From: Candidatus Chlorohelix allophototropha
GTDB lineage: Bacteria; Chloroflexota; Chloroflexia; Chloroheliales; Chloroheliaceae
Direction: 5' to 3'
Assembly (NCBI RefSeq): GCF_030389965.1
Contig: NZ_CP128400.1
Coordinates: 434,001-498,000, forward strand
DNA length: 64,000 bases
Position 1 is the first letter of the stretch; each line of letters opens with the position of its first letter. Below are positions 1 through 64,000 of this stretch, one piece after another. The position numbers and the translations under genes were made by a program. The notes under the pieces are model-generated. The model was given only the letters and a program-made list of their open reading frames with translations. It was not told the DNA's origin and made no database searches.

Positions 1-1257
1 CTCCTCTTTCATACGCGCAAATATAAGGATATTGGCATCTACCGCTATACCAATCGAGAGGATAAAACCAGCGATACCGGCAAGAGTCAACACCACACCG
101 ATAAGCTTGAAAATAGCAAAGGTTAGAACTGCGTATACTACCAACGCGAGGTCGGCAATGAGACCGGGAAGGCGGAAGTAGAGCAGCATAAAGAGCGCTA
201 CGATACTCAGCCCAACTGCACCCGCAATGTAACTGCGATCAATCGAGTCCTGACCGAGGGTAGCGCCGATCTTGCGGCTTTGCAAAATATCTAGTTCTAC
301 CGGTAATGCACCATACTTTAGGTTGAGTACTATGCTATCAACTTCTAGCTTACCTTGGGTAGTACCCCATTGAGTATCATTGGTAATCTGACCGGAGTCG
401 CGAATAGCGGCGCGGATCACGGCGCTGGAAAGAACCCGTCCATCCAATACAATTGCCATATTCTTACCGATGCCCGCGCTGGTAAAGTTATAAAAGGTGT
501 TGGCGGCATCGGCGCGGATACCGAAGTTAACCTGCGCTGCGCCGCTGGTAGAGTTAAAGCCTTTGTCAATCTTAGCTGGATCCAACTCGTTACCCGTAAT
601 GATAGTCTGATAAACTTTGGCGTTAGGATCAGGCGTTTCTGTAGCGCTAGGGGTGGGAGTGGTACTAGCAGAAGTAGTGGGTATAGGTGTTCCGGCAGCG
701 TTAGTTGCAGCAGCAGTTGTTGCGGCGGCAGTGGTAGCCGGAGTAGTTATTGTCGGAATGAAGTTAGGCACAATCTGCGGTTTTACATTCCCACAAGTCC
801 CGGGCACTGAAGAATAAAGCGAGCCGGTAGTGCAGTAGGTGGTTTTCACCAATTGCCCTGTCTGCAAATCATCGGAACCCGCATCGATAAATTCAAGTCT
901 GCCGGTGCTGCCGATTACACTCTTTACTTGGTCTTCATCCGTGACACCGGGCAATTCTACGCCAATACGGTTATCACCGACCAAACGTACTACAGGTTCG
1001 TTGGTACCGAGACCGCTCACGCGCTTTTCGATAATACCACGCGCCCCGTTCATTTGGTCTTTAGAGACATTTGCCTGTCGAGCTTGCAAGGTGATTTCAT
1101 AACCACCTTTGAGATCTAGCCCCAGTTTGGTTTCGCGGCTGAGGTTTAATCCAAAGATACTTACGGGCGTTTCTCCACCAAATACCATGTAGGCGGATGC
1201 CAGTAGTAATATTAAAATCCCTAAGAGCGACAGTATATTATTTCTTCGCCGGTGCAA
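1..1257 (-). CDS. secD: Protein translocase subunit SecD (partial, 3' end outside window)
   Basis: SecD works with SecF in the inner membrane to drive late steps of Sec-dependent export with the proton motive force. Reading leftward from a TTG at 1255-1257 there is an N-terminal membrane helix, then the periplasmic P1-type segment (GLDLKGGYEITL region, conserved in SecD), and at the cut end the hallmark membrane segment with GIAVDANILIFARMKEE. The TTG start is preceded by AGGAG at 8-nt spacing, which decides the start because no ATG is suitable. Between roughly residues 170 and 215 is an Ala/Thr/Pro-rich low-complexity insert not usual for SecD. The frame is open to base 1, so the last transmembrane helices, and probably secF, lie outside the window. 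It has its own promoter (1309-1337). Identification is firm. Confidence 0.95.
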   Translation of the reverse strand, partial: MHRRRNNILSLLGILILLLASAYMVFGGETPVSIFGLNLSRETKLGLDLKGGYEITLQARQANVSKDQMNGARGIIEKRVSGLGTNEPVVRLVGDNRIGVELPGVTDEDQVKSVIGSTGRLEFIDAGSDDLQTGQLVKTTYCTTGSLYSSVPGTCGNVKPQIVPNFIPTITTPATTAAATTAAATNAAGTPIPTTSASTTPTPSATETPDPNAKVYQTIITGNELDPAKIDKGFNSTSGAAQVNFGIRADAANTFYNFTSAGIGKNMAIVLDGRVLSSAVIRAAIRDSGQITNDTQWGTTQGKLEVDSIVLNLKYGALPVELDILQSRKIGATLGQDSIDRSYIAGAVGLSIVALFMLLYFRLPGLIADLALVVYAVLTFAIFKLIGVVLTLAGIAGFILSIGIAVDANILIFARMKEE

Positions 1258-1308
1258 TTTACAGACTCCTGCTTGAATAGAAATTCCCCATTTAGGTTTA
1301 GCCTAACG

Positions 1309-1337
1309 ATTATATGGGATGAAAAGCTTAGAGTCAA
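1309..1337 (-). promoter_or_regulatory. Sigma70-type promoter of secD
   Basis: On the minus strand TTGACT (1332-1337) and TATAAT (1309-1314) are separated by exactly 17 bp. The box scores are 5/6 and 6/6. The predicted start lies about 45 nt before the secD TTG codon. The -35 box touches the T-run of the upstream terminator, a compact terminator-promoter arrangement. Confidence 0.75.
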
Positions 1338-1370
1338 TTAAAAACCCCTTGCCTTTAAAGTAGCAAGGGG
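1338..1370 (-). terminator. Intrinsic terminator of the L,D-transpeptidase gene
   Basis: On the minus strand the hairpin CCCCTTGC / GCAAGGGG (8 bp, 10-nt loop) is followed by TTTTT and an AT-rich tail. It lies 26 nt after the stop codon of the L,D-transpeptidase gene and just before the secD promoter. Confidence 0.8.
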
Positions 1371-1395
1371 TAATAGCCTATAAGCCGTATTAGTT

Positions 1396-2553
1396 TTAGA
1401 AATGAATGTTCACGTGTGAGCCGATACTAAGGAAGTTCCAAGCGAAAAAGCTGTCGTCCAGACCCATATTAACGCAGCCATGGCTTGCCTGATAACCAAA
1501 AGAGGAACGCCACCAAGCGTAGTGTAACGCATGCCCTTCGCTGGTGAAATACTGAGTGTACAGCACATTGTACAGATCGTAATAATCCTCACTGCCAATG
1601 TCGCCGCCCTTCATATGTTCGTTCGGAACACGACGGAAGATAGCGAAAGTACCTACTGGGGTTTCGTGTCCGGGCTTACCAGATATAATTAATATGGTTT
1701 TGACCGGAGTATCGCCTTCCATAAAGGTAGCATTAAAAGTGGTCAGATTTACATCCACCCAATGTTCCCAGATGGAAGTATCTTTGGTTACCGACATTAC
1801 GCTCGGATCAAGCCCACTTGCTTTGGTACTTACATTGCGGGCTGCCGCCGCCAACGGACCGAGTTCTGCCAGTTTCACCCCAAAGCTAGGATGGAATAGG
1901 AAACGTGCCCGTTCAAAATCCTGCGCCGCTACCCATGTATCGCCTACCAGCAAAGGATATTCCTCACTGATGGGATAACCGAAAAAGTATAAACCGCCTT
2001 GTGCATTCCAGAATTGCTGGAAGCCCCCCCCCAAACTATGTTTGGTAGGTTCAAAGTAAACCCGCGTATCGCTATTTGGGAAAGCGGTGATTGGTTGGTA
2101 AGCCGGGTTAGCGCGTTCTTCCGGTGAAGAAGCTGAATATAATTCCGTGCCGAGCAAGCCTAGACTTGTCTCCCATTGTGTCCCGGCTAAATCAGGATGA
2201 TACTCCATACGCGCTTTTTGAAAATACTGTACCGTGCGCCCATTCTCGGTAATTTCATCGGTTACAGGACAGCCAAACGAGTCGAATTTGCCGTTCATTT
2301 GCCAGAACTTCAAGAAACCATAACTGAGGTAGTGCCCACAATCGGAAAAATAGATTTTATCCGGGTTGGGGGTCGGCGAAAAATTATTAGCGTAGGGTAT
2401 AGTGGGTACGAAGGATTTAACCTGATTAACCTGCAGTGCAGAAGTAGTTGAACTTGACTCCGAAGCCGCAAAGGTCGTACTAACGCTACTGGCAAATATC
2501 AGCGTAAGGGCAAACGCTAATAACCAGCGATATTGTTTAGCCAGTAAGGACAC
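1396..2553 (-). CDS. Secreted L,D-transpeptidase (YkuD fold) with tandem Chloroflexota-type repeats
   Basis: Probably cross-links peptidoglycan or attaches proteins to it, outside the membrane. An N-terminal signal peptide (about residues 1-29, ending TFAA) is followed by a region (about 60-235) with two copies of a module containing F-W-x(n)-G-x-F/Y-x-x-F-G-x-P-I/V-T/S-x-E. The C-terminal YkuD catalytic domain carries the conserved SHGCVNM motif, whose Cys is the nucleophile. The GTG start (2551-2553) has GGAGG 8 nt upstream. The same accessory module recurs at the C-terminus of the secreted protein at 49183-51249, so it is probably a cell-surface or substrate-binding unit in this organism. 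The catalytic assignment is firm, while the role of the module is unknown. Confidence 0.9.
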   Translation of the reverse strand: MSLLAKQYRWLLAFALTLIFASSVSTTFAASESSSTTSALQVNQVKSFVPTIPYANNFSPTPNPDKIYFSDCGHYLSYGFLKFWQMNGKFDSFGCPVTDEITENGRTVQYFQKARMEYHPDLAGTQWETSLGLLGTELYSASSPEERANPAYQPITAFPNSDTRVYFEPTKHSLGGGFQQFWNAQGGLYFFGYPISEEYPLLVGDTWVAAQDFERARFLFHPSFGVKLAELGPLAAAARNVSTKASGLDPSVMSVTKDTSIWEHWVDVNLTTFNATFMEGDTPVKTILIISGKPGHETPVGTFAIFRRVPNEHMKGGDIGSEDYYDLYNVLYTQYFTSEGHALHYAWWRSSFGYQASHGCVNMGLDDSFFAWNFLSIGSHVNIHF

Positions 2554-2624
2554 CGGTGAAACCTCCAGTTATTATTTTCCGATTTTTCGCTTAAACCTAG
2601 ACAGGGCTTTTTATATACAAGCAG

Positions 2625-2654
2625 ATTAATCTTCTTGCCAAAAGCAGGAGTCAA
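2625..2654 (-). promoter_or_regulatory. Possible promoter of the L,D-transpeptidase gene
   Basis: On the minus strand TTGACT (2649-2654) is followed after 18 bp by ATTAAT (2625-2630). The -35 is good and the -10 matches 4 of 6. It lies about 72 nt before the GTG start. The rest of 2554-2758 shows AT-rich sequence without a further clear signal. Confidence 0.4.
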
Positions 2655-2758
2655 GCGCAAATCCAATATTAATATATTTTGCAAATTTGATATAAAAACG
2701 GCAATCCACCGAGCTTGGACGCCACTTAATAGTATAGCAGTTTTTTAGGTTAATCGCA

Positions 2759-4332
<1,574 letters not shown>

Positions 4333-4353
4333 ATTATTATCCTCTTAAGTAAA

Positions 4354-4944
4354 TTATTTGCGGGTAACTTCCCGGCTGATTTCCTCAGCTAATTCATGGC
4401 GGGCTGACGGTTCGCGCCAGTAACGACTTATTTGGGCGTACATTTCGGCGGCAGGACGATCATATAGGTCGGGAGTCATACGCCATTGGTAGCCCTGCGC
4501 CCGCTCTAAATCCTTACCCCGCAATAGCAAATCGGCAAAGTCTTGTGCGGTATTGCTGCCAGTTTCCAGTTTGAAAAATATCCCCTCATTGCCTTTTTCC
4601 TCGCACAGCCTAACGTCTGTTATATCATTCCAGTTCAATTCTACGCTTCCGAAATAGTGATTGTCGAAAAGGATGGATTCGGGCGAGAGGCGCGTGGATA
4701 TGCGCTCCAGCAAACGGGCAAAGCCCCGCCGTGACATCATCATGCTCATCAAGAAGCACAACAGCCCCACAAGCGCAAAGCTCACCAAGCCACCTACCCA
4801 ACCATCGTTACTCGAACCGGATAGCAAACCAAGTGTGGTATAGTATAAAAGCCCCCCGCCTAACAACACAAATACGGTGGCAGGGAGTACACGCGCCATC
4901 AATGCGAAACGACGGGTAAAACGATTATCCGGTTTTATGATCAC
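4354..4944 (-). CDS. Two-TM membrane protein with a C-terminal soluble PH-like domain, unknown function
   Basis: 196 residues. There are two hydrophobic helices near the N-terminus (about 18-38 and 46-68), then a soluble part with a beta-rich look (W-N-D-I-T-D-V-R, F-F-K-L-E) and a charged helical end. It starts at a GTG that overlaps the stop of the upstream gene by 4 nt (GTGA), so the two are translationally coupled. Both neighbours share the plan of two membrane helices followed by a strand-rich domain containing a W-x-D-V/I-x-x-x motif. They are probably distant paralogues that could form a pair. I do not recognise a named family, and a bacterial PH-like membrane domain is only a guess. 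Confidence 0.75.
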   Translation of the reverse strand: MIIKPDNRFTRRFALMARVLPATVFVLLGGGLLYYTTLGLLSGSSNDGWVGGLVSFALVGLLCFLMSMMMSRRGFARLLERISTRLSPESILFDNHYFGSVELNWNDITDVRLCEEKGNEGIFFKLETGSNTAQDFADLLLRGKDLERAQGYQWRMTPDLYDRPAAEMYAQISRYWREPSARHELAEEISREVTRK

Positions 4945-5495
4945 TTCTGTGAATTACTCCTACTTTGTTTGGCGGCGCGCCAATGTTGCTCTAATTGCTC
5001 GTAAAGCGCGTGGGCGCGAATTTCAAATCCAGTCAGCTCTAGCACTACAAAGAGCGGACGGTCGGCAGCAGCACGCGCTTTGTATAAGGCGCTATTCGGG
5101 TAAAGTTGCATAACTGCCATAGGTGGAAAGTTACCCTCCTGCCACTCTAGCAACGCCACATCTCGCCATTGTACCGTTTCGTGCGGATAATTAAAGTAGC
5201 GCAGGGTGAGATTATCGGCTTCAAGCGTCAATTCCATTTCCGGACGCAACGGTTGTTTCGGGCGCAACGCCGAGTTGGTAGCGGTTATATAGCCCACCAC
5301 GGTTAGCGCCACTATAATTCCCGCCAGTATAAATGTACTCAGCGTAGGAAATTTCCCATGCAACAGCCATGCAAAGAGCCAGTCTAAACCCGCCATGACC
5401 AGTGCGTTCTGTACCACTAGATACAGCAAAAACCACCAGCGAAAAGGTTGCGTTGCTTTTGTTGCAAGCGGTGGCGCAGGTTTTACCAGCAACAC
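4941..5495 (-). CDS. Two-TM membrane protein, unknown function
   Basis: 184 residues. Two N-terminal membrane helices (about 22-45 and 54-73) precede a soluble domain with V-Q-W-R-D-V-A-L-L-E-W, similar in plan to the next gene (W-N-D-I-T-D-V). The likely GTG start (5493-5495) lies 9 nt after the lipA stop, whose surroundings supply AGGA. It is coupled by a 4-nt overlap to the next membrane gene. Position inside the lipA/metY operon suggests co-expression but gives no function. Real gene by length, coupling and composition; product unknown. Confidence 0.75.
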   Translation of the reverse strand: MLLVKPAPPLATKATQPFRWWFLLYLVVQNALVMAGLDWLFAWLLHGKFPTLSTFILAGIIVALTVVGYITATNSALRPKQPLRPEMELTLEADNLTLRYFNYPHETVQWRDVALLEWQEGNFPPMAVMQLYPNSALYKARAAADRPLFVVLELTGFEIRAHALYEQLEQHWRAAKQSRSNSQK

Positions 5496-5504
5496 GGCTT
5501 CGTC

Positions 5505-6449
5505 CTAAGCATTCGGCACTTGTTGGTGTGCATGATAACTACTGCGCACCAGCGGACCACTCTCTACATATTTAAAGCCCAATGACAGCGCCACTTCTTT
5601 GAGTTCCTCAAATTCCGTTGGGGTATAATATCGCTCGACTGACAGATGCTTTGGCGAAGGACGCATGTATTGCCCTAGCGTCAGCACGTCACAATCCACC
5701 TCACGCAGGTCGCGCATAACTTCGACTAGTTCTTCTTTTGTCTCGCCCAATCCTACCATCATTCCAGTTTTGGTAATTACATTGTAGGATTGCCCCAAAT
5801 CTTTGGCGCGTCGCAGCAATTCAAGGGTGCGAGGATAGCGGGCTTTGTGGCGTACATGGCGATAGAGACGCGGCACTGTTTCGGTGTTGTGATTAAGGAT
5901 TTCGGGATGAGCATCCAACACCATTTTGAGGGCATCCCAATTCCCCACAAAATCGGGGATGAGCAATTCCACCCGGCAACCGGGTACTTCCTGATGAATC
6001 AGCCGTGTAACTTCGGCGTAAATATGCGCCCCACCTTCGGATAGGTCGTCCCGGTTCACGCTGGTAATTACTACATGCTTTAGTTCCAACGCTTTCACTG
6101 CCTCAACCACCTCGCGTGGTTCATTTTCATCAAGTGGCAAAGGCTTACCACTAATCACATCACAAAAACCGCAAGCGCGGGTGCAAATATTACCTAACAT
6201 GAGAAAAGTGGCGGTGCGGTTTGTCCAACACTCGGTGATATTGGGGCAATTCGCCTCCTCGCAAACGGTATGCAAGCCTTTTTCACGCATCAAGCGTTTC
6301 AGAGCGAAATAGTTAGGGTCGCTCGGTAACTTTTTCTTGAGCCACTCCGGTCGTCTTTCACGTGGCAAATCTACCGGGTGCGGGGTCGCCTTCTGGTAAA
6401 CTTCATCGCCTTTTACCAGCGGAATAATCTCTATGGTACGTCTAGGCAT
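5505..6449 (-). CDS. lipA: Lipoyl synthase
   Basis: Radical-SAM enzyme that inserts two sulfurs into protein-bound octanoyl groups to make lipoyl cofactor for 2-oxoacid dehydrogenases and the glycine cleavage system. Both iron-sulfur clusters are visible: the auxiliary cluster motif CEEANCPNITECW (Cys63, 68, 74) and the radical-SAM motif CTRACGFC (Cys89, 93, 96). The C-terminal serine ligand region (PLVRSSYHA) is present. Length of 314 is normal. Start ATG 6447-6449 follows the epimerase stop by 3 nt. No lipB is seen in the window. Very firm. Confidence 0.97.
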   Translation of the reverse strand: MPRRTIEIIPLVKGDEVYQKATPHPVDLPRERRPEWLKKKLPSDPNYFALKRLMREKGLHTVCEEANCPNITECWTNRTATFLMLGNICTRACGFCDVISGKPLPLDENEPREVVEAVKALELKHVVITSVNRDDLSEGGAHIYAEVTRLIHQEVPGCRVELLIPDFVGNWDALKMVLDAHPEILNHNTETVPRLYRHVRHKARYPRTLELLRRAKDLGQSYNVITKTGMMVGLGETKEELVEVMRDLREVDCDVLTLGQYMRPSPKHLSVERYYTPTEFEELKEVALSLGFKYVESGPLVRSSYHAHQQVPNA

Positions 6450-6452
6450 ATA

Positions 6453-7364
6453 TTACTTCCCTTGCAAAACTTCTAATTGCTTCAACCAGCGTTCTTTTAA
6501 AGGCGTAGGTGTATAAGTAAATTCTTGCTGTAAGACCTCGCCGCTTATCATAGTGGGGAATCCGGTTACCATCGCCTCACCCAATGTTATAGTAATATTG
6601 GGGTTTAACTGTTCAAGAAAGTGCTTGAGCATTCCAAGTTCCCATGTCTCTGCCGGAGTATTGTAAACTTCATGCTGAATTTCTTCGGCATTAACCAGTT
6701 TTTCCAACACCGCCGCCACCTCCTCGGCATGGACAAAGGGAAACCTCTGATCGGCTCTATACGGGATATGTACCACAACAGGTGTATTGGAAGCTGCCTT
6801 CCCGAAAAGCTCCGCGCGCCACGGTGACGAGGTGACAATCGAACCTGCTCCAAGCACCGTTGCGATTCGCAAAGCTACAAAGTTAAAGCCATACTGAGAG
6901 CTTAAGCTTTTACCCAACGTTTCTACATAATACTTGCACGCTCCGTAAACATCTTCAGGTAGAGTGAGATTGGACTCTGAAACCACCTGAGAAGGCGGAT
7001 AAGAACCGTAAATACTGATAGAACTACCGTAAATAAAGCGCGGTATTTGATAATCTCGCGCCAGTTCCAGCAGGTGCAGGCTACCTAGAATATTAACCCT
7101 TGTAGCAGCTACCGGATTATTGCGGGAGGCTGAGTTAAGTAGGGAAGCCAGATGTATAATACAATTGAACTTGTTTTCCTGAAAAAGAGTAGTCAGGCTT
7201 GCCTTATCGCTGATATTACCCTGATAAAACGTTACCTCCCCTGCACGATCAGCATAAGGCGCTAAATCCAACGAAACAACAGCCAGACCGGAAGACAGCA
7301 AAGTTCGGCAAACCATTCTGCCGATAAAGCCTTCTCCACCGGTTACCAGTATCGTTTTTTGCAT
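6453..7364 (-). CDS. NAD-dependent epimerase/dehydratase (extended SDR)
   Basis: 303 residues. An N-terminal Rossmann motif TGGEGFIG (about 8-15) binds NAD(P), and the catalytic YxxxK is Y-G-A-C-K at about 140-144, with the preceding SSISIYG strand as in UDP-sugar epimerases. The substrate cannot be read from sequence: nucleotide-sugar epimerase and 3-beta-HSD-like or NDP-sugar dehydratase are all open. It is the first gene of the leftward operon. The ATG (7362-7364) has AGAGG at 6 nt. Sugar metabolism next to lipA and metY is an odd mix. Confidence 0.9.
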   Translation of the reverse strand: MQKTILVTGGEGFIGRMVCRTLLSSGLAVVSLDLAPYADRAGEVTFYQGNISDKASLTTLFQENKFNCIIHLASLLNSASRNNPVAATRVNILGSLHLLELARDYQIPRFIYGSSISIYGSYPPSQVVSESNLTLPEDVYGACKYYVETLGKSLSSQYGFNFVALRIATVLGAGSIVTSSPWRAELFGKAASNTPVVVHIPYRADQRFPFVHAEEVAAVLEKLVNAEEIQHEVYNTPAETWELGMLKHFLEQLNPNITITLGEAMVTGFPTMISGEVLQQEFTYTPTPLKERWLKQLEVLQGK

Positions 7365-7439
7365 AACCGACCTCTTTTACCTGTAACAAAGGCAACTGTT
7401 TACGGGTCTAACCGTTAAGACTATGTTGATTGTCGAAAA

Positions 7440-7468
7440 ATTATACAACTATTATATTGTGGTCGCAA
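7440..7468 (-). promoter_or_regulatory. Sigma70-type promoter of the epimerase-lipA-metY operon
   Basis: On the minus strand TTGCGA (7463-7468) and a perfect TATAAT (7440-7445) are spaced 17 bp. The leader to the epimerase ATG would be about 70 nt. The same intergenic space (7365-7560) must also hold the promoter of the divergent gene at 7561, which I could not pick out. Confidence 0.65.
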
Positions 7469-7560
7469 TTTCGGATTAATAGCTTGCCAGTGTTTCATTT
7501 TCATAATATGCTGAATTCAGACGTTCAATTAGCTTGCTTGTGAAGAAAGAAGGGTTTATT

Positions 7561-8280
7561 ATGTCAAATCAACCGCCGCCCGGACAACCTCCATATGGTG
7601 GTCAACCACCTGACCAACCACCCTACGGAATGCCACCGCAAGGGCAACCACCTTATGGGGGACAGCCGCAAGGACAGCCACCTTACGGAATGCCACCGCA
7701 AGGGCAACCACCTTACGGAATGCCGCCGCAAGGACAACCACCTTATGGAATGCCACCGCAAGGGCAGCCGCAATATGGATATGGTGCACCACCACCGGGC
7801 TATTATCCAGCACCTCCTCCTCCGCAGAAGAAAGGCGGGTTGCCTTGGTGGGGTTGTCTGCTGATTATCCTGATTCCGGTGATAGCCATTGTCGCTTGTA
7901 TAGCGGTATTTTTCTCGGCTACGCTTGGTACGCTATTTTTTGCCAAAGGTCAGGTTGAGGGGCGCATTGACCAGTATATGAAGGCTGCCGTTTCCGGCGA
8001 TGTAAGCAAGATGTCCACTATTTCTGCCACTGTTGTATCCAGAGATGAGTTGGCAACTTTCGCAAATAATAGCACAGTGAAAAATTATGATAGTCTTCAG
8101 CTTGATTGGTATATTAGCGTAAATAGCACCGGCAATCTAGCTACAACCGAATTGCGCGGTAAGATGAAATTCAAGGATGGAAAATCCAGCACCTTCCAAG
8201 TTCTTCTAATACCCGAAGGAAACCAGAGCAAGTTGGAGGATTTCAAAATTTATGCGATCAACATTGACCCGCCCTCCTAG
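7561..8280 (+). CDS. Membrane-anchored protein with Pro/Gly/Gln/Tyr-rich repeat N-terminus
   Basis: 239 residues from the ATG at 7561 (GAAGGG 7 nt upstream); an in-frame TTG at 7534 lacks a ribosome site. The first 90 residues are repeats of [10 protein letters not shown], encoded by near-identical DNA units. A membrane helix follows at about 100-130 ([12 protein letters not shown]...). The C-terminal 100 residues look like a small alpha+beta domain of the DUF4878/NTF2-like kind (helix then strands with YDSLQLDW). The topology, disordered Pro-rich cytoplasmic part plus a short extracytoplasmic domain, is common in Gram-positive and Chloroflexota genomes. Function unknown. Ends at a clear terminator. 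Confidence 0.85.
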
Positions 8281-8303
8281 CGGTGCATTATCGCAATATT
8301 CGC

Positions 8304-8337
8304 AGCCTCTTCCCAAAGCTGGGAAGAGGCTTTTTTT
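8304..8337 (+). terminator. Intrinsic terminator after the Pro-rich membrane protein gene
   Basis: Hairpin GCCTCTTCCCA / TGGGAAGAGGC with a 4-nt loop, followed by seven T residues. Confidence 0.92.
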
Positions 8338-8468
8338 CGACCAAATACCAATTGTATGTAGTGCAATATGCTGTCATAATTAAATTGAGAGTTTTATTTT
8401 GAGACCTTGTAGCTGTTGCTGCGTAGTTTATAAAGATGGCACATTCAAAATAATTAAGAACAGGCACA

Positions 8469-8918
8469 ATGGAAATTCTCTTTTATAGCATACACGAAAT
8501 CCCCTATGGCTGCTTTTCGAACTTCTCGCCGCATGGTTTTGAATTGAATGGGAAGTGGTGGAAAACCAGCGAACATTACTTTCAAGCGCAAAAATTCGCC
8601 GGAACACCCTACGAGGAAAAAGTGCGAATTGCTTACACCCCCAAAGATGCCGCCAACTTCGGACGGCGGCGCGATTTCCCCCTTCGCTCCGATTGGGAAG
8701 CTATAAAAGACGAGGTTATGCGAAAAGCAGTGCTGACTAAATTTGAAACACACGCCGATATTCGTGAGATTTTGCTTTCTACCGTTAACGCTACGCTGGT
8801 TGAAAATACAACTGGAGATTATTATTGGGGACGAGGTTCACGCGGCGATGGTAAAAATATGCTGGGTATTATTTTAATGGAAACACGCGAGATTTTAAGA
8901 AGCAAATCAAGGGGTTAA
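8469..8918 (+). CDS. NADAR family N-glycosidase (YbiA-like)
   Basis: 149 residues matching the NADAR/YbiA fold: the N-terminal F-S-N-F-S-P-H, the W-K-T-S-E-H-Y-F-Q-A-Q-K helix with its conserved Glu, the G-R-R-x-D-F-P-L-R segment and the C-terminal Y-W-G-R-G-x-x-G-x-G-x-N-M-L-G motif are all present. Family members hydrolyse N-glycosidic bonds, either of ADP-ribosyl groups on nucleic acid or of riboflavin intermediates, and are sometimes part of NAD/ADP-ribose conflict systems. Length is typical. A weak AGG lies 5-8 nt before the ATG. It sits 74 nt before clpB on the same strand. Confidence 0.92.
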   Translation: MEILFYSIHEIPYGCFSNFSPHGFELNGKWWKTSEHYFQAQKFAGTPYEEKVRIAYTPKDAANFGRRRDFPLRSDWEAIKDEVMRKAVLTKFETHADIREILLSTVNATLVENTTGDYYWGRGSRGDGKNMLGIILMETREILRSKSRG

Positions 8919-8992
8919 GTAGAAACAAAAGTGTGCTTGGCAGTGTCTGACTATAAACAAGCAATCTAATTATAAAATAAGAAAGAGCCGGA

Positions 8993-11638
8993 ATGAAACT
9001 CGAAGAATTGACCGAAAAAGGGCAAGAAGCAATGGCAGCGGCGCATACCCTTGCCGAGCAGCGCAACAATAGCCAGCTTGAACCGGAACATTTGCTACTA
9101 GCATTGCTGGAACAATCCGATGGCATTACCACCCGTATCATTAGCAAGCTCAACGCAAATCCGGCGCGAATCAAGGTAAGGTTGGAAGGAGCGATGATGC
9201 GATTGCCCAAAGTTTTTATTGAAAAGCTAAATCCGGTTATTTCGCTTGCCACTAAGCGCGTGCTGACTCAGGCTAAGGATGAAGCCTCGCGCATGAAGGA
9301 TGATTACGTCAGCACCGAACATTTGGCGATGGCGTTGGCTTCACCGCTGATTAATCATGAAGCGGGGCGTATTATGCGCGAGGAAGGGGTGAACCGTGAC
9401 GCTATTTTTGGCATTCTGAGCAGCATTCGCGGACCTAAAGTTGAGCGCATTGTGGACAAAAACCCGGAAGCATCTTACCAAACCCTAGAACGATATGGGC
9501 GCGACCTCACCGAACGGGCTAAAAACGGCAAACTTGACCCAGTTATCGGGCGTGATGAGGAAATGCGACAGATAATTGAGGTGTTGAGCCGCCGTAGCAA
9601 AAATAACCCAGTGGTGGTAGGCGAACCCGGTGTGGGCAAAACCGCCATTGTGGAAGGACTGGCGCAGCGTATTGTGCGGGGCGATGTGCCAACTACGCTC
9701 AAGGATAAAAAGCTGATTTCGCTCGATTTAGGCTCTTTGGTAGCGGGAGCGCGTTATCGAGGCGAGTTCGAGGAGCGCATGCGGGCGGTACTGAAAGAGG
9801 TCGAGCAAGCCGATGGCAAAATCATCCTCTTTGTGGATGAGCTTCATATGATTATGGGCGCGGGCGGTAGCGGTGATGGCGGGATGGATGCCAGCCAAAT
9901 GATTAAACCGGCGTTGAGCAGGGGTGAACTGCACTTGATTGGAGCAACCACGCTGGATGAATATCGCAAGAATATCGAGAAAGACCCCGCGTTAGAACGC
10001 CGCTTCCAGCCTATTCAGATAGACGAGCCGAGCATACAGGATAGTATCAGTATTTTGCGAGGCTTGCGGGACAAGTACGAAGTGCATCACGGCATAAAAT
10101 TTACGGATTCGGCGCTGGTGGCGGCAGTAGAATTAAGCCAGCGGTATATTACCGACAAGTTTCTGCCGGATAAAGCCATTGACCTGATTGATGAAGCCGC
10201 TGCCCGCATGCGTACCGAAATTGATAGCTTGCCGGGTGAATTGGACGCAGTGCGCCGCGATAATACTCAGCTAGAAATGGAACGGGAAGCCTTAAAGAAG
10301 GAACTGGATACCGAAAGTGCCGAGCAACTGGTGGAAGTTGAGCAAAGATTGGCGAACCTGCGCGAGAAAGACCACCAACTAAGCCTGCAATGGGAAAACG
10401 AGAAACAGGCGATTGAGAAGATTCGCGAATTGAGCGAACAAATAGAACAGACTCGGCGCGAAGTAGAAGAAGCTCAACGCGAAACCGATTACGCCAAAGC
10501 CAGCGAGCTTAAATTCGGCAAACTCAGCACGCTCGAATGGCAACTTAAAGAACAGGAAGCCAAATTGATCGAGGTGCAACAGGGCAACGGCTTGTTAAGC
10601 GAAAACGTAGATGAGCAAGAAATCGCCGAAATTGTTTCGAGGCGCACCGGCATCCCGGTCAGCCGTATGATGGAAGGCGAAATCACCAAGCTTCTAAATA
10701 TGGAAGAACGGTTGCGACAGCGCGTGGTAGGGCAGGAAGAGGCTTTGAAAGCGGTAGCGGATGCGATTCGCCGCGCTCGTGCCGGTTTGCAAGACCCCAA
10801 TCGTCCGCTTGGCTCTTTTATGTTTCTTGGACCTACCGGCGTGGGTAAAACCGAACTAGCACGCGCCTTAGCAGAGTTCATGTTTGACGATCAGCATTCG
10901 ATGGTACGCCTTGATATGAGTGAATATATGGAAAAGGCGGCAGTCGCCCGTCTGGTGGGTGCGCCTCCCGGTTATGTGGGCTACGAGGAAGGCGGGCAAC
11001 TTACCGAGGCAGTACGCCGCAAACCCTATACTGTGGTGCTGTTTGACGAGGTGGAAAAGGCTCACCCGGATGTATTTAACATGCTGCTGCAAATTCTAGA
11101 AGACGGGCGACTTACCGATAGTCAGGGACGTACCGTGAATTTCAAGAATACGGTAATCATCCTAACCTCAAACCTCGGTAGCGACAGCATCATGGAAATG
11201 ACCCAAAATGGCATCCCGGCTAATTCCAAAGAAATGCGCGAGGCGGTTATGATTGCGTTGCGTGGGCATTTCCGACCTGAGTTCCTGAACCGGATTGATG
11301 AAATTATTGTCTTCAAACCGCTTGGAAGAGAACAAATTAACATTATTATAGATATTCAGCTGAAAATGCTGCTGAAAAGATTGGCAACCCGCAAAATTAA
11401 TCTGGAAATCTCGCCCGAAGCTCGCGAAATTCTGGTTGAAGTGGGTTATGACCCTGCATTCGGGGCACGTCCTTTGCGCCGCGCTATCCAACAATTGGTG
11501 TTAGACCCATTGGCGATAGAATTATTGGGCGGGCGTTTCAAGGATGGAGAAACTGTTCTGGTATTGGGGGACGAAAAAATCGGCGTTCCGATTGCCGAAC
11601 GCACTTTGCGTTTTGCCAGCAAAAACAAGGAGGGATAA
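8993..11638 (+). CDS. clpB: ClpB-type AAA+ disaggregase
   Basis: Hexameric cytoplasmic chaperone that threads aggregated proteins with DnaK. Domain order: N domain with two Clp repeats (1-145), AAA1 with Walker A GEPGVGKT (about 210-217) and Walker B FVDELH, a long coiled-coil M domain rich in Glu/Lys (about 400-520), AAA2 with Walker A GPTGVGKT and [14 protein letters not shown], and the D2 small domain. The long M domain and absence of a ClpP-binding I-G-F/L loop favour ClpB over ClpA/ClpC. 881 residues is normal. The next gene starts 3 nt after its stop, so the two are cotranscribed. No CIRCE or HAIR element was seen upstream. Confidence 0.95.
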
Positions 11639-11641
11639 GTT

Positions 11642-12058
11642 ATGAATCCGAATGGATTTAGCAAATGGCCCAATCCTGAAGAGTCCTATGTTGGGCGTGA
11701 GAGCGCACCTACACCGATGCCGGAGGGCTACTATTCCAACTCTGCGCCTGTAAATCGTCCAACCTATACTCCGCCACAGGTTGCTTACCCGACACCGCCG
11801 CAAGTTTACTACCAAAGAGCGGCTGATTATCACCGACCTGTTTATCCTACGCAGCGAATCAGACACGAGTATCGCTATTACTATCAGCGTTACAACCCGC
11901 ATCCATCGTTAGCGGTGCGCCTGCTCTACTTTCTATTTATAGGTTGTTGGTTGGGATCAATTTGGTTGGCGTTGGCGATAACGATGTGCATTACTCTAAT
12001 CGGATTGCCATTGGGCGTTGCGATGCTCTTTGTAACCCCTCGTCTATATTTTCTGTAA
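11642..12058 (+). CDS. Small membrane protein with YccF-like domain
   Basis: 138 residues. The first 95 are Pro/Tyr-rich and polar; the last 50 form two hydrophobic segments with W-L-G-S-I-W-L-A-L-A and I-T-L-I-G-L-P-L-G-V-A-M, closely resembling the YccF inner-membrane domain. Preceded by a strong AAGGAGG at 8 nt and only 3 nt downstream of clpB, so coupled to it. YccF proteins have no settled function. The coupling to a disaggregase suggests a membrane-stress role, which is inference. Confidence 0.82.
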   Translation: MNPNGFSKWPNPEESYVGRESAPTPMPEGYYSNSAPVNRPTYTPPQVAYPTPPQVYYQRAADYHRPVYPTQRIRHEYRYYYQRYNPHPSLAVRLLYFLFIGCWLGSIWLALAITMCITLIGLPLGVAMLFVTPRLYFL

Positions 12059-12069
12059 AGGGGATTTGG

Positions 12070-12092
12070 GGCAGGGGAGTTTAACCCCTGCC
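12070..12092. terminator. Hairpin between convergent genes, possible bidirectional terminator
   Basis: GGCAGGGG / CCCCTGCC, 8 bp stem, 7-nt loop, with no T-run on either side. It covers the stop codon of the leftward peptidase gene and follows the rightward YccF gene. A similar G/C hairpin occurs after carB at 59567-59591. Confidence 0.45.
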
Positions 12093-15000
12093 TCGCGAAA
12101 GATTCAGGCTCATCTGCTCTCCTTCAAAATCGGTAGCAAGATGAAAGGTCTGCCGATAGCGATAGCCATCTTCGGTGTTGAGCGAACGTTGCCCGGACAG
12201 CAGCACTTGCCCACTATCACCGATAAAATCGGGCGTGCCGGAATCTGCTGCGCCTTCTCCGCCTTTACGTAGTATTCGAGCAGAATTTGAGCCGGGACGA
12301 CGATAATCTCCGCTCATATCAACCAGCGCCTGAATTAATTCAGCATCGTTAGAAACCGGTTCAGGCAAAAGCCATTCCAGCACTCGCTCGATTTTTTGCA
12401 AAAGGTCGGGTGGCAAGCGGTTATATTGAATCGGTTGGTAATTCGCGCGGGGTCGCACTAACTTATCCCACCAACCACGAGCCATATCCTTGAGTTTCAA
12501 ATCTTCTTCGCGATTGCCTAAAAACCAACCCTTTGGTTGAATCGAGCTATGTTCACCCCACGGTGGGTCGTGCATATTTGAAACGAAATTCGGTCCGGTA
12601 GCACGCAAACCAATAGTTGGGTCACCTAGCATTACAAATTCGAGCAGGGTTTTGGCATCATCTCCGGTCAGGTTATGCCCTGCCGCAAGGCGAGCGCGGG
12701 TGTACTCGGTTTTGGCAGATTGCAACGCTTGCCCGAAAGAATAACCCTGCCGCAAAATTCCTTTCCAAAAATAATATGCCAGATGGCTGGCGCATGAAAG
12801 TTCAGGTCCTGCCGAACCATAGCTGATAACGGTGGAACTGACCACTGCCGCCGCGCCTCTCTCCAGAAAAGAAAGCGCAATACTATCGTTTACACCCTTG
12901 TTAATCAGGTTGCCACTGTAGCAAGCCTCTGAGAACACCACCGCCCCGGCAGCTTCGAGTTCCGAGGATAGGGAGGGGGTGTAAGCCAGAGGCAGCGAAG
13001 AGAGGGAGGGCATAATTCGACCACCCTGCGCTTGCCCGTACCAGTTCGGGTTATCGCGGAAACCATGCAGATTAAAGTGCAAAAGACGGGCTGAACGCAA
13101 TAGATTAGGGTTTAACGAACCGGCATTGGTAGGAGGCGAAAGCGTAACCGGATAATCCGAGTTGATAAAGCTGCGTAAGGTATCGGTGCTGCGCTTCCAA
13201 GCTTCCGCGCTATAAAAGAAAGGCGACCAACGGGCGGCAGCATTCTTGTCCAGAAATTTCTCACCGGAAGCCGATTTGAACCATTTTTGCTCGAACTGCA
13301 AACCGTTTTCTATGGACTGCAAACCGGCACGAGCGCGAGCGGGCAAAATATTATCCATCACTCGAAGCGGTAAGGAAGGCGCAATTTTGGGAGCGATTAA
13401 ATCGGCACGCTGACGAGCTACAACCTCACGCAAGCGGCGCAAGAAGAATGAAAGATCACCCCTACCATCATCCGGCAAACGTCCCACAATGCGTTCGGGT
13501 AAAAGGTAAGTGCTGTCCTGCGAACCATAGGGGTTATCGCTGAAAACTTCCCTATCAGAATCGAAACTTGGATTGGAAAGTTTCCAGAATGGAATTATAT
13601 CCGGTCCACCAATGATGAAAACCACATTGATAGTCGAGGATTTAGCTTCACCCGGCAAGGCAGCGTTTATAAGGCTGCAAACCAGTTCGGGCTCGTGGGC
13701 GCGCACCGGGTCGAGGAAATCGAAACCGTTCTCGCGTAAAGAGTTGCCGCTATCCACCATGAGCAAGCGACTATCGAAACCGCGCCGACGCATAACCTGC
13801 ACTAGTTCTTGCAGCATGTCTTTAATTTGGGCGTAGCCGTTTGTACCGTATTTGGAAAGCAAATTGCGTTCACTACTGACCAGCAAAACGGTAGTCTGTT
13901 CCAGTATTCCAGTTTTATGGTCACGGGGAAGCGCAAGGTTAAAGTCCGTTGCTTTTGCTGACCGTCCGCGTTTCTGGGTAGTTGCGCCACCCTTTGGGAC
14001 TGCCACTACCGGTTCAGGCGGTTTTGGTTTCCCATATAGCAAGCTCTCCACCTCAGCCAGTTTTGCCGCAATTTCTCTGATGTCCGAACCAGAATCACCT
14101 TTTGGTTCTACCGCAGCACTCAGCGCATTCAAACCGATAACAGGCGCTTCATCCGCCTGTCGTAGGTTAAAGCCCACCTCACGCCGCGCGTCTTCTTGAC
14201 GACGTGCAGTTCTCAGCAGGTCTTCCAACCAAATCGGATCAAGGGTTTCAAGTGAGATTCTTACCGGAATTGCGCTACCCTGTTCCATCGCCCCTCGCGG
14301 AACCCACAACCCTTCAGGCATGGTAAAGCCTGCCCCATCCAACATTTCGGTAGCACGTTCCAGAAAAGGATCGGCTTTCCAAACTGGCTCAAGTATCCGA
14401 TTCAAGTTTTCATGATTCTTGCTCAGCGAACTGCGACCCAGAAAAGAGGTCAGGAACAAGCGAGGGAGAATTAGTTGAGGCTGTTCTAGTAATAATTCGC
14501 TGGCAAGCGCACTGGCACGTTTCTCTTCATCGTTCTGGCAAAAAGCCAGAAGTAGCCCGGTCTTAAGACTCAAAGGAGCAGATTGGTTATGAGCAAAACG
14601 GTTTAGCGCCTTCTCAAAGTACTGGATAGCCATCCAAGGCATGCGCCGACGCAAATATAGCCGCGCCAACCCACCCGCATCATCTTCAAAAAGATCGCCC
14701 GGTTCTGGTTCGGTGTTGCGCTCAACTGCCTTTAACCAGCGGCGCGCCGGGGCAAAAGCAGGATGGTCTGGAAGTTTCTCCAACCAGCGACGCAGCCACA
14801 AGTTATCCGGCGCAGATTGTACCGCCAGCCATAATTCTTCTCCGGCACGCTGGTGGTTAGCAGTACCGCTGCGCAGATAGAGCAATGCTGTTTCAAGTCG
14901 CATACGCCAGTTATCCGGGTCAGCGTCCAACACGCGCCTGAGATGAAAAGCAGCGCGGCGGGCGTTCTCCCCCGGAAGTGGTTCTATAGATAACGCCCGC

Positions 15001-15167
15001 CCCACCGCTACATGCAATGGTAACGCCTGTGGAAAATGCACCATCAACTGACGGGCAAGACTGGCAGCCTCCGAACTATGTCCCATACGTAACAGGAGGC
15101 TAACCAGTGTAATCCCATCAAATAAGTTGACTTCGAGTCTGAGCGCAGAACTTTGAGTCGCTGTCAT
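12081..15167 (-). CDS. TPR protein with C-terminal gingipain-like (family C25, clan CD) cysteine peptidase domain
   Basis: 1028 residues, no signal peptide or membrane helix, so cytoplasmic. About 1-290 are helical TPR-like repeats (D-P-D-N-W-R-M-R style); 300-420 is a linker with Ala/Pro/Lys-rich stretch; about 424-870 resembles peptidase C25: V-V-F-I-I-G-G-P-D-I-I-P, then S-D-N-P-Y-G and I-V-G-R-L-P, then the clan CD catalytic dyad His701 (L-H-F-N-L-H-G) and Cys749 (V-V-F-S-E-A-C-Y-S-G), and the closing M-L-G-D-P-T motif. Caspases share this clan and dyad. Both residues are intact, so it is probably active. The stop lies in a hairpin. It starts 18 nt after the TPR gene at 15186. With the upstream NTPase it makes a sensor-protease set. 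Confidence 0.85.
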   Translation of the reverse strand: MTATQSSALRLEVNLFDGITLVSLLLRMGHSSEAASLARQLMVHFPQALPLHVAVGRALSIEPLPGENARRAAFHLRRVLDADPDNWRMRLETALLYLRSGTANHQRAGEELWLAVQSAPDNLWLRRWLEKLPDHPAFAPARRWLKAVERNTEPEPGDLFEDDAGGLARLYLRRRMPWMAIQYFEKALNRFAHNQSAPLSLKTGLLLAFCQNDEEKRASALASELLLEQPQLILPRLFLTSFLGRSSLSKNHENLNRILEPVWKADPFLERATEMLDGAGFTMPEGLWVPRGAMEQGSAIPVRISLETLDPIWLEDLLRTARRQEDARREVGFNLRQADEAPVIGLNALSAAVEPKGDSGSDIREIAAKLAEVESLLYGKPKPPEPVVAVPKGGATTQKRGRSAKATDFNLALPRDHKTGILEQTTVLLVSSERNLLSKYGTNGYAQIKDMLQELVQVMRRRGFDSRLLMVDSGNSLRENGFDFLDPVRAHEPELVCSLINAALPGEAKSSTINVVFIIGGPDIIPFWKLSNPSFDSDREVFSDNPYGSQDSTYLLPERIVGRLPDDGRGDLSFFLRRLREVVARQRADLIAPKIAPSLPLRVMDNILPARARAGLQSIENGLQFEQKWFKSASGEKFLDKNAAARWSPFFYSAEAWKRSTDTLRSFINSDYPVTLSPPTNAGSLNPNLLRSARLLHFNLHGFRDNPNWYGQAQGGRIMPSLSSLPLAYTPSLSSELEAAGAVVFSEACYSGNLINKGVNDSIALSFLERGAAAVVSSTVISYGSAGPELSCASHLAYYFWKGILRQGYSFGQALQSAKTEYTRARLAAGHNLTGDDAKTLLEFVMLGDPTIGLRATGPNFVSNMHDPPWGEHSSIQPKGWFLGNREEDLKLKDMARGWWDKLVRPRANYQPIQYNRLPPDLLQKIERVLEWLLPEPVSNDAELIQALVDMSGDYRRPGSNSARILRKGGEGAADSGTPDFIGDSGQVLLSGQRSLNTEDGYRYRQTFHLATDFEGEQMSLNLSRGRG

Positions 15168-15185
15168 TTTGTACCTGTATCCCGT

Positions 15186-15911
15186 TTACCCGGCTTGTAT
15201 AGCTTCTTTTTCCAGCTTTTCGTTGCGGAACATATCAATGAACTGGTCGAAGAAAGGGATTTGCCGCAACTCCTCGTGTGCTTCGGCAAATTCAGGGTCT
15301 ATTCGCAACGCCTTTGATGCCGCTCGTTTAGCCATAGTGTAGCGTTTCAAAAAGCGGTTCATACGAGCTTCGGCACAATGATAATGCGGGTTTTCAGGGT
15401 CAAGTCGGGTACACCACTCATAGTTGCGTAGCGCCCAATCCCAATTCTCATCCGCTTCATAAATCAAGCCGCGCTCGTAATAGGCTTCCGGCAAGTTATA
15501 CGCAGAAATAACTGTTCCCACCAATGCCAGCGCTTTGCTGCGTTCGCCAAGGTAACAAGCCGCGCGTACTGCCGCCAACATATAGGTCGGTTTATCAGGG
15601 CGCAAAGCCGCCGCCTGTTCAAAGCACTCCAGCGCCTCTGGGATTTTCTCGATAAGCTCGTACTGACGCGCCAACAGATAATAAATTTCACCATTTTCAG
15701 GTTCAATTTCCAGTAAAGCTTCCAGAATCGGAATAGTACCCTGTCGCTTGATGCGGTTAGTCAAGCGGCAATAATGGAGCAAGTACCCTAACAGAAAATC
15801 CCGACTATATTGTCCGGTTTGAGGGGTGTCGTTAGCCTGCCAGTTTGTGTTGCGATCTGTGTTGCTGCTTGTAGCAAAATATTTCGCCAGATTAGATAAA
15901 TCAAATGCCAT
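15186..15911 (-). CDS. TPR repeat protein
   Basis: 241 residues from the ATG at 15909-15911, which has GGAGGAG about 11 nt upstream; an in-frame ATG at 15956 has no ribosome site. From about residue 45 it is made of TPR units with the usual A-x-x-x-x-x-A-L and D-P-E-N/F positions (six or seven repeats). No catalytic motif. It sits 18 nt before the C25 peptidase gene, so both are probably made together and the TPR protein may be an adaptor between the peptidase and the TPR array of the NTPase. That role is inference. Confidence 0.85.
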   Translation of the reverse strand: MAFDLSNLAKYFATSSNTDRNTNWQANDTPQTGQYSRDFLLGYLLHYCRLTNRIKRQGTIPILEALLEIEPENGEIYYLLARQYELIEKIPEALECFEQAAALRPDKPTYMLAAVRAACYLGERSKALALVGTVISAYNLPEAYYERGLIYEADENWDWALRNYEWCTRLDPENPHYHCAEARMNRFLKRYTMAKRAASKALRIDPEFAEAHEELRQIPFFDQFIDMFRNEKLEKEAIQAG

Positions 15912-16073
15912 AATTCTGTAAACTCCTCCGTTTTTCCTGCGCCGGACATGCGGCATGGTAGAAAGGAATAAGGTTTAAGGATGTAAACCTAAGCTACATA
16001 AATCTTCTCTATCCGAACAGATTGTGAGTCTACCCCCAAATGTCCCAGGAACCCGGTAAAGCTTATGAGGAAC

Positions 16074-16105
16074 AACGAAGGTGAGTGAGCAAAAACACCT
16101 TCGTT
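16074..16105 (-). terminator. Hairpin after the giant NTPase gene
   Basis: Perfect 10-bp stem AACGAAGGTG / CACCTTCGTT with a 12-nt loop, starting 5 nt after the stop codon of the NTPase gene. There is no long T-run after it (TTGTTCC), so it may be a weak or partial terminator, or an mRNA-stabilising end. It would lower expression of the downstream TPR-peptidase pair relative to the NTPase. Confidence 0.5.
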
Positions 16106-16110
16106 GCAAA

Positions 16111-19100
16111 TTAGGATGCTCGAACTGTTTCTAAAACGTCAGAAAGACCCCGCTCCATGGTTTGGAGTGCCCCTTCTAGGTCTTCCTCCATCTCTTGGAG
16201 ATAAGCGAACTCTTGCAGAGAATGCGGGTCACCGGGGAAAGCTTCGACCGCTTCCTCTAGCAAAGTGCGTACATCCTCTATTGGACCACCCCGCAAGCGT
16301 TTGATACGAGCAAAATCAACTTTATAGTGCGGGTTGTTAGGCTGTAACTGGTTTGCATACTCGAAATAGCCCTGCGCATCATCATAACGTCCCAACTCAC
16401 AGAGCAACCGCCCGATCAAGTAGTGCCACTCAGCCCCCACGCGCTCGCCTTTTTGATCTAGCACTTCGCGCGCCACCTGAATAGCCTGTTGCAACTCACC
16501 ATTTGCGCCAAGCGCAATTGCCATGTTATAGCGATAATCTATATTCAGAGGGTCAAGGTTTACCGCTACCCGAAAACTCTCCAAAGCATGCAGATAAGCA
16601 CGTTCTTGCAAATAGATTTCACCCAACTCAGCGTGCCAACGGTGCTGATTCGGCGCAAGTTGCACCGCATCCATGTACTCATTGGCAGCTTGAGGTAGTA
16701 GGTTCAGTTCCAGATATGCCCTTCCCAGATAATAGCGAAACTCAGGATTGGAAGGCTCTTTTTCGGCAGCCGCCTGCAATTTGTCAAGCGCTACATCTGC
16801 CATGCCGTTTTCTAGCAACACTGCCCCATGCTGATGCAACACATAATGATCGTCTGCCCCAAACTTCAGGGCATCTTCAACCAATTCACGCGCTTCGTGC
16901 AAACGGTTCATTTTGAGTAAGGCACGCGACATATTGGCGAGATAGCGCGGATGGTCGTTTGCCAAATGTTCGGCACGTCGGAAGAAGTTATACGCTTCGC
17001 TGTAACGCCCGGAGAGTAAGGCAATTTCACCCAGATCGTTCACCGATTGGTGGTCATCCGGCAGAGCTTCCAATAATTTCTGCAAGGTCTCACGCGCTTC
17101 TTCATTCTCGCCTAGTTTCAGGCAGGTGAAAGCATAAAAGCGCATATATTTTGCTTGGGGCGCATCCGCACTTTCGAAGGCAGCAGAGCGAGAAATTGCT
17201 TGTTCAAGCGCCTTTTTCATCTGACGATAATCGGTTATGGTCGAATATGACTGTGCCAAATCGTACCAGTAATTTGCCATCTCAGGGTCAAGCTGAGTAG
17301 CTTTGCTGAGGAAATCAATCGCCTGCTGACGGTAAGCTTCAGCCCTCCGCGAGTATTGACCCGGTGTTGTAGCAATGCGCAAGGCGGCTACTCCGGCATT
17401 GTAATGATAAATGGGGCTGTTCGGCTCAATCTGCAAAGCCTGTCGGAAGGCTTTGACACTATCTTCAAGTTTTTGCTGCTCAAGATAAGCCTCACCCATC
17501 TCATTATGCAGGGCAGGGTCTTGCGGGTTAAGTTGTAGCGCCTGACGGTAGTAATCGAGAGCTTCAGAGCCGCGCTCCAACTGCCGCATAATACGCGCCT
17601 GCAACGCCATAAAAGCATAGCCGGGAGAGCTAAACATTGCTTTCATACGCGCCTGAGCATGTTCCATTTGTTCAAGCGCAGTTTCGGCTTGATTCAAAGC
17701 AAGATATGAGCGCGCCATCAATATGTAGGCAAGCGGACCAACTATCTGTCCTTTGTTTAGTTTGAGATATAAATGCAAGCAATCAATCGCCCGTTCCTCA
17801 CGTTCACCCATAGAAGCGGCGCGTGCTGCCAGCAACCAAGCATCCTCGCGGTGCTTGTAAAGTTTGATGGCTTGTTGGGCTGCGTTCCAAGCAGGATTGG
17901 GTCGCCCTAACCTCAAACTCGACTCCGCCAGTAATAGCGATGCCTCGTAATTATCAGGGTTTATTCTCAGCACATTTTGACAAGCAATTTCGGCAGTTTC
18001 GTAATTCTCGGTCAGGAACTCGGCTTGAGCCATGCCCATCAAATATTCTTCAGTTTGAGGGCTGAGCGCGGCTGCTTGACTCAAATGCTCCCGCGCTTTT
18101 TGCAACGAAGCCGGGTCGGGCGCATTACTCTCCTGCGCAGGAGTCCCATTCTTCGATTCGTTGGTATCCACACCGGGCAAAGTTCCGAACATTCCCGCTA
18201 AATCGGGGGGCAATATATTGGAAAGCTTCTGAGTCGAACCGAACGAGTCCAGATACAATTTGCCCAAAGCATGACGCGCGGCTGCATTGTGATCTTCCAG
18301 TGCCACTGCCTTTTCTAGAGCGTTACGAGCAGCATCAATCTTACCGGTGCGAATGAGCACTTCCCCGCTCTTCAACCACGCCTTGGCTTCTGTAGGGCTT
18401 AGTTCGGTAGCCTGCTTGTATTCGGCAGAGGCCTCCTGTAACCAGCCCAGTTCTTCAAATAAAGCTGCCAGTTCAAAGCGATAAGCCGGATTATCGGGTG
18501 CACTGAGAACCGCTTCCTGCAAAGGTTGCACTGCCGCAAAGCGATCACCCTCTCCAAGGAAGGTATCCGCCACCGCCATATGCAATTCTGGATTCCGGGA
18601 GTCTAGTTGCAGAGCGCGAGTATAAGCAGCGCGTGCCTCGCCAAAACGGGCTGCCTGACGATAAGCATGACCAAGGGCAGCATGATAGTCGCTTCGGTTC
18701 GCCATTTCAGGACTTGCGGCACGTTCTAAATGCTCAATTGCTCTTTGCGACTCGCCCTCACTTTTAAGATATGCTTGCCCCAAGCGGTAGAGATTTGAAG
18801 GAGTAGGACGAAGATCGGCGGCGCGTTTAAAGCTCAGCAGCGAATCGCGGCTCAGATTCAGCAATTCCTGTACCTCACCTAAGGAGGAATGAGCTTTTGC
18901 ACTATCAGGATTGAGACTGATAATCGCATCGAGTTCGGTATGCGCTTGTTCCAGTTTACCTAATTCCAGTAGAGCGCGGGCGTAATCCATGCGATAAGCA
19001 GCTTCGAGCGCGGCGCTTTCATCTTCGAAATTCCCCTCATCATCATAATAAATATCTTCCAAGCGACGAGGAGCATCTTCAGTTTCGGCATGTTGGCGCA

Positions 19101-22100
19101 GTTCAATGGCAAGACGGAAAAAGCCAGCCGCTTCCAGTTGGCGATTTTCAGCCATTGCGCGTTCCCCCTCTTCATAACGAAGCGCCGCCTGTAAAGCTAG
19201 AGGCAACTGATTGCGTTCGTTCAGGGGTTCAAAATAGCGTTCCATTTGGTCGAAAGCGCGGGCTTTACGGGCAAGGCGAGCTGCCACCAGATAATAGCCC
19301 GGATTTTCGGGAGCTTTAACCGCTAACGCTGCCTCAGATCGCGCCTTTTCAATTTCGCCTGAACGCTCTGCCAAACACGCTGCCAGCAAATGCGCTTGTG
19401 CCATTTCCGGGGCAAGTTTCAATAAACGTTGTACCATCTCGGCGGATTGGTTACGATATTCAAGGCGATAAGCAAGCAGAGCAGCACGTGCTAGATAAAC
19501 AGAATTGTTTGGCGCGTACTTCAACGCCTTCTGGTACAAATTCAGCGTAGTTAATAACGTAGGTGTATCGAGCTTGCGACTCGCCAATTGCAATTCTGCC
19601 ATCTCGGCGTAAATTTCGGGCATGTCAGGCGCAAGGTCGCGGGCAGCATTCAACTCATTCTGGGCACGCTCAAAATCGCCACCGATGAGCCAACCCTTTG
19701 CCAGCGAGAGACGATATTCGGCATTATTCGGAACGTCCGCTGCCGCCACTCGCAAGAAGGGCAAAGCTTCGCGCAAATTCTGTTGTTCCAGCATACTCTT
19801 GCCAAGTTGGTGGTGAATAGCCGCGCGGCGTTGCGGTAAATCCGCGCTATTATTCTTCTCTTTCTCTGCCAACAAAGCGCGCAGCATCTTCTGTGCCTGC
19901 GTATGTTGCCCCTGTTCGCGCAAGGCAATTGCTTGCCGGAAAGGCAATTCAAAGACAAGCTCTTGCGGCTGAGAAAATAGGGTGAGCAGCGATAAGGGCG
20001 GGGCGACTTTATTCAATTGCGCTATCCCCTGCCCAAAGTAATCGGCGGCATCACGGTAGCGTTTCTGCTCTAATGCCAACAACCCTTTTTCATGCAAGAT
20101 TTCAGGCGTATTAGATTTTACATCTGCCAGCACTTCCTGAGCCTCTAGGTGCTGCCCTTCCTGACGCATACGGCGCGACAAGTGCAAAACTGCTACGTGT
20201 CCCACCGGAGCATGTTCGTCGGTTAAAGCTAAATTAATGCTTTTGCGATAACTTTCTGCTGCAAGTAGCATATAACCACCTGCTTCCGTCACAACCCCAG
20301 AAATCAGATGCAACAAAGGGTTAGCCGGTTCAAGTTCGGTAGCTCGGAATAGGGCAGAAGAAGCTTCGGCATAATTACCAAGATTGTATTCAGCCGCCGC
20401 CAGATAGATTAAGGTTTCTGGATTAAGCCGTCCCATCTCGGATTTAAGCTCGCTCAATCCTTTACTACAGGCTTCACGCGCTTCAGCGGCTTTGCCCAAT
20501 TTCAAGGCAGCTAGACCCAACAGGGTGAAATATTCCGGTTCAACATCTTCTTTATCTACGGCTGCCTGCAAATACTGAAAGGCTTCGTCATAGCGACCTT
20601 CCGCCAGCCATGCGCGACCCATCTCATAGAGATACCGCGAGGAAGTGCCGTTCAACTCGATTGCACGCTTGAAATGGTTGAGTGCGCTTGTGGTATCACC
20701 ACGTTCCAGTTGAAGCTTACCTAAATCACAATAGGCTTCTGCAAAATCGGGGGATTCGAGTATAAGTTCAGTGAGTTCTTGCTCAGCGCGATCATTTTTG
20801 CCGAGTTTCGCCAAGATTTGCGCCATGTTGTGACGGTAAACAGCGGCGCGTTGCGGGCGATTTCCCTTAAATCCGGCACGTTTGGCATAAACCAACGCTT
20901 CTTCATGATTGCCCTGATCGCGATAAAGCAGAGCAGTTTGGTGGTCAATTTCAGCCTGATATTCCTGAAGATTACGCCGCATTTCCTCTAGGCGATTGGT
21001 AGCCTGCTCGGTACAACCACCTTTGGATAACAACCGCACCGCGCCTAATTCGCCTTCAAGCGCAGGTACGCTACCCGGACGGGACAGTTTCATAAAGGTA
21101 TCCAGCGCTTCTTCGCGCTTGCCCAATTGTTCCTTAACACGAGCAAGATTCAGGTGCAAAGTATCATCGGCATGCCCGTCTTGGAGTAGTAATTCAAGGG
21201 CTTTTTCGGCAATACGCAAACGTTGGTGAGAAGGGTTAGCTTCGTTTATGGTTGCAAAAGAGCGCAATAATTCGGGCGCTTCGGTACTTTTACGGGTAAG
21301 ATACTCACCAAAACGCTCCAATAAATCGGGGTCGGATTGACCAGCGCCGAACGCCATATTGAGGCGTTCAGAATCCGGCTTATTTCCCAATATAGCATCG
21401 AACAGATTATGCCGTTCATCCGCTCTGGTAAGACTGTAGAGCAAGCGGGTCAACTTTGCAGCTTCGTTCTTGTCGAGTCCTGACAAAACTCTTTCAAGGG
21501 TAGCGGGCAAAGCTTCGTGGCTGGCAGCAAGGCTATACCATGCGCCCAACGCAATTTTAAGGGACGGTTCAAGCAAGCGAGTCCAACCGGCAACCGGATG
21601 CTTCTCGAAAATGCCGAGGTTCAGCATTCTATCCAGCCATTCCGGTTCTATCTCTTTGCTATGCCCATCGGCAAAGCCTAGCCAACGCAACAATCCGGTT
21701 GCCCATTCGCTTTTCCCATCGAAAATCGTGTTCAGGAGTGATTGGAGTAACGACCTTAAATTTGCGAAAGCCGGAATCGATTCAAGTGTGGAACGCAATA
21801 GCGCCGGATTGGTGAATAGCGACATCAGCCCGGATTGTTCAAGGATTTTCGCATCTGTGTCGCTCAGACGTGGAATCAACACTTTGCGGACTTGTTCGAG
21901 AGCTAACCCAATAACACCAAAAAAGTTCCATTGCTGTTCTTCACGGAACCAAGGATGGTATAGCGCAAAGCTAAGATAGCGGCAAGTAATAATTACTCGT
22001 GCATCTGGAGCTTCATCACGACACCAGCGGTTTAGCGCATACATAAAGGCAGGCGCAACAGCCGGTTCCAGGAGGTCGAGGCTATCAATCAGCAATAAGG

Positions 22101-22587
22101 GGGTAGTTTGCTTGAACAGGGTTGCGGGGGCAGCAGCAGAACCGGCACGCGCCAAAGCAACCTGTAATGAACTCTGGAAAACATCCTGTTGTTTTGTGCC
22201 TTTTTCCAACTCTAGATAAATTGGGAGTAGCGGGGCAGGATTGGGTGAGGTAGCCCTTGCAAGCTGTGCCTGTTTTACCCAGAAATCGCGAAGCATAGTA
22301 GATTTACCGCTACCGGGGCGACCCAGCAAAACCACGCGGCGATTATTTCGGGCAATTTCGTCCAGCGCCAAGCCGGGTTTAGCAACAACCGAAGCCAGCA
22401 AGCGATCAAACTGGGCAACGAAATCGCCGCTTTCTTCCGGGTTCAGGTTGAAGGCAAATAGTTCGTAGCTCGCGGCAGTCTGTTGGTTGCCACTAGCAAC
22501 TGTTCCTTCAACCGACCGGTAATAACTTTCCAGCCAACCGGTTATATCCATTTCGCTCTTTTGCTCTTTATTATCCGGAGATGCCAT
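16111..22587 (-). CDS. Giant NACHT/STAND-like NTPase with very long TPR array
   Basis: 2158 residues, cytoplasmic. The N-terminal 80 residues carry no recognised effector. A P-loop NTPase follows: Walker A G-R-P-G-S-G-K-S-T (about 89-97), Walker B P-L-L-L-I-D-S-L-D-L-L (about 163-173), and R-V-I-I-T-C-R (about 197-203), a sensor-1 strand like NACHT proteins. A helical winged-type region runs to about 390. From about 400 to the C-terminus there are dozens of TPR units (A-x-x-x-Y-x-x-A-L with D-P-x-N or E-P-x-N turns). This is the plan of STAND switches: ligand binding by the superstructure opens the NTPase, which then oligomerises and recruits an effector. The start ATG (22585-22587) has AGGTG at 7 nt and follows a small membrane gene by 10 nt. 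The downstream peptidase is the likely effector. Confidence 0.87.
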   Translation of the reverse strand: MASPDNKEQKSEMDITGWLESYYRSVEGTVASGNQQTAASYELFAFNLNPEESGDFVAQFDRLLASVVAKPGLALDEIARNNRRVVLLGRPGSGKSTMLRDFWVKQAQLARATSPNPAPLLPIYLELEKGTKQQDVFQSSLQVALARAGSAAAPATLFKQTTPLLLIDSLDLLEPAVAPAFMYALNRWCRDEAPDARVIITCRYLSFALYHPWFREEQQWNFFGVIGLALEQVRKVLIPRLSDTDAKILEQSGLMSLFTNPALLRSTLESIPAFANLRSLLQSLLNTIFDGKSEWATGLLRWLGFADGHSKEIEPEWLDRMLNLGIFEKHPVAGWTRLLEPSLKIALGAWYSLAASHEALPATLERVLSGLDKNEAAKLTRLLYSLTRADERHNLFDAILGNKPDSERLNMAFGAGQSDPDLLERFGEYLTRKSTEAPELLRSFATINEANPSHQRLRIAEKALELLLQDGHADDTLHLNLARVKEQLGKREEALDTFMKLSRPGSVPALEGELGAVRLLSKGGCTEQATNRLEEMRRNLQEYQAEIDHQTALLYRDQGNHEEALVYAKRAGFKGNRPQRAAVYRHNMAQILAKLGKNDRAEQELTELILESPDFAEAYCDLGKLQLERGDTTSALNHFKRAIELNGTSSRYLYEMGRAWLAEGRYDEAFQYLQAAVDKEDVEPEYFTLLGLAALKLGKAAEAREACSKGLSELKSEMGRLNPETLIYLAAAEYNLGNYAEASSALFRATELEPANPLLHLISGVVTEAGGYMLLAAESYRKSINLALTDEHAPVGHVAVLHLSRRMRQEGQHLEAQEVLADVKSNTPEILHEKGLLALEQKRYRDAADYFGQGIAQLNKVAPPLSLLTLFSQPQELVFELPFRQAIALREQGQHTQAQKMLRALLAEKEKNNSADLPQRRAAIHHQLGKSMLEQQNLREALPFLRVAAADVPNNAEYRLSLAKGWLIGGDFERAQNELNAARDLAPDMPEIYAEMAELQLASRKLDTPTLLTTLNLYQKALKYAPNNSVYLARAALLAYRLEYRNQSAEMVQRLLKLAPEMAQAHLLAACLAERSGEIEKARSEAALAVKAPENPGYYLVAARLARKARAFDQMERYFEPLNERNQLPLALQAALRYEEGERAMAENRQLEAAGFFRLAIELRQHAETEDAPRRLEDIYYDDEGNFEDESAALEAAYRMDYARALLELGKLEQAHTELDAIISLNPDSAKAHSSLGEVQELLNLSRDSLLSFKRAADLRPTPSNLYRLGQAYLKSEGESQRAIEHLERAASPEMANRSDYHAALGHAYRQAARFGEARAAYTRALQLDSRNPELHMAVADTFLGEGDRFAAVQPLQEAVLSAPDNPAYRFELAALFEELGWLQEASAEYKQATELSPTEAKAWLKSGEVLIRTGKIDAARNALEKAVALEDHNAAARHALGKLYLDSFGSTQKLSNILPPDLAGMFGTLPGVDTNESKNGTPAQESNAPDPASLQKAREHLSQAAALSPQTEEYLMGMAQAEFLTENYETAEIACQNVLRINPDNYEASLLLAESSLRLGRPNPAWNAAQQAIKLYKHREDAWLLAARAASMGEREERAIDCLHLYLKLNKGQIVGPLAYILMARSYLALNQAETALEQMEHAQARMKAMFSSPGYAFMALQARIMRQLERGSEALDYYRQALQLNPQDPALHNEMGEAYLEQQKLEDSVKAFRQALQIEPNSPIYHYNAGVAALRIATTPGQYSRRAEAYRQQAIDFLSKATQLDPEMANYWYDLAQSYSTITDYRQMKKALEQAISRSAAFESADAPQAKYMRFYAFTCLKLGENEEARETLQKLLEALPDDHQSVNDLGEIALLSGRYSEAYNFFRRAEHLANDHPRYLANMSRALLKMNRLHEARELVEDALKFGADDHYVLHQHGAVLLENGMADVALDKLQAAAEKEPSNPEFRYYLGRAYLELNLLPQAANEYMDAVQLAPNQHRWHAELGEIYLQERAYLHALESFRVAVNLDPLNIDYRYNMAIALGANGELQQAIQVAREVLDQKGERVGAEWHYLIGRLLCELGRYDDAQGYFEYANQLQPNNPHYKVDFARIKRLRGGPIEDVRTLLEEAVEAFPGDPHSLQEFAYLQEMEEDLEGALQTMERGLSDVLETVRAS

Positions 22588-22597
22588 GTTGTTACAC

Positions 22598-22903
22598 CTA
22601 ATTCGAAATCATCCAGTAACCCAGTATGCACAAACCAGAGCCAAGTAAACACAAAAATGCACCCACCCCTACCGCAGTTTGGATAAGCTTATTGAGCGTT
22701 TCCATTAGTTGGACTGATGTATCGGCAAGTGGCTTGACCAATTCTTCCATCGGTGATTTAATCGCCAGCTTGGGACTTTGTGAGGAAAGGGTACGAACAG
22801 CTTCCTGATATTCTTTTCTTAAGATTATGTAAAGTCCACAGAGGGATGCAATTACTCCCAATATGAAAATTAAGCAGCCCATTACTATCTTTACCGCTTG
22901 CAT
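22598..22903 (-). CDS. Small two-TM membrane protein, first gene of the NTPase set
   Basis: About 101 residues from the ATG at 22901-22903 (GGATGGGG upstream); longer starts at 22915 and 22966 are possible. There is one membrane helix at the N-terminus (V-M-G-C-L-I-F-I-L-G-V-I-A-S-L-C-G-L-Y-I-I-L) and one at the C-terminus (V-G-V-G-A-F-L-C-L-L-G-S-G-L-C-I-L-G-Y), with an amphipathic charged helix between. No family recognised. Ten nt upstream of the NTPase gene, so surely cotranscribed. It could be a membrane anchor or target for the NTPase complex, or a holin-like pore given the amidase next door. These are guesses. Confidence 0.7.
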   Translation of the reverse strand: MQAVKIVMGCLIFILGVIASLCGLYIILRKEYQEAVRTLSSQSPKLAIKSPMEELVKPLADTSVQLMETLNKLIQTAVGVGAFLCLLGSGLCILGYWMISN

Positions 22904-23041
22904 ATCAAACCCCATCCTGAATCGAACAGGCTCAATTGAAATATCACCATAGTAGGAATAAAACATGTGGCTAAGGAAAGTGCAAGATGCACTAAACCAA
23001 CCGATAAATCTACTAGGGTTAAAAGGAAATGGAAAGAGCCT

Positions 23042-23119
23042 GACCCGAAATTTGTTTAATAAAACAATGGAGACCCGTTAAAAAAAAGAGAGGACCCGAT
23101 ACTGCAAAAAGAGGACCCG
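23042..23119 (+). repeat. Direct repeats of GACCCG upstream of the NTPase operon (iteron-like)
   Basis: GACCCG occurs four times in the same orientation at 23042, 23072, 23093 and 23114, with spacings of 30, 21 and 21 bp, i.e. close to two or three helical turns. Extended forms are GGAGACCCG, GAGGACCCG and GAGGACCCG. Two more copies lie at 24344 and 24358 on the far side of the amidase gene. The remainder of 22967-23221 shows no gene. Likely binding sites for a repeated-site DNA-binding protein, possibly of the partition or replication module. Confidence 0.5.
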
Positions 23120-23221
23120 GTTTCGAAACGATAATACGAGACCGATAGCAGAAGCTTATTCGAGAGTATAATCCGACTCTATTACGCTTGTCAATATATA
23201 TTTCGTTCTATTTTACCTGAA

Positions 23222-24208
23222 TTAGCTCACCATTCGTGAGTTTACCCAGCCACCGCTATTGTCATCAGAAATTAGATACCAACGCGAGCTATTTTGATAG
23301 ACCGGACCAAGATCGGTGTAAGCTACAAAATTCAGCGTGGCACCACGCGAAAGAGTGCGCAACAATGTGCCGTCATAAGAGGAAATCGAGGGACGTAACC
23401 GCACATAGGTATTGTTATACAGTACTGAATGCGGACCACTCTTTTCATAGACCACACCTGTCACGCCTTCTATCCAGCGGCTATAATCAACCCCGGCAGG
23501 TGGGGTGGACGGTGGCGTAGTCACTGGAGGGGTATCGGTTGGAGTAACTGGTGGCGTAGTCACTGGAGGGGTATCGGTTGGAGTAACTGGTGGCGTAGTC
23601 ACTGGAGGGGTATCAGTTGGAGTGATTGGGGGCGTATCAACGGGTGGAGTAAACACAGGTATTGAGACCGGAGGTATCAAGCCAGCCAGATCGCTCATAA
23701 GCTTATTCCAAGGAAAGGTGTTACCGGGGCAAGCCGCTCGATTAATCTTGTCTATTTGGTAATGCCCAATAATATACTGACGATTGGGCTGTATATTGTA
23801 TTTGCTGCACAGGTAACGATGCAGCCAGAGCGAGGCATAATACTGAGCATCCGGCATGGCTTTACCACTGAAGCCCTCATGTTCAATCGAGATAGTAACA
23901 TTGTTATAGTTGATATTTTTCGTGGTGCAATCGGCAATCCAAGGAATTGAGGTGTCCGGGTTTCCGGGGATACCATTGCCCCATGCGGCATCATCTTCTT
24001 TCACCCATTGCCAGATGCGTCCGTCCAGCGCTACTCCGAAGTGACTACTGGCATCGCTGCGCCGATTTTTAAACCAACTATCGGTTGATTCCATCGTACC
24101 TTGCATAATATGGTCAACAATAGCCACAAGTTTATTGCCATCTCGACCACTCCAAAAGTTCGAACAACCTCTCCACTCAACTTTGTAATCAATCAAATAA
24201 GCGACCAT
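23222..24208 (-). CDS. N-acetylmuramoyl-L-alanine amidase (Amidase_2/PGRP fold) with Pro/Thr repeat linker and SH3-like end
   Basis: Zinc amidase that cuts the amide bond between MurNAc and L-Ala in peptidoglycan. Catalytic domain about 1-175: early zinc His in V-D-H-I-M-Q-G, SSHFGVALDGRIWQWV, then T-I-S-I-E-H-E-G and the final ligands in I-I-G-H-Y-Q-I-D and A-A-C-P-G. Residues about 185-240 are Pro/Thr/Asp repeats of 13 residues, then an SH3-like cell-wall-binding domain (G-V-V-Y-E-K-S-G-P-H-S-V-L-Y-N-N-T-Y-V-R-L-R). No signal peptide is seen, as in phage endolysins, so it would need a pore, lysis or another route to reach the wall. Excellent AGGAGG at 8 nt before ATG 24206-24208. Lies between the NTPase operon and parA. 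Confidence 0.9.
   Translation of the reverse strand: MVAYLIDYKVEWRGCSNFWSGRDGNKLVAIVDHIMQGTMESTDSWFKNRRSDASSHFGVALDGRIWQWVKEDDAAWGNGIPGNPDTSIPWIADCTTKNINYNNVTISIEHEGFSGKAMPDAQYYASLWLHRYLCSKYNIQPNRQYIIGHYQIDKINRAACPGNTFPWNKLMSDLAGLIPPVSIPVFTPPVDTPPITPTDTPPVTTPPVTPTDTPPVTTPPVTPTDTPPVTTPPSTPPAGVDYSRWIEGVTGVVYEKSGPHSVLYNNTYVRLRPSISSYDGTLLRTLSRGATLNFVAYTDLGPVYQNSSRWYLISDDNSGGWVNSRMVS
23523..23639 (-). repeat. 39-bp tandem repeats inside the amidase linker
   Basis: Three consecutive 39-bp units (23523-23561, 23562-23600, 23601-23639), the first two nearly identical and the third diverged, encode P-P-V-T-P-T-D-T-P-P-V-T-T. The near identity at DNA level implies recent duplication and likely length variation between strains. 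Confidence 0.85.
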
Positions 24209-24477
24209 TTATTTCTCCTCCTGAGAATATCACCAAAAGTTCTCTGCACTTCTTACCTTATTTTGGATTTCCTTCAGGGTAAATAATACAAGTGTGCAAA
24301 TAAAACACCTGACGGAATATAGGCAAGCCCTAATTTTAGAAATGACCCGGAGAAATAGACCCGAAAAATTCAGAGGTTCTGGTTATAGTAATCTCAAACC
24401 AATTTAACCATACTAATTATAATCTGTAAACCCTACATTATTAAAACTTATTTTCTAAGGGATATGTCATTCTATAG

Positions 24478-24499
24478 CTTGTACGTCCGGACGTACAAG
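24478..24499. promoter_or_regulatory. 22-bp perfect palindrome, candidate parS / ParB or ParA operator
   Basis: The core TTGTACGTCCGGACGTACAA is perfectly self-complementary and extends one base further each side, plus two outer pairs after one mismatch. The same core with one different centre base (TGTACGTC-TG-GACGTACA) occurs at 26199-26216 inside parB. Location directly before parA and recurrence inside parB are typical of parS sites, although the sequence is unlike the canonical chromosomal parS (TGTTTCACGTGAAACA). Confidence 0.65.
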
Positions 24500-24519
24500 T
24501 TACATCAGTAGATTTGATG

Positions 24520-24548
24520 TTCTCATGCATCCAAAAATGTGTTATGAT
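24520..24548 (+). promoter_or_regulatory. Possible parA promoter
   Basis: TTCTCA (24520-24525) and TATGAT (24543-24548) are spaced 17 bp, 54 bp before the parA ATG and about 20 bp after the palindrome. The box matches are moderate (4/6 and 5/6). Confidence 0.4.
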
Positions 24549-24601
24549 TAGGCGGCATTTTGAGCTAATTTTTTAAAATAAGTGTGTTTTCTGGAGATAA
24601 A

Positions 24602-25435
24602 ATGGGTCCTGCGCGTGTTATCGCGGTTGCTGCCCCTAAAGGCGGAACCGGCAAAACCACCACTACCTTGAATCTTGGTGCGGCTTTGGCTGAGATGGGT
24701 TACAAAGTATTGTTGGTGGATTGTGACCCACAAGGAAATCTAACACTCAGTGCCGGTGTGGAAGCCAGCAATATAAAGAATGGTCTTGACACTGCCATAA
24801 AGCACTATCTGGCAACATACAATTCTGAACTGGCTAATACCATAATAAAATCACCTGCCGGGCTAGACCTTGTACCGAGCAATATTCGATTGGCAGGTAT
24901 TGCAGACGAGCTTTTGATTAATTCACAGGGAGTTTTCATTCTTCAAAAATTACTGCGTCCGGTTCGTGGGAGCTACGATTTTATTATGATCGATACCCTC
25001 CCCTCTTTGGGAGTATTGGTCAAAAATGCCCTGGTTGCGGCGCAAGAAGTGATTATTCCACACGAGTCGGAACCTCTTTCCGCTGAAGCAGTAGCTATGA
25101 TGCTCAAACAAATCGATATTATACGCCGTTCCGAGCTTAATCCAGAACTAAAGGTAGCAGGTATTCTGCTGACCAAAACCACCCGCTCCAAATTACATCG
25201 CGAAATTATTGATTTCACCCGCGAGGAATTCGGCAAGCAGGTTCCGGTGTTTAAAACCATTATCGAGCGGTCGGTGCAGTTTGCGGAATCGCAAGCTTTG
25301 CGCCGCACTATTCTGAGTTACAAACCCCGTGATAAAGGGGCAGTTGCCTATCGTAACGTGGCGCGGGAATTGGTGTATGGTCCGGATGCGGTCGAGGAAG
25401 TAACACTTGACGATAGCGGACAAGGCGAGGTATAA
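24602..25435 (+). CDS. parA: ParA-type partition ATPase
   Basis: 277 residues from ATG 24602 (GGAG five nt upstream); an in-frame GTG at 24584 has no site. Deviant Walker A K-G-G-T-G-K-T-T near residue 12, V-D-C-D-P-Q-G switch I, and F-I-M-I-D-T-L-P-S-L-G-V-L Walker B mark a ParA/Soj partition ATPase that binds DNA non-specifically as an ATP dimer and moves ParB-parS complexes. There is no N-terminal DNA-binding extension, so it is the short class, whose genes are usually regulated by ParB rather than ParA. It lies 5 nt upstream of parB. Confidence 0.95.
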   Translation: MGPARVIAVAAPKGGTGKTTTTLNLGAALAEMGYKVLLVDCDPQGNLTLSAGVEASNIKNGLDTAIKHYLATYNSELANTIIKSPAGLDLVPSNIRLAGIADELLINSQGVFILQKLLRPVRGSYDFIMIDTLPSLGVLVKNALVAAQEVIIPHESEPLSAEAVAMMLKQIDIIRRSELNPELKVAGILLTKTTRSKLHREIIDFTREEFGKQVPVFKTIIERSVQFAESQALRRTILSYKPRDKGAVAYRNVARELVYGPDAVEEVTLDDSGQGEV

Positions 25436-25440
25436 GCCAG

Positions 25441-26409
25441 ATGGCAAGCAAGCCCAAAAGCTTTTTGCGAAACCGTGAAACTTCTCCCAGTTCCGCTTCG
25501 GACGAAGATTTCGAACTGGTAGTGGGCGTTATCAGTCCCGGTATCGCCAGCAAACCCGTATTCAGCCAGAATGTTCCGGTAGAGCGCATCGAAGCCAGTC
25601 CATTTCAGGCACGTCGCAACTTCGATGGAATTGATGAACTGGCAGAAACCATAAAAGCGCAAGGTTTTACCACTCGCCTCAGAGTACGCCCACATCCATT
25701 AAAAGAAGGCTATTTCCAGCTTACCTACGGTGAACGAAGGCTTCGAGCAGCGCGGTTGGCTAATCTAAAAGAAGTGCCCTGTGACGTAGCCAATTATAGC
25801 GACCCGGAAATGATGGAAATCGGGTTAGCAGAAAATATCCAACGACAGGATTTGAATCCGATGGAAGAGGCGCGTGCCTTTCGTTCGTTTATGAGCTTTG
25901 GTAGTCTCACTATTCGCGAACTTGCAAACCGGATCGGCAAGAACAAAGATTATGTAGCCGGACGATTGCGTTTATTGGAAGCACCTGAAGATGTACAAAA
26001 ACTGGTAGAGCAAAAACCCGATGCTGTGACCGCTGCCCGACGCATTGCGCAATTGAACGACCCTGAAGAAAGGCGTTTGTTGATTGAAGCGCTACTGATG
26101 GGTAAGCTCAGTAAAGAAGAAATTCGCACCATCGTTCAAGCAGTACGTACCGGATTTGATGAAGACAGTGTGACCACTGATGACACACATGAAAAGCCTG
26201 TACGTCTGGACGTACAACACCCTCCCAAACCAAGCGAGCGAGAACTAAACAGCCGTAAGATAGGGCGCGATCTTAACCTGATACTGGCAACCTTAGCTCG
26301 CTGGCAAATTGCGATGCCGCGCTTAAGCGATTTTGAACGCAGGCGAATTGTGGATGCCGCCAAAGATATTATGTTCACCGTGAAACAAATTCAGGATAGC
26401 GGTGAGTAG
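25441..26409 (+). CDS. parB: ParB-type partition protein (CTPase, DNA-binding)
   Basis: 322 residues. N-terminal ParB/Srx domain with V-E-R-I-E-A-S-P-F-Q-A-R-R-N-F and the CTP-binding/arginine patch G-E-R-R-L-R-A-A, then E-N-I-Q-R-Q-D-L-N-P-M-E-E-A, and the central helix-turn-helix (T-I-R-E-L-A-N-R-I-G-K-N-K-D-Y-V-A-G-R-L-R-L-L). The C-terminal part dimerises. The gene contains the second copy of the palindrome at 26199-26216, encoding R-L-D-V-Q. It forms the segregation module with parA; the cognate site is proposed to be the TGTACGTCNNGACGTACA palindrome. Confidence 0.93.
   Translation: MASKPKSFLRNRETSPSSASDEDFELVVGVISPGIASKPVFSQNVPVERIEASPFQARRNFDGIDELAETIKAQGFTTRLRVRPHPLKEGYFQLTYGERRLRAARLANLKEVPCDVANYSDPEMMEIGLAENIQRQDLNPMEEARAFRSFMSFGSLTIRELANRIGKNKDYVAGRLRLLEAPEDVQKLVEQKPDAVTAARRIAQLNDPEERRLLIEALLMGKLSKEEIRTIVQAVRTGFDEDSVTTDDTHEKPVRLDVQHPPKPSERELNSRKIGRDLNLILATLARWQIAMPRLSDFERRRIVDAAKDIMFTVKQIQDSGE
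26199..26216. promoter_or_regulatory. Second copy of the parS-like palindrome, inside parB
   Basis: TGTACGTC-TG-GACGTACA, 8-bp arms identical to the palindrome at 24478-24499 and differing only in the centre. Keeping 16 identical arm bases within a coding sequence suggests selection for the DNA site. Confidence 0.6.
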
Positions 26410-26420
26410 GATTTCCCCTT

Positions 26421-27992
26421 ATGCCCAAAGCCAAACGTGAGAATGAAGACATAAGCGAGTCATTTGAAACACTCCTGACTCGTTTTGAGCGACTCAGAAA
26501 AGAGGAACCGGATTTGCCAAAAAGAATGGCAGGCTTGGTTCCATTTGTGCTGGAAGTGGTGCAGGGATCGGGTGGCGTTAAACAACTCGAACAATTAATA
26601 CACTACTCTTCTGATCAAGAAAGCGCAGCTGAGTTAATAGAAGCAATCTTGCCAATTCTAGCAAATCTTACGCGCGATGTTCCCGGACTGGAAAAGGATA
26701 TTGCGTTACTGGCAGAAAAGTTGGCACGCAATAATATAACTGTACCGGGCATTTCACCTTACGAAGCAATCCGGGATGCGCTGGCAAAAAACACCTTCAT
26801 GCAGCTTGATAATACTCCTTGGCCTACCGCAGTTTTGCAAGAAGGCGAAGCTAAAGGTCAGGCGCAGTTAAAGCCTGCTATGCTAGATGAACAACCTTTG
26901 ATGCCACCGGAAGAGGTTGAAAAATGGTCTGCCCTCATGTGGAAGCAACGCGAAGAATTGAGTGACCTCGATGCCGATACACTGGACATGTTAAGCCACG
27001 TCTGGTTACAGCAAGCTAACACGGCAGACAATTATGCGGTAGCAAGTGTGGATGATTTTCTGCAAATGCGTGGTTTAAAGCCAAAGCGAGGCGGAGGGGG
27101 CAGGCGCGGTGGTTATGAACCAGAGCAACGCACCGATATGCTTAAAGCCCTTGCGCATATTCAAAACCTGTGGCTGAATATGGGTGAAGTTGAAGTGAAC
27201 GAGGAACTCGGCAAAAAAAGGAAATTGAACCGAAGTTCCAAACAGGCAGTACAAAGTCGCGCCTTCGTAATTACCGACCGGATGGGACAAACACGGTTGG
27301 ATGGGCATATGGATGTACAACGCTTTGCGTTTAGACCCGGTATTTTGTTTGCCCGCTTTTTGTTTGGACCCGGTCGTCAAACCGCGTTGCTTTCTGCCAA
27401 AGCAGTGCAATATGACCCCTATCGTCAGAAGTGGGAAAAGCGACTCGCCCGCTATTTTAGCTGGCAATGGCGGGTTCGGGCACGGCTAGGCGATTATAAT
27501 AAACCTTACCAAGTACAGGCACTTTTAGAAGCCGTTGGAGAAGAATTAAATATTCGATACCCTGCTAAAACCAGAGAGCGGCTGGAAAAAGCGTTGGAAG
27601 CTCTTAAAGAAGATGGAGTAATCGCCGGGTGGGAGTACGAAAAGTGGGAAGAGCAGATAGTCGAGCAACGCGGCTGGGCAGAAATATGGTTGGAAGCTAC
27701 TATATTAATAATACCTCCGCAAGCTATCCGAGATACTTATCGCTTCTTAAAACGGCATGGTGATGAGAATGCCGGTATTGATCTAGCGTTTAACGATGGC
27801 GAAGGAATGGCAGAGCTAGTAAGAAAAACTCGCAAAGATAGAAAATTATCGCAAGCACAGGCAGCGGTGGAACTTGGTGTAACACAAAGCTACCTGTCAA
27901 AGCTTGAGACAAATCAAGTAGAGCTATCCAATGCTTTCAGAAAACGGTTGGAAGAATGGCTTTCCGGCAAGAATTATGATCAGAAATTATGA
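26421..27992 (+). CDS. HTH protein of the partition operon, possible replication initiator
   Basis: 523 residues. The C-terminal 60 residues form an XRE-type helix-turn-helix (L-S-Q-A-Q-A-A-V-E-L-G-V-T-Q-S-Y-L-S-K-L-E). The middle (about 210-430) has a Gly/Arg-rich basic stretch (K-P-K-R-G-G-G-G-R-R-G-G) and a region suggestive of winged helices (Y-F-S-W-Q-W-R-V-R-A-R, L-L-E-A-V-G-E-E-L-N-I). The N-terminus is acidic and helical. It starts 11 nt after parB, AGGA upstream. I do not recognise a family. Position right after parAB and two DNA-binding-like parts make a plasmid-type replication initiator or partition regulator plausible, but this is inference. Two GACCCG motifs at 27334 and 27367 lie within it. 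The stop overlaps a 29-bp repeat. Confidence 0.75.
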   Translation: MPKAKRENEDISESFETLLTRFERLRKEEPDLPKRMAGLVPFVLEVVQGSGGVKQLEQLIHYSSDQESAAELIEAILPILANLTRDVPGLEKDIALLAEKLARNNITVPGISPYEAIRDALAKNTFMQLDNTPWPTAVLQEGEAKGQAQLKPAMLDEQPLMPPEEVEKWSALMWKQREELSDLDADTLDMLSHVWLQQANTADNYAVASVDDFLQMRGLKPKRGGGGRRGGYEPEQRTDMLKALAHIQNLWLNMGEVEVNEELGKKRKLNRSSKQAVQSRAFVITDRMGQTRLDGHMDVQRFAFRPGILFARFLFGPGRQTALLSAKAVQYDPYRQKWEKRLARYFSWQWRVRARLGDYNKPYQVQALLEAVGEELNIRYPAKTRERLEKALEALKEDGVIAGWEYEKWEEQIVEQRGWAEIWLEATILIIPPQAIRDTYRFLKRHGDENAGIDLAFNDGEGMAELVRKTRKDRKLSQAQAAVELGVTQSYLSKLETNQVELSNAFRKRLEEWLSGKNYDQKL

Positions 27993-28058
27993 CTTGAGTC
28001 GGGGTTATCCTTCACAGTGATTCATATTTTTATGACTTGAGTCGGGGTTATCCTTCAC
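27987..28058 (+). repeat. Two 29-bp perfect direct repeats after the HTH gene
   Basis: Copies at 27987-28015 and 28030-28058, each starting TTATGACTTGAG and ending GTTATCCTTCAC, separated by 14 bp (43-bp period, four helical turns). The first includes the stop codon of the HTH gene. The distance and identity suggest binding sites for the neighbouring HTH or winged-helix proteins. A replication iteron pair or operator are the main alternatives. Confidence 0.7.
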
Positions 28059-28455
28059 CGGATTTACAGCATTTAGGTTCAAACCCGTTATAAATATTCC
28101 CAATTTACTCGTATTTTCCTCAATAATTTTCCAGTAATAAAAAAAGAGATGTTGTATCATGCGACTCAAAATAGGGATAGTATCGTCTATTTCGTTGGAG
28201 TTTTGTTGCGCGGTTTAGTTTGTGGTACACAGCTATTCGGGCGTTGAGTACTTATTAATTAAGTATCTCCTCGCAGAAGTGAAATATATTCGGCGATCAA
28301 AAATAGCCGACTAATGGGCAAAAAAAATCGGGCTATGCGGTCACATAACTCGATTGATTAATTCAATATGCTTGCGCATCCTTGAGAGATATTGAGCGAC
28401 TAACTCATCTTGCTCTGGATGCGTATGTTCTAGCCTTATATAAGGAGATTTTACT
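27993..28455. other. Intergenic region between the HTH gene and the winged-helix gene
   Basis: 463 bp without a credible gene. It holds the direct repeats at 27987-28058, an AT-rich palindrome TACTTATTAATTAAGTA at 28249-28265 with flanking GAG/CTC, and otherwise AT-rich sequence. Its features (repeats, AT-rich palindrome, flanked by DNA-binding proteins and parAB) fit an origin or control region. Confidence 0.5.
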
Positions 28456-29340
28456 ATGCCTTCCACCCAACTTTCAAGTACCCATAGTGAGCAATTTTCA
28501 TATTCACTGCACGAATCTGAACAATTCGTACAAGTACCGCTTGATGTATTGAAAGCTGATATCAGTCCGGCTGCCCTAAAGCTGTATATGGTAATGCTCA
28601 GTTTTGCCCGCCAGTCCGTTAGTTGTTGGGCGAGCCATCGTCGCCTCGCCGAAGAAATGGGTTTACAGCCTAGGCGGGTTATTGATCTGATTAAAGAACT
28701 TGAAGCGGCTGCACTTATCAGCGTTGAGAGTCGTGCTAGGGAAGGTCAGACCAATATCTACCGCTTGCAAAGGCGTGCGAGTAAGCCTAAAACTACCCAA
28801 AGCTATGCAAAATCTTGCGAAGGGACTACGCAGGGAAAAACACATGATAGTCTGCAAGATTCTGCATCCAATATACATGAATCTAAATTACATGAGTTAA
28901 ATACAACAACTCCTGTTGCGTTAGATGTTACCGACAAAAAAATAGATCACTCCTCAGAAATTAGTGTCGATTCAGAGAATCAATCCCAACGAGAGATTTG
29001 TTCGTTATTACTTCAATGTGGAATTACTACCCACAGCGCTAAAAAACTTGCCAAGATAGCGTTTCAAAACAAGCGCAGCGCAAAAGAGATTGAGGAACTG
29101 ATTCAAACGGTGCGTGGAAATGAAAGAGTTGAAAGTATTCCGGCTTACGTTTCACGCTTGGTTGAAATCAATTGCTTAAATCTAGGCGCTTTTAATCGGG
29201 CGAACACCCACCTTTCACCAAATAGGAATAGCAGTTCTGGGTTACATTCGGGTAATATAAAGCACGAAAAACCCACTGATTTTAGTAAATACGCTCCCGG
29301 CGGTAAATATTGGTATCTGGTTGCCAGTCGAGCTAACTGA
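28456..29340 (+). CDS. Winged-helix (HTH_36-like) DNA-binding protein, replication-initiator-like
   Basis: 294 residues. The N-terminal 25-115 is a winged helix: P-L-D-V-L-K...S-P-A-A-L-K-L-Y-M-V-M-L-S-F-A-R, C-W-A-S-H-R-R-L-A-E-E-M-G-L-Q-P-R-R-V-I-D-L-I-K-E-L-E-A-A-A-L-I-S-V, as in plasmid RepA-like and HTH_36 proteins. Residues 120-190 look disordered and polar; the C-terminal helix block is A-K-K-L-A-K-I-A-F-Q-N-K-R-S-A-K-E-I-E-E-L-I, typical of Rep/primosomal C-terminal domains. The ATG follows AAGGAG at 8 nt. Together with parAB it supports a replicon-maintenance module. Confidence 0.8.
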   Translation: MPSTQLSSTHSEQFSYSLHESEQFVQVPLDVLKADISPAALKLYMVMLSFARQSVSCWASHRRLAEEMGLQPRRVIDLIKELEAAALISVESRAREGQTNIYRLQRRASKPKTTQSYAKSCEGTTQGKTHDSLQDSASNIHESKLHELNTTTPVALDVTDKKIDHSSEISVDSENQSQREICSLLLQCGITTHSAKKLAKIAFQNKRSAKEIEELIQTVRGNERVESIPAYVSRLVEINCLNLGAFNRANTHLSPNRNSSSGLHSGNIKHEKPTDFSKYAPGGKYWYLVASRAN

Positions 29341-29633
29341 ATTCGAGAAGTAATATTTTGGATAACTTGTGATATGAATTACTCTTTTTTATTGCGAACC
29401 TGTGTTAAACTGAAGCCAAGTTATATTATCGGGAACGTGAAACTTAACTTACCGGACTTTACAATCGGTAGCCAGATTTCACTTTTATAATCCTCTTTTG
29501 CCGATTAGGGGCAAACTAATCGCTAAAATCTGCCAGATTTCAGTTTATTAATCCAGAAGGGGCGAATTTTATCTTGCTGAGGATTAGGAAACGTAGTAAA
29601 AATTGGGACTTACGCTAGTTTGGAGAAAGTAAA
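29341..29633 (+). other. Leader region of the CHAT-subtilase pair with two 23-bp near-repeats
   Basis: 293 bp without a gene. Copies of GCCAGATTTCA-x-TTT-xx-TAATCC at 29471-29493 and 29532-29554 match at 20 of 23 positions, 61 bp apart (six helical turns). A tandem operator controlling the protease pair is a reasonable reading. No strong -10/-35 pair was found. Confidence 0.5.
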
Positions 29634-32540
29634 ATGGATAGCGCTGAAAGTTTTGTGAGCGCTGTACTCGCAGCACAAGATGACTTTAATCTGTGCTATG
29701 TCCTTGAACAGACTGCCCCAACTCTTAATGATACTCTAGCTCAACAAGTAAAAAGCCGCGCTAACGAACTCGTTTCTTCGGATAATCAGGCGAGCCTGAA
29801 GATTGCCGAGTCTTTGATTAAAGCTGGCGTGGTGGCAAATAACCTGCTCTATCAGGCGTTAGGTTTGATGGTTCAGGGAAATGTAATGATGCGACGCGGT
29901 GAATTGCAACGGGCGATTGAATTGTATGATGATGCAAAGGTAGCGGCGCTTCGGGCAAACAATCCAATTGAGGCAGCGCGTTCACAGGTGGGGAAAATTG
30001 GCGCTTTGATGTATCTGGGAGATTATAAATCCGCCATCGAAATAGCCCAACATACCGCTGAAACATTGGTAGCTTTCGGTGATTACTTCCCCGCTGCCAA
30101 AGCCTATGCTAATGCGGCAATCTGTTACGGTGAGCTTGAGCAAAATGAAAAAGCGGTTGAGGAATTACAGAAAGCACGCACTCTGTTTGAGAAGCATGAT
30201 AGTCGGGAGGCTCAAACCGGACTTGGCTTATTGCTTTACAATTTATCCGTTACATTATGCGATTTGGGACGTTACCACGAGGCATTGGATTGTTCCTTGC
30301 GCGCCAGCGAGATTGCACGCCGTTATGAATTAAGCAATGATGAAGCGCTTTATCAAGAAGCCTCCGCAATTTGTTACAGCTTGATGGGCAATTATAACCG
30401 CGCTTTGCGCTTGCACCTTGAAGCGCGAGATATTTTTGAAAAAAATGGTCTTATTCCTCAGCTTATTGCTTGCGAATATTTTATCAGCGAGGGTTATCTT
30501 GAACTGGGTCGTTATGAGGATGCGGCAGATCAGGCAAAAGAGCTTATCAGCCTGTTAGAGCAGCGCAACTTGGTTAATAGCTGGAATGGGACACGCACTT
30601 ATCATGTGTTGGGACGCGCCTTGGCTGGTTTGGAGCAGCCTTCCGAAGCTGCTGCTGCTTTGTTGATGGCACAATCAATTGCTGAGCAACTGGGCGCATC
30701 AGGATTTAAACAGCGCACCGATCTGCGTTTGGCTGAGACTTATCTTTCAACCGACAACCCGGAAGACCTTGATCGTTCGGAAGAATTACTCAATGCTTTG
30801 CTAAGTAACCCTCAAGACCTACGCATTTTACCCAATGCCCAACTTTTGCTTGCGCGTCTGGAAACAAACCGGGAGCAATATAGCGCCGCAATTGAATTGG
30901 CTAAAAGCGCTCTGACACAATTTGAATCGCAGGGTATTTATAACACACTTTACAGTGTTTATTGGCAACTGGCTAAAATTTGTGAGCAACAAGGCGAATT
31001 AAATCAAGCTTCGGATTATCTTGATTTAAGTATTCAGCAACTTGAACAATTGCGCGCTCAGGTTGCCGCCGAGACTCGCCATAGTTTTCTGCTTCAGAAA
31101 GAAACCATTTACCAGGACGCAGTTAGAATAGCTCTACGTTTCAACGATTCACAGAAAGCCTTTGATTTAGTAGAGCGGGTTAAGTCTAGAGCGTTGGTAG
31201 AGTTGGTCGGCAATCAACTTGACATAAAAATAAAAATACGTTCTGAACGTGATCGCCCGTTGGTAGAAGAGTTGGAAAATTTGCGGGCACGCCATAACGA
31301 TTTAACAATGCGGTTAGCGCGTTGGCAGGATGGACAAGATGATAAGGGTGAATTGGTTCCAGTTGCCAGTAATGAAAACCAAAACGAAAGTGAATTGCTT
31401 CAAAGCGAAGTGCTTGTTTGTGAAAAACGTCTTATAGAACTAACCGAGATACTTCAAGTCAAGAATGCGCTTTATGCTGAAGATGTCAGCCTTATACAGT
31501 CTTATATATCTTTTGATTTTGGGTTGTTGAACCCGAACGAAGCAATAATCGAATATTACCAAGCTCGCGAAGAGATGTTAGCCTTTGTTGTAACAAGGGC
31601 TGGTATCAAAGCGATTACCTTATCTGCTACTCCTTCACAGGTAAATCGTTTGGTTTCGTTGTTGCACCAGAATTTTAACCAGACTCCCAAGCTTGGCGCT
31701 GAAAAACTCTTGCTTAATAGTCAGAACTTTCTTAGCAAGCTGTATGCTTTGGTGTTTGAACCGCTTGAGTTAGAGCTTGCGCCGATTACCGAACTGAGAA
31801 TTGTATCGCATGGCACCTTACACTATCTGCCTTTCCATGCTTTATATCGTCCTAGCGATTCTACTTATTTGCTAGAGCGCTTTAGCGAAATCAGCTATGT
31901 ACCGGCGGCAAAACTATTATTATCCTGCCGCGAACGTGCTAAAAACTCAACGGCTAGTGGAGCGTTGGTGTTGGGATATTCTGGTAATGGAAAGCTAACT
32001 TCTACGCTAGAAGAAGCTGAGGAAATTAATTGCATTCTGAGTCGTAAAATTGATACAGAGTTGGCATTGGAGAATGATGCTAATCTGGAATTGTTCCGGC
32101 AAGCAGCGTCTTCGAAAAGACTCTTGCATCTGGCTACACACGGCAGTTTCCGTGAAAACGCCCCGCTCTTTTCATCAATTCAACTTGAAGGTGGCGAACT
32201 AACTGCCCACGAATTGTACAACTTGCAACTTGAGGCTTCATTAATGACGCTTAGTTGTTGCGAATCGGGTCTTGGAGTTATCGGTGGTGGCGATGAAGTA
32301 ATGGGTTTAAGCCGATCATGCTTGTATGCCGGAGCAAGTAGTTTGGCTCTCTCTCTTTGGCGAGTAGAAGATAAATCCAGTTCGCAGCTTATGCAGTTGT
32401 TTTACCGAAACCTACTTGATGGTATGGGTAAAGCAGCCGCTTTAAGGCAAGCTCAACTCTGGTTGATGTCTGAGCCACAATACCGACATCCATTTTACTG
32501 GGCGCCTTTTATTTTAATTGGTGATAGCGGTAGTCTCTAA
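29634..32540 (+). CDS. TPR-CHAT protease (caspase-like, clan CD)
   Basis: 968 residues, cytoplasmic. Residues about 50-480 are TPR repeats (A-L-x-x-x-x-x-A-x-x-x-Y-x-x-A-L style), 490-620 are a coiled-coil/helical linker, and the C-terminal 350 residues are a CHAT domain. The catalytic pair is intact: His836 in L-L-H-L-A-T-H-G and Cys876 in L-S-C-C-E-S-G-L-G. The usual C-terminal helices (S-L-W-R-V-E-D, G-K-A-A-A-L-R-Q-A-Q-L) follow. Such TPR-CHAT proteins act as proteases released by a bound partner, for example Csx29 in type III-E CRISPR systems, or as gasdermin activators. GGAG 8 nt before ATG 29634. It is followed 23 nt later by a subtilase gene, so it may cleave and switch on that enzyme (inference). 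Confidence 0.9.
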   Translation: MDSAESFVSAVLAAQDDFNLCYVLEQTAPTLNDTLAQQVKSRANELVSSDNQASLKIAESLIKAGVVANNLLYQALGLMVQGNVMMRRGELQRAIELYDDAKVAALRANNPIEAARSQVGKIGALMYLGDYKSAIEIAQHTAETLVAFGDYFPAAKAYANAAICYGELEQNEKAVEELQKARTLFEKHDSREAQTGLGLLLYNLSVTLCDLGRYHEALDCSLRASEIARRYELSNDEALYQEASAICYSLMGNYNRALRLHLEARDIFEKNGLIPQLIACEYFISEGYLELGRYEDAADQAKELISLLEQRNLVNSWNGTRTYHVLGRALAGLEQPSEAAAALLMAQSIAEQLGASGFKQRTDLRLAETYLSTDNPEDLDRSEELLNALLSNPQDLRILPNAQLLLARLETNREQYSAAIELAKSALTQFESQGIYNTLYSVYWQLAKICEQQGELNQASDYLDLSIQQLEQLRAQVAAETRHSFLLQKETIYQDAVRIALRFNDSQKAFDLVERVKSRALVELVGNQLDIKIKIRSERDRPLVEELENLRARHNDLTMRLARWQDGQDDKGELVPVASNENQNESELLQSEVLVCEKRLIELTEILQVKNALYAEDVSLIQSYISFDFGLLNPNEAIIEYYQAREEMLAFVVTRAGIKAITLSATPSQVNRLVSLLHQNFNQTPKLGAEKLLLNSQNFLSKLYALVFEPLELELAPITELRIVSHGTLHYLPFHALYRPSDSTYLLERFSEISYVPAAKLLLSCRERAKNSTASGALVLGYSGNGKLTSTLEEAEEINCILSRKIDTELALENDANLELFRQAASSKRLLHLATHGSFRENAPLFSSIQLEGGELTAHELYNLQLEASLMTLSCCESGLGVIGGGDEVMGLSRSCLYAGASSLALSLWRVEDKSSSQLMQLFYRNLLDGMGKAAALRQAQLWLMSEPQYRHPFYWAPFILIGDSGSL

Positions 32541-32563
32541 TAGTTTACGGAGGTTTAGAACAG

Positions 32564-34240
32564 ATGAGCAGGAAACCCGATTTCGAATATATTCTGCAAA
32601 CCCAGCCACTGGAGCGTAAAAGGCATATACAGGACAATAGCACCGGCCCTGTTTTTGCCCAGAACCGCTTAATTTTATCTGGGCAGGGCGAGAGTCTTGA
32701 AAGACTCTTCAAACGTTACATGGCTAAACCTCTGGAATTGGATGGTTGCAAGAGCTATCGGATTCGCGACGTAGTGCGTGTAGGCGGCGATCTTTTTAGG
32801 GATAATGTACCTGTATTGCATACTTTAGTTAAAGGTGAGCCAATTGCTCCTATCCTGCTTGATAATTATATGACCAAGGATGAAGATGAAGCCTTGCTAG
32901 GCTATGATGATGACGATAATGAAGTATTGGAAAGCTATGTGGTTAGCTTTGATCCTCCGGCGAAATCCGAAGACCTGAAAAAACTGGCGCAGGAACTGGT
33001 TGAGCAAAGCCGCTTTTTCCAAGATACCGAAGATGAGGTAAAGGGTTTTAGCGTAAATCATGACCATGTATTTAGCCTGAAACGTGTGCCATTTCTCAGC
33101 CCTTTCCGAATCAAAGGCGGTTCTTTAAATATTACGCCTTTTGCCACCACCCAAAATCAGAAGACTGTGGAGGATGTGTTTAGAGATCAACCCTGCTGGG
33201 ACGAAATCGGTTTCTCCGACGAATCACTTAATAGGGAGATTACCGGACAAGCAACCGTGGTGATTTTTGATACTGCGCCCGATATTAAAGCAATCCATAG
33301 CGCCCTTACGAATAACATCATCCAGTATTATATTGATATGAAGCCGGGTACTTTCATTCCTTCGCAAAAGCCGCAGGATATGGATTTGAAAATGCTTCAC
33401 CGCTGGTCTTCTGTTCGGGAAACTCCCCCTATCTTTACCGATAAGGGTAAGGATATTGAGCCTGAAGATCTGGTTCCGTATCATGGTGTATTGGCTGCCA
33501 GCCTTATCCATCATATCGTACCTGACGCACAAATAATTCTGGTGAACGTTTTCGACCACGATGGCGAAACTACCGGTTCCACTCTCACGGGCGCGTTGGA
33601 TTTAATTTTACGAATTTGTGACAACCCTGTGGAAATTTACGGCGAGGAGTATCTGAAAATTGATCCGAGCAAACTGGTTTACAACTTGAGTTTGGGGATA
33701 CCGCGTAGCTTGGCTGAGTATGTGGATGCCGGTTATTTGCTGAAGGCTTGCAAGCGTGCCTGCAAGAAAGGCATGTATAAATCTCATGAAAAACCGGATC
33801 AGACCACCGGAGCAGTTATTGTGGCGGCTGCCGGAAATGATAGCTACTACTTGCATATGTTTAATCCGGAAGAACCCGCCGCTTATGGTTTTTACAACGA
33901 TGATTGGGACGTTTACAACAAAACTATTGCTGTGGCGGGAAGCAGGATAAAATCAGAAGAATATGTCTTGTACAGCAATCAGGGTAATTTGGCGGCTCCC
34001 GGCGACTACCTCTTGATGGATACCGGCAACGATGATGCTCCATTTGGGCGCTATGTGTACTGGGCAGGCACTTCCTTTGCCACTCCGCTTGTTAGTGGTG
34101 CGGCAGCGTTTTTGCTTCAGAAGGGCTATACACCGGATATTATTAAAAATCAGCTATGGAAAGGCGCAACCCAGAACGCTATTAATAAAAACTTTACTTG
34201 GAAGGCTGCCCCGATAATCAATCTGGCGCTTTCCCTCTAA
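32564..34240 (+). CDS. Cytoplasmic subtilisin-like serine peptidase (S8) paired with CHAT
   Basis: 558 residues without signal peptide or membrane anchor. A 230-residue N-terminal part of unknown fold precedes the S8 domain with all four key residues: Asp236 (V-V-I-F-D-T-A-P), His307 (P-Y-H-G-V-L-A-A-S), oxyanion Asn425 (A-A-A-G-N-D-S) and Ser504 (A-G-T-S-F-A-T-P). The His motif is HGVLAA rather than HGTxVA, so it is an outlying member. Most subtilases are exported, so a cytosolic one next to a CHAT protease suggests regulated intracellular proteolysis. Clear GGAGG 10 nt before ATG. It ends just before a terminator. The N-terminal part could be an inhibitory propeptide that the CHAT enzyme removes (hypothesis). 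Confidence 0.9.
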   Translation: MSRKPDFEYILQTQPLERKRHIQDNSTGPVFAQNRLILSGQGESLERLFKRYMAKPLELDGCKSYRIRDVVRVGGDLFRDNVPVLHTLVKGEPIAPILLDNYMTKDEDEALLGYDDDDNEVLESYVVSFDPPAKSEDLKKLAQELVEQSRFFQDTEDEVKGFSVNHDHVFSLKRVPFLSPFRIKGGSLNITPFATTQNQKTVEDVFRDQPCWDEIGFSDESLNREITGQATVVIFDTAPDIKAIHSALTNNIIQYYIDMKPGTFIPSQKPQDMDLKMLHRWSSVRETPPIFTDKGKDIEPEDLVPYHGVLAASLIHHIVPDAQIILVNVFDHDGETTGSTLTGALDLILRICDNPVEIYGEEYLKIDPSKLVYNLSLGIPRSLAEYVDAGYLLKACKRACKKGMYKSHEKPDQTTGAVIVAAAGNDSYYLHMFNPEEPAAYGFYNDDWDVYNKTIAVAGSRIKSEEYVLYSNQGNLAAPGDYLLMDTGNDDAPFGRYVYWAGTSFATPLVSGAAAFLLQKGYTPDIIKNQLWKGATQNAINKNFTWKAAPIINLALSL

Positions 34241-34270
34241 CCTGAAGTTTAGGCTAATCCGCTTGAATTT

Positions 34271-34304
34271 AGACAAGGTGTGCAAGCTCCTTGTCTATTT
34301 TCTT
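34271..34304 (+). terminator. Intrinsic terminator of the CHAT-subtilase operon
   Basis: AGACAAGG / CCTTGTCT, 8 bp, 10-nt loop, followed by ATTTTCTT. It begins 30 nt after the subtilase stop codon. Confidence 0.8.
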
Positions 34305-34399
34305 AAAAAGCGATAACTATCAGAACGATGTGATGTGCGACACATTTCTTTTGTGATGAACTGCATACCTGATTATCAGCAAGTAGCCTAGAATAGTAA

Positions 34400-34505
34400 T
34401 GTAAGCGACAAGCTTACAAGTATTTCTAAAACTTCTTACATCTTCTCTTAAACTCCTCCTAAGAATTCAGAAGGCTACTGATGAGCAGCGGTAGCCTTTT
34501 TTATT
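34400..34505 (+). ncRNA. Candidate small RNA
   Basis: A hairpin TGTAAGC-GACAA-GCTTACA (34400-34418) is followed by a pyrimidine-rich single-stranded part with CTCCTCCT (34453-34460), complementary to a Shine-Dalgarno sequence, and then a terminator hairpin AGGCTAC / GTAGCCT with T-run (34472-34502). Hairpin, anti-SD stretch and terminator is the usual build of trans-acting bacterial sRNAs. A TAGAAT at 34389-34394 could be the -10 box, but no good -35 is seen. There is no start codon plus frame of note. Confidence 0.5.
34472..34502 (+). terminator. Intrinsic terminator with no coding gene upstream
   Basis: AGGCTAC / GTAGCCT stem, 12-nt loop, T-run of five then ATTTT. Since the previous operon ends at 34271-34304, this one implies a separate short transcript. 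Confidence 0.8.
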
Positions 34506-34610
34506 TTCATAAGTAACTTTTGTCACCTACAGCCTAAATCTTCCTTGCTACAATTACGTTAATCGGCTTTGAAACGAGCAACAATCCACAACCGAAAGGC
34601 AAATGCAAAG

Positions 34611-36218
34611 ATGGATAAAGGTTGGAAACGGTGGGCAGCAACGCTTGGTGGTGCCGTGGTAACGCTGGCGGCAGCTTATGATGGTATTCGGCGTAGTGAG
34701 AAGGGCTTGAAACGCCGCTATCTTTCTATACCGGGCAGGGCGGGTGAAGCGCCTGTTCCGGTGCTTGCTCTTGAATCAAAAGCGGTGCAGCCCGAATCTC
34801 CAATTTTGCTGGCGACACATGGAGTTGTTTCCAATAAAGAGTATATGCAATTCATCGGTTCGGAAATTGCCGGTATGGGCTTACGAGTTTTCATGCCTGA
34901 CTTGCCGGGACATGGGGCTAGTAATGCCTCTTTTGCCACTCCGGTTCAGGATTTCTCCAATGTAGTGGGGGGCAACGTGGCGCAATTGGAGCAGCTTTAT
35001 CGCTATGTGCGCGAAAAATTCCCTCGCGCTCCGATAGGGGTGTTAGGACACTCGATGGGCAGCGGCGCAATTCTGAATTTTGCGGTGGATAAGCCCGAAC
35101 TGGCGGTAGCGATTCCTGTGTCGGTAGCGGGGCGGCAACCGGCTACTCCTGAGAATCCCAAAAACATGTTGCTGCTGGTGGGCGAACGCGATATTCCAAT
35201 TTGTCTTTCAAGTGCAAAGCAACTATACGAGGCGGCAACCGGTTTGCCAGAACCACAATCAACTCTGTTCGGCGCGTTTGAAACTGGCACAGCCCGCTTT
35301 CACAAGGTTTTACCCCGCCTTGACCATATTTCCATCATGCTTGCACCTCAAACCGCTCAGGAAATCAGGGAATGGCTAGGGCAGACATTCGGGCTGACAC
35401 CCGGCGATAATAAAGCGATGGTAAGCAGATTGCGCTGGACTGGGGCGGGCTTAATTTCTTCTATTCTCTCCTACTTGCCTTTTTCGGCTTTGCTGACGCG
35501 CATGTTGGGCTTGAAAGCGGCACCTGCTAAAGCTCCTCAACTGGCTTTCAAAAACAACCTCGCGGCAATAGGCGTGCTTGGCGTAGCTCCTTTTGCCAGT
35601 GTGTTGCTGCTGCACAAGCTTAAAAAACCGCATCTGGTATCGCTAGTGTTGGGCGACTATCTTGCCGCGTTCTTTGCACTGAGTGGGTTGCTTAGTTGGA
35701 TGGGGTTAGCAGTGGTACGGCGTGGCAAACTGAACCTGTCCGACATTAGCGCCGGGGCAAAAGGCTCCACACGCGCTAAATTGCTCAATTGGGTGGGGCT
35801 ACCGCTGGCTTTGTGGGTTTATAGCTATGCTACGCTCGGTCGTTTTAGTCGTCGCTCATGGTTTAGCTTTGCACTGAACGGGAAACGCGCCCGCACTATG
35901 CCGATGCTGACTGCATGTGCCTTGCCCTATTTCCTCGCCAGTGAAGCGACCTTCAGGCGCATGCCCGGTTTCTCCGGTTATACTGCCAGCACCCTCACCA
36001 AGTTCAGCCTAACCGCTTCTATGATGGTGGCGGCACGTTTGAAGGATGAGCAGAATTTTCTGGCGATTCTGGCAATGCCCATGTCGCTTGCCTACTTGCT
36101 CATGGATTGGTACGCCCTGTGGCAGTATCGCCAGAACCGCGATTTTGTAACCACCGGGGCGTATGATGCGCTGGTACTGGCATGGCTGGTAAGCTCATTA
36201 TTCCCGCTGGAGGATTAA
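34611..36218 (+). CDS. Alpha/beta hydrolase fused to a multi-pass membrane domain
   Basis: 535 residues from ATG 34611 (an in-frame TTG at 34569 is possible). About 1-260 form an alpha/beta hydrolase: oxyanion region L-L-A-T-H-G-V-V, D-L-P-G-H-G-A-S, nucleophile motif G-H-S-M-G-S-G, acid region L-L-L-V-G-E-R-D, and His in R-L-D-H-I-S-I-M. About 280-530 hold six or seven membrane helices. The enzyme part would face the cytoplasm. Substrate unknown; lipid-type esters are plausible given the membrane part. The 3' end overlaps the convergent AlbA_2 gene by 4 nt. The fusion is unusual to me, with no frameshift seen at the junction. Confidence 0.85.
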   Translation: MDKGWKRWAATLGGAVVTLAAAYDGIRRSEKGLKRRYLSIPGRAGEAPVPVLALESKAVQPESPILLATHGVVSNKEYMQFIGSEIAGMGLRVFMPDLPGHGASNASFATPVQDFSNVVGGNVAQLEQLYRYVREKFPRAPIGVLGHSMGSGAILNFAVDKPELAVAIPVSVAGRQPATPENPKNMLLLVGERDIPICLSSAKQLYEAATGLPEPQSTLFGAFETGTARFHKVLPRLDHISIMLAPQTAQEIREWLGQTFGLTPGDNKAMVSRLRWTGAGLISSILSYLPFSALLTRMLGLKAAPAKAPQLAFKNNLAAIGVLGVAPFASVLLLHKLKKPHLVSLVLGDYLAAFFALSGLLSWMGLAVVRRGKLNLSDISAGAKGSTRAKLLNWVGLPLALWVYSYATLGRFSRRSWFSFALNGKRARTMPMLTACALPYFLASEATFRRMPGFSGYTASTLTKFSLTASMMVAARLKDEQNFLAILAMPMSLAYLLMDWYALWQYRQNRDFVTTGAYDALVLAWLVSSLFPLED

Positions 36219-37630
36219 TTCAAAGTATAACGCCGACCCTTTTTGCTGCCTTCTATTTTTAGGCTGCCCTGTGCTACCAGCATTTCAAAATCACGCAGGG
36301 CAGTTGCCTCCGATACACCTGTGAGTTTACGGTATTCTCCGTTGGTGATGGCACCATGCGCATGCACGTATTCCAGCGCTTTTTTCAACCTCTCTTCCAG
36401 CGTCAGATTTTCTTTTGGTGTAATAGGCGTTTCTGTTTCTTTTGCTGTCGCGGCAGTTTTACGAAATGTCACAATAAATTCGTTTTGTAGCTTGAACTCC
36501 GGGGCGGGACTACCTTGCTGGCGCATACTGTTAATCATAAAGCTGATGCCCGTACCAAGATATTCCATATAGCCGCCGGGAAATTCGGAAAGCAGGTTTG
36601 CCAACAGTGGGTTGCGCGGCTTGGAGCGTTCGCGCCCCTGCTGCAAATCTTCGAGTGTTATGCCGGGCATCAACAAGCCGGGGCTATGTACCTCGATGTG
36701 GTCGGGATAATAAAAGACGCGCACTTTCTCACTTTTGAGAGAATAATCGCGATGTACTACTGCGTTCACCACCGCTTCGCGTAGCGCTTCCATAGGATAT
36801 TCAAAACGGTCTTTGCGGTGGAAGCCTTCGATTATAGCGGCTTGCCGGGTGTTACTTAGGAAGAACTGTTCTGCCTGATCAATCTGCCGAGCAAGCGCCC
36901 CCTTGAGGTTCTGGCGGTCTTGGTAGCGTTCCAGTCCTAGCGTATCAGGATATAGCACACAAACTACCTCGGTTTGTGGTAAAAACTCTTGCGGTTCTTT
37001 GCCGAACAACAACAATCCCGCGTGGGTAGGACGCAAAGTACCTTCCACATTCACAGCGCAGCGACTTTTGAGCAAGAAGCTCTCAATATCCGTAATTCGG
37101 CTCTCGCGAGTGCGCCTTCCAGCGCGGTGGCTTAGAAAGCTTTGTACCAGTTCCAAATCAAGGTCATCAAGGCTGGCAAGGTCGGTGGGGCGCGTTTCCC
37201 AATCTAGCACCCCTGCACTACCCAGATATTCGCCTATTTCGTGCAATTCGAGCGGGATGGTGTAAGTGCCACGCCTAATCCAGAAAATCCCCCCTGCTTG
37301 AAAAAGCTGTCCACGATATGGAGAGATAGTGGCAACTACCAGCATTTTACCATCTAGTTCCACCACTTCCGGGGTGGCAGGATCAAATTTAAGGATAGGC
37401 TTGCAACTGCGTGCCGCTTTCAGCAGTAGATCTATTGCTTGCGCCGGGTTTTTAACCCCTTCCACCCGCCATGTGCCATCTTCCACTCCTATGACGAGAT
37501 AACCACCCTGCCCGTTTGCCAAGCCGCAAATGCGCTCTGCCAATTCGGGGAGGCGCGGCGCAGCGATTTTGAACTCGGTGGTTTGGCTCTCACCACGCCT
37601 TATCAGCTCCTTGAGAAATTCGCGCTCCAA
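36215..37630 (-). CDS. Schlafen AlbA_2 domain regulator with GHKL-type ATPase and C-terminal winged helix
   Basis: 471 residues from a TTG (37628-37630) with AAGG six nt upstream. N-terminal AlbA_2 domain (G-E-S-Q-T-T-E-F-K, G-G-Y-L-V-I-G-V-E-D-G), then an ATPase-type domain of the HATPase_c_4 kind (A-L-R-E-A-V-V-N-A-V-V-H-R-D-Y and G-T-G-I), then a C-terminal winged helix (N-G-E-Y-R-K-L-T-G-V-S-E-A-T-A-L-R-D). Such proteins are annotated as transcriptional regulators or RecG-like ATPases, and some associate with defence islands. Operator-like repeats directly upstream suggest autoregulation. Confidence 0.9.
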   Translation of the reverse strand: MEREFLKELIRRGESQTTEFKIAAPRLPELAERICGLANGQGGYLVIGVEDGTWRVEGVKNPAQAIDLLLKAARSCKPILKFDPATPEVVELDGKMLVVATISPYRGQLFQAGGIFWIRRGTYTIPLELHEIGEYLGSAGVLDWETRPTDLASLDDLDLELVQSFLSHRAGRRTRESRITDIESFLLKSRCAVNVEGTLRPTHAGLLLFGKEPQEFLPQTEVVCVLYPDTLGLERYQDRQNLKGALARQIDQAEQFFLSNTRQAAIIEGFHRKDRFEYPMEALREAVVNAVVHRDYSLKSEKVRVFYYPDHIEVHSPGLLMPGITLEDLQQGRERSKPRNPLLANLLSEFPGGYMEYLGTGISFMINSMRQQGSPAPEFKLQNEFIVTFRKTAATAKETETPITPKENLTLEERLKKALEYVHAHGAITNGEYRKLTGVSEATALRDFEMLVAQGSLKIEGSKKGRRYTLN

Positions 37631-37643
37631 AATAACCTTCTTT

Positions 37644-37702
37644 TATCGCTCAATTATCGCTCGTGAGGGAAATATATCCATCACGAGGGAAATATATCGC
37701 TC
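37644..37702 (-). promoter_or_regulatory. Repeated operator-like motifs upstream of the AlbA_2 gene
   Basis: GAGGGAAATATATC occurs at 37665-37678 and 37685-37698, exactly 20 bp apart (two turns), and TATCGCTC at 37644, 37655 and 37695. All lie within 75 bp upstream of the TTG start. They look like binding sites of the downstream regulator or another HTH protein. Confidence 0.55.
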
Positions 37703-37730
37703 ATGATTGAAAAACTGAAGGAAATAACCC

Positions 37731-38204
37731 TCATTGTGGCTGTCGTAAACTGCGTCCTTCATAGGTTTCAAAGCGTGCGACCCATTCATCCGGCACCGGA
37801 ATAGTGCGGTTTGCCCGGTAATCAAAAGTTACGTGTGTGCCGTTTCCTTCTGCCACCAATCGTTTAGAGGCAACATCAACCATTTGGAAATCAAACCCGA
37901 AACTACTACGCTTTATCCAACTGGTGCGTAAGCCCACCATCAGCATTTCCCGATAGAAAGCGGGCAAGCGGTAGTTGATGCTTTGCGCTGCAAGGATAAA
38001 GGGCATATCCTGAAGCGCGGGCGATTGCTCTTTAATTTCCATCACATGTATAAAGTATTCAATACGCGCTGTTTCAAGGAAAGTAAAATAAGAAACGTTG
38101 TTAAGATGTCCCATTCCATCAACATTACCGAACTGCACTGGAATGAAAATTACGAAATTATAGCCTTCAATCCCGTCATGCTGGATTTTGAAAATATCGC
38201 TCAT
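37731..38204 (-). CDS. Acyl-CoA thioesterase (4HBT/YbgC family)
   Basis: 157 residues from ATG 38202-38204 (AGGGG 7 nt upstream); in-frame starts further up to 38357 give an unlikely N-terminal extension. Hot-dog fold with the typical motif V-Q-F-G-N-V-D-G-M-G-H-L-N-N-V-S-Y, in which Asp is the usual general base, and the following A-R-I-E-Y-F helix. Hydrolyses acyl-CoA, substrate length unknown. Precedes the AlbA_2 gene by about 100 bp on the same strand. Confidence 0.9.
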   Translation of the reverse strand: MSDIFKIQHDGIEGYNFVIFIPVQFGNVDGMGHLNNVSYFTFLETARIEYFIHVMEIKEQSPALQDMPFILAAQSINYRLPAFYREMLMVGLRTSWIKRSSFGFDFQMVDVASKRLVAEGNGTHVTFDYRANRTIPVPDEWVARFETYEGRSLRQPQ

Positions 38205-38378
38205 ACTTACACCCCTACTGTTAAGATAAAATAAAGAGCTACAAGGCGGAAGGATAGCATTTTTTGGGCGTGCGCTCAACCTGAATAGTAGAAAGCCAAG
38301 TTTACATAACGTTAAACATCGCGCCCCACAAAGTATTCGAGTCGCTATAACCTTCATGGTCTGCTAGAATGCTACCCT

Positions 38379-38570
38379 ATGAAAGAACCGGAAACAAAAA
38401 ATAAAATTGCCCGACTGGCAGAAATAGTGATTCTGGCAGGGGTGGCGCTAGTCATTTTTCTTGACTTTCAGACAGATGGTCCAATGGTAATCTTGTTGTA
38501 TGGCTTGCTGTTTGTAGCGGGTGCGGTGTACCTTGCATGGTTGGTAACAAAACATCGTTCGGATGAGTAG
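38379..38570 (+). CDS. Small two-TM membrane protein
   Basis: 63 residues with two membrane helices (about 14-29 and 32-54) and charged ends. The start ATG has no strong ribosome site. A real gene is likely from the membrane pattern and good codon use, but it is short and unassigned. Confidence 0.5.
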   Translation: MKEPETKNKIARLAEIVILAGVALVIFLDFQTDGPMVILLYGLLFVAGAVYLAWLVTKHRSDE

Positions 38571-38645
38571 CAGCTTTGTAAATTAATTATCCTCTCATTC
38601 TCCCCCCAAAATCCAGATTAAACAGATATTATACAAACAGTTCTA

Positions 38646-38669
38646 TTGAAAAAGTTGTTATAATCTGTT
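38646..38669. promoter_or_regulatory. Imperfect inverted repeat upstream of cbiM, possible metal-regulator operator
   Basis: GTTGTTATAATCTGTTACAAC is an interrupted inverted repeat (GTTGT / ACAAC) about 70 bp before cbiM and contains TATAAT. Fur-family operators are of this AT-rich inverted-repeat type and a Fur-family gene lies at 42430. The match is weak, so low confidence. Confidence 0.3.
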
Positions 38670-38734
38670 ACAACTATTAGTAAATGCAAACGTTTGCCGT
38701 AACGAATATTATTAAGAACAGAGGAGATAAATAG

Positions 38735-40039
38735 ATGCACATACCAGATGGCTATCTGAGTCCGGTGGTTTCACTGGGCGCAGCGGTAGTTACCGTTCCG
38801 GTGTGGGGGATTGCAGTTCAGAAAGTTCGCAACGTACTAAATCAGCGAACTGTACCTTTACTGGCGATATTTTCGGCTTTTGCCTTTACCATAATGATGT
38901 TCAATATTCCGGTACCGGGTGGTACTACGGCGCATGCAGTAGGCGGTACATTAATCGCTGTAGTGCTAGGTCCGTGGGCGGCGGTGCTAGGAATCAGCAT
39001 GGCGCTGATCTTGCAGGCTCTTTTCTTTGGAGATGGGGGCATTCTGGCGATTTTTATCAATTGCTTGAATATGGGAGTATTGCTTCCCTTCGCCGGTTAT
39101 TTCAGCTATCGCCTGATTGCCGGGCGCGCCCCTGTTTTGTCGGTTCGGCGAGTGTGGGCGGCGGGTATTGGCGCATATATTGGCATTACCTTATCCGGTT
39201 TGGCGGTAGGCATTGAGCTAGGACTTCAGCCGCTATTGTTCACCGAAAATGGTCGCCCCCTTTACAGCCCTTATGGACTTGAGGCGGCGATACCTACCAT
39301 GTTAGTAGCGCATATGTTGGCAGCTTCAATTGTAGAAGGGCTGGTAACAGCATTGGGCGTGGCATATCTCCAGAAAAATTATCCCGTATATCTTACCTCC
39401 TTGCGAAAAATCGTAGCGGGAGCAGACATAAGCGAGGGTGCAACAGGCAAACAACCCTTCTTGCCCGTTGCAATAATCGGCGGAGTAGTTGGGCTGGCGA
39501 TTATAGTGTTTGCCGGGCTAATTGCCGGAGACTGGAATTTAGGTAGGCTTTTCGGCGCCGATTGGTCACAGGTTAATTGGTCGGATGTGGCTTTAATGTT
39601 ATTAATAGTGGGTATTATCGCTGTGGTGTTAGTGCCACTGGCATGGTTTGTACTGCCACGCAATATGAAGAAGGTAGGCACATACTTTACTGCTATTGCC
39701 GTGCTTGCCCCCCTCGGTTTGATTGCGCCCGGCTTTGCCTATGGCGAAGGTAGCGCCGAAGATGTGAATAAAGCCTTTGGCTATGTGCCGCAGGGTCTTA
39801 AAGACTTCTCTGATTTCTTCAAAGCCCCGCTGGCAGATTACAAACTGCCCTTCCCGCCGTTTAATGGCGCTAATTCCCAGCTATGGCAGCAGGGGGTCGG
39901 ATACGAGGTGGCTGGTATAGTGGGCATCCTGTTGTTGGGCGGCTTGATGTTCGGGTTGGCGCTACTTCTCAAGAAACGTGGTGCGGTTGAAGAAACCCTA
40001 GGGGTTATAAAGAAACCCGGAGAGGCGCCAAACCGATGA
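38735..40039 (+). CDS. cbiM: Cobalt/nickel ECF transporter S-component CbiM with C-terminal PDGLE-like extension
   Basis: Membrane substrate-binding subunit for Co2+ or Ni2+. Starts with M-H-I-P-D-G-Y-L, in which the N-terminal Met and His2 coordinate metal, followed by about seven helices and the typical P-G-G-T-T-A-H-A-V-G-G-T segment. From about residue 230 there is a second part with two helices ending in a CbiN/PDGLE-like membrane region (F-G-Y-V-P-Q-G-L-K-D-F...). No separate cbiN is present, so this part probably replaces it. GAGGAG 8 nt before ATG. Overlaps cbiQ by 4 nt. 434 residues is longer than standard CbiM (about 230). Confidence 0.92.
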   Translation: MHIPDGYLSPVVSLGAAVVTVPVWGIAVQKVRNVLNQRTVPLLAIFSAFAFTIMMFNIPVPGGTTAHAVGGTLIAVVLGPWAAVLGISMALILQALFFGDGGILAIFINCLNMGVLLPFAGYFSYRLIAGRAPVLSVRRVWAAGIGAYIGITLSGLAVGIELGLQPLLFTENGRPLYSPYGLEAAIPTMLVAHMLAASIVEGLVTALGVAYLQKNYPVYLTSLRKIVAGADISEGATGKQPFLPVAIIGGVVGLAIIVFAGLIAGDWNLGRLFGADWSQVNWSDVALMLLIVGIIAVVLVPLAWFVLPRNMKKVGTYFTAIAVLAPLGLIAPGFAYGEGSAEDVNKAFGYVPQGLKDFSDFFKAPLADYKLPFPPFNGANSQLWQQGVGYEVAGIVGILLLGGLMFGLALLLKKRGAVEETLGVIKKPGEAPNR

Positions 40040-40905
40040 CAGCAACTACTGAGGAAAGAAGTGGTTTGAGTCACTCGGTTGCTAAAGCCCGCCCGAAAAA
40101 GGAAAAACCGAGTTGGCTTGAGAAAACCGTGGCGGGTATCGCCGAGTCTATCCAACGCGCCGTGTTTACCGAAGAACACGCGCGCAAGGACGGCTGGTTG
40201 CAAAAAGTTGACCCACGCGCCAAGCTGATAATGTTTTTGGCGTTGGTATTGGCAGCCAGTATCACCGGCTCAATTCTGGCTTTGGCATTGCTCTATGCCG
40301 TTACTTTGGTAGCGGCTCGCGCCAGTCAAGTTCCCTTCGATTTTTTTGTTAAGAGAGTCTGGGTTGGTATCCCACTTTTCGCCGGAATCGTGGTAATACC
40401 TTCGCTGTTCTTTATTCCGGGCGATCGCCTTTTGTTCTTCTCGATACCGGGGCTGATCAGCGCGATTATTTTTGTGGCACGGGTGGGGGTAAGCGTTTCT
40501 CTGGCGGTGTTGCTGGTGCTGGTTACGCCTTGGGCGGATGTGCTAAAAAGCTTGCAAGCCCTTAAAGTGCCGTCAATATTTATCTTGCTGCTATCCATGA
40601 CCTATCGCTATATCTTCCTTTTCCTGCGTTCGGCTACCGGGTTGTTTGAAGCACGCAAGAGTCGCATGGTGGGGCGTACCAGTGGCGGAGAACAGCGTAG
40701 TTGGATTACAGCCTCGATGGGCGGCTTGATGCACCGTTCTTTCAAAATGAGCAATGAGGTTTATACCGCGATGCTGGCGCGAGGCTTTAGTGGACAAGTG
40801 CGTTCTTATAATTCTTACCGGATGAAGGGCGGGGACTGGCTTGCTTTGGCGGTTACCGTTATAATTGCAGCAGTTGCCCTGACATTAGGACAACTTGTTA
40901 AATAA
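40036..40905 (+). CDS. cbiQ: ECF transporter T-component CbiQ
   Basis: Couples ATP hydrolysis in CbiO to the S-component. 289 residues, with a polar N-terminus of about 45 residues, then K-V-D-P-R-A-K-L and several hydrophobic helices, and the cytoplasmic M-L-A-R-G-F-S motif typical of EcfT coupling helices. The start overlaps cbiM (ATGA). Confidence 0.92.
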   Translation: MTATTEERSGLSHSVAKARPKKEKPSWLEKTVAGIAESIQRAVFTEEHARKDGWLQKVDPRAKLIMFLALVLAASITGSILALALLYAVTLVAARASQVPFDFFVKRVWVGIPLFAGIVVIPSLFFIPGDRLLFFSIPGLISAIIFVARVGVSVSLAVLLVLVTPWADVLKSLQALKVPSIFILLLSMTYRYIFLFLRSATGLFEARKSRMVGRTSGGEQRSWITASMGGLMHRSFKMSNEVYTAMLARGFSGQVRSYNSYRMKGGDWLALAVTVIIAAVALTLGQLVK

Positions 40906-40921
40906 TTACGGAAAGCTGAAA

Positions 40922-41719
40922 ATGCATATAAATAAAGATTTAGAGCCTGTATTTCATTTGCGTGACGTGCGGTATCTGTATAACGGGCGGCAGGAAGCGT
41001 TAAGTGGAATTGACCTTGATATACATCGGGGTGAGCAGGTAGTTTTGCTAGGCGCGAACGGTAGCGGCAAATCTACCCTGCTCAAAATGCTGGATGGAAT
41101 AATCGCTCCTTCCAGCGGCACTATGCGGGTGCTTGGGCAAGATGTGGCGGCGGTAGCAGCGGGTGAAGGATCTTTCAAATTTCATCGCGAGGTGGGGTTG
41201 GTTTTTCAAGACCCTGACATTCAGCTATTTAGTGCGACAGTTTTTGATGATGTGGCTTTCGGTCCGCTCCAGTTGGGTTTGTCCAAAGACGAAGTGCGTA
41301 GCCGTTGCGAACAGGCGATGGAGCAAATGGAGATTAATCATTTGGCGAAACGCGCTCCTTTTGAACTCTCCGGTGGAGAGAAGAAAAGAGCGGCGATTGC
41401 TTCGGTGCTATCCTTGCAACCCGACGTTATCTTACTGGATGAGCCGACTGCTTCGCTTGATCCTCGTACCAAATGGGTGCTGGTAAATTTGATAACCCGG
41501 TTGGGGCAATCCGGCAAAACTATCATTACCACCACGCACGAGCTTGAGATTGTGCCGATTATCTCCAATCGGGTAGTGGTTATAGGGGAAGAACGGCGTA
41601 TTTTGGCAGATGGTACTCCAGAGCAAATTCTAGGGGATAGAGATTTGCTGATTAAAGCCAATCTGATTCATCCGCAACTGCACGAGTTCGGGGCGGTTAA
41701 CTATTCGGTTAAATCCTGA
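40922..41719 (+). CDS. cbiO: ECF transporter ATPase CbiO
   Basis: ABC ATPase of the metal transporter, 265 residues. Walker A G-A-N-G-S-G-K-S-T, Q-loop V-F-Q-D-P-D, signature L-S-G-G-E-K-K-R, Walker B V-I-L-L-D-E-P-T-A-S-L-D and H-loop T-T-T-H-E-L-E are all present. The ATG at 40922 is 16 nt after cbiQ, with GGAAAG upstream; a TTG at 40895 would overlap cbiQ. Confidence 0.94.
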   Translation: MHINKDLEPVFHLRDVRYLYNGRQEALSGIDLDIHRGEQVVLLGANGSGKSTLLKMLDGIIAPSSGTMRVLGQDVAAVAAGEGSFKFHREVGLVFQDPDIQLFSATVFDDVAFGPLQLGLSKDEVRSRCEQAMEQMEINHLAKRAPFELSGGEKKRAAIASVLSLQPDVILLDEPTASLDPRTKWVLVNLITRLGQSGKTIITTTHELEIVPIISNRVVVIGEERRILADGTPEQILGDRDLLIKANLIHPQLHEFGAVNYSVKS

Positions 41720-41746
41720 GTAATCTCGTTACATAGGGAATCTTAT

Positions 41747-42433
41747 ATGAGCGGTTATATATTGCTAGAAGGGGGCGCGGAATTCGGCGGCAAAATGGCA
41801 GAGCCGGACAAACGCGCCCTTGTGTTGGCGGGTGGATTCGATGCGGCGGTAGTGATTATTCCTGCCGCTGCTGCCCCTGATAATAATCATCGGCGTGCCG
41901 GACAAAACGGCGTTAATTGGTTTCGCAAGCTTGGCGCAAAGCAGGTCGAAAGCCTTCCCATTATAGATAAAAGCTCTGCTAATGACCCTGCGCTGGCGCA
42001 ACAACTGGCTCAAGCGCGTCTGATTTACCTGTTAGGTGGTTTCACGGGCTATCTGAATGAAACGCTAATGGATAGTTTGTGCTGGCAAGCCTGTGTTGAG
42101 GCTTATCGAAAGGGCGCGGTGATAGCAGGCAGTAGCGCGGGGGCGATGGTGCTGTGCGAATACTGGTATGACTATTCCAAAAAGCAGGTTGTAAATGGGC
42201 TTGGGCTGGTGATGGGTTGTTGCGTATTACCGCATTACAACAATTTCCGGCGCGAATGGACTCAGAGCCTCGCCCAGCTAATTCCTCAAACTAACCTGCT
42301 CGGCATTGATGAGGTTACGGGCATACTTTCAGAAGCGCCGAATCGCTGGCAAGTGTATGGCGGCGGTACGGTTACGGTTCAGAAAGGTGAGCAAAGCATG
42401 GTCTATTCTGCGGGTAATAGTTTTTCGCTCTAA
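41747..42433 (+). CDS. Peptidase S51 (cyanophycinase/dipeptidase E-like)
   Basis: 228 residues. The nucleophile elbow G-S-S-A-G-A-M carries the catalytic Ser, preceded by Y-L-L-G-G-F-T-G and followed by the G-L-G-L-V-M-G region, as in S51 enzymes. Substrate unknown: cyanophycin or Asp-dipeptides are candidates, and no cyanophycin synthetase is seen here. It follows cbiO by 27 nt. It overlaps the convergent Fur-family gene by 4 nt. Confidence 0.88.
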   Translation: MSGYILLEGGAEFGGKMAEPDKRALVLAGGFDAAVVIIPAAAAPDNNHRRAGQNGVNWFRKLGAKQVESLPIIDKSSANDPALAQQLAQARLIYLLGGFTGYLNETLMDSLCWQACVEAYRKGAVIAGSSAGAMVLCEYWYDYSKKQVVNGLGLVMGCCVLPHYNNFRREWTQSLAQLIPQTNLLGIDEVTGILSEAPNRWQVYGGGTVTVQKGEQSMVYSAGNSFSL

Positions 42434-42885
42434 CCTGTAGGCAACCCAACCAATTCTTGGCAATGTGGGCAAATTCCCATCCCTACGAAATGCCCAATAT
42501 TCAGTTTGACTTTATATTGTTCCCAAACCTGATGGATGAGTTTCTTAACCATGCCATTTTCTAGCTCGATTTCGCCGCCACAACCTTCGCATAGGGCGTG
42601 ATAATGTGGGCTTGCCGAAACGATCTCATAACGACGCAGGTTGTCCCGTCCCTGTATCTCCACTATTATCCCGATTTCGCTGAGTAATTCCAGCGTACGG
42701 TAAACGGTAGAACGGTTCACTGAAGGAAAAGCTCTGGCAACCTCAGCGTAAATTTCTTCTACCGAGAGATGCCCGGAATGACGCTGTACTGTATCTAATA
42801 TAAGCTGCCGTTGAACCGTCCATCGCAAACCACGCTTTTCAAAAAAAGTAGCAAGTTCGGTTAAATCGGGATAGTGCCGTGACAT
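42430..42885 (-). CDS. Fur-family metal-responsive repressor (Fur/Zur/PerR type)
   Basis: 151 residues from ATG 42883-42885 with AGGA upstream. Winged helix with R-L-T/W-T-V-Q-R-Q-L-I-L and S-V-N-R-S-T-V-Y-R-T-L, then a dimerisation domain with the structural zinc Cys pairs C-E-G-C and C-P-H-C and sensor His residues (P-H-Y-H-A-L). Metal (Fe, Zn, Mn) cannot be told from sequence. The gene is 38 nt downstream of the CysS fusion on the same strand. Near cbiMQO, metal control of that transporter is plausible. Confidence 0.9.
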   Translation of the reverse strand: MSRHYPDLTELATFFEKRGLRWTVQRQLILDTVQRHSGHLSVEEIYAEVARAFPSVNRSTVYRTLELLSEIGIIVEIQGRDNLRRYEIVSASPHYHALCEGCGGEIELENGMVKKLIHQVWEQYKVKLNIGHFVGMGICPHCQELVGLPTG

Positions 42886-42923
42886 TTGAACAGAAATCCT
42901 TTCTCGCGGTGCGACAGGGTAAA

Positions 42924-45311
42924 TCAAACCGGGTTCATCGCGCTGTGATAATGCGGGTGGTCGTGGTCGTGCTCCACCCAATGTTGGTGAGGGTGGTGGT
43001 GAGGCACACCCGGTGGTGGCAATTCTTCGGGAGTGTGATAATGCTCACCTTTTACATGTCCGGCATGGTCATGCCCAAACCAGCGACTCCCCTCCTTGTA
43101 ATTGTGTACTAGCAAACTTTCGCCGTGATGCCAGCGCGCCCGGAACAAATCATAATTTTTCTTACTGCGGGTTTGCTGTTCTTCGGGGGTCATGCTATAC
43201 CACTCTAAATGAGGGTGTTTGATGACTCTAGCTTTAACCTGAGGGGTTGTCACCACGCGATAACCCGCCGCCTTGAAGAAGAAGCTCATGTAAACGTCCA
43301 TCATTCGGTAGAAGCGGAACTTTTCATCTATCAAGCCGATTTCTGGCAGACATTTGCGGCGGAACGCCAACATATAGCCTTCAATCGCGTCCACCTCGCC
43401 TTCCTCTTCCATAAATTCCCGCAGATCGTAAGTTACCAAACCATAAGGACCAGCTGCACCCACTTCCTCAACGGAAAGAGTTTTCTCAAGCTCAGTCCAA
43501 ATATTGCCGTTAAGTTCAATTGAAGTATCCAGCATTACTATGATGTGTCCGCGACTGGCTTTGAAAGAAGCGTTGCGTCCGGTGGCAAAACCGAGATTGT
43601 GGTCGGCGAAAATAACTTGCACTGCTAGGTCGCACTCATGAATGCTTTTCGTATCTGCCGCAAGTTTGCGTAAGTATTCAAGGGTGTCATCGGTAGAACC
43701 ATTATCGAGAATCACTAATTCGAGGTTGCGCCCATAGCTGTGGTTTACAATACTATTAACACAACGCTCAAGGTCTGCTCGGCTGTTGTGTGAAATCAGG
43801 TTAATTGAGAACTCGTACAGGTCAGGCTGATTGCCATAATCTGGCGCATCGCTGGAGCGGCTGATAGTTTTAAAGTCTTCTTCTGGGCGACGAGGAAGCA
43901 CCAAAGTTCCCTTCGGAATATCCCCCAACGTGTAGCCGACTTCTTTGAGGTGATTGCGAATGGAGTCGGCGCGTTTATAATCATGCGCTTGTCGCAAGGT
44001 TTCGCGCTCTCTTACCAAATTCGCCAATGTGGATTCGAGATTGGACAGGCTTAATGCTCTATCGAATTGCTCTTTCCAGACACCGCTCTTTAAATAGTGC
44101 TCTAACTCAAAGCCCAGCACTTTGTCCCACTCCAGCAACAGCTCTAAGCGTTTGGCGGGACTAAGATTCGAATCGCGCAACATTTGCCAAACTACCGCCA
44201 TAGCGCGGGGCATATTCAGGTCGTCTCTTAATGTGGCGCGGAAAGCCTCGTCCCACTCGTTGCCTGCTTCGTGGTTGTCCAAACCCTTTGCCTGTTCTGC
44301 AAGACGCACGGCAAGCCCACGCAAGCGATTTAATGAGGTTTGGGCGGCTCGCAAGGCGGAAAAGGTGAAGTTAATGCGGGCGCGGAAATGCGCGGTGGTG
44401 AAAAAGTAGCGCAACGCCAACGGTTCAAAACCACGCGCCTCGATCTCGGACAACGTGTAGGAGTTGCCGGTGGATTTTGCCATTTTCTGCCCATCTGCGA
44501 GAAGATGTTGCGAATGCACCCAGTAATTCACGAAGGTTGTGCCGGTGAAAGCCTCACTCTGAGCTAACTCGTCCTCGTGATGCGGGAAGATATTATCCAC
44601 GCCTCCGGTATGGATGTCGAAGCGCTTTCCAAGATAACGCATTGCCATTGCGCTACATTCGATATGCCAACCGGGGAAGCCTTGCCCCCATGGGCTATCC
44701 CATGCCATTTCGCGACCCGGTTCGGCTTTTTTCCAGAGCGGAAAATCCTCCGGGTTGTGGCGCAGTTTATCGGTTAAATCCTTTGCGCCTTCTAGCAACC
44801 CTTCCAGCAAATTGCCGCTCAGTTTGCCGTAGGAATGATAACTCTTGATGTCAAAAAAGACATTGCCATCCACTTCATAGGCATAGCCGCGTTTTACCAG
44901 ACCTTGCACAATTTCAAGCATTTCCGGCACATGTTGGGTGGCGCGGGGGAAAATATCGGCGGGGATGATATTCAGCTTGCTTTCATCCTGCATAAACGCT
45001 TCGGTGTAAAAAGCGGCAATCTGGGCGCTGGATTTGCCTTCCTTGCGTGCCTGTGCAATCAGCTTATCCTCACCCCGATCTAGCATTTCAACGCGCATGT
45101 GCCCCACATCGGTAATATTCTTTACATGGGTAACTTTATAGCCCTCCATTATGAGGGCGCGTTTCAGCCAGTCCGCCATTGTAAAGGTACGCAGGTTGCC
45201 GATGTGAATAAAGCGATAAACTGTGGGACCGCAACTATATATTTTGAAATGTCCCGCTTCAAGCGGAACTAACTCTTCTTTTTGTCGGGTAAGTGTATTA
45301 TAAAGTTTCAT
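42924..45311 (-). CDS. cysS: Cysteinyl-tRNA synthetase fused to a GT2-like glycosyltransferase domain and a His-rich tail
   Basis: 795 residues from ATG 45309-45311. Residues 1 to about 490 form a CysRS: C-G-P-T-V-Y with zinc Cys27, F-I-H-I-G-N-L (HIGH variant), G-W-H-I-E-C-S-A-M, and K-M-A-K-S-T (KMSKS variant). About 499-735 form a GT2 fold (I-N-L-I-S-H-N-S, V-I-L-D-N-G-S-T-D-D-T, and M-L-D-T-S-I in place of the usual DxD). The last 49 residues contain 15 His. The DNA frame is continuous through the junction, so it is one polypeptide. CysRS is probably the cell's essential enzyme. The added parts are of unknown use. The His-rich end could bind Ni, Co or Zn. Confidence 0.9.
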   Translation of the reverse strand: MKLYNTLTRQKEELVPLEAGHFKIYSCGPTVYRFIHIGNLRTFTMADWLKRALIMEGYKVTHVKNITDVGHMRVEMLDRGEDKLIAQARKEGKSSAQIAAFYTEAFMQDESKLNIIPADIFPRATQHVPEMLEIVQGLVKRGYAYEVDGNVFFDIKSYHSYGKLSGNLLEGLLEGAKDLTDKLRHNPEDFPLWKKAEPGREMAWDSPWGQGFPGWHIECSAMAMRYLGKRFDIHTGGVDNIFPHHEDELAQSEAFTGTTFVNYWVHSQHLLADGQKMAKSTGNSYTLSEIEARGFEPLALRYFFTTAHFRARINFTFSALRAAQTSLNRLRGLAVRLAEQAKGLDNHEAGNEWDEAFRATLRDDLNMPRAMAVVWQMLRDSNLSPAKRLELLLEWDKVLGFELEHYLKSGVWKEQFDRALSLSNLESTLANLVRERETLRQAHDYKRADSIRNHLKEVGYTLGDIPKGTLVLPRRPEEDFKTISRSSDAPDYGNQPDLYEFSINLISHNSRADLERCVNSIVNHSYGRNLELVILDNGSTDDTLEYLRKLAADTKSIHECDLAVQVIFADHNLGFATGRNASFKASRGHIIVMLDTSIELNGNIWTELEKTLSVEEVGAAGPYGLVTYDLREFMEEEGEVDAIEGYMLAFRRKCLPEIGLIDEKFRFYRMMDVYMSFFFKAAGYRVVTTPQVKARVIKHPHLEWYSMTPEEQQTRSKKNYDLFRARWHHGESLLVHNYKEGSRWFGHDHAGHVKGEHYHTPEELPPPGVPHHHPHQHWVEHDHDHPHYHSAMNPV

Positions 45312-45481
45312 GGTTTGCCGGAAAATGACCTCCAAACCGTCAAATCGGGTAATTGAACAACTATTCAACAACAGGTATGATATGCGTCAGGTCGAGCTTT
45401 GTCAATTAATCACGAAGCTGATCCCCTTGCCGAATATTAGGCTGGTTTAGAGATTGGTTATAGGCGAGGGGTGAACTACTT

Positions 45482-47896
45482 TTACTTAGTGATGGTCACA
45501 TTTAGCAGAATCAGGTTGCCTTCCTCGATTCTCTCGGTGGTTGGTACTTCTGTAACCTCTAATCCTTTGAAATCGGTGGCGCGATATAGCCCGATTTTTA
45601 GGCGGTATTTGCCCGGCGGCAAGTTTGCGGGAATCGGCAAACTCTGGTCGTCATCTAGTATTTCCCCGAGTTTCCAACTAGCGGTGTGAGTTGCGCCGTA
45701 GCGTGGTTCGGTATCGCGTTGGGCTACCTTCTGCCCATTTTGGTCTAGTAGGTGAATAAAAACGGTATAATTCTCACTACTCTGCGCTTCACTGCGCCAA
45801 AAAACTGTTAGCGGAATTTTGTTTTCTCCCGCTTTGAGTTTGATTTCAGGCACAGTATCAAAGCCCAATAACCTGATCTTATCCCCAAAGAGCGCACCCG
45901 ATTGGTAACCAATAAAGCGTATGCTACTCAGAATGTCAATTTGGTCACTATGAACCCGGTTAATGAAGCTGCTACCTATTCGGCTGAGCGTATTGGGCGC
46001 TATCAGGGTTTTGGCAAAATCGCCCATTACAATAAAATCGGAGTTGGCGGCATTTTTATACCAGTTTTCCTGTGCCTCGGCAGTAACCCTTATTTGCTGA
46101 AGTTCACTGCGAGATTGTTTAGGCTCGAAAAAGGTTTTTTTGAGAGCTGCGCTCAAGCTCAATTGATCCAGCCCTAGCCCAACATGCTCGACATATCCCA
46201 CACCGTCAACCGCATATCGGTTGTAACCGTCTAATTGTAAAGGTCTGCCCAAAATGAAATTGTAGCGGGTGTCCAGCGCCATAACCGAACCGGCAGGCAA
46301 TTGCAACTTCTCAAAGTTGTCTGCTACTGCTCTTTGCAAATTCCATTCCGGCTTGCTTGGCTCTGCATCTGACTGTAACACTGAGGGGGCTAGTACCACC
46401 AGCAACGCAAGCCCCATCGCCCCACTCAATAATGCGCCAAGTCTGCCCCACCACCACTCAACCCGCCAGAAATTGACGATACCACCTGCCAGTAACGCCA
46501 ACGGTAGCGCCATATGGTCATAATAGTGCGGGAAGAAGTAGGCTTTTCCGGTATAAAGATAGGTGGTAAAAATTGCCAACAATACTACCGGAATCCAGCC
46601 TTGCCCGCCTTTACCAGAAATCCAGCGAATTGCGATGGCAACCAACCCGAAGCATGCACCTAGCAAGGTAAAAGCAAGGTAAGGTCGTCCATACATATAA
46701 TCTAACGCGCTGGTAGTAGTGAGGGAGGTAAACCCGCTCGTAACGGCTATATCATTGGCAGGGCGCAGCAGTTGCCATATATATACTTGCTTGATAAAGT
46801 CGCTTCCGGTGGTAAGCAGATAATAGCCGTTTACCAACAAGAAGGCTACCACCCCACCCGCTGTATAGAAACCCAACGCTTTCCAGCGTCGCCAAATAAC
46901 CAACGTTAGACCAAGCGCTAATATGAGCGTTATCGCGGGGACTTTAACCGAGAAAGCCATTCCCGCAACGAACCCAACTAAAGCAGGTGTGCCAAAAGAA
47001 TAGAGTCGCGAGTGCCCGTTTTGGTTGAAATCAAAATGGACGAACAAGCAAAGTGCCAGTGCGCTGAAAAAATTTACCAGTGGTTCGAGCAATATCTGTT
47101 GCTCTGCCCGTACTGCGCCCCCGTCAATTGCCAGCGCCAAGGCTGCTACCGCTCCGGCAACGGGTCCCGCCCATTTACCACCGATTCGCCGCCCTGTTAG
47201 ATATACCAACGTGATGGTGAGCAACGAAACCAACGAAGTAAAAAGACGCACCCGCAGGAAGTCATACAGGCTGCCCCATTCTGCTCCTTCTAGACGTAGC
47301 GGCAAAGACCATAGCAGCACCCCCCCGGCGGGATGTCCAAAGAAGAAATCATGATAAAGTTGTTTGCCGTGTGCCAGTAACAAAGCGGTTTCAGCATGTA
47401 CCCCTTCGTCATAATCGGTGCGTACTAAGTCGGTTACGCCAATATCGCGCGCGTCTGCAATTCGGTAAATAGCTGCCAGCACTAGAATAGACACCAGCGC
47501 GGCTATGCCTACCAAACGCCAGCTAAAATTAGCCCATTGCGGCAACCGGAATTCCAACCCGGCAATCCGTAATGTCGAATTTTGCTTATCGGTAGATTCG
47601 GCTATTTGGTAGGGCGTAAATATGAACAGGAGAATTATTCCGGCAATGAAGCTGAACCAAAGGGCTTGAGGGTTGCTGATTAGGAAGTTGCTGAACCCGG
47701 AGAGAATGCGGTCTTCGGCAGGAATATAACGCCCCCCATTCAGGCTCGCTTTGATAAGTTGAAAGAAGGGAAAAATACTAAGCCATCCCAACGCAGCAAA
47801 ACTTATCAGCGCTATGCCAATAGCACGTAATATCACGTATGGACGCAACCGGAAGGAATTTTTCTGTGTCAGACTCTCTTTTTCTTCAAGCACCAA
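45482..47896 (-). CDS. Membrane glycosyltransferase (GT39/PMT-like, ArnT-type)
   Basis: 804 residues, TTG start (47894-47896) with AAGGG 6 nt upstream; a GTG one codon later is an alternative. About 11-12 helices in the first 500 residues. A first periplasmic loop motif (R-T-D-Y-D-E-G-V-H) carries the Asp-Glu of GT39-type lipid-linked sugar transferases. The last 300 residues are soluble and beta-rich. It would transfer a sugar from a polyprenyl phosphate donor to protein or glycan outside the membrane. Acceptor unknown. Confidence 0.85.
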   Translation of the reverse strand: MVLEEKESLTQKNSFRLRPYVILRAIGIALISFAALGWLSIFPFFQLIKASLNGGRYIPAEDRILSGFSNFLISNPQALWFSFIAGIILLFIFTPYQIAESTDKQNSTLRIAGLEFRLPQWANFSWRLVGIAALVSILVLAAIYRIADARDIGVTDLVRTDYDEGVHAETALLLAHGKQLYHDFFFGHPAGGVLLWSLPLRLEGAEWGSLYDFLRVRLFTSLVSLLTITLVYLTGRRIGGKWAGPVAGAVAALALAIDGGAVRAEQQILLEPLVNFFSALALCLFVHFDFNQNGHSRLYSFGTPALVGFVAGMAFSVKVPAITLILALGLTLVIWRRWKALGFYTAGGVVAFLLVNGYYLLTTGSDFIKQVYIWQLLRPANDIAVTSGFTSLTTTSALDYMYGRPYLAFTLLGACFGLVAIAIRWISGKGGQGWIPVVLLAIFTTYLYTGKAYFFPHYYDHMALPLALLAGGIVNFWRVEWWWGRLGALLSGAMGLALLVVLAPSVLQSDAEPSKPEWNLQRAVADNFEKLQLPAGSVMALDTRYNFILGRPLQLDGYNRYAVDGVGYVEHVGLGLDQLSLSAALKKTFFEPKQSRSELQQIRVTAEAQENWYKNAANSDFIVMGDFAKTLIAPNTLSRIGSSFINRVHSDQIDILSSIRFIGYQSGALFGDKIRLLGFDTVPEIKLKAGENKIPLTVFWRSEAQSSENYTVFIHLLDQNGQKVAQRDTEPRYGATHTASWKLGEILDDDQSLPIPANLPPGKYRLKIGLYRATDFKGLEVTEVPTTERIEEGNLILLNVTITK

Positions 47897-48127
47897 TACT
47901 TACCCTTGAATAATCTAAGCTAAAAGCAAGGGGATTATATACCTGCTTTATGCTTCTGTAAACTTTTTCACACGCTATTTCCTATAACGACAGTTATATT
48001 AGCCAGTTTTTCACGCTCTGCAACTATCATATTAACTTCTACGTATTAATATTTATAAGGAAAGAAGGTGCAGTAACGTGCCAATTTTTGATTTTCTCTT
48101 GCACCGTTAAATCGGGAGGTAGATGAA

Positions 48128-49087
48128 ATGTTTAAGAAAATCTTGGTTCCGTTGGATGGTTCACCGCTTTCGGAAGAAGCAGTCCCGTTTGCCGCTAATC
48201 TTGCTTCCAGATTAAATGCCCAATTGTTGTTATTTAGAGTGTTAGAGCGTGGGTTGTTGGAAAGAGATACTCACGACTCAGGCTTTGAAACTGAAACTCG
48301 CGAGTATCTTGAGCTTATTAAGCAGCGTTTGGTTAACGACTTCGGATTTAATTCCGAATTGGTAAAACTAAGAATGGTTTCCGGTGAGCCGGCTGAAGAA
48401 ATAGCCTTGTTTTCGCATACAGAAAAATGCGACTTGATTGTAATGGCTTCTCACGGGCGTAGCGGTTTGTCGCGGCTCATTATGGATAGTGTTGCGGCGG
48501 AGGTAGTAAGAAAAGCTCCTGTGCCGGTGATTATCCGCCATTCTCGCCTACGAGAAGAGTTTGTCGGAAACCCTTTGCTAACGCCGATTGTAGTAACGCT
48601 GGATGGTACTCCAACCGCTGAGTCTGCGCTTGAACCAGCCTTTGAGTTGGCACAACAATATGGCTGCCCTTTGCTCTTATTGCGGGTGCTAAAGCCTTTT
48701 GTGCCGGTAGATGAACTGGAGGAATGGTTCGCTGAGAATGAAAATAAGGGTCAGGATTATCTGGACTCGCATGCTTTTGATTCGTATCGGCTTAAAGCCA
48801 TGAACTATCTAGAGAAAGTAGCCGCACCGCTAAAAGCTAAACTGGTGCAATGCGATACCGCGTTGGTGGTAGGTGACCCTTCTGAAGAAATTACCAAATA
48901 TGTACGAGCGGTGGAGGCAAAGTTACTGGTTATTGCTACTCAGGGTCACGGTGATATATATATGTTTTTGCTTGGCAGTGTTGCCGATGAAGTATTCCAG
49001 CATTCTGATGTGCCTGTGATGTTGGTACATGTTGCGTCGCATCCGCATAACCTCAAATCCACAGAGGAAGTGGCAACCCCGGTATAA
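48128..49087 (+). CDS. Two-domain universal stress protein (UspA)
   Basis: 319 residues with two tandem Usp domains (about 1-140 and 150-300). The second has the complete ATP-binding motif G-H-G-x(7)-G-S (A-T-Q-G-H-G-D-I-Y-M-F-L-L-G-S), while the first reads H-G-R-S-G-L-S-R-L-I-M-D-S, with Asp in place of the second Gly. So only domain two looks fully ATP-binding. Strong GGGAGG 8 nt before ATG. A bidirectional terminator follows. Confidence 0.92.
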   Translation: MFKKILVPLDGSPLSEEAVPFAANLASRLNAQLLLFRVLERGLLERDTHDSGFETETREYLELIKQRLVNDFGFNSELVKLRMVSGEPAEEIALFSHTEKCDLIVMASHGRSGLSRLIMDSVAAEVVRKAPVPVIIRHSRLREEFVGNPLLTPIVVTLDGTPTAESALEPAFELAQQYGCPLLLLRVLKPFVPVDELEEWFAENENKGQDYLDSHAFDSYRLKAMNYLEKVAAPLKAKLVQCDTALVVGDPSEEITKYVRAVEAKLLVIATQGHGDIYMFLLGSVADEVFQHSDVPVMLVHVASHPHNLKSTEEVATPV

Positions 49088-49117
49088 AATAAAGCAGCTG
49101 TTTTTTTGAATGATTCA

Positions 49118-49153
49118 AAAAGACCCTCGTTTATAAAGGCGAGGGTCTTTTTT
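49118..49153. terminator. Bidirectional intrinsic terminator between uspA and the secreted protein gene
   Basis: AAGACCCTCG / CGAGGGTCTT stem (10 bp, 10-nt loop) with T-runs on both strands (six T rightward, five leftward). Confidence 0.9.
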
Positions 49154-49182
49154 GTGGTACTGACATAAATTACTGGAATTAC

Positions 49183-51249
49183 TCAGCTTTTGTTAGTTAA
49201 CCAAGGTATATTCTGACCACCGTAACGCCAGTAGTAATAATGTTGTCCCACATTGCCCATCTCAACCTGAAACCCAGTTGGATTAGAAGGCGTGTAGGTT
49301 AAGGTGCGACGTTGGAAAAGCTGTACCAACACGGTTTGATCGACCCCACCCACTTTAGTTTTAACCCATAGCGGTTCGCTTATGGGAAATCCCATCGTGG
49401 CAACCCAATCAAATAACTTTTCCTGTACCGCTTGACCGTTCCGATAAACAATTCCGCTCTGATTCAGGTAGTTCCAGAAAGGCGCAGCAATGTTATGTCC
49501 GGTTTCACTAATATACGCAGCATTGGCGACTGAAGGGCTAGAACATCTGACTACCATACCATCTTTGTTGAGACACTCGTGGATAATTCTTGCGGTAAGG
49601 TTGGGCGCTTTGTCAGCCTGCCCACTTTCGGGAACATAAATTAATTTTTTGAAAGATGCATAACTAGGTGCATCCGCATTGTTATAATAATCGCCTGCTA
49701 CCTGTATGGTATTGGGATAGCTACCTAGAAAAAAGCCATCTCCGTACTGTATTCTTCCCGAAACCATCTCGGTTACCAGCAAACCACCTGTAAAGTAATA
49801 GGGGTCTGAGGATAGCTTGTTCGGGTCGTTTACTTCAATACGCGCCTTATCGTAATAATTTACCACGCGCTTACCTTCGGGCGCTTCAATATACTCTTCG
49901 GAAGTAGTGAACCAGTTTTTAGGTCCCCATAACCATGATCGGCTGGCTAAGCCATCCATTAAAGGTCCATCGGCTCGGCGCGTGTAATCGTAAAGCGCCG
50001 CACTGTCTGTTTCAGCGCGATGTCCCCAAGCCTGTCCTTTCGATACAGTTTGCGCTAAGAGCGTTTCCCCATAGCATAGGTTTCCATTGCATTCTGACCA
50101 AAGCGCGCGGCTTTCTCCGTCCGGCGCAATGAACAAAAGCGGATTGTAAGAACTACCTGCCGTATAAGAGATATTCACCGGAGAACTCCAGCCGTTATCG
50201 CCACGCCTGCTCCACAGAATCTCTTGATTCTCGATTCTGAAATTAATTATTCTTGTGCCTACTCCTGCAACCCATGCCAGTTCTATTCGATTGCCGCTTA
50301 CTGCCAACGATGGTGAACTAACGTTACCGGCTACCATCTCGCCTGCACTCAGGTTATTCAAAGTGCCTCGTTTGTAATAAAGGCGGTAGGGCATGCCGAT
50401 ATACTGCGGATCAGGCGCAAACAATACATACGCGAGGTGCAACGTACCATCAGGTGCTACTACTGCTGATAGTCCACCTACCGTCCATGGATTAAAGGTG
50501 TCGTTGGTATAGCCGGATATGCTGACAGGTGTGCTCCAGTTATTACCAAGCCACTCACTCCCTAGCAATTCGCTACGGTAGCTGCCGCCGGGTCCGGGTT
50601 CATGTCCTTGTTCCCACATGATGGTTAAATTCTGGCTGCCGGTAGCCAGCAGATACGGTCTGTAACGTCCGTATCTTTGGTCACCCGGGTCGGGTAGGTA
50701 GCTTATGTGGTTATCCAGTCCCCGCACTGCGATTTTCATTTGCCCGCCTGCTTGCCAAGCAAATGCCAATCTGCCATCGGGCAACGCCGCTATATTCGGG
50801 CTACTTAGTGGAGTTGCACCGGACACAAAAGTGCAATCTGGTTGACTCCATTCAAAGTTGTTCAGAGGACGGCTGGCATAGCAAACAGTTTGCAACTGAG
50901 TATAAAAAAGATGCAGCCGATTATTGCTGGTAGTAGCGGCAAGCCGCCCGTTTATCTGTTGCACAAATTCATAATCTAGGGGCAATGCTTTGGTGGTTTG
51001 TACTTTGCCGTTGGCATATACCACCTCTTCTAACTTTGAATTTAAGTTTATCCAGACTATATGAATTGCGCCATTGGCATCCGTTACTGCGACCGAATCG
51101 TGACCGTTACCGAGTTTTACAAAAGGGGCTACCGGGCTGTAGTCTACCGCTTGTGCTGTGAAACTCGGTAGAATCAGGCTTGCCAGCATGAGGGTGCTTA
51201 TCAAAGCAATTGCTGACGACATGATTCTTGATTTTGTTCTGCTCAACAT
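49183..51249 (-). CDS. Secreted beta-propeller-like protein with C-terminal F-x-P-I-S-E module
   Basis: 688 residues. N-terminal signal peptide (about 1-34, ending A-Q-A). About 40-400 are repeated strands with motifs such as I-H-I-V-W, L-H-L-F-Y, A-F-A-W and L-H-L-A-Y, resembling sialidase-type or BNR propellers. Residues about 430-688 contain repeats like F-W-N-Y-L...M-G-F-P-I-S-E-P and Q-L-F-Q-R-R-T-L-T-Y, as in the L,D-transpeptidase at 1396-2553. No catalytic residues stand out. Probably a surface or secreted binding protein. Confidence 0.8.
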   Translation of the reverse strand: MLSRTKSRIMSSAIALISTLMLASLILPSFTAQAVDYSPVAPFVKLGNGHDSVAVTDANGAIHIVWINLNSKLEEVVYANGKVQTTKALPLDYEFVQQINGRLAATTSNNRLHLFYTQLQTVCYASRPLNNFEWSQPDCTFVSGATPLSSPNIAALPDGRLAFAWQAGGQMKIAVRGLDNHISYLPDPGDQRYGRYRPYLLATGSQNLTIMWEQGHEPGPGGSYRSELLGSEWLGNNWSTPVSISGYTNDTFNPWTVGGLSAVVAPDGTLHLAYVLFAPDPQYIGMPYRLYYKRGTLNNLSAGEMVAGNVSSPSLAVSGNRIELAWVAGVGTRIINFRIENQEILWSRRGDNGWSSPVNISYTAGSSYNPLLFIAPDGESRALWSECNGNLCYGETLLAQTVSKGQAWGHRAETDSAALYDYTRRADGPLMDGLASRSWLWGPKNWFTTSEEYIEAPEGKRVVNYYDKARIEVNDPNKLSSDPYYFTGGLLVTEMVSGRIQYGDGFFLGSYPNTIQVAGDYYNNADAPSYASFKKLIYVPESGQADKAPNLTARIIHECLNKDGMVVRCSSPSVANAAYISETGHNIAAPFWNYLNQSGIVYRNGQAVQEKLFDWVATMGFPISEPLWVKTKVGGVDQTVLVQLFQRRTLTYTPSNPTGFQVEMGNVGQHYYYWRYGGQNIPWLTNKS

Positions 51250-51418
51250 ATTAAATTTTCTCGCTTTCTGCTATCCACATTTCCTGTCCTATATAGATTC
51301 AACGAACTCAACCGGGAGATGTTGCTTTGAAACTGAACAATCGATTCGGCGAGAAGAATTCCGGCGCATACTGTGAGTTACGCCGGAGAGTCTCTAAGGC
51401 ATTGGATTTTCTGTGGCT

Positions 51419-51778
51419 TTAACGTAGTGAGAAGAAAGCTACCGCCCCTGAGGTTGTAATTGCCATCAGAGTTTTGAGCTTAGATTTTGAGCGTGGTAAG
51501 GCTAATCCAAACAGGGCTACATCGGTAATCGCGTTGAATGCTAGTATTCGCCTCCATTGTTGCGAGGCTTCAGGTTTGGTGCGGTTCAGTAGCATGCCTG
51601 CTCCCATTGAAATATCGCGCATACCAAGCAGCCTGATCATCAAGCGGCTTTCCATGTTTTCAGATAAATTAAGACCTGCCATTTTATTCATAAAACCGGG
51701 TAATAGGGCAAACATGCCACCCAGACCTACCGCCGCTACACCTAATCCCGATGTTATTTGTTCCTCAGTAAGTTCCAT
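51419..51778 (-). CDS. Small membrane protein of the DUF4267 type
   Basis: 119 residues with four hydrophobic stretches and the G-M-R-D-I-S-M-G motif (R-D-x-x-x-G) after M-S-R-L, like DUF4267. AGAGGG near the ATG. Function unknown. Preceded by 157 bp of gene-free sequence to the cytochrome gene. Confidence 0.8.
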   Translation of the reverse strand: MELTEEQITSGLGVAAVGLGGMFALLPGFMNKMAGLNLSENMESRLMIRLLGMRDISMGAGMLLNRTKPEASQQWRRILAFNAITDVALFGLALPRSKSKLKTLMAITTSGAVAFFSLR

Positions 51779-51935
51779 TTTCCCTCTCCCAAATAATGGT
51801 TTTGCTACTAAAGATTATTACTCAATGAGTATAGACATATACATTCAGGTGTGCAAACTTATTGTTCAGGGTTATACGCTTGGATTATCTAGTATTTTTG
51901 TCGATGCTGAAAAAGAGAAAGTTGCGCAGGTGGGA

Positions 51936-52364
51936 TTATTTCAAGGTGAGAAGATACGCCACCAAATCCTCAAGTTCGGAAGGACTTAAGGTATTGGCGA
52001 AGCTCGGCATGATATTGCGAAGGTCGGGCAAGCGCAAATCTTCAGGTTTTAGAATAGCGTGCCGGAGGTATTGAACCGCCGTTACACCCTCAACGCGAGT
52101 TGCCCCAGTCGTACCTATTTTGTCTAGAGCAGGCGCTCTACCTTCTAGCCCACCACTACCATTCAGAAGGTGGCAGGAAAGGCAAGGTAGGCGATAAAAA
52201 ACCAACTCGCCGTTGGTGGCTTTACCGTTATTGGTAAGAGGTTCAGCTTTGAAGGCTTTGACAATATCGGGTCCGGCAGTGGGGTTAGTAAGGGCATCTT
52301 CGCTACAGGCTGCCAGCATAACAGCGACTAACACCAACAAACTAACAAGTTTAGTCAGTTTCAT
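51936..52364 (-). CDS. c-type cytochrome lipoprotein
   Basis: 142 residues from ATG 52362-52364; a longer start would overlap the upstream gene. Signal peptide with lipobox L-A-A-C (V-M-L-A-A-C-S-E-D), then a single class I cytochrome: C-L-S-C-H haem motif and distal Met in R-N-I-M-P-S-F. A membrane-anchored one-electron carrier outside the membrane. It follows the zinc-ribbon membrane gene by 19 nt. Confidence 0.92.
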   Translation of the reverse strand: MKLTKLVSLLVLVAVMLAACSEDALTNPTAGPDIVKAFKAEPLTNNGKATNGELVFYRLPCLSCHLLNGSGGLEGRAPALDKIGTTGATRVEGVTAVQYLRHAILKPEDLRLPDLRNIMPSFANTLSPSELEDLVAYLLTLK

Positions 52365-52383
52365 TGTGTTCCACAGATTGAGC

Positions 52384-53154
52384 CTACCGCCCACCTTTGA
52401 ACGGGCGTGTATAAAGGCGAGGTCCGCCACTGCTTATATATGCAACTGTTAGACCTAGCACTGTACCGATCACTACGAAAAGAAGTACCAGAGGGTCATT
52501 AGCTAACAAGTCGAACAAAGGCTGGATAATATAATTAGTGAAATAGGGTAGCGGGTCTATATATGCCAGTGCATGCCCATCAGGTCGGGCAATATCCAGC
52601 GCGAGGTTTACAAAGCTGATTTGATTGATATAATTGGTTATCAAGAGGCTTAAGGCAGTGTAACCCATTGCTATCCAAAGCTGCGCCGTACTGTCGTGGC
52701 GACCTGAGCCAAAATAGATAGCTTTACCGATTACAAAGCCGGGTATAACCAGCAAGTATGCCCCAATATAACCCCACATTACCTCGAAAGTTTCGGAGCG
52801 ATTTAGCCAGATAAGCGTGCCAAGCGCGGTAGTAGTTATAATAAAGGCAATCAAGCCCCAAACTGACGCCATAATCAAATCCCCAAGGGGGGTTTGTTTA
52901 TCCGTCTCTAATTGCATACGCTCAAGGCATTCAGGGCAGACTACCAGTGATGTTTCGTAGCTCCAACGGCTTTTAGAGGTAACGGTTAATTCTTCCACAG
53001 GCGTAGGAGTTTTACACATAGCGCAGGCAAGTACCGTCTCGCCACGTTCTCCGGTACTGGTATATGGGGGAAGTAGGTCTGTCTCTCCGGACTCGCTCAG
53101 CCCATCAGCGGGGCTAAACGGTTCGATGTTCGATTGTTTAGATTTTTCTACCAT
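52384..53154 (-). CDS. Zinc-ribbon-like membrane protein
   Basis: 256 residues. Two Cys pairs (C-A-M-C and C-P-E-C, about 50 residues apart) may bind zinc. Four or five membrane helices follow. GGAGG 8 nt before ATG 53152-53154. It has no recognised family. It is the first gene of a two-gene unit with the cytochrome, so a respiratory-complex accessory role is possible. Confidence 0.8.
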   Translation of the reverse strand: MVEKSKQSNIEPFSPADGLSESGETDLLPPYTSTGERGETVLACAMCKTPTPVEELTVTSKSRWSYETSLVVCPECLERMQLETDKQTPLGDLIMASVWGLIAFIITTTALGTLIWLNRSETFEVMWGYIGAYLLVIPGFVIGKAIYFGSGRHDSTAQLWIAMGYTALSLLITNYINQISFVNLALDIARPDGHALAYIDPLPYFTNYIIQPLFDLLANDPLVLLFVVIGTVLGLTVAYISSGGPRLYTRPFKGGR

Positions 53155-53254
53155 GCCCGTTACCTCCTTCTAACTGCTTCATTATAGCATGTGCTACAAT
53201 ATTACAAGCTTATTAATTCGCCATAGATGCTGTAACTGCAATAGGAGAATGGTC

Positions 53255-54241
53255 ATGCTATCGGCGCAGGAAGTTTTACAAGCAGCAGCACGCCTTCACG
53301 CCAGTGGTTATGTGCGCCGTACCCCCTTGGAAGAGTGTGAATCACTTAGTGCAAGCACTGGGGCGCAAATATTCCAAAAGCTGGAAATATTCCAACGCAC
53401 CGGTTCTTTTAAATTGCGCGGCGCTACCAATAAATTGCTAAAGCTGGCACAAGAATCCCCGGATTCATTCAAACGTGGGTTTGTGACTGCCTCTGCCGGG
53501 AATCATGCGCTAGGTATGAGCTATTCGGCGCGAGAACTGAAAGCGCAACTCACTGTGGTTGTACCGCGTGATGTATCTCCGGCTAAACTGGAAAGTCTGC
53601 GTCACTATCCGATAGAAGTAATAATTGCTGCTGGTAATTACGATGTAGCTGAGCATACTGCCCTACAACTGGCGGAAGAACGCGGTTACACGTTTATCTC
53701 CGCTTATAATGATCCAGATGTTGCGGCGGGTCAGGGCACTTTGGCACTGGAAGCGTTGGAAGATTTGCCTGAAGCAGATGCGCTACTTGTGCCGTTGGGT
53801 GGGGGCGGCTTGGTATCGGGCATTGCGATTTGGGCTAAAACCATTGCGCCTAATATAAAACTTATCGGGGTTCAAAGCGAAGCCTCTCCTGCTCTTTACG
53901 AATCGCTCAAAGCCGGAAAAATTGTACAGGTTGAAGATTTGCCAAGTCTGGCGGATGGGTTATCCGGCAATATTGAAGAGAATGCTTTTACCTTCTTAAT
54001 TGCGCAGCAATATTTGGATGAAGCAATATTGGTTAAGGAATCTGAAATTGCGGAAGCAATTCGATATCATGCTTCTGAGCTACGTTATATTGTCGAAGGC
54101 TCAGCAGCGGTGGGTATGGCTGCGTTACTGGCTGGTAAAATCTCGTTGCAAAACCTTGGGAAGCAGAAACCCAGAATTATAGATTTTGTGACCGGGCGAA
54201 ATATTTCCGCTACGCGCTTGAAAGAAATCCTGAATAGTTGA
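53255..54241 (+). CDS. Threonine/serine ammonia-lyase (PLP, short form)
   Basis: 328 residues from ATG 53255, whose AGGAG lies at a correct 7-nt distance; an ATG at 53249 is too close. PLP Lys in F-Q-R-T-G-S-F-K-L-R-G-A and Gly-rich phosphate loop P-L-G-G-G-G-L-V-S-G mark a fold-type II dehydratase. No ACT regulatory domain, so a catabolic or racemase-like member. Threonine to 2-oxobutanoate is most likely. Serine racemase is an alternative. Confidence 0.88.
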   Translation: MLSAQEVLQAAARLHASGYVRRTPLEECESLSASTGAQIFQKLEIFQRTGSFKLRGATNKLLKLAQESPDSFKRGFVTASAGNHALGMSYSARELKAQLTVVVPRDVSPAKLESLRHYPIEVIIAAGNYDVAEHTALQLAEERGYTFISAYNDPDVAAGQGTLALEALEDLPEADALLVPLGGGGLVSGIAIWAKTIAPNIKLIGVQSEASPALYESLKAGKIVQVEDLPSLADGLSGNIEENAFTFLIAQQYLDEAILVKESEIAEAIRYHASELRYIVEGSAAVGMAALLAGKISLQNLGKQKPRIIDFVTGRNISATRLKEILNS

Positions 54242-54286
54242 GAATCACGCTGCCTGAAAAACTTTCGGGGTATTTTGCTCAGTGCC

Positions 54287-54316
54287 TTTACCAAAGTCTA
54301 ATATATGCGGTAAAAT
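54287..54316 (+). promoter_or_regulatory. Possible ppc promoter
   Basis: TTTACC (54287-54292) and TAAAAT (54311-54316), 18-bp spacing. It would start a leader of about 65 nt containing the hairpin at 54341-54368. Confidence 0.35.
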
Positions 54317-54340
54317 CAGTAAAATTATTATTCTCAGCGA

Positions 54341-54368
54341 AGACGCGAGATATCGCGTCTTTTTTTTT
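54341..54368 (+). terminator. Intrinsic terminator in the ppc leader, attenuator candidate
   Basis: AGACGCGA / TCGCGTCT stem followed by nine T. It ends 19 nt before the ppc start codon. Either it ends the dehydratase transcript, or it is an attenuator in the ppc leader. Confidence 0.85.
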
Positions 54369-54387
54369 ATTCTAGGGGAGTGGTCTC

Positions 54388-57303
54388 ATGAGCGGTGGGA
54401 GAGAACGAGATATTCAACACTTGGATGAACAACTGCGAGGGTTGGTAAGTCGCCTTGCTTCGATTCTGGGTGATGTTTTACGCGAGCAGGTGGGCGAAGC
54501 GCTTCTGGTAGAAGTCGAAGAAGTACGCAAATATAACATTGAATTGCGCGCCAGTTGGAGTGAGGAAAAGCAAAACCTTATCATTCAACAGATAGAAAAT
54601 CTCAATCCAGATATGGTTTTTGCGCTGGTGCGTTCGTTTACACTTTATTTCCATCTATTAAATCTGGCAGAAGAACGCGCCCGTTTAATAACTCTTGCTA
54701 GACGTGAGCGTTCTGCTTACCCTGAACCATGCAGCGAGAGTATAGCTATGGCGTTGAAGGAGTTAAAGCTAGAGGGTGTAGGCGCACAATCGATTCGCCG
54801 CTTGTTGAGTCGCATGCTTGTTGAGCCGGTTTTTACTGCCCATCCTACCGAAAGCAGACGGCGCGCCAACCTTTTCCACCTACGCAATATTAATCGTCTT
54901 GTAGCTGATCTTTCCTCTAACGAAATACTCCAATCTGAGCAGGAATACCTTGAAGAAGAACTGCGTCGGGCTGTAACCTCGATGTGGCAAACTGACGAAA
55001 TTCGAGCCTCTCGTCCCACTCCACTCCATGAAGTTGCCAATACTCTCTATTACTTCGAGAGTACGCTTTATCCAATGGTTCCGCGTCTGTACCGAGACCT
55101 TGAGAAAGCGTTGCTACGTTATTATCCGGGTGAGTCTTTTATGATTCCTACTTTCTTGCGCTTTAATAGTTGGACTGGTGCAGATCGTGATGGAAACCCG
55201 CATATTACCGCCACCATTACTGCGATGACCTCCCGCTGGCAGAAAAAAACGATTCTCAAACTATATCGGGGTAGCCTAGAGCGACTTGCCGAAGAGTTGT
55301 CGCCTAGCCTACGCCTCATTCAGGTTAATCAGGCGTTACTCGATTCGCTGGCGCGTGACCGCCGTTTGATGCCTGACTTAGCCATAAAATTCGAGAAACA
55401 AAGTGTTTTTGAAGTTTATCGCCAAAAAATCAATTTCATATTGGCGCGCCTTGATCGCACTATAGAACTTAATCAGGCTGCTTACGATGCTGAGCAAGAG
55501 GCTATAAAAGCCGGGATTCCACCCTCGCAGGCAGCCACTGGTCTCGCAAATGTTCGACAAAACGATTATTGCTATTTTTCTCCGATCGAATTACTGACCG
55601 ATCTCGCCATTTTAGAGGAAAGCTTGCGTGAGAATCGGGGTCGGCGTATTGCGGACGGTGCGCTGGCAGATTTGATTACTCAGGTGCAGGTTTTTGGCTT
55701 CCATCTTGCCGGGTTGGAAGTGCGGCAGCATAGTTCACGCCATACTGCTGCTTTAGCTGAAGTTCTCCGATTCGCTGCGGTTTGCGATAATTTCTCCGCT
55801 TTGTCAGAAGAAGAAAAATATAGTTTGTTGGAGCGCGAATTAGGCGACCCGCGTCCGTTGGTTATCCCCGATGCAGATTATAGCTCGGATACGCAAGAAG
55901 TGTTGGAAACCTTGCGGGTGATGCGTCGTATGCAGCTTGAAGTTAACCGCGAGGTTTGCGAAAACTACGTAATCAGTTTTACTAACCAACCTAGCGATGT
56001 CTTAACCTTGCTGTTGTTGGCAAAGGAAGGGGGTTTGGCACGTCTCGACCCCACTTCCGCCACCATTGACTGCGATTTACATATTGTGCCGCTTTTTGAA
56101 AGTATCGAGGATTTGCGGCGGGCGCCGGATATTATGCGCCAGCTTTTCAAAACGTCGCTTTATCGCAGTTCTCTTGCCGGCTATAGTTACTTGCAAGAGA
56201 TTATGATCGGTTACAGCGATAGTAACAAGGATGGAGGGTTCTTTACTGCTAACTGGGAATTATATAAAGCCCAGCGGCAGTTAGCGGAAGTTTGCCGGGA
56301 GGAAAGCATTGATCTGAGGTTGTTTCATGGGCGCGGTGGCGCAATTGGGCGTGGCGGCGGTCCGGCAAACCGGGCAATAATGGCACAACCGCGTCATAGC
56401 TTGGGTGGTAAACTCAAAATGACCGAGCAGGGCGAAGTAATATTTGCGCGGTATTCCAATCCTGAAATTGCGCATCGCCATCTTGAGCAAGTTACCAATG
56501 CCGTTTTCAAAGCTACTCTCAGCCCCCAAGCGCGGGCATTACGCACCGGTGCAGAGGAGGAGTGGTTTCCGGCTTTGGAGGGGATGTCCGAAACGGCTTT
56601 CAAGGCTTATCGGGAGTTGGTTTTTGAAAACCCTAATTTTGCCCGCTACTTTTTTGAAGCCTCACCCATCAACGAAATCGGGCTTTTGAATATTGCTTCA
56701 CGTCCTGTTAGTCGGCGTGCTACCGGACGCATCCAGGATTTACGTGCAATCCCTTGGGTTTTTAGCTGGACTCAGAATCGCCACTATTTACCGGGATGGT
56801 ATGGCGTAGGATCAGCTTTACATAACTATATGTACCCGAATAATAGCGCCACGCTGGACGAACACCGCTTAGCTTTGTTGCAGGAAATGTACAACGGTTG
56901 GCCTTTTTTCCAAACCATCTTGCTAAATTCGGAGCGTAGTTTGGGCGCTGCCGATCTAGAAATTGCTCGGCTCTATTCAACGCTGGTGACGGATGAGAAA
57001 GTGCGTCGGGAAATTTGGGAATTGATCGAAGCCGAGTATCACCGCACATGTGCCGCAGTTATGCTCATAACAGGGCAAACAACCTTGCTGGATAATATCC
57101 CGGTCTTGCAGCGCAGTATTCGTTTGCGTAACCCCTATATCGATCCTATAAGTTTTATTCAAGTAGCCTTGCTGAAAAGACTGCGACAGAAATCGCAGGA
57201 TAATTTTGCGATTGATCAGGATCGTGAGGAATTTGAAAAAATACTCGGTATAGTTTTGCACAGTATCAATGGAATAGCGGCGGGGGCACAAACCACGGGT
57301 TGA
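54388..57303 (+). CDS. ppc: Phosphoenolpyruvate carboxylase
   Basis: Fixes bicarbonate on PEP to oxaloacetate, refilling the TCA cycle. 971 residues. Catalytic His in V-F-T-A-H-P-T-E, the G-Y-S-D-S-N-K-D-G-G motif and the glycine loop F-H-G-R-G-G-A-I-G-R-G-G-G-P are intact. The C-terminus ends N-G-I-A-A-G-A-Q-T-T-G, slightly different from the usual N-G-x-A-A-G-x-R-N-T-G. GGGGAG before ATG. Confidence 0.96.
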   Translation: MSGGRERDIQHLDEQLRGLVSRLASILGDVLREQVGEALLVEVEEVRKYNIELRASWSEEKQNLIIQQIENLNPDMVFALVRSFTLYFHLLNLAEERARLITLARRERSAYPEPCSESIAMALKELKLEGVGAQSIRRLLSRMLVEPVFTAHPTESRRRANLFHLRNINRLVADLSSNEILQSEQEYLEEELRRAVTSMWQTDEIRASRPTPLHEVANTLYYFESTLYPMVPRLYRDLEKALLRYYPGESFMIPTFLRFNSWTGADRDGNPHITATITAMTSRWQKKTILKLYRGSLERLAEELSPSLRLIQVNQALLDSLARDRRLMPDLAIKFEKQSVFEVYRQKINFILARLDRTIELNQAAYDAEQEAIKAGIPPSQAATGLANVRQNDYCYFSPIELLTDLAILEESLRENRGRRIADGALADLITQVQVFGFHLAGLEVRQHSSRHTAALAEVLRFAAVCDNFSALSEEEKYSLLERELGDPRPLVIPDADYSSDTQEVLETLRVMRRMQLEVNREVCENYVISFTNQPSDVLTLLLLAKEGGLARLDPTSATIDCDLHIVPLFESIEDLRRAPDIMRQLFKTSLYRSSLAGYSYLQEIMIGYSDSNKDGGFFTANWELYKAQRQLAEVCREESIDLRLFHGRGGAIGRGGGPANRAIMAQPRHSLGGKLKMTEQGEVIFARYSNPEIAHRHLEQVTNAVFKATLSPQARALRTGAEEEWFPALEGMSETAFKAYRELVFENPNFARYFFEASPINEIGLLNIASRPVSRRATGRIQDLRAIPWVFSWTQNRHYLPGWYGVGSALHNYMYPNNSATLDEHRLALLQEMYNGWPFFQTILLNSERSLGAADLEIARLYSTLVTDEKVRREIWELIEAEYHRTCAAVMLITGQTTLLDNIPVLQRSIRLRNPYIDPISFIQVALLKRLRQKSQDNFAIDQDREEFEKILGIVLHSINGIAAGAQTTG

Positions 57304-57353
57304 GGTAGCCTTGTGCTTGAAACATTGCTCGGCATGGTACGTAAATTTAAAAG

Positions 57354-57478
57354 GGTAATTACTCAGGTCGTTTGAACGAAAAAGGGTGCAGGGGAATCCC
57401 TGCCGGGGTCGCAAGGGGTGTCCCCCTTGAACTCATCTCTCTTTTCCCCCTTGCGGGGGTTAGTGGGTGAGTAATTAC
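57354..57478. mobile_element. MITE-like element with 11-bp terminal inverted repeats
   Basis: The ends GTAATTACTCA (57355-57365) and TGAGTAATTAC (57468-57478) are perfect inverted repeats. TTAAAAG flanks the element on both sides (57347-57353 and 57479-57485), as a target-site duplication. Inside are three G/C-rich hairpins (57388-57403, 57412-57429, 57446-57459). No open frame. This is the plan of a miniature inverted-repeat transposable element. Confidence 0.65.
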
Positions 57479-57523
57479 TTAAAAGATTGCTATTGCTATT
57501 GATAAGACAAGGAAGCTGCGTAT

Positions 57524-58030
57524 ATGGTGACCAGTAAACGTCCGGTTTTGCACTTGCACTACAGTACTGGTGAAAAAATTCTGGAAGCGACAGGGCTTGT
57601 GCTGGTTGGGTTGGCAATTGGCTTTACTATCAATTCTTGGGGAAGTTTGCCTGAGCGTGTGCCGACTCATTTTAATGTATTGGGGCAGCCTGACAGTTAT
57701 GGAGAAAAAGGCACTTTCATAATAGTGCCGGTTATCCTGACAATTCTCTATCTGAGTTTGATAGGGGTAAGCCGCATACCGCATTATTTCAACTATCCTT
57801 GGAATATTACACCGCAAAATGCTGAGGGACAGTACCGACTGGCACGGCAAATGTTATTGCTGCTGAGAGTAGAAATTGCCATCGTATTTTTTTACATCCA
57901 TTGGCAAGGATTGGAAGTATCTTTCGGGCGCTCATCCGGGTTAGGTGTATGGTTCTTGCCGATTTTTTTGGTGCTGGTGTTTGGCACTTTGATAATATAT
58001 ATAATTAGGATGGCAAAAGTGCGCGAGTAA
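57524..58030 (+). CDS. DUF1648-domain membrane protein
   Basis: 168 residues with about four helices. The P-x-H-F-N-x-x-G-x-P motif after the first helix (V-P-T-H-F-N-V-L-G-Q-P-D) is typical of DUF1648. AAGGAAG upstream of the ATG. Convergent with the next gene, whose stop is 2 nt away. Function unknown. Confidence 0.85.
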   Translation: MVTSKRPVLHLHYSTGEKILEATGLVLVGLAIGFTINSWGSLPERVPTHFNVLGQPDSYGEKGTFIIVPVILTILYLSLIGVSRIPHYFNYPWNITPQNAEGQYRLARQMLLLLRVEIAIVFFYIHWQGLEVSFGRSSGLGVWFLPIFLVLVFGTLIIYIIRMAKVRE

Positions 58031-58031
58031 A

Positions 58032-59441
58032 TTAGTTAGCAGGGGTTGGAGTGCGTGTTATATCGGGGGTAGGCGTAAGTGCCGGGGTGGGCAACGGCGC
58101 AACTGTATCGAGTTGGTGTACCAGACTTACCAGCAAACCGTTTACCCGTGTAAGCTGTCGTGTACCCTCGTTCAAGTCTTCATCAGAGATATTGTCGGTG
58201 CCGCTAACCATATAATTTATGGCGGTTATTGAAACCAGCGAGATTTCTTGTAAGCCCTTGTACACCGTCAAAAGCTGTGGTGTAGTCGGTCCGGCAAGTT
58301 CATCCACACGCTTTTTCTGATCCTTAATTTCCCCTTGTAAATCGTGATAGCCCTTTTTAAGCTCTTCCCAACGCATTTTACCTGCGTCAAATTGGCGATA
58401 AAGTTCTCTTGACCTTTCGAGGAATGAATTATAGCGTTCCAATTGTCCCCGCAATCGCAATGCATAGGTTTCCTCTGCGCTGGGAAGTGGCGTGGAGGTG
58501 GGTGCGGGAGTGGGAATGGGTGCAAGGGTAGGAATGGGTGTAGGTTGCGCTTCAAAATTGGGACGCGCTACTAGAATCCACATGCTGAGTATTGAGAAAG
58601 CCATTAAGCCCAGCAGCAACCCGATAGATAGTTTTAATCGGTGATGAAGTTGAGGCGTTTTTTTCTTGCGGGAACGTCGCCAGCGTGGTTTAGTAACCTG
58701 TGCACCACCCACCGGGAGGTCATCCACATGTAAATCAGGGTATTTTTCACGCCAGATTTCCAGTGCTTCGCTCATCCCAATTTTGATGCTGGAAGGGTCT
58801 GGCTGTTCTACCGACAACGCCTGCTCTTCCTCAAACTTGACCAGCGCCATTTCTTCGGCTACAGGGACATATTCAGGCTGTTCTAGAATTTCTGGCTCAA
58901 GCTGTTCAGGTTCGGGCGGGTACATAATCTCGTGGATATATTCCAGCCCTTTTTCGGCGCGGATGTTATCAGGATCAAGGGTATATGCGCGTTCTAGGCA
59001 GTAAAGTGCGCGTTCGGGGTTGCGGTCTATCAGCAAACCGCCTAACCATGTCCATGCCATTGAATGATCAGGGTCAATACGGACGGCATGGCTTAGGATT
59101 CTAAGCGCTTGTTCTTTCTGGCTATTATGTGCTAGTTCTCGCGCTTCCTCTACCATTGCATCGACTTGCGCATGAATGAGGCGATCCAATTCATTCCTAT
59201 CAGGTGTAAGAATCGGTTCAGGGGGTGGCGTATATTCAGGTTCCGGTTCTGGAGTCGGTAGGGGACGAGACCCGTAAACAGAGCGAATTGCTTCGCGGAT
59301 TCTCGAGCGAGATTTACGTGCTTCAGGAGGGGGGTCTCCGCTATCGGCGGCGCTATCGTAGAAATACAAAAATTCCTCAACCTGTTCGGGCGAGGTTTTA
59401 TCATTTTCTATGGTGTCTCTGCCGCTCAAGTTGTCGGGCAT
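58032..59441 (-). CDS. TPR membrane-anchored protein with coiled-coil and Pro/Thr segments
   Basis: 469 residues. About 95-175 are TPR repeats (D-P-D-H-S-M-A-W, D-P-D-N-I-R-A), then an acidic region, basic R-W-R-R-S-R-K-K-K, a membrane helix near 275-297, a Pro/Thr-rich stretch, a helical coiled-coil domain and a Pro/Thr-rich tail. Single-pass, with the TPR part cytoplasmic. No catalytic motif. The start lies 200 bp from carB on the same strand. Confidence 0.8.
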   Translation of the reverse strand: MPDNLSGRDTIENDKTSPEQVEEFLYFYDSAADSGDPPPEARKSRSRIREAIRSVYGSRPLPTPEPEPEYTPPPEPILTPDRNELDRLIHAQVDAMVEEARELAHNSQKEQALRILSHAVRIDPDHSMAWTWLGGLLIDRNPERALYCLERAYTLDPDNIRAEKGLEYIHEIMYPPEPEQLEPEILEQPEYVPVAEEMALVKFEEEQALSVEQPDPSSIKIGMSEALEIWREKYPDLHVDDLPVGGAQVTKPRWRRSRKKKTPQLHHRLKLSIGLLLGLMAFSILSMWILVARPNFEAQPTPIPTLAPIPTPAPTSTPLPSAEETYALRLRGQLERYNSFLERSRELYRQFDAGKMRWEELKKGYHDLQGEIKDQKKRVDELAGPTTPQLLTVYKGLQEISLVSITAINYMVSGTDNISDEDLNEGTRQLTRVNGLLVSLVHQLDTVAPLPTPALTPTPDITRTPTPAN

Positions 59442-59566
59442 TAGGCGGTCATAACTTTACAAAACTACAATTTGGTTGATATAAGTATCCCACCGTATTT
59501 TAGCCCACTATACATAAGTTTGCAATAGCACAACTTTTAGCTTCGATTATAGGTAGAGATAATTTC

Positions 59567-59591
59567 AGGCAAGGGGCTTAACCCCCTGCCT
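59567..59591. terminator. G/C-rich hairpin after carB
   Basis: AGGCA-A-GGGG / CCCCTGCCT stem with a one-base bulge, without a T-run. It lies 50 nt after the carB stop and resembles the hairpin at 12070-12092. It may be a terminator or dispersed repeat. No gene is seen elsewhere in 59442-59641. Confidence 0.4.
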
Positions 59592-59641
59592 CTAGTCTTT
59601 AAATATCCTAGTTGAATTGCTTCGTCCTGTTTTATTTTGGG

Positions 59642-62600
59642 CTAATCTGCTGAATGCTCTTTCTGGCGATACCAAGAGAGCGGTTTGATATTATAATCTG
59701 CACCCTCGTTGTGTGCGGCAGCGACAGCAGTTACGGCAGCGCGGAAAGTATCCAGCGAGGTATAGCAGGGGATGCCATTTTCAACTGCGGCGCGCCGAAT
59801 CTCAAAACCATCCAGTAAGGGTCGCCGCCGTCCGCTGATAGTGTTGACCACTGCTTTTACCTGCCCACTTTTAATAAGCTCAACCGTATCGGGATGTCCT
59901 TCACCGATTTTGATTGCGATTGCATCCACAACCATCCCGGCATTTTCGATCATAGCGGCGGTTCCCGAAGTAGCGTGGATACGGTAGCCAATCTCGGCTA
60001 AATCGCGAATGAGTTCGAGACCTTCCGTTTTGTCGCGATCGGCAATGCTAAATAATATCGCCGCCCCCGGTTTTGGCAGACTCATGTTGGCGGAGATGAG
60101 CGCTTTGTGCATTGCTGCCGCATAGGTTAAATCCACGCCCATAACTTCTCCGGTAGATTTCATTTCGGGTCCGAGTGCGGTATCTACTCCTGAGAGTTTT
60201 GCCATACTAAAGACCGGGGCTTTTACCGCTACGAGAGGCTGCTTAGGCCACAAACCGGGGGCGTAGCCTTGCTCTTGCAAACTCTTCCCAAGCATTATGT
60301 TGGTGGCAATTTTAACCATCGGCACACCTGTAACTTTGCTCAGGAATGGTACGGTGCGACTGGCGCGAGGGTTCACTTCCAGAATATAGACCTGTCCCTG
60401 CCAGATTACATATTGGATGTTAATCAACCCTTTTGCTTGTAAGCCTATCGCAATACGGGTAGTGTAATCCACAATGGTATCAACCTCATGGCGATAAAGG
60501 TTTACGCCCGGATATACTGCAAAGCTATCACCACTGTGTACCCCCGCTCGCTCGATGTGTTCCATTACGCCGGGAATAAGCACTTCCTTACCATCGCAGA
60601 TTGCGTCAACCTCAACTTCTTTGCCTTCAAGGTATTTATCAATCAGCACTGGGTGTTTCTCGCTGATATTAACCACTGTACTGGTATAGCGTTGAAGGTC
60701 TTCTATGTTATGGCAGATTTCCATAGCCCGTCCGCCCAACACATAGCTAGGACGTACTAGCACCGGATAACCGACGGTTTCCGCCACTTTGAAGGCATCC
60801 ATGTAATAATTTACAGTTGCGCCGGGGGGCTGACTGATGCCTAGCCCTGCTACGAAGTTTTCAAAGCGCTTGCGGTCTTCCGCAATATCAATGCTGTCAA
60901 AACTGCTGCCGAGAATCGGCGCACCCGCCAGCGATAATGGTTCCGCCAAGTTTATGGCGGTTTGCCCACCGAATTGGAGAATCAACGGAGGCATATTCAT
61001 AGTGTTACCGGGCGCTTCGGATAAATCCTGCCCTTCGTTTTCGAGAATATCCATCACGCTTTCTACATCCAGCGCTTCAAAATAAAGGCGGTTGCTGGTG
61101 TCGAAATCGGTTGAGACTGTTTCAGGATTGCTGTTAACCATGATGCTTTGAACACCCGCTTCTTGCAAAGCCCATGCGGCGTGTACGCTGCTATAGTCAA
61201 ACTCAATGCCTTGTCCGATGCGGATAGGGCCACTACCGATAACCACCGCTTTGGGACCGGTGATAGAGGGGGCTTCGTTTTCTTCCTCATAGGCGCTGTA
61301 GAAATAAGGGGTTACCGCTTCAAATTCGGCAGCGCAGGTATCTACGGTTTTGTAAACCGGTACAATGCCTTGACGGTGACGCATTTCGCGCACTCTCTCC
61401 GGCAAGTCATCGGTAAGTGCGGCAATCTGGTCGTCGCTGAAGCCCAAACGTTTCGCTTGCCGCAATAGGTTGGAGGTCATCGGTTCTTTGAGTAAACGCC
61501 GTTCCATTTCAACCAACAACTGGAATTTGCGCAGAAACCAATAATCGATTTTGCTGCGGGCGTATAGCTCTTCGATGGTCTCATCGCGGCGTAAGGCGGC
61601 AAAAACTGCCCACATACGCCGATCATTCGCTTTATCAATATATTTCCAGTAGGGCGCTTCTTCGCCCTCAACCTTTTTGCTCCATTCGGCTTCCTCCCAC
61701 ATGAGGGACTTGCCGCCGAGTTCGAGACTACGCACTGCTTTCTGGAAAGCGGCTTCAAAGCTACGGTCAATCGCCATCACTTCGCCGGTTGCTTTCATTT
61801 GTGTGCCGATGCTGCGATCTCCGGTGGGGAATTTGTCGAAGGGCCAGCGCGGGATTTTGACCACACAATAATCAAGGGCAGGCTCAAAGGCTGCTTGTGT
61901 TTTGCGGGTCACAGCGTTCTCAATTTCATCGAGACGTTTGCCGATGGCGATTTTGGCAGCAACCCGCGCAATCGGATAACCCGTAGCTTTAGAGGCGAGC
62001 GCGCTACTGCGACTGACCCGCGGATTTACTTCGATTACGTAATACTGGAAGGAGACGGGGTCGAGCGCATATTGGATGTTGCATCCACCCTCTATGCCCA
62101 GTTTGCGAATAATTTTGATGCTGGCGGTACGAAGCATCTGATATTCTTTGTCCGAAAGGGTTTGGGAAGGGGCAACCACAATACTATCGCCGGTGTGTAC
62201 CCCAAGCGGATCGAGATTTTCCATGTTACAGATGGTGATGCAAGTATCATTCGAGTCGCGCATCACCTCATATTCAACTTCTTTCCAGCCACCCAGATAT
62301 TTTTCAACTAGAATCTGATGAATCGGGCTGGCGCTCAAGCCGCTTTTGATAAAGTGATCTAACTCTTCCCATGAACGGGCAATACCGCCGCCCGTGCCGC
62401 CAAGCGTATAAGCGGGGCGAATGATGATGGGTAAGCCAATGCTTTTGCCGACTTCCATAGCGAAATCATAATCACTGGCGATGTCGCTTTCGATTACGGG
62501 TTCGTTAATATCCAACAAAACCTGTTTGAAAAGCTCTCGGTCTTCAGCTTTTTTGATGGTATCCACGCTAGTGCCGAGCAAGCGCACTTGATATTTATCC

Positions 62601-62911
62601 AGCACCCCTGCTTCGTGCAATGCCACGCCCATATTCAACCCGGTTTGACCGCCCAATGTAGGCAGTATGCCGTCAGGTCGTTCCTGCTCAATGATTCGGG
62701 TGAGGGATTCGACCGTCAACGGCTCGATATAGATTACATCTGCAATGCCATCGTCGGTCATAATGGTAGCCGGATTGCTATTAACCAGCACCGTTTCAAT
62801 ACCTTCTTCCCGCAGAGAGCGGCAGGCTTGGGTACCCGCGTAATCAAACTCCGCAGCTTGCCCGATTACGATGGGTCCGCTGCCAATCACCAGCACTTTT
62901 TTAACGCTCAT
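59642..62911 (-). CDS. carB: Carbamoyl-phosphate synthase large subunit
   Basis: 1089 residues. Duplicated ATP-grasp halves (each with the G-S-G-P-I-x-I-G-Q-G/A-x-E-F-D-Y motif, near residues 10 and 565) make carbamoyl phosphate for pyrimidine and arginine synthesis. The C-terminal MGS-like domain (H-A-T-S-G-T-A) is the allosteric site. GGGAG before ATG 62909-62911. No carA in the window. Confidence 0.97.
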   Translation of the reverse strand: MSVKKVLVIGSGPIVIGQAAEFDYAGTQACRSLREEGIETVLVNSNPATIMTDDGIADVIYIEPLTVESLTRIIEQERPDGILPTLGGQTGLNMGVALHEAGVLDKYQVRLLGTSVDTIKKAEDRELFKQVLLDINEPVIESDIASDYDFAMEVGKSIGLPIIIRPAYTLGGTGGGIARSWEELDHFIKSGLSASPIHQILVEKYLGGWKEVEYEVMRDSNDTCITICNMENLDPLGVHTGDSIVVAPSQTLSDKEYQMLRTASIKIIRKLGIEGGCNIQYALDPVSFQYYVIEVNPRVSRSSALASKATGYPIARVAAKIAIGKRLDEIENAVTRKTQAAFEPALDYCVVKIPRWPFDKFPTGDRSIGTQMKATGEVMAIDRSFEAAFQKAVRSLELGGKSLMWEEAEWSKKVEGEEAPYWKYIDKANDRRMWAVFAALRRDETIEELYARSKIDYWFLRKFQLLVEMERRLLKEPMTSNLLRQAKRLGFSDDQIAALTDDLPERVREMRHRQGIVPVYKTVDTCAAEFEAVTPYFYSAYEEENEAPSITGPKAVVIGSGPIRIGQGIEFDYSSVHAAWALQEAGVQSIMVNSNPETVSTDFDTSNRLYFEALDVESVMDILENEGQDLSEAPGNTMNMPPLILQFGGQTAINLAEPLSLAGAPILGSSFDSIDIAEDRKRFENFVAGLGISQPPGATVNYYMDAFKVAETVGYPVLVRPSYVLGGRAMEICHNIEDLQRYTSTVVNISEKHPVLIDKYLEGKEVEVDAICDGKEVLIPGVMEHIERAGVHSGDSFAVYPGVNLYRHEVDTIVDYTTRIAIGLQAKGLINIQYVIWQGQVYILEVNPRASRTVPFLSKVTGVPMVKIATNIMLGKSLQEQGYAPGLWPKQPLVAVKAPVFSMAKLSGVDTALGPEMKSTGEVMGVDLTYAAAMHKALISANMSLPKPGAAILFSIADRDKTEGLELIRDLAEIGYRIHATSGTAAMIENAGMVVDAIAIKIGEGHPDTVELIKSGQVKAVVNTISGRRRPLLDGFEIRRAAVENGIPCYTSLDTFRAAVTAVAAAHNEGADYNIKPLSWYRQKEHSAD

Positions 62912-62977
62912 TTTCTCCCGTTCGCCTTAAGACCTAAAGTATTAAACGCGGGGCGGCATTGCCCTGTAAATCAGCCT

Positions 62978-63008
62978 ATTATAACAAGAATTTGCGATTT
63001 CTTCACAA
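62978..63008 (-). promoter_or_regulatory. Possible carB promoter
   Basis: On the minus strand TATAAT (62978-62983) preceded by TGT (extended -10), and TTGTGA (63003-63008) 19 bp upstream. The leader to carB is about 60 nt. Confidence 0.45.
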
Positions 63009-63177
63009 ATTCCAGAACCCGATTTAACCTTACAATAGTGAAATGTTTTGGTCGAAATTTTGTACTAAAGGGGTTACAGTCTACTTAGTCATATTGAGTT
63101 ATTCCTGTATGGCTTATAATTAATGTGACAAACCTAAGGAATTGCTATTATTACATTATCCTTGTGGGAGGTTTCAC

Positions 63178-64000
63178 ATGAAATTATACCGTTATTATCT
63201 TTCTACTGCCTGTATACTTATCGTGTTATTGAGCCTTACTCTTTCCGCATGTGGCGATTCAGCTTCTCCCGTTAGTGCGTCCGAACCCACCACTACTGGA
63301 GATACGACAACAGGCGTTCCCGTTAAGGTCACCATTACTCCTGCTGAAACTGCCTCTGACGATACTATTACGCCTACTCCGCTTCCAAAAGTAGCGGTGG
63401 TTGCATCGGGTGGTTTTGTAATCAATTCCAGCACTATTGATGCCTCTAATTCGCTTATCCCGCAGCAATATCTCGACAATGCTAGAAATCTGAAAATCCT
63501 TTTCAACCATCAGTCGGTGGGTTATAACGTGCTGGAGGGGTTGGACGCACTCGCGCAGAGTAACCCTGACCGCTACAGCCTTACCACTGCCGATGTGGAA
63601 CAAGCGAACTGGTATCTTGAAAATAATGGAGTAGGAGGCTTTACCAGAGGCGAGAATGAGAATCCTGCCTCAAAAGTCGTGGGCTTCAAAGAGTTATTTG
63701 ATAATGAAGGCTATGCAGATCGGGTACAGGTAGCCATGATGAAGTTTTGTTTCGTGGACAATACTTCTGCCGCTTCAAAAATATGGGAAAATTATCGGGA
63801 TGGCATGAACTACCTTGAAACGAAATATCCTAAAGTTAAATTTGTGTGGTGGACTATGCCGCTTATTACCGATGGCAACCAGATTCGAGACCAGTACAAT
63901 AAGTTAGTTCGGGATTATGTTAAAGCCAATAACAAAATCCTGTTTGATATTGCCGATATTGAAAGTCACGAACCTTCGGGCAAGGCTGTCACCAATAATA
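63178..64000 (+). CDS. Lipoprotein with SGNH/GDSL-like hydrolase domain (partial, runs off window)
   Basis: At least 274 residues, no stop before the window end. ATG 63178 with GGGAGG 6 nt upstream. Signal peptide and lipobox L-S-A-C (about residue 25), a Thr/Pro/Ser-rich spacer, then a domain with I-L-F-N-H-Q-S-V-G-Y-N-V and later V-W-W-T-M-P-L-I-T, suggestive of an SGNH-type fold. Substrate unknown. Transcribed away from carB. Confidence 0.8.
   Translation, partial: MKLYRYYLSTACILIVLLSLTLSACGDSASPVSASEPTTTGDTTTGVPVKVTITPAETASDDTITPTPLPKVAVVASGGFVINSSTIDASNSLIPQQYLDNARNLKILFNHQSVGYNVLEGLDALAQSNPDRYSLTTADVEQANWYLENNGVGGFTRGENENPASKVVGFKELFDNEGYADRVQVAMMKFCFVDNTSAASKIWENYRDGMNYLETKYPKVKFVWWTMPLITDGNQIRDQYNKLVRDYVKANNKILFDIADIESHEPSGKAVTNN

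Follow-up and report, generated by a model that had tools for sequence, protein, structure and literature searches.

Structure of the locus

The window analysed here is a stretch of 64,000 nucleotides, positions 434001-498000 of a 2.45-Mb contig, from the genome of Candidatus Chlorohelix allophototropha (6.09 Mb in five contigs). It contains two adjacent genes that encode a TPR-CHAT protein and a subtilase of family S8, with the following features:

29622..29625, + strand: Shine-Dalgarno-like GGAG of the TPR-CHAT gene, 8 nt before the ATG (sequence)
29634..32540, + strand: TPR-CHAT gene, 968 aa (ATG-start ORF; Pfam CHAT E 4e-66, TPR_12 E 3e-23)
31725..32525, + strand: CHAT peptidase domain, residues 698-964 (Pfam), with H836 at 32139-32141 and C876 at 32259-32261
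32549..32553, + strand: Shine-Dalgarno-like GGAGG of the subtilase gene, 10 nt before the ATG (sequence)
32564..34240, + strand: S8 subtilase gene, 558 aa, no signal peptide (ATG-start ORF; Pfam Peptidase_S8 E 1e-18; hydropathy)
32669..33061, + strand: predicted ferredoxin-like divergent propeptide, subtilase residues 36-166 (AlphaFold2 with 45 sequences; element order and related sequences)
33164..34234, + strand: subtilisin-fold catalytic domain, residues 201-557 (structure comparison, Z 25.9; invariant tetrad)
33269, 33482, 33836 and 34073, + strand: first bases of the tetrad codons D236, H307, N425 and S504, respectively (45-sequence alignment)
34469..34500, + strand: terminator-like hairpin with T tail, candidate end of the two-gene unit (pattern scan, 12 pairs)

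The two genes are separated by 23 nt and each is preceded by its own ribosome site, as an initial annotation of this DNA had recorded. The first protein is clearly a CHAT (caspase-like) peptidase, scoring 223.8 bits with the Pfam CHAT model against a cut-off of 24. Its His836/Cys876 dyad, described as intact in the same annotation, is unchanged across 14 aligned TPR-CHATs, and a Pfam scan of the protein gave no ZAS match. Of the terminator-like hairpins in the region, the longest sits 3' of the subtilase gene, so the two genes seem to form one unit; the position of this hairpin is suggestive only, the number of terminator-like sites in the region not being above chance.

Just upstream of the pair (24584-29340), the window resembles a partition region. 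ParA-like and ParB-like genes are followed there by two genes whose products are a 523-aa protein with HTH_3 at its C-terminus and an HTH_36 protein of 294 aa.

Conservation of the CHAT-subtilase pair

The initial annotation had interpreted the pair as a proteolytic cascade, a proposal that would fall if the pair were confined to this genome. This objection can be set aside, because each of the five genomes of the order carries the ordered pair (in the four others, an orthologous CHAT gene lies directly upstream of the subtilase gene) and it was found in at least 29 loci, reaching far beyond the window genome. In the 29 CHAT-then-S8 pairs that we compiled, most of them from Chloroflexota, both genes are always on the same strand, with a median gap of 81 nt.

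A phylum search with the subtilase yielded distant S8 proteins, including nine loci with a same-strand CHAT gene just upstream. An alignment-based scan of genome contigs returned 17 loci: 13 with CHAT directly upstream (one of them in a MAG labelled Armatimonadota), two without CHAT (L076, L077) and two at contig edges. The single window subtilase gave no match when it was the query of a genome-contig scan; it was the alignment query that found the loci. Subtilase relatives without an adjoining CHAT gene are common in Ktedonobacteria-like genomes. Over the 29 pairs, the sequence distances between the CHAT proteins co-vary with those between the subtilases (Spearman 0.46, against at most 0.25 in 2000 permutations), although shared ancestry by itself could produce this value.

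The subtilase and its N-terminal part

The catalytic tetrad of the subtilase is intact, as annotated, and D236, H307, N425 and S504 are unchanged in 45 subtilases. By structure comparison, the catalytic domain has the usual subtilisin fold (Z 25.9, residues 204-556). The rows of this comparison span residues 201-557 and barely cover the N-terminal part, for which it gives no sign of a new fold. The protein thus combines the Asp-His-Ser triad, the oxyanion Asn and the subtilisin fold that define S8 membership.

The claim that the subtilase has no signal peptide also withstood inspection. The highest 15-residue Kyte-Doolittle mean within its first 70 residues is 0.38, compared to hydropathy maxima of 2.0-3.5 in relatives with export or membrane signals, and the hydrophobic N-terminal export signal that marks exported subtilases is missing from the window protein. 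A hydrophobic N-terminus is likewise absent from 18 of the 29 paired subtilases, while ten or eleven possess a signal peptide, a lipoprotein signal or a membrane segment (L159 is uncertain). In the roughly ten pairs with an export or membrane signal, the subtilase should therefore be beyond the reach of a cytosolic CHAT protease.

The 230-residue N-terminal part had been called unknown, which is not wholly so. No Pfam propeptide match was found among the subtilases of the window clade, but an AlphaFold2 model built from 45 sequences predicts a beta-alpha-beta-beta-alpha-beta core, which is the order of elements in subtilisin propeptides. The pLDDT of residues 36-166 is about 66-84 except in a low-confidence loop (residues 76-116); a model from 7 sequences (pLDDT 46) was too poor and was replaced by the 45-sequence model. 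Exported members are matched by the Pfam model of the fervidolysin propeptide (PF22148, E 1e-5 for L040), and where they carry EPNY, relatives have PNW. When the exported and cytosolic N-terminal regions were compared by hhalign, the signal was weak and three aberrant scores of 30 arose in the column-shuffle control, which is why we do not count this comparison as proof. The model supports, but does not prove, that the N-terminal part is a divergent propeptide. Propeptides of S8 proteases are usually cut off by the subtilase itself.

Six subtilase genes (L032, L079, L076, L077, L078, L083) encode exact tandem repeats of seven residues where the N-terminal part meets the protease domain. The units are PNEGNPA (four and six copies), PAPEEGD (four), PEEGDPA (five), PFEGGDA (eight) and PWDPTGS (three). 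In the two genes checked, L078 and L079, the differences between the DNA units fall mainly on silent positions, leaving the peptide constant. The window subtilase contains no such linker repeats, and an exact-pattern search of 390 other genomes and of viral contigs gave no match. A different peculiarity was seen in the exported subtilases L040 (6574-7956) and L041 (697-2073), which carry a run of tens of aspartates in a cysteine-bracketed loop of the catalytic domain.

A sigma factor and a ZAS protein precede the pair in relatives

The four sister genomes carry two further genes ahead of the pair, encoding proteins of 231-243 aa and then 261-306 aa. The first belongs to the sigma-70/ECF superfamily: the TIGR02937 sigma70-ECF model matches 13 of 22 members, and a profile of the family matches FliA (E 2.4e-4). 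Taken alone, Pfam gives only weak matches to the clade's sigma factors. The second protein displays two HxxxCxxC zinc-finger motifs, a zf-HC2 match and a beta-sandwich of the carboxypeptidase-regulatory-like type; no membrane segment was seen in the sequences read. Among proteins of solved structure, its profile matches the anti-sigma factors DdvA (E 0.0012) and RsiW. It also matches PDB 8rot_B (E 0.02), a 991-aa CHAT-domain protein whose residues 7-45 are the DdvA segment. In relatives, the module therefore runs from the sigma factor through the ZAS protein, which is anti-sigma-like and has a beta-sandwich tail, and the TPR-CHAT protein to the S8 subtilase.

We could also observe this four-gene order in Ktedonobacteria-like loci (L117-L120) and in L122, L083, L085, L086, L154, L159 and L160, with Anaerolineae-type genomes among the carriers; L085 and L154 are probably one locus. 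The S8 gene of L121 is absent from the ORF list and was picked up by profile search. In several loci, the ZAS and CHAT genes lie close together or overlap by at least one base. Chloroflexia proper have an ECF sigma factor, a zinc-less homologue of the second gene, a TPR-CHAT and an exported subtilase.

Matches to the ZAS profile were present in 133 of 400 genomes of the phylum, the weakest of which may be other zinc-finger proteins. Among 20 ZAS loci that were fetched, three had the complete order and one had ZAS, CHAT and S8. Nine had sigma, ZAS and CHAT without S8, other genes coming after CHAT (an amidohydrolase gene in L155, for example). Several had sigma and ZAS without CHAT, and a few were ended by contig limits. 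Since nine of the 13 ZAS-CHAT loci lack S8, the subtilase is an optional part, and CHAT is tied to the sigma-ZAS genes more broadly than the subtilase. The genomes with sigma and ZAS but no CHAT indicate that ZAS can work without CHAT.

We looked for an ECF-type promoter common to the sigma and CHAT genes and did not find one. The sigma genes of L054-L057 and L065 have a conserved TTGTAA-spacer-TATAAT element in front of them. Because this element is housekeeping-like, the sigma gene itself may escape autoregulation.

Split arrangement in the window genome

The window genome has a single match to the sigma factor (44% identity), and its best match to the second gene reaches 33%. Both are located at C2:2451828-2453409, at the contig end and about 465 kb from the CHAT-S8 pair on the circle. 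The reading frame of the second gene appears to run on over the presumed circular join, the contig starting with what looks like a MurE-like gene. These distant copies are nearer to the operon copies of the sister genomes (sigma 40-44%, second gene 31-35%) than to other families, which makes a split of the operon the simplest reading. The distant sigma-ZAS pair could, however, be a stand-alone paralogue. Since the two loci are separated, the sigma and ZAS genes are linked to the pair in this genome by homology only.

Two other CHAT proteins came up during the analysis. One of 1776 aa (L067 4302-9632; own genome, C1 near 827 kb) has neighbours that, by eye only, look like phage-tail or baseplate genes of a contractile injection system. 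The other, of 1389 aa (L066 4901-9070), has a decayed CHAT fragment with one TAG stop just upstream (own genome, C4:154607-154762).

Possible roles of the pair

We favour the view that the two proteases make up one half of a conserved module for regulated proteolysis, consisting of a sigma factor, a ZAS protein with a beta-sandwich tail, a TPR-CHAT protease and an optional S8 subtilase, in which CHAT acts on the ZAS protein. The conserved gene linkage and the precedents of Craspase and of Myxococcus DdvS-DdvA (see below) argue for it, and we give it an even chance of being right. Points against it are the distance between the sigma-ZAS genes and the pair in the window genome, the genomes that have sigma and ZAS but no CHAT, and the weak Pfam matches of the sigma factors. 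The ZAS protein would hold the sigma factor until the TPR array senses a signal or a partner and CHAT is switched on. CHAT would then cut the ZAS protein and free the sigma factor, by analogy with the two precedents. The subtilase would be a second protease of the same unit, folded with its own propeptide and co-expressed as an effector, remaining in the cytosol in the window clade and bearing an export or membrane signal in other clades. CHAT may additionally trigger the cytosolic subtilase, which would be an add-on and not the core of the module.

Alternatively, CHAT and the subtilase could be independent proteases of one stress regulon that attack different targets, with no cleavage among the module proteins. 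The variable make-up of the module fits this explanation, given that unrelated genes such as the amidohydrolase gene replace S8 after CHAT, and so do the exported subtilases, which imply another compartment. Nevertheless, the CHAT-then-S8 order has been held over large sequence distances and in several classes, and the closeness or overlap of the ZAS and CHAT genes points to a shared pathway. We regard full independence as rather unlikely, at a somewhat higher probability than the cascade.

In the cascade of the initial annotation, the TPR-CHAT protease senses a trigger and cuts the N-terminal part of the subtilase, which goes on to break down proteins of the cell, perhaps in a suicide response. 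Conservation of the ordered pair, co-varying divergence of its two members and the absence of a signal peptide from the window subtilase and from 18 of the 29 paired ones all agree with it, as does the fact that the pair has stayed together in the window genome even though the sigma and ZAS genes are separated from it. As a general logic, a dedicated CHAT-to-subtilase cascade does not hold up, because S8 is optional (no subtilase beside CHAT in nine of the 13 sampled ZAS-CHAT loci), about a third of the paired subtilases (~10 of 29) have an export or membrane signal, and the N-terminal part is predicted to be a propeptide, of the kind that is usually self-removed. The existence of subtilase relatives without CHAT likewise speaks against it. 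It is possible that CHAT cleaves the cytosolic subtilase in lineages such as that of the window, but we consider the two-step cascade itself unlikely.

A role in anti-phage defence, with CHAT and the subtilase killing the infected cell, is suggested by the TPR-CHAT protease of a known defence system, Craspase (PMC10028731), but seems very improbable: PADLOC gave no convincing match (CHAT at best E 0.02; subtilase with a generic model at E 6e-4, 17 bits), the two proteins did not both match models of one PADLOC-DB system, the genes occur in five of five genomes of the order and are thus not patchy, and no known defence gene was recognized beside the pair.

The boldest version of the favoured view, which we think has a low probability, is a CRISPR-free counterpart of Craspase across Chloroflexota, in which a TPR-triggered CHAT would both cut the ZAS anti-sigma protein, setting off a transcriptional response, and unleash the cytosolic subtilase as a second proteolytic arm. 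If true, the combination of TPR-CHAT and sigma inhibitor, detailed so far for type III-E CRISPR, would exist in an apparently CRISPR-independent setting, and this would hint at a possible route to the recruitment of such a module. Most CHAT proteases are without a known substrate, and here there are two candidates, the ZAS beta-sandwich protein in the first place and the subtilase in the second. As the pair belongs to a larger module, a test of the pair alone could be falsely negative.

Comparison with known systems

The Csx30 protein of the Craspase system keeps an ECF-like sigma factor inhibited and is cleaved by the TPR-CHAT protease Csx29 (PMC10028731). A TPR-CHAT protein is linked with a sigma factor and an inhibitor in both systems, the inhibitor being putative here and the link one of gene linkage only, as seen in relatives. 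The CHAT domains are related by sequence (Csx29 model E 4e-15; PDB 8d9f and 7x8a). However, the window TPR-CHAT scores 55.8 bits where the cut-off for Csx29 is 300, and neither Cas7-11 nor any CRISPR gene was recognized near the pair. The putative inhibitor is a ZAS protein and not Csx30, and the subtilase is extra.

In Myxococcus xanthus, the ECF sigma factor DdvS becomes active once the anti-sigma factor DdvA is inactivated, by a signal that is unknown (PMC4374960; PDB 8rlz, 8rot, 8rw5). Both systems comprise an ECF sigma factor and a ZAS anti-sigma factor (a putative one here), and the 991-aa protein 8rot_B contains the DdvA ZAS segment. While ZAS and CHAT apparently form one polypeptide there, ZAS is encoded by a separate gene in the module described here and bears a beta-sandwich tail, and the subtilase is again extra.

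The subtilases of Chloroflexia (L033-L041), which are exported and of the I9/fervidolysin type, resemble the window protein in their position after a TPR-CHAT gene, their catalytic tetrad and the sigma gene and second-gene homologue upstream. They differ in having a signal peptide and a short propeptide recognized by Pfam, and their second gene has no zinc ligands.

The closest description of the gene neighbourhood concerns the ECF54 sigma factors, whose genetic context includes carboxypeptidase, subtilase and CHAT proteins and for which proteolytic control has been suggested (2022 review, PMC8999054; Casas-Pastor classification). Here, too, a sigma factor is accompanied by a carboxypeptidase-like protein, a subtilase and a CHAT protein, although it is placed at the level of the sigma-70/ECF superfamily. 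The review mentions no anti-sigma factor, whereas our second gene carries ZAS zinc-finger motifs, and in the window genome the sigma and protease genes are not neighbours. As the association of CHAT, subtilase and sigma factor has already been stated for ECF54, it is not new. Our analysis contributes the recognition of the carboxypeptidase-like partner as a ZAS protein, its link to DdvA, the optional subtilase with its division into cytosolic and exported forms, and the separated sigma and ZAS genes of the window genome.
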